Origin: Clostridia bacterium
GTDB lineage: Bacteria; Bacillota_A; Clostridia; TANB77; CAG-508
DNA length: 8,616 bases
Direction: 5' to 3'
Assembly: GCA_017621295.1 (NCBI GenBank)
Contig: JAGATI010000183.1
Location: forward strand, 1 to 8,616
In this document: one piece after another, positions 1 through 8,616 of the stretch
Numbering within the stretch: position 1 is the stretch's first letter
How the letters are laid out: each line of letters begins with the position of its first letter
Position numbers and translations under genes: made by a program
The notes under the pieces: model-generated
Databases searched by the model: none
Told to the model about the DNA's origin: nothing
Seen by the model: only the letters and a program-made list of their open reading frames with translations

Positions 1-33
1 CTTAGAAAGGGCGAGAGACATGTCTACACTCAT
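1..33 (-). CDS. 5' end of a downstream gene, cut by the window edge
   Basis: An ATG at 33 opens a frame that stays open to the window edge and reads MSVDMSLALSK. It begins three bases after the TAA stop of the preceding tail gene (stop at 37-39), the same 2 to 3 base spacing seen between the other genes of the baseplate block. That spacing is the main reason for calling it. No Shine-Dalgarno sequence is visible. Eleven codons are too few to name a product. By position it is likely another tail or baseplate protein. Confidence 0.5.
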   Translation of the reverse strand, partial: MSVDMSLALSK

Positions 34-36
34 TTA

Positions 37-1782
37 TTATCTTACACCACCAAACGTAGGATTTAATGTAAATTTTGTATGACCTCTATTATTTGATGGT
101 TTGTCATATTGAGGTTCATTGTCATTTCTTCCACCAACTATTAGAGCATTATGTGTTACACCATTACATTCTACTTGCTTTACATTTGGTCTTGGTTTTT
201 GATATTGATTTACTGGATGTTGATTCATATAGTCGGTGAGAACATTGTAAGTCTCAACACTATGATTCTTTGTCTTTGTCACTTTATTCTTACGTTCATT
301 AGCATGTGTACCAGCTCCATATATATTACCAAATGCCTTATCTGGAGATATTAGTCGCATAGAATTGTTTATAATGTCTTCTGAAGCATCTATTAATGCT
401 TTATAGTTTGTACTATAAGGATTGTAGAACAATTTATGATCTATAGCGTACTTTATAGCCTTTATACGGTTTTGTTGTGATCCATTAGATGCATAATATG
501 GAGATGTATGCTTCATTATTCTTTCTGCAATAGGATTCATATCATTCTCTCTCATTACATACATTGTCTCAAACCATGAATCTTTATCTTGATCCCATAA
601 GAATCCACCATTTTCAGAATACATAAACTTAAACCACTCATTTAAGTCTGTAACCATTGCCCTATTGTAGTTTATCTTTATCTTATTCTGTGCTAAATTG
701 AATGCTGTCTCATTATTAAGCTCATTTGGAATTGCTGTCATACTAGCAAGATCAAACTCACATTCGGAGAATGTAACCATTCTGAATGACATTCTGTCAC
801 CCATTTCATCAGCATGTAATGACTTATATGGAAAGCTTTTTGATGTTAATGACTTTCCTGCAGAATGATAGTATCTCAATGGTGTATGGAATATTACTAC
901 AGACATATCAAATTTTCGTAAGTTCTCTGGTAATATCTCCTTTTGCTTTATGTTGTCATAACATACATATCTATATAGATCCATTAATGTTGTCAATCTC
1001 ATATCAACAGCATCTTGTAAGCATTCTATTTCTATGAACTTCTCTTTTGTTATCTCATTTAAGTCTAAATATGATGCTTGATCCATGCCAGTTATCTTCT
1101 TAAAGAACCATGGTGCATATGAGTTTATCCAAGACAATGTCTTAACAAACTTTCTAAGTGCAACTTTTCTATTAAATGAACTGTTATAGTTATTTTCGTA
1201 TATATGAGATATATTGCTTAAATAGTTCATTGCAGAATTTTGTGTCATCATTCTAGTACCACCATTGTCAAGTATTCCTGGAAACAAACCATAATTAGTG
1301 TCAAATTTGAAAAATATCTTAAAATAGAACCATCCAGGCTCTCCAGTTAAGCTGTCTAATGACTTTTGCCATGATACTCGTTCATTTAAGAAGTCTTTAT
1401 ATCCCCATCGTGGAATTCCTATGCTAGTCTCAAATGCATCACCTTCATTATTAGCCATTATTCTGATATTCACGTCATCAGAATATGGATGGGAAACATC
1501 ATAGTTATTATGTATACCATCAGCGTTTTCTCTTAGACTAGTCTGCTTATTGTATACACCATCATATATAGTAGAGTTGAATGCTTTTCCACTAAGATTT
1601 TCATTAGAATCATCACCAAACAATTGTTCTCTATCAATATCAACTCTACCAGTACCTCCAGTACTGCCATATATCAAACCTGCAGTAGAATTTGCAGCAT
1701 TTATCAACGCATTATTGAAGTTTGGTACTGCATTATTGACTAATGTCTTAAAGTACTTATTTGCTACACTCTTTATGCTCAT
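37..1782 (-). CDS. tail tube / tail-tube-initiator-like structural protein (581 aa)
   Basis: This is probably a virion structural protein at the junction of baseplate and tail tube; the name rests on recalled resemblance and context. The middle of the protein (about residues 148-375) contains segments typical of large-phage tube-family proteins: an aromatic GWFYFKIFFKFD stretch (150-161), an acidic/hydrophobic strand ending FIEIECLQDAVDMRL (249-263), then LPENLRKFDMSVVIF (284-298) and FSECEFDLAS (338-347). Such proteins stack as beta-sandwich rings in T4-like and jumbo phage tails. The N-terminal 120 residues are polar and rich in Asn, and the C-terminal 90 residues (about 490-581) are Lys/Asn/Pro-rich and probably flexible. 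No signal peptide or membrane segment is seen. The ATG lies 3 bases after the stop of the 174-residue gene, with no Shine-Dalgarno sequence. T4 gp54/gp48-type tube initiator or a tube protein with extra domains are the main alternatives. Confidence 0.55.
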   Translation of the reverse strand: MSIKSVANKYFKTLVNNAVPNFNNALINAANSTAGLIYGSTGGTGRVDIDREQLFGDDSNENLSGKAFNSTIYDGVYNKQTSLRENADGIHNNYDVSHPYSDDVNIRIMANNEGDAFETSIGIPRWGYKDFLNERVSWQKSLDSLTGEPGWFYFKIFFKFDTNYGLFPGILDNGGTRMMTQNSAMNYLSNISHIYENNYNSSFNRKVALRKFVKTLSWINSYAPWFFKKITGMDQASYLDLNEITKEKFIEIECLQDAVDMRLTTLMDLYRYVCYDNIKQKEILPENLRKFDMSVVIFHTPLRYYHSAGKSLTSKSFPYKSLHADEMGDRMSFRMVTFSECEFDLASMTAIPNELNNETAFNLAQNKIKINYNRAMVTDLNEWFKFMYSENGGFLWDQDKDSWFETMYVMRENDMNPIAERIMKHTSPYYASNGSQQNRIKAIKYAIDHKLFYNPYSTNYKALIDASEDIINNSMRLISPDKAFGNIYGAGTHANERKNKVTKTKNHSVETYNVLTDYMNQHPVNQYQKPRPNVKQVECNGVTHNALIVGGRNDNEPQYDKPSNNRGHTKFTLNPTFGGVR

Positions 1783-1785
1783 TGC

Positions 1786-2310
1786 TTAATTATTGACATA
1801 TTGTTTTGCTTGTTCAGAAAATGTATTGTCATTTTCAAGAAAATCGGGTGACAATGGTGTTGTGTCATCTAACTTATTAAATGGTATCTTAAATTTAACA
1901 CCAGTAAGCTTACTTTGCATTTCAACTTCACCTGCAACATAATTGATGCTTATCACTCTTGCATCTATCATAGAATCATTATCTATATAAGTATATGTAT
2001 AGTTATCACCATATTTGTTTTGATATTTGCACCAATAAGAATCTAACCATACTTTATTTCTTCTATGTGGTGGCCGTTTTGATATTATGTTGACATATGA
2101 TGGTTGCCAGTATTCTGTATTCTTAATTTCTATAAAGTGATATGCTGACTTATATATATTAAGCTCTGGATGTTCTACTAAATATTTTTGTAAAGCATCT
2201 CTATATAGTTGATTATGGACCTTATCTGGTTTGTCTGCTATAAAGTCTGTAAATGATATTGGACCAGAATCATATAGCATCTTATCGTACCTCTTTATAT
2301 TCTCATTCAT
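1786..2310 (-). CDS. hypothetical baseplate-associated protein (174 aa)
   Basis: I do not recognise this protein. The N-terminal half (to about residue 70) looks helical and charged. The region of about 86-145 alternates hydrophobic and polar residues, including ARVISINYVAGEVEMQS, as expected for a small beta-barrel or OB/SH3-like fold. The C-terminal 25 residues are acidic and polar. There is no Cys cluster, signal peptide or membrane segment. It starts 2 bases after the stop of the hub-like gene and ends 3 bases before the tube-like gene, so the three are almost certainly co-transcribed and probably translationally coupled. A small structural adaptor of the baseplate is the natural guess from position, but nothing in the sequence proves it. 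Confidence 0.7.
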   Translation of the reverse strand: MNENIKRYDKMLYDSGPISFTDFIADKPDKVHNQLYRDALQKYLVEHPELNIYKSAYHFIEIKNTEYWQPSYVNIISKRPPHRRNKVWLDSYWCKYQNKYGDNYTYTYIDNDSMIDARVISINYVAGEVEMQSKLTGVKFKIPFNKLDDTTPLSPDFLENDNTFSEQAKQYVNN

Positions 2311-2312
2311 AA

Positions 2313-3974
2313 TTATTGATTAGCATACTTTGTTTCAGATACTCTATTTTGCATATTAGATATCATATCAGGAGCTTCTCCATCTTTTCTTATCAATATG
2401 AGATATTGAGTAAATTCTACATTTCTGGCATCGTATTCAAATATCATGCCATCTATGTAGTATATTCCAGTAACGAATGGATTCATTATAGGTTCTGTAT
2501 TGCTTACTACATTGTCATATAAGAAGTCAATATCTATAGAAGATTCTTCATTCTTATTTTCTTGATACAGGTTTTCAATTTGCCCCATTATCATGCGCTT
2601 CTTTTCAATAGAGAATTCCCACCAACTGAATCCTATCAATGTTCCTCTCATAAGCCCGTAGTTTGGCTTACCCATCTTAACCTTTATACGTTTTGCTCTA
2701 AGTCTTGAGAAATATTTGTCATGTATTCTTTGTTGGTGCATTTCAGGATAGTTGCCATCAGCAGCATTACCCATTTCTGCTCCTCGATATTCCATTTTCT
2801 CAAATGAATACATATCATTTCTCTTAACACCATCTACAGAATTTTCTACTGACTGTACTCCTTTAGTAGACATATTGTTTAGACCATCAGCAGCCCCCAT
2901 GGGATTCATATCAAAATATACATTGGTTGATCCATTCTTAATTATATAGTTGTTGTCAACCATATTCTCATATGAATCAACATATACATTAGTAGATACT
3001 GCTATCTTAAGATTAGATATCATTCTATGTGTAAGTGGTGTTGATGAATTTTCAGCTATATGTCTGTTTAGATTGCCCATACCAATTTCAGCATGCATAG
3101 CCATATTGCTGAAGTCAATCTTTCTGGTCATAAGCCATGGTACATTGACTAATGTTATATAACCATATAGATCAATCCATGTATCAAATATGTTGTCTTC
3201 ATCTGTTCCACCAAACCTTACATGTTTCTTTATGACATCTTTATATTTTTCAGACTTCAATATTCTATGTTTGTCATCTCTAACTGATGAGCACATATCT
3301 GTTGCAGCAAATCCAAGTCCTGTCTCTTCACCTATGACATGCAACAATTCATATGTGCTTGGATGTCTATTTGGTGGAAGTGGACAATCAGTTATGTTAT
3401 TGTTGACATCGGATATTCCAGTTGAATGATCTGCAGTACATCCAGGTGAGGGCCAATGAAATACTAATTGTTGTGTCTTTATCTTTTCAAGTGGCATTGA
3501 AGACAACTCACAATCACATATAATGAATTCTCCTCTATAACTGACATTCTTTATATAGAAAGTAAGCTTTATTGCTTTATATTTGTCATCAGCATGAGGA
3601 AGCATTGCTAATGTTATTCTATTAGCCATTCCAGGAACATCTGTTGTCTGCAACCAACCATCATCATCTCTAAGTATGAGATGAAGATATGGAACAAAGT
3701 CATCATAATACAATGTATATCTTTCAATCATATCATTCCGTATTACTGTATTGTTGAATAATAACACAGGTACCCACTTACCGTAATATCTTGTTGAATC
3801 CATATCATTATACATCTCTCCAATTCCAGGATCTTTAGATTCCTTAAGTGGTTCAGCAACAGGTGATGGTTCTGTCTTTGGATCAAATATCACCTTGATG
3901 TCAAACCAGTTCAAATCTGCAGCTGGCTTAAGATAGTCATCTTTCAATGTAGAATGTAAAAATGGACTTGGCAT
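2313..3974 (-). CDS. baseplate hub-like protein (gp27/gpD-like, 553 aa)
   Basis: This is likely the central hub of the baseplate, which connects the tail tube to the puncturing device. The order of segments resembles hub proteins of the T4 gp27 / phage late control gpD / VgrG type. There is an N-terminal beta domain (about 60-175). A segment STYELLHVIGEETGLGFAAT (206-225) is followed by a charged stretch and DTWIDLYGYITLVN (264-277), where hub proteins usually carry a second tube-like domain with an 'early-onset, glycine-rich' helix. The C-terminal part has KVKMGKPNYGLMRGTLIGF (431-449) and then VTGIYYIDGMIFEYD (501-515) and FTQYLILIRK (521-530), the usual closing beta-strands. Residues 300-420 look like an insertion with low-complexity Asn, Met and Gly. 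The start ATG is 32 bases downstream of the LysM gene, with an A/T-only leader and no Shine-Dalgarno sequence. The assignment comes from pattern recall; structure prediction would settle it. Confidence 0.6.
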   Translation of the reverse strand: MPSPFLHSTLKDDYLKPAADLNWFDIKVIFDPKTEPSPVAEPLKESKDPGIGEMYNDMDSTRYYGKWVPVLLFNNTVIRNDMIERYTLYYDDFVPYLHLILRDDDGWLQTTDVPGMANRITLAMLPHADDKYKAIKLTFYIKNVSYRGEFIICDCELSSMPLEKIKTQQLVFHWPSPGCTADHSTGISDVNNNITDCPLPPNRHPSTYELLHVIGEETGLGFAATDMCSSVRDDKHRILKSEKYKDVIKKHVRFGGTDEDNIFDTWIDLYGYITLVNVPWLMTRKIDFSNMAMHAEIGMGNLNRHIAENSSTPLTHRMISNLKIAVSTNVYVDSYENMVDNNYIIKNGSTNVYFDMNPMGAADGLNNMSTKGVQSVENSVDGVKRNDMYSFEKMEYRGAEMGNAADGNYPEMHQQRIHDKYFSRLRAKRIKVKMGKPNYGLMRGTLIGFSWWEFSIEKKRMIMGQIENLYQENKNEESSIDIDFLYDNVVSNTEPIMNPFVTGIYYIDGMIFEYDARNVEFTQYLILIRKDGEAPDMISNMQNRVSETKYANQ

Positions 3975-4006
3975 TAAAAATTATAATTTAAATATATATT
4001 ATATGA

Positions 4007-4486
4007 TTAATAGAATACTAAATGATTTGATCTATCTATAGTATAGTTGCTTTGACCAACTAACAACTCATTTGGAGAACGAGATTCATTCTTAAGTTTC
4101 TTATAAGCATCATTAGACATAGATTCTATAGTATCCTTTTCTCTTATTAGATCACTAGTAGAATCAGAAATACAATTGTCAACATATTGACCAACATCAT
4201 ATATGGATGGTATTAACAAAACATCTCCATAGTTAAGTTCAAATGGATTACTTATGTCATTTACTTTACATATAACATCTCCATAAATATCTGTTCCATA
4301 GAATGCAAATGATATCAAATCAGGTCTACCAATATAGTATTCTGACACTATACAATAGTCAAAATTGCTTATTGACATATTTTTGTTGTTAGATGCAAGC
4401 AAATCCTTACAATGTACTTCTGTATTGCCTTCTGCATTACTCTTAAGTACTATGGTGGGCTTTTTGCTTAATGTAAAGTAGTTCAT
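4007..4486 (-). CDS. LysM-domain baseplate protein (gp53-like, 159 aa)
   Basis: This protein has one LysM-like domain at about residues 48-94. It runs from SEYYIGRPDLISFAFYG, through an I-C-K-V-N-D segment, to NPFELNYGDVLLIPS. The order 'xxRPDxIxxxxYGxxxxxxxI...N..NPF.....GDxLxIP' is the form found in phage tail and baseplate LysM proteins such as T4 gp53, rather than in secreted peptidoglycan hydrolases. There is no signal peptide and no catalytic domain. The C-terminal third (about 105-135) is charged and probably helical. As the first gene after the hairpin at 4549-4578, it seems to open the baseplate block (LysM, hub, 174 aa, tube-like). The leader holds ATATATAAG 12 bases before the ATG and no Shine-Dalgarno sequence. 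A baseplate wedge role is inferred from the fold and position. Confidence 0.65.
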   Translation of the reverse strand: MNYFTLSKKPTIVLKSNAEGNTEVHCKDLLASNNKNMSISNFDYCIVSEYYIGRPDLISFAFYGTDIYGDVICKVNDISNPFELNYGDVLLIPSIYDVGQYVDNCISDSTSDLIREKDTIESMSNDAYKKLKNESRSPNELLVGQSNYTIDRSNHLVFY

Positions 4487-4498
4487 TTATATATGATG

Positions 4499-4507
4499 CT
4501 TATATAT
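4499..4507 (-). promoter_or_regulatory. possible promoter element ATATATAAG upstream of the LysM gene
   Basis: On the minus strand, ATATATAAG ends 12 bases before the ATG of the LysM gene. The same nine bases occur 11 bases before the ATG of the 265-residue Cys-rich gene (6958-6966). Both genes follow a gap rather than a tight coupling. The element resembles an A/T-rich -10 or a T4-type late promoter (TATAAATA). I found no convincing -35 box or Bacteroidota -33 TTTG partner, and such strings arise easily in A/T-rich spacers. Confidence 0.25.
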
Positions 4508-4548
4508 TGTTTGCTTTAGTTAAAAATAATTTGACCAATTAAACTAAC

Positions 4549-4578
4549 AAAGGAATGGTCAATTTTAACCATTCCTTT
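4549..4578 (-). terminator. terminator-like hairpin after the radical SAM gene
   Basis: There is a perfect 11-bp inverted repeat, AAAGGAATGGT at 4549-4559 and ACCATTCCTTT at 4568-4578, with an 8-base loop. It lies 24 bases past the TAG stop of the radical SAM gene in the direction of transcription. The base of the stem ends in UUU and is followed by a broken U-rich run (GUUAGUUUAAUU), so as an intrinsic terminator it is moderate rather than textbook. It is the most GC-rich short stretch in an otherwise A/T gap. It may separate the fibre/Cys-rich/maturase transcript from the baseplate block, or protect the 3' end of a processed mRNA. Confidence 0.65.
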
Positions 4579-4602
4579 AATATATTGATTTATATATGTT
4601 GT

Positions 4603-6072
4603 CTATCTATTAGATTCACAATTACATTTGCACTTTATTATAGGTTTAGACATATCATTGACATTACAGTCATTTAAATTACAACAATTGCCATTACAAT
4701 TTGGATTGTTTAGATTTGTCATATATGTATTGTACATTTGTATCAAACCAAGTGATATTCTATCATACTGATATTTCTTTTCCTCACCTCGACATATTCT
4801 AAATGATGGACAATTTGGAACTTTTAGACATGCAGGTTTAAGCTTACAGTTATTACACATGTCATTGTTCTGATCAACCTTTGTTTGCCAATGCTTAATA
4901 GAATCTAAATTTACTTCATCTGGCTTATCAAGACTACTAAAAAGCCATTTGTCATAATGATGTTCACAAACACCTATTCTTCCATCTGGATCAACGGTAA
5001 CACAATCATTTGAATCAATCATACAATGATGTGTCTGAATAGAACGGATGTCATTAGTAAAGAATCCAAAACCATTAGCATTAAGTATATGATTAATTTC
5101 GATCATCTTATTTGCTAATTCTTTAATTTGTTCAGGTGTTCTTTCATATCCGTTTATCTCAAATATCTGAAATATATATATAGATATACCTCTATTCTTT
5201 TCAAATTCAAACTCCTTACACAGATAATTGACCAACTCCTCCATATTTTCCATGTTATAGTTGTCAATATTAAGTCTTATATTTACTCTAATGCCAGCTC
5301 TTATTAAGTTATGAATGTTTGATATTACAGTGTTAAATGGACTTAAATCATCTTTATATATATATGACTTTGTCTTATTATATACCTTTTCAGTACCATC
5401 AAGAGTTATTTGAACACTTTCAAGATTCCATGAGTTTCTTGCTTTGTTGATAGTTTCTTGATCAAATAAATATCCGTTGCTTATCATACCAGCATTTACT
5501 CTTCTATTTGCACCTTTTACACGAGTAGTTATATAGTCTATAACATGTTGATTAAACAACGGTTCACCACCAAACCAGTCTAATCTTACAGTTTGTTGTT
5601 CAAAAGTATGATTGATGATATATTGTACAAGTTTTTCTGCAATCTCTATTGTCATGTGCTTCTTACCTTTTTTATTTAGTTCATAACAATAAAAACAACG
5701 AGCATTACATTTAAGTGTTGTAAATATAGTATATGCTGTAACCTTATCAAGATAATTTGGTGATACATATGTCAATGCTTTATTTCTATAAGTATCTACA
5801 ACATCATCCTCATTGAAATTGTCAGGTACAAGAAAATAATTTTCTATAAGCCATGATCTATAAAAACAATGATCAGAATTGTCTTTCAAATCATATTCTA
5901 TCTGACTAAATGCCCCAACTGCACCTGTTATGCAGTTATATAATAATTTAACATCATTAAAGTCACATTCAAATACATATTTGTTAAATCTATATTTCCA
6001 ATTCTTATTTTCTTTTTGCCAACCACCAAGAAAGCCTATTACTTTATCATCAGATTTTCTTATAATCTCCAT
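4603..6072 (-). CDS. radical SAM/SPASM peptide maturase-like enzyme (489 aa) with Cys-rich tail
   Basis: This is a radical SAM enzyme, probably acting on a Cys-rich protein. The SAM-binding cluster motif is CX3CX2C (C122, C126, C129). It is followed by WFGGEP (166-171), ISNG (197-200) and QITLDG (221-226), all standard barrel motifs. The C-terminal SPASM region has C350-X13-G-X4-C369 and then C406, C409, C415, C421 and C427, enough to bind two auxiliary 4Fe-4S clusters. Residues 1-110 resemble the N-terminal region of peptide maturases, where a RiPP-recognition fold often sits. The last 31 residues hold seven further cysteines (459-485), including CNGNCC, unlike the family. The ATG at 6072 is chosen because GAGGT lies 4 bases upstream; an in-frame TTG at 6132 would only add translated leader. 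The neighbours upstream are two Cys-rich repeat proteins, the likely substrates. Anaerobic sulfatase maturase is an alternative, but no sulfatase is present. Confidence 0.88.
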   Translation of the reverse strand: MEIIRKSDDKVIGFLGGWQKENKNWKYRFNKYVFECDFNDVKLLYNCITGAVGAFSQIEYDLKDNSDHCFYRSWLIENYFLVPDNFNEDDVVDTYRNKALTYVSPNYLDKVTAYTIFTTLKCNARCFYCYELNKKGKKHMTIEIAEKLVQYIINHTFEQQTVRLDWFGGEPLFNQHVIDYITTRVKGANRRVNAGMISNGYLFDQETINKARNSWNLESVQITLDGTEKVYNKTKSYIYKDDLSPFNTVISNIHNLIRAGIRVNIRLNIDNYNMENMEELVNYLCKEFEFEKNRGISIYIFQIFEINGYERTPEQIKELANKMIEINHILNANGFGFFTNDIRSIQTHHCMIDSNDCVTVDPDGRIGVCEHHYDKWLFSSLDKPDEVNLDSIKHWQTKVDQNNDMCNNCKLKPACLKVPNCPSFRICRGEEKKYQYDRISLGLIQMYNTYMTNLNNPNCNGNCCNLNDCNVNDMSKPIIKCKCNCESNR

Positions 6073-6076
6073 TTTT

Positions 6077-6081
6077 ACCTC
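6077..6081 (-). promoter_or_regulatory. Shine-Dalgarno GAGGT of the radical SAM gene
   Basis: The minus strand reads AGAGGTAAAAATG, with GAGGT 4 bases before the ATG at 6072. It is the only Shine-Dalgarno-like site I find before a gene in this window, and it decides the start of the maturase gene in favour of ATG at 6072 over the in-frame TTG at 6132. Confidence 0.55.
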
Positions 6082-6107
6082 TATATAGTATTTATTGTAT
6101 AAAATAT

Positions 6108-6142
6108 AGAAATATAGCTGATAAAATTTCAACTATATTTCT
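6108..6142 (-). terminator. hairpin between Cys-rich gene and maturase gene, possible attenuator
   Basis: An inverted repeat of 14 bp spans 6108-6121 and 6129-6142 with a 7-base loop. Its single mismatch is a G-U wobble in RNA made from the minus strand and a C-A mismatch in RNA from the other strand, so the stem is better in the direction of the genes. The transcript continues into AUAUUUUAUACAAU, a U-rich run. It sits 6 bases after the stop of the 265-residue gene and 35 bases before the maturase ATG. Partial termination or 3'-end protection here would give more Cys-rich protein than enzyme. The stem is mostly A-U, so termination may be weak. Confidence 0.5.
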
Positions 6143-6148
6143 CATATG

Positions 6149-6946
6149 TTATGATGGATAATATACATTTACTGTTGCACAATGTCCAGGGCATCCAGTA
6201 GTATTTCCATTATGCAAACAATTTGACAAACACTCTTTATTGCATGTACATTCATTATATCTATAGCAACTACAATTAGATCCATTACATGGACATGCAG
6301 ATTGTCCATGACAATTCCAACTACAATTATAGTTGTATTTTGAACATGATGATTGTGAATAGCAATTCCAACTACAACTATAGTCATATTTAGAACAAGA
6401 TGATTGCGAATAACATTCCCAATTACATCCATTGCCTGTGCATGATGATTGTCCATGACAATAATTATCACATGTTTGTCCATATGTTGAACAATTATAT
6501 GCTGATGAACAATTACCACAATTATTTGTTGTACATCCAGAACTTGTTTGACTATAACATCCATTTTGTACACTTGAACAATTACCTGTACATGATGATT
6601 GCCCATGACATTGACCATTACATTCAGAACTGCAACCTGGTGATGATTGTCCATGACATTGGCCGGCACAGGTTTGCCCATTAGTATTACATGCACCTTG
6701 TCCATGACATTGACCATTACAACCAGTTACTGATTGTCCATGACATTGACTAGAACAAGTTTGTCCATGTGTTGAACAGTTATATGCAGATGCACAGTTG
6801 CCACAATTATTTGTTGTACAACTACCAGATTGACTATAACATCCATTTTGTACACTAGAACAATTAGATGAACAAGCTGATTGTCCAGTACATTTATTAG
6901 TTATATTAGATTGTCCTTTATTGCAAGTACATTGACAACATGCCAT
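6149..6946 (-). CDS. Cys-rich repeat protein 2, C[HY][GS]Q repeats (265 aa, 50 Cys)
   Basis: Nearly one residue in five is Cys (50 of 265); the rest is mostly Gly, Ser, Asn, Gln, Thr and Tyr, with very few charged or aliphatic residues. The core motif is C-X3-C-[HY]-[GS]-Q, followed by a Cys three to five residues later. Six CHGQ and four CYSQ units are present. Residues 28-64 and 122-159 are near-identical copies, and 178-194 and 195-211 form a tandem pair of 17 residues. The protein starts straight into Cys (MACCQCTC), so there is no signal or obvious leader peptide, and it ends in a Cys-free YYPS tail. It lies 29 bases after Cys-rich protein 1 and 76 bases before the radical SAM gene. I infer a cross-linked appendage or adhesin component and a maturase substrate. 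Metal binding or plain disulfides are alternatives. No named family is recognised. Confidence 0.85.
   Translation of the reverse strand: MACCQCTCNKGQSNITNKCTGQSACSSNCSSVQNGCYSQSGSCTTNNCGNCASAYNCSTHGQTCSSQCHGQSVTGCNGQCHGQGACNTNGQTCAGQCHGQSSPGCSSECNGQCHGQSSCTGNCSSVQNGCYSQTSSGCTTNNCGNCSSAYNCSTYGQTCDNYCHGQSSCTGNGCNWECYSQSSCSKYDYSCSWNCYSQSSCSKYNYNCSWNCHGQSACPCNGSNCSCYRYNECTCNKECLSNCLHNGNTTGCPGHCATVNVYYPS
6314..6415 (-). repeat. tandem 51-bp repeat, two copies
   Basis: Copies lie at 6314-6364 and 6365-6415 and encode CYSQSSCSKY followed by [DN]Y[SN]CSWN in Cys-rich protein 2 (residues 195-211 and 178-194). They differ at only a few bases. The 51-bp length equals the 17-residue period of Cys-rich protein 1, although the cysteine pattern differs. 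Confidence 0.85.
6470..6865 (-). repeat. long duplicated block within Cys-rich protein 2 (6755-6865 and 6470-6583)
   Basis: Two blocks of 111 and 114 bases encode residues 28-64 and 122-159, both running from NCSSVQNGCYSQ to GQTC. The DNA is closely matched as well as the protein, and the copies differ by small substitutions and one extra codon near the Ser/Gly stretch. The intervening 57 residues are shorter CHGQ units. This indicates growth by block duplication, later diverged. Confidence 0.8.
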
Positions 6947-6957
6947 AATTTGGTTAA

Positions 6958-6966
6958 CTTATATAT
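6958..6966 (-). promoter_or_regulatory. possible promoter element ATATATAAG upstream of Cys-rich gene 2
   Basis: ATATATAAG on the minus strand ends 11 bases before the ATG at 6946. It is identical in sequence, and nearly in spacing, to the element before the LysM gene. The 29-base gap also includes GTTAAC and no Shine-Dalgarno sequence. It is weak evidence on its own. Confidence 0.25.
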
Positions 6967-6975
6967 ATTATACTT

Positions 6976-7911
6976 TTATTCTATTCCACCACATTCATAG
7001 TTAGATGTACACCATGTACCAACTTCTGTGCATCCATTAGTAGTACATGTTTGTGGCTTACATTGATCTGTACATCCATTAGCATCACATGTTGATACAT
7101 TATTATTGCAACTACATTGTCCACATCCATTTGTTGAACAACTGTCTGTTTGTGAATAACATTGTCCTGTACATGTTGTTTGCCCATAGCAACTGCATTG
7201 TCCGCAACCATTTGTTGAACATGATGACTGGTTGTTACATGAACATTGCCCACAACCATGTGTTGAACATGATGTTGATTGTCCATAGCAACTACATTGT
7301 CCACAACCATTTGTTGAACAAGATCCTACTTGATTATTACATGTACATTGTCCACAACCATTTGTTGAACATGATGTTGATTCTCCATAGCAACTACATT
7401 GTCCACAACCATTTGTATTACATGGATCTCCTATTTGACTGTAACAATATCCTGAACAATCTGTTTGTCCATAGCAACCACACTCACCACAACCATTTTC
7501 AGAACAATTACTAGTATCATCATTACAGCTACACTCACCACAACCATATGATGAGCATGAACTTGTATGTCCATAACAGTTACATTCTCCACAATTATAG
7601 TCAGAGCATGAACTTGTATGTCCATAACAGTTACATTCTCCACAATTATGTGATGAACAACTATAGTCTTCACCACTATAACAGTTATTGCATGTACATG
7701 ATGTTCTTCTAGCTTCATGATTTCTATATACATCCCTAGCTCTAACAAGTTGATTAGAAGCATATGTCTCTAAATCTTTCCTGATAGAACATCCTGTAGA
7801 TTCAATCTGAGTTCTAGATGGACATAGATTGTCAACTATTCCATAGTTGTTAGATGAACAACCTGCCCAAGCTTTAACTGTTTTAGAAGTTACAACTATA
7901 TAATCTGCCAT
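6976..7911 (-). CDS. Cys-rich repeat protein 1, CX4CX2CXCX6 repeats (311 aa, 57 Cys)
   Basis: This protein has two parts. Residues 1-70 form a normal-looking domain with only three Cys; its segment CPSRTQIESTG (30-40) and YASNQLVRARDV (50-61) resemble a short module I associate with structural or adhesin proteins of Bacteroidota phages (recall, unverified). It could dock the protein to the virion or serve as a leader for the maturase. Residues 72-307 hold 54 Cys in a 17-residue repeat, CX4CX2CXCX6, with CG[EQ]C recurring at residues 90, 107, 124, 141, 169, 186, 203, 220, 236 and 263. Two 11-residue CX3CYSQ insertions (about 152-163 and 247-257) resemble units of Cys-rich protein 2. The gene starts 12 bases after the fibre gene, without a Shine-Dalgarno sequence, so it is probably on the fibre transcript. 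I infer a virion appendage protein and a substrate of the radical SAM enzyme. The function is otherwise unknown. Confidence 0.85.
   Translation of the reverse strand: MADYIVVTSKTVKAWAGCSSNNYGIVDNLCPSRTQIESTGCSIRKDLETYASNQLVRARDVYRNHEARRTSCTCNNCYSGEDYSCSSHNCGECNCYGHTSSCSDYNCGECNCYGHTSSCSSYGCGECSCNDDTSNCSENGCGECGCYGQTDCSGYCYSQIGDPCNTNGCGQCSCYGESTSCSTNGCGQCTCNNQVGSCSTNGCGQCSCYGQSTSCSTHGCGQCSCNNQSSCSTNGCGQCSCYGQTTCTGQCYSQTDSCSTNGCGQCSCNNNVSTCDANGCTDQCKPQTCTTNGCTEVGTWCTSNYECGGIE
7090..7659 (-). repeat. array of 51-bp repeats within Cys-rich protein 1
   Basis: About ten units encode residues 85-274. Unit spacing, counted at CG[EQ]C, is 17 residues, with one of 16 and two of 27 to 28 where CYSQ pieces are inserted. 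From residue 169 on, the units alternate between CYG[EQ] and CNNQ/CNNN types, giving a 102-bp higher-order period. Synonymous sites are shared between copies, for example the TGC codon before TAT in most CYG units, which indicates recent amplification. Confidence 0.85.
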
Positions 7912-7923
7912 ATATTAAAAATA

Positions 7924-8616
7924 TTATTTCTTTTCTAATAGTAGCCTTTCAAGTCTATCAATTTTGTCTTTTAGATTCTTTATTTCTCTACATGCTATAA
8001 TACCAGCTACAGTACCAAGAGTTGCATAGTCAAGTGACTTAATACCTTCATTGTCTTCTGTTATCAAATTAGGCAATATCTTTTCAACTGCCTGTGCGGA
8101 AGAACCAGTACGTGTAGTTTTTGATTCATCTAACTTCCAAGTATAGTCAAATATTGGTAATTCAGCAATTTCATCTAATGTAGTTCTACAATCATCTATA
8201 ATGTCCTTATAGTTTATGTCTGATGATATGTACCATGCAGGTGCTGTTTGATTACCCGAGAATGTATTAGCAGAATTTGTTAGAGCTATATTATTGAGAT
8301 ATACATTAGATGCTGTAGACTTATTGGCAGTAAAGTCACATAAGTCTTGTGTTCCATTTGTTGATGTATTGCTTATATATATATTAAGAGCTCCATTATT
8401 TGGTGCAGTTGGATTTGCCCTACTTACAGTTATTTTATGATCACTTACAGATATACCTGTCATAAACGTACCAGTTCCAGTATCTGATATACTAAGTCCA
8501 GGTGTGTATATGTCTGTTACCTGATATGTTATCTTACCGTTTGCAGCTTGGGTTATGCCTGTCACAAATCTATGTCCCTTAGTAGAATCTTCACTCAATT
8601 CAGTTGCTCCATCACC
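7924..8616 (-). CDS. tail fibre/appendage protein with peptidase S74 chaperone domain, 5' end outside the window
   Basis: The last 230 residues of a fibre or spike protein are visible; the frame is open to the window edge, so the true start is outside. The first part has beta-rich fibre repeats: FVTGITQAANGKITYQVT (visible residues 17-34) and FMTGISVSDHKITVSRA (51-67). The final ~100 residues match the S74 intramolecular chaperone domain: SSDINYKDII with a Ser-X4-Lys pair (S132, K137) as the likely self-cleavage dyad, GSSAQAVEKILPNLI (171-185), LDYATLG (195-201) and a C-terminal coiled coil. In this family the domain drives trimer folding and is then cut off just before the Ser. The following Cys-rich gene is only 12 bases away. 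Host receptor binding is the likely role; the receptor cannot be told from this part. Confidence 0.85.
   Translation of the reverse strand, partial: GDGATELSEDSTKGHRFVTGITQAANGKITYQVTDIYTPGLSISDTGTGTFMTGISVSDHKITVSRANPTAPNNGALNIYISNTSTNGTQDLCDFTANKSTASNVYLNNIALTNSANTFSGNQTAPAWYISSDINYKDIIDDCRTTLDEIAELPIFDYTWKLDESKTTRTGSSAQAVEKILPNLITEDNEGIKSLDYATLGTVAGIIACREIKNLKDKIDRLERLLLEKK

What the first reader, a model, noticed from the sequence alone, without database searches (positions are those of the whole stretch)
4603..7911. Phage-encoded radical SAM/SPASM maturase beside two giant Cys-rich repeat proteins: candidate RiPP-like virion modification system
Sequence: intact CX3CX2C and SPASM cysteines in the enzyme, with 57 and 50 Cys in the two genes immediately upstream on the same strand. 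Known: SPASM radical SAM enzymes of the sactipeptide, ranthipeptide/SCIFF and PapB groups cross-link Cys-rich peptides, usually of tens of residues encoded next to the enzyme. Here the candidate substrates are 265 and 311 residues, repetitive, and sit between a fibre gene and baseplate genes. Inference: the enzyme installs many thioether (or related) links, making a rigid appendage that does not depend on disulfides, which would suit an anaerobic gut. I do not know of a described system of this kind, but I could not search for one.
Basis: partly seen in the sequence, partly recalled or inferred. Interest (0 to 1): 0.93.

Follow-up and report, generated by a model that had tools for sequence, protein, structure and literature searches.

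The report
Radical-SAM-stitched cysteine ladders on phage tails
This phage carries, between tail-fibre and baseplate genes, a radical SAM enzyme gene beside two genes packed with regularly spaced cysteines, and the same pairing recurs in several different kinds of phage, including cultured giant Salmonella and Erwinia phages; the enzyme is predicted to knit the cysteines into permanent cross-links that would harden a part of the phage tail, a way of building virus particles that the papers searched do not describe.

Summary
In detail: S74 fibre end, two Cys-rich repeat ORFs (311 aa/57 C, 265 aa/50 C), a radical SAM/SPASM gene and a gp25-like baseplate gene, all on the - strand. The pairing is not local. 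Of 22 IMG/VR loci with a relative of the enzyme I judged 15 to be phage structural-gene loci; in 14 of these 15 a gene ending within 1 kb upstream has 6 or more Cys in 40 residues, against 1 of 170 other ORFs there. Among 80 homologues of one such tail protein (Tal), the only 2 with a Cys tail are the only 2 with the enzyme beside it (both were known from the enzyme search). In cultured jumbo phages (SPN3US, Erwinia phages; 7 of 7 read) a different enzyme clade sits near two CxxxC-repeat proteins whose cysteines never change (125 of 125 in 6 comparisons) while third codon positions do. Best reading: phage SPASM maturases cross-link Cys ladders on tail proteins. Gene pairing, conservation and predicted fold are shown; thioether chemistry and place in the virion are inferred. 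Exceptions: L021, L008 (weak). SPN3US makes it testable now.

The parts
7924..8616 (-). C-terminal part of a tail-fibre gene with an S74 (chaperone of endosialidase) domain; 5' end outside the window
   Evidence: Pfam PF13884 35.8 bits; PHROG tail-fibre families, best phrog_5668 2.7e-15
6976..7911 (-). Cys-rich repeat protein 1, 311 aa, 57 Cys: about 75-residue N-terminal part, then C-x4-C-x2-C-x-C units; predicted cross-linking substrate
   Evidence: one homologue P0121 (233 aa, E 4.4e-4) sharing the N-terminal part and the Cys repeats
6149..6946 (-). Cys-rich repeat protein 2, 265 aa, 50 Cys, Cys from residue 3 on (no leader-like part); predicted cross-linking substrate
   Evidence: no match among phage records; not searched in the large protein database
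4603..6072 (-). radical SAM/SPASM enzyme, 489 aa from ATG at 6072 (frame open from TTG at 6132); Cys-rich disordered C-terminal tail
   Evidence: PF04055 49.3 bits; best NCBIfam TIGR04463 128 bits, cut-off 525; invariant motifs; AlphaFold2 model pLDDT 84.3, residues 459-489 below 50; closest full-length solved fold CteB
4007..4486 (-). gp25/baseplate-wedge-like protein, 159 aa (context)
   Evidence: phrog_15542 1.4e-8, phrog_7145 1.2e-5
2313..3974 (-). 553-aa ORF, probably structural (context)
   Evidence: phrog_35886 5.8e-4, unknown function
37..1782 (-). 581-aa ORF related to proteins of jumbo phages PTm1, PAU and Lak (context)
   Evidence: tblastn 25-28% identity over 32-42% of the query, 25 records

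Best explanation
The window encodes a radical SAM/SPASM enzyme next to two proteins in which about every fifth to sixth residue is cysteine, set among tail genes, and the enzyme likely joins those cysteines to neighbouring residues by carbon-sulphur (thioether) bonds to make a permanently cross-linked part of the phage tail. Proposed steps: (1) shown: enzyme and Cys-rich protein genes are neighbours here and in other phages, and the Cys-rich part is either a separate protein or the C-terminal end of a tail protein; (2) predicted from fold: the N-terminal domain (about residues 1-105) works as the recognition element, as in CteB; (3) inferred from the enzyme families: the 5'-deoxyadenosyl radical takes a hydrogen from a residue near a Cys and the thiol closes a thioether, repeated along the ladder; (4) inferred from gene position and from fusions to tail proteins: the ladder is assembled into the tail fibre, tip or baseplate, where it gives stiffness or chemical resistance.
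Against: No chemistry, no virion mass spectrum. The enzyme reaches no NCBIfam equivalog cut-off (128 of 525 bits at best). The 265-aa protein has no leader-like part. L021 has the enzyme (cut by the contig end) beside a tail-protein end with only 2 Cys; L008's tail reaches only 4 Cys in 40. The Tal test's two positives came from the enzyme search, so they are not independent; 8 of the 78 negatives are cut at the contig end and 57 of 78 have 1 kb or more downstream. For L002, L004, L010 and L016 no tail family was hit, except fn3 in L004. Related contigs make the counts non-independent. Giant Cys-rich viral proteins of another kind (L124, L194) have no radical SAM gene in their records, one of which is 6 kb. 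anSME structures, which are not RiPP maturases, score as high as CteB for residues 110-450.
Confidence: 0.6

Rival explanations
1. The enzyme does modify the Cys-rich proteins, but not into thioether ladders: it makes another change (for example epimerisation, or a change on Ser/Thr/Asn), and the cysteines form disulfides or bind metal, as in metallothioneins or metal-tipped tail spikes.
Against: Best full-length fold matches are CteB and TigE; the best curated families are Cys-rich-peptide maturases (TIGR04463, CefB, Clo7bot, PapB, TIGR04115); Cys spacing differs between phages (mostly x3 in jumbo phages; mixed in the window) where a fixed metal site would hold it constant.
Confidence: 0.17
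2. The Cys-rich proteins are phage-borne RiPP precursors that are cut and released as bacteriocins, signals or host-modifying peptides, not virion parts.
For: The enzyme superfamily normally makes small peptides; many chromosomal relatives lie beside short Cys peptides (for example L071, L090, L100); the Cys proteins of SPN3US-like phages have a 45-50 residue N-terminal part before the first Cys.
Against: In L005, L007-L013, L017, L010, L025 and L002 the Cys region is the end of a 650- to 2950-residue protein, several of them tail proteins; I saw no transporter or leader-peptidase gene in the window, though I did not search the other loci for these.
Confidence: 0.13
3. The enzyme is an ordinary auxiliary metabolic or regulatory radical SAM gene and its place beside Cys-rich tail genes is coincidence.
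For: Phage radical SAM genes without Cys-rich neighbours exist: KVP40 and CP220, 14 distant IMG/VR loci (0 of 14).
Against: Those are other families; within this one the link is strong (14 of 15 against 1 of 170) and appears again in a second enzyme clade.
Confidence: 0.04

Closest known systems
NCBIfam TIGR04463 / CefB / Clo7bot / PapB group of radical SAM/SPASM Cys-peptide maturases
   Same: Best profile matches of the window enzyme (128, 121, 115 and 80 bits); same motifs; Cys-rich partner next door
   Different: All far below the curated cut-offs (525, 600, 600, 340 bits); partners here are 265 and 311 aa or tail-protein ends, in phages; C-x3-D/E, the PapB motif (abstract of PMC9413430), is rare: 3 of 57 and 1 of 50 Cys
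CteB (PDB 5wgg/5why), titled as thioether formation in sactipeptide biosynthesis
   Same: Closest solved relative by sequence (E 3.5e-18) and, over the full length, by predicted fold
   Different: 17% identity; bacterial; SCIFF model TIGR03974 52 bits against a cut-off of 425
CXXX-repeat system (TIGR04115 enzyme, TIGR04114 target repeat)
   Same: SPN3US enzyme's best family is TIGR04115 (125.6 bits) and phage CxxxC proteins match TIGR04114, 4 of 8 above its cut-off
   Different: Enzyme below its cut-off of 350; two enzymes per locus; targets lie among virion tail genes. The window enzyme scores only 72 bits
Tail-associated Tal/Prophage_tail proteins (PF06605)
   Same: L012 and relatives are this family; homologues occur in Enterococcus, Streptococcus and Listeria phages
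   Different: 0 of 78 homologues without the enzyme have the Cys tail; several instead end in Asp/Gly/Ser-rich sequence

Membership tests
radical SAM/SPASM RiPP maturases (broad group) | CX3CX2C radical SAM motif | tested here: met
   C122, C126, C129 invariant in 23 of 23
radical SAM/SPASM RiPP maturases (broad group) | SPASM cysteines | tested here: met
   C350, C369, C406, C409, C415, C421, C427 invariant in 23 of 23; that these are the SPASM ligands is read from the pattern and from the alignment with CteB over 30-450
radical SAM/SPASM RiPP maturases (broad group) | N-terminal precursor-recognition (RRE) domain | tested here: inconclusive
   Model has strands 27-56 then three helices, pLDDT mostly above 90; CteB aligns from residue 30 and TigE from 23; the domain was not folded and searched alone
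radical SAM/SPASM RiPP maturases (broad group) | substrate gene beside the enzyme | tested here: met
   as gene neighbourhood only
radical SAM/SPASM RiPP maturases (broad group) | formation of a cross-link in the substrate | not testable with these tools
   needs mass spectrometry
TIGR04463, CefB, Clo7bot, PapB, TIGR04115, SCIFF equivalogs | curated NCBIfam score | tested here: not met
   128/525, 121.2/600, 115/600, 80.3/340, 72.1/350, 52.1/425 bits
PapB ranthipeptides | C-x3-D/E motifs in the substrate | tested here: not met
   3 of 57 and 1 of 50 Cys
SCIFF | six Cys in about 45 residues | tested here: not met
   57 Cys in 311 aa and 50 in 265 aa
CXXX-repeat system, for the SPN3US-type loci | target repeat TIGR04114 above cut-off 20 | tested here: inconclusive
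   4 of 8 proteins given are above (21.3, 25.6, 24.4, 23.7), 3 just below (19.6, 18.9, 17.8), 1 no hit
CXXX-repeat system, for the SPN3US-type loci | enzyme TIGR04115 above cut-off 350 | tested here: not met
   125.6 bits

The most novel reading that the evidence does not exclude
A general, undescribed way of building virions: tailed phages of several lineages encode their own radical SAM/SPASM enzymes that turn Cys-ladder domains on tail fibres, Tal proteins and baseplate-linked proteins into thioether-cross-linked, non-reducible 'welded' structures, the first RiPP-type maturation whose product is a virus particle; at least two enzyme clades came to it separately, and cultured phages such as SPN3US carry it.
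Probability: 0.5. Interest if true: 0.95.

Novelty: new variant of a known kind. Interest (0 to 1): 0.88.

Why it matters
If true, phages use radical chemistry to cross-link structural proteins, a kind of maturation so far known for small peptides. It would explain a class of uncharacterised radical SAM genes in phages (annotated for instance as quorum-sensing- or DNA-repair-related, PMC10773633 and PMC8541153, passages), point to Cys-ladder genes that annotation misses (none listed under the SPN3US match), and give a new kind of very large substrate for enzymology and protein engineering. It also makes standard virion proteomics blind to these parts: they have few or no Lys/Arg in the Cys region and one SPN3US study set Cys carbamidomethylation as fixed (PMC10052503, passage).

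Tried and rejected
Single-sequence search of IMG/VR with the enzyme found nothing; the alignment worked. Searches with the 311-aa protein found no viral contig, no phage record and one database protein; the 265-aa protein no phage record. Reading the 80 genome loci as TGA=W gave nine further loci with Cys-rich frames that look like out-of-frame GC-rich DNA; not counted. In standard code only L025 and L078 (a 46-aa ORF downstream, not believed) passed that filter. L392-L394 (gut scaffolds and Enterococcus phage IME_EF3 with 24-25% enzyme matches) have no Cys-rich neighbour. Campylobacter CP220 and Vibrio KVP40 radical SAM genes: none. The second IMG/VR scan with a siphophage enzyme alignment was meant as a prospective test, but apart from known contigs it gave only 14 distant loci, none with a Cys-rich neighbour, so it served as a negative set, not as new positives. 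No whole genome is held for the window. I first thought of the TAG-recoded contigs as crAss-like; not tested, so not claimed. Supplementary tables of the SPN3US proteomics papers could not be opened, so whether the Cys proteins are in its list of 86 virion proteins is unknown. Absence from print rests in an open-access library; in some only 20 of 50 and 12 of 18 hits were listed.
Full report
What is in the window. Eight ORFs of interest lie head to tail on the - strand: an S74 tail-fibre end (7924-8616), a 311-aa protein with 57 Cys (6976-7911), a 265-aa protein with 50 Cys (6149-6946), a radical SAM/SPASM enzyme (ATG at 6072 to 4603), a gp25/baseplate-wedge-like protein (4007-4486) and three larger ORFs, one related to proteins of the jumbo phages PTm1, PAU and Lak. 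The 311-aa protein repeats C-x4-C-x2-C-x-C units; the 265-aa one is Cys-dense without that regularity. Between residues 69 and 285 the 311-aa protein has no Lys or Arg.

Relatives with genome context, first set. An alignment search of IMG/VR gave 22 loci. Reading them with the standard code, with TAG=Q for L010 and L016, and for L002 with TGA=W, I judged 15 to be phage structural-gene loci (L002-L005, L007-L013, L016-L019). In 14 of the 15 a gene ending within 1 kb upstream of the enzyme has 6 or more Cys in 40 residues (L008 has 4); of all 22 it is 14. In the other + ORFs of the 15 loci it is 1 of 170, and 0 of 638 in 78 control loci. Support for 'tail' is firm for the Tal-type loci (L005, L007-L009, L011-L013, L017: 7 were aligned as one family at 47-63% identity to L012, and L012 is PF06605), weaker for L003, L018 and L019 (Gp58-like below cut-off, minor-head, tail or internal-virion PHROGs), and by reading alone for L002, L004 (fn3), L010 and L016. 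The order in Tal loci is tape measure, Dit-like, Tal with Cys tail, enzyme (the names tape measure and Dit are mine by position and size). L021, cut by the contig end, has a tail end that is Asp/Ser/Gly-rich with 2 Cys: an exception.

Relatives, second set. In 85 thousand species genomes 402 places encode relatives; the best 80 were read. Two, L024 and L025, are phage-like contigs of the window's clade or next to it, each with two tandem enzyme genes (L024's second gene has 9 in-frame TAG). L025 read with TAG=Q has one 825-aa protein with 121 Cys, BACON domains at its start, ending at the enzyme. L024 begins inside a Cys-rich frame (10 Cys in 35 residues) 45 codons or so before its first enzyme gene. 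The other 78 lack such proteins in the standard code and with TAG=Q, but for a doubtful 46-aa ORF at L078; several have short Cys peptides, as ordinary RiPP loci do. L002 under TGA=W is a protein of at least 2950 aa ending in the Cys domain; a relative of that domain, P0123, lies on a 384-kb contig.

Presence/absence test. Two have a Cys tail, and the same two have the enzyme: L312 and L329, which are the contigs of L012 and L017. The 78 others have at most 3 Cys in 40 and no enzyme; 8 are cut at the contig end. With the enzyme-first loci, 7 of 8 Tal loci with the enzyme pass 6 Cys against 0 of 78 without (Fisher 1.5e-9; loci are related and the cut was set after seeing data, so the figure is descriptive).

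A second enzyme clade in cultured phages. The L012 enzyme led to SPN3US-like jumbo phages at 24% identity. In SPN3US and in six further phages read (SPAsTU, Kwan, Caitlin, Phobos, Derbicus, phiEaH2; 7 of the 63 records whose match covers at least 80%) two proteins of 127-157 aa with 20-23 Cys lie just after the baseplate/fibre genes and before two radical SAM genes. Cys spacing is x3 in 232 gaps, x2 in 42, x7 in 4. A human-gut phage scaffold, L433, has one such protein (22 Cys) upstream of its enzyme. The SPN3US enzyme's best family is TIGR04115, named for CXXX-repeat targets, and 4 of 8 phage Cys proteins given pass the cut-off of TIGR04114, the target repeat: an independent link of enzyme and substrate type. 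The first Cys protein is in 69 phage records (Erwinia 34, Salmonella 32, three others) and the enzyme in Erwinia 34, Salmonella 29, and so on; I compared counts by genus, not by accession. Between species codon differences fall at position 3 (for SPN3US/SPAsTU 14, 8, 68 and 14, 10, 73) and all 125 Cys are kept over six, partly overlapping, comparisons, so the frames are real and the cysteines matter. In several records no CDS, or one on the other strand, is annotated there.

Place in the particle. In SPN3US gp168-gp170 are virion proteins listed as baseplate/tail-fibre candidates, gp168 essential (PMC5694885, section 12 read); gp168 resembles phiKZ gp131 at the baseplate rim (PMC5105663, passages). 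gp166 (the annotated Cys protein), gp165 and gp167 are not named in the main texts searched, gp163 not in PMC5105663 and gp164 not in PMC10052503. The supplements were not open to me.

Mechanism. I commit to thioether cross-linking of the Cys ladders by these enzymes, as maturation of a tail part. Pairing, selection on Cys and fold are shown; the bond type, the number of bonds, the time of action and the place in the virion are inferred. Whether partners are alpha or other carbons cannot be said: the PapB motif is rare in the window, and spacing differs between phages.

Known or new. The enzymes are of a known kind. I found no description of such enzymes acting on virion proteins in nine searches of an open-access library; subscription journals and preprints are not in it.

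Noticed in passing
L021 (locus end, 3817-4537): Enzyme gene, cut by the contig end, beside a 431-aa protein ending in Asp/Ser/Gly repeats with 2 Cys and the same last residues (CGPGDGL) as L011's Cys tail: a likely loss or replacement of the Cys ladder.
   Followed up: partly
L010, L016, L024, L025 (TAG) and L002 (TGA): In-frame TAG or TGA only, in enzyme or fibre genes: these phages appear to use another genetic code, which hides the Cys domains from standard gene calls.
   Followed up: partly
L395 2091-2483; L430 1635-2456; L432: Cys-repeat ORFs of SPN3US-like phages that the records do not annotate, or where a CDS on the other strand is annotated.
   Followed up: yes
L124 1392-3974 -; L194 1-1172 -: Another kind of giant Cys-rich viral protein (860 aa/141 Cys; 390 aa/158 Cys, cut) with no radical SAM family match in the 31.7-kb and 6-kb records.
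   Followed up: partly
window enzyme residues 459-489; P0001-P0120: Cys-rich disordered tails on the enzymes themselves in the window's clade (66 of 122), perhaps a substrate mimic or self-modified part.
   Followed up: partly
L024, L025: Two tandem copies of the enzyme gene; SPN3US-like phages also have two different radical SAM genes side by side.
   Followed up: no
L395 3143-4030 and L433 5032-5640: Proteins between the Cys genes and the enzymes with no Pfam match; candidates for a partner protein.
   Followed up: partly
L016 upstream of 10001: A second Cys-rich stretch follows the 96-aa ORF in the same frame after one stop codon, without a usual start codon.
   Followed up: no
L002 225-5960: Pfam match named CDtoxinA (PF03498, 26.1 bits) in the giant fibre-like protein, probably a lectin-like domain.
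   Followed up: no
papers PMC10773633, PMC8541153: Radical SAM genes reported in Parabacteroides phage phiPDS1 (gp_34) and six in Pseudomonas phage pPa_SNUABM_DT01 (passages); their neighbours were not looked at.
   Followed up: no
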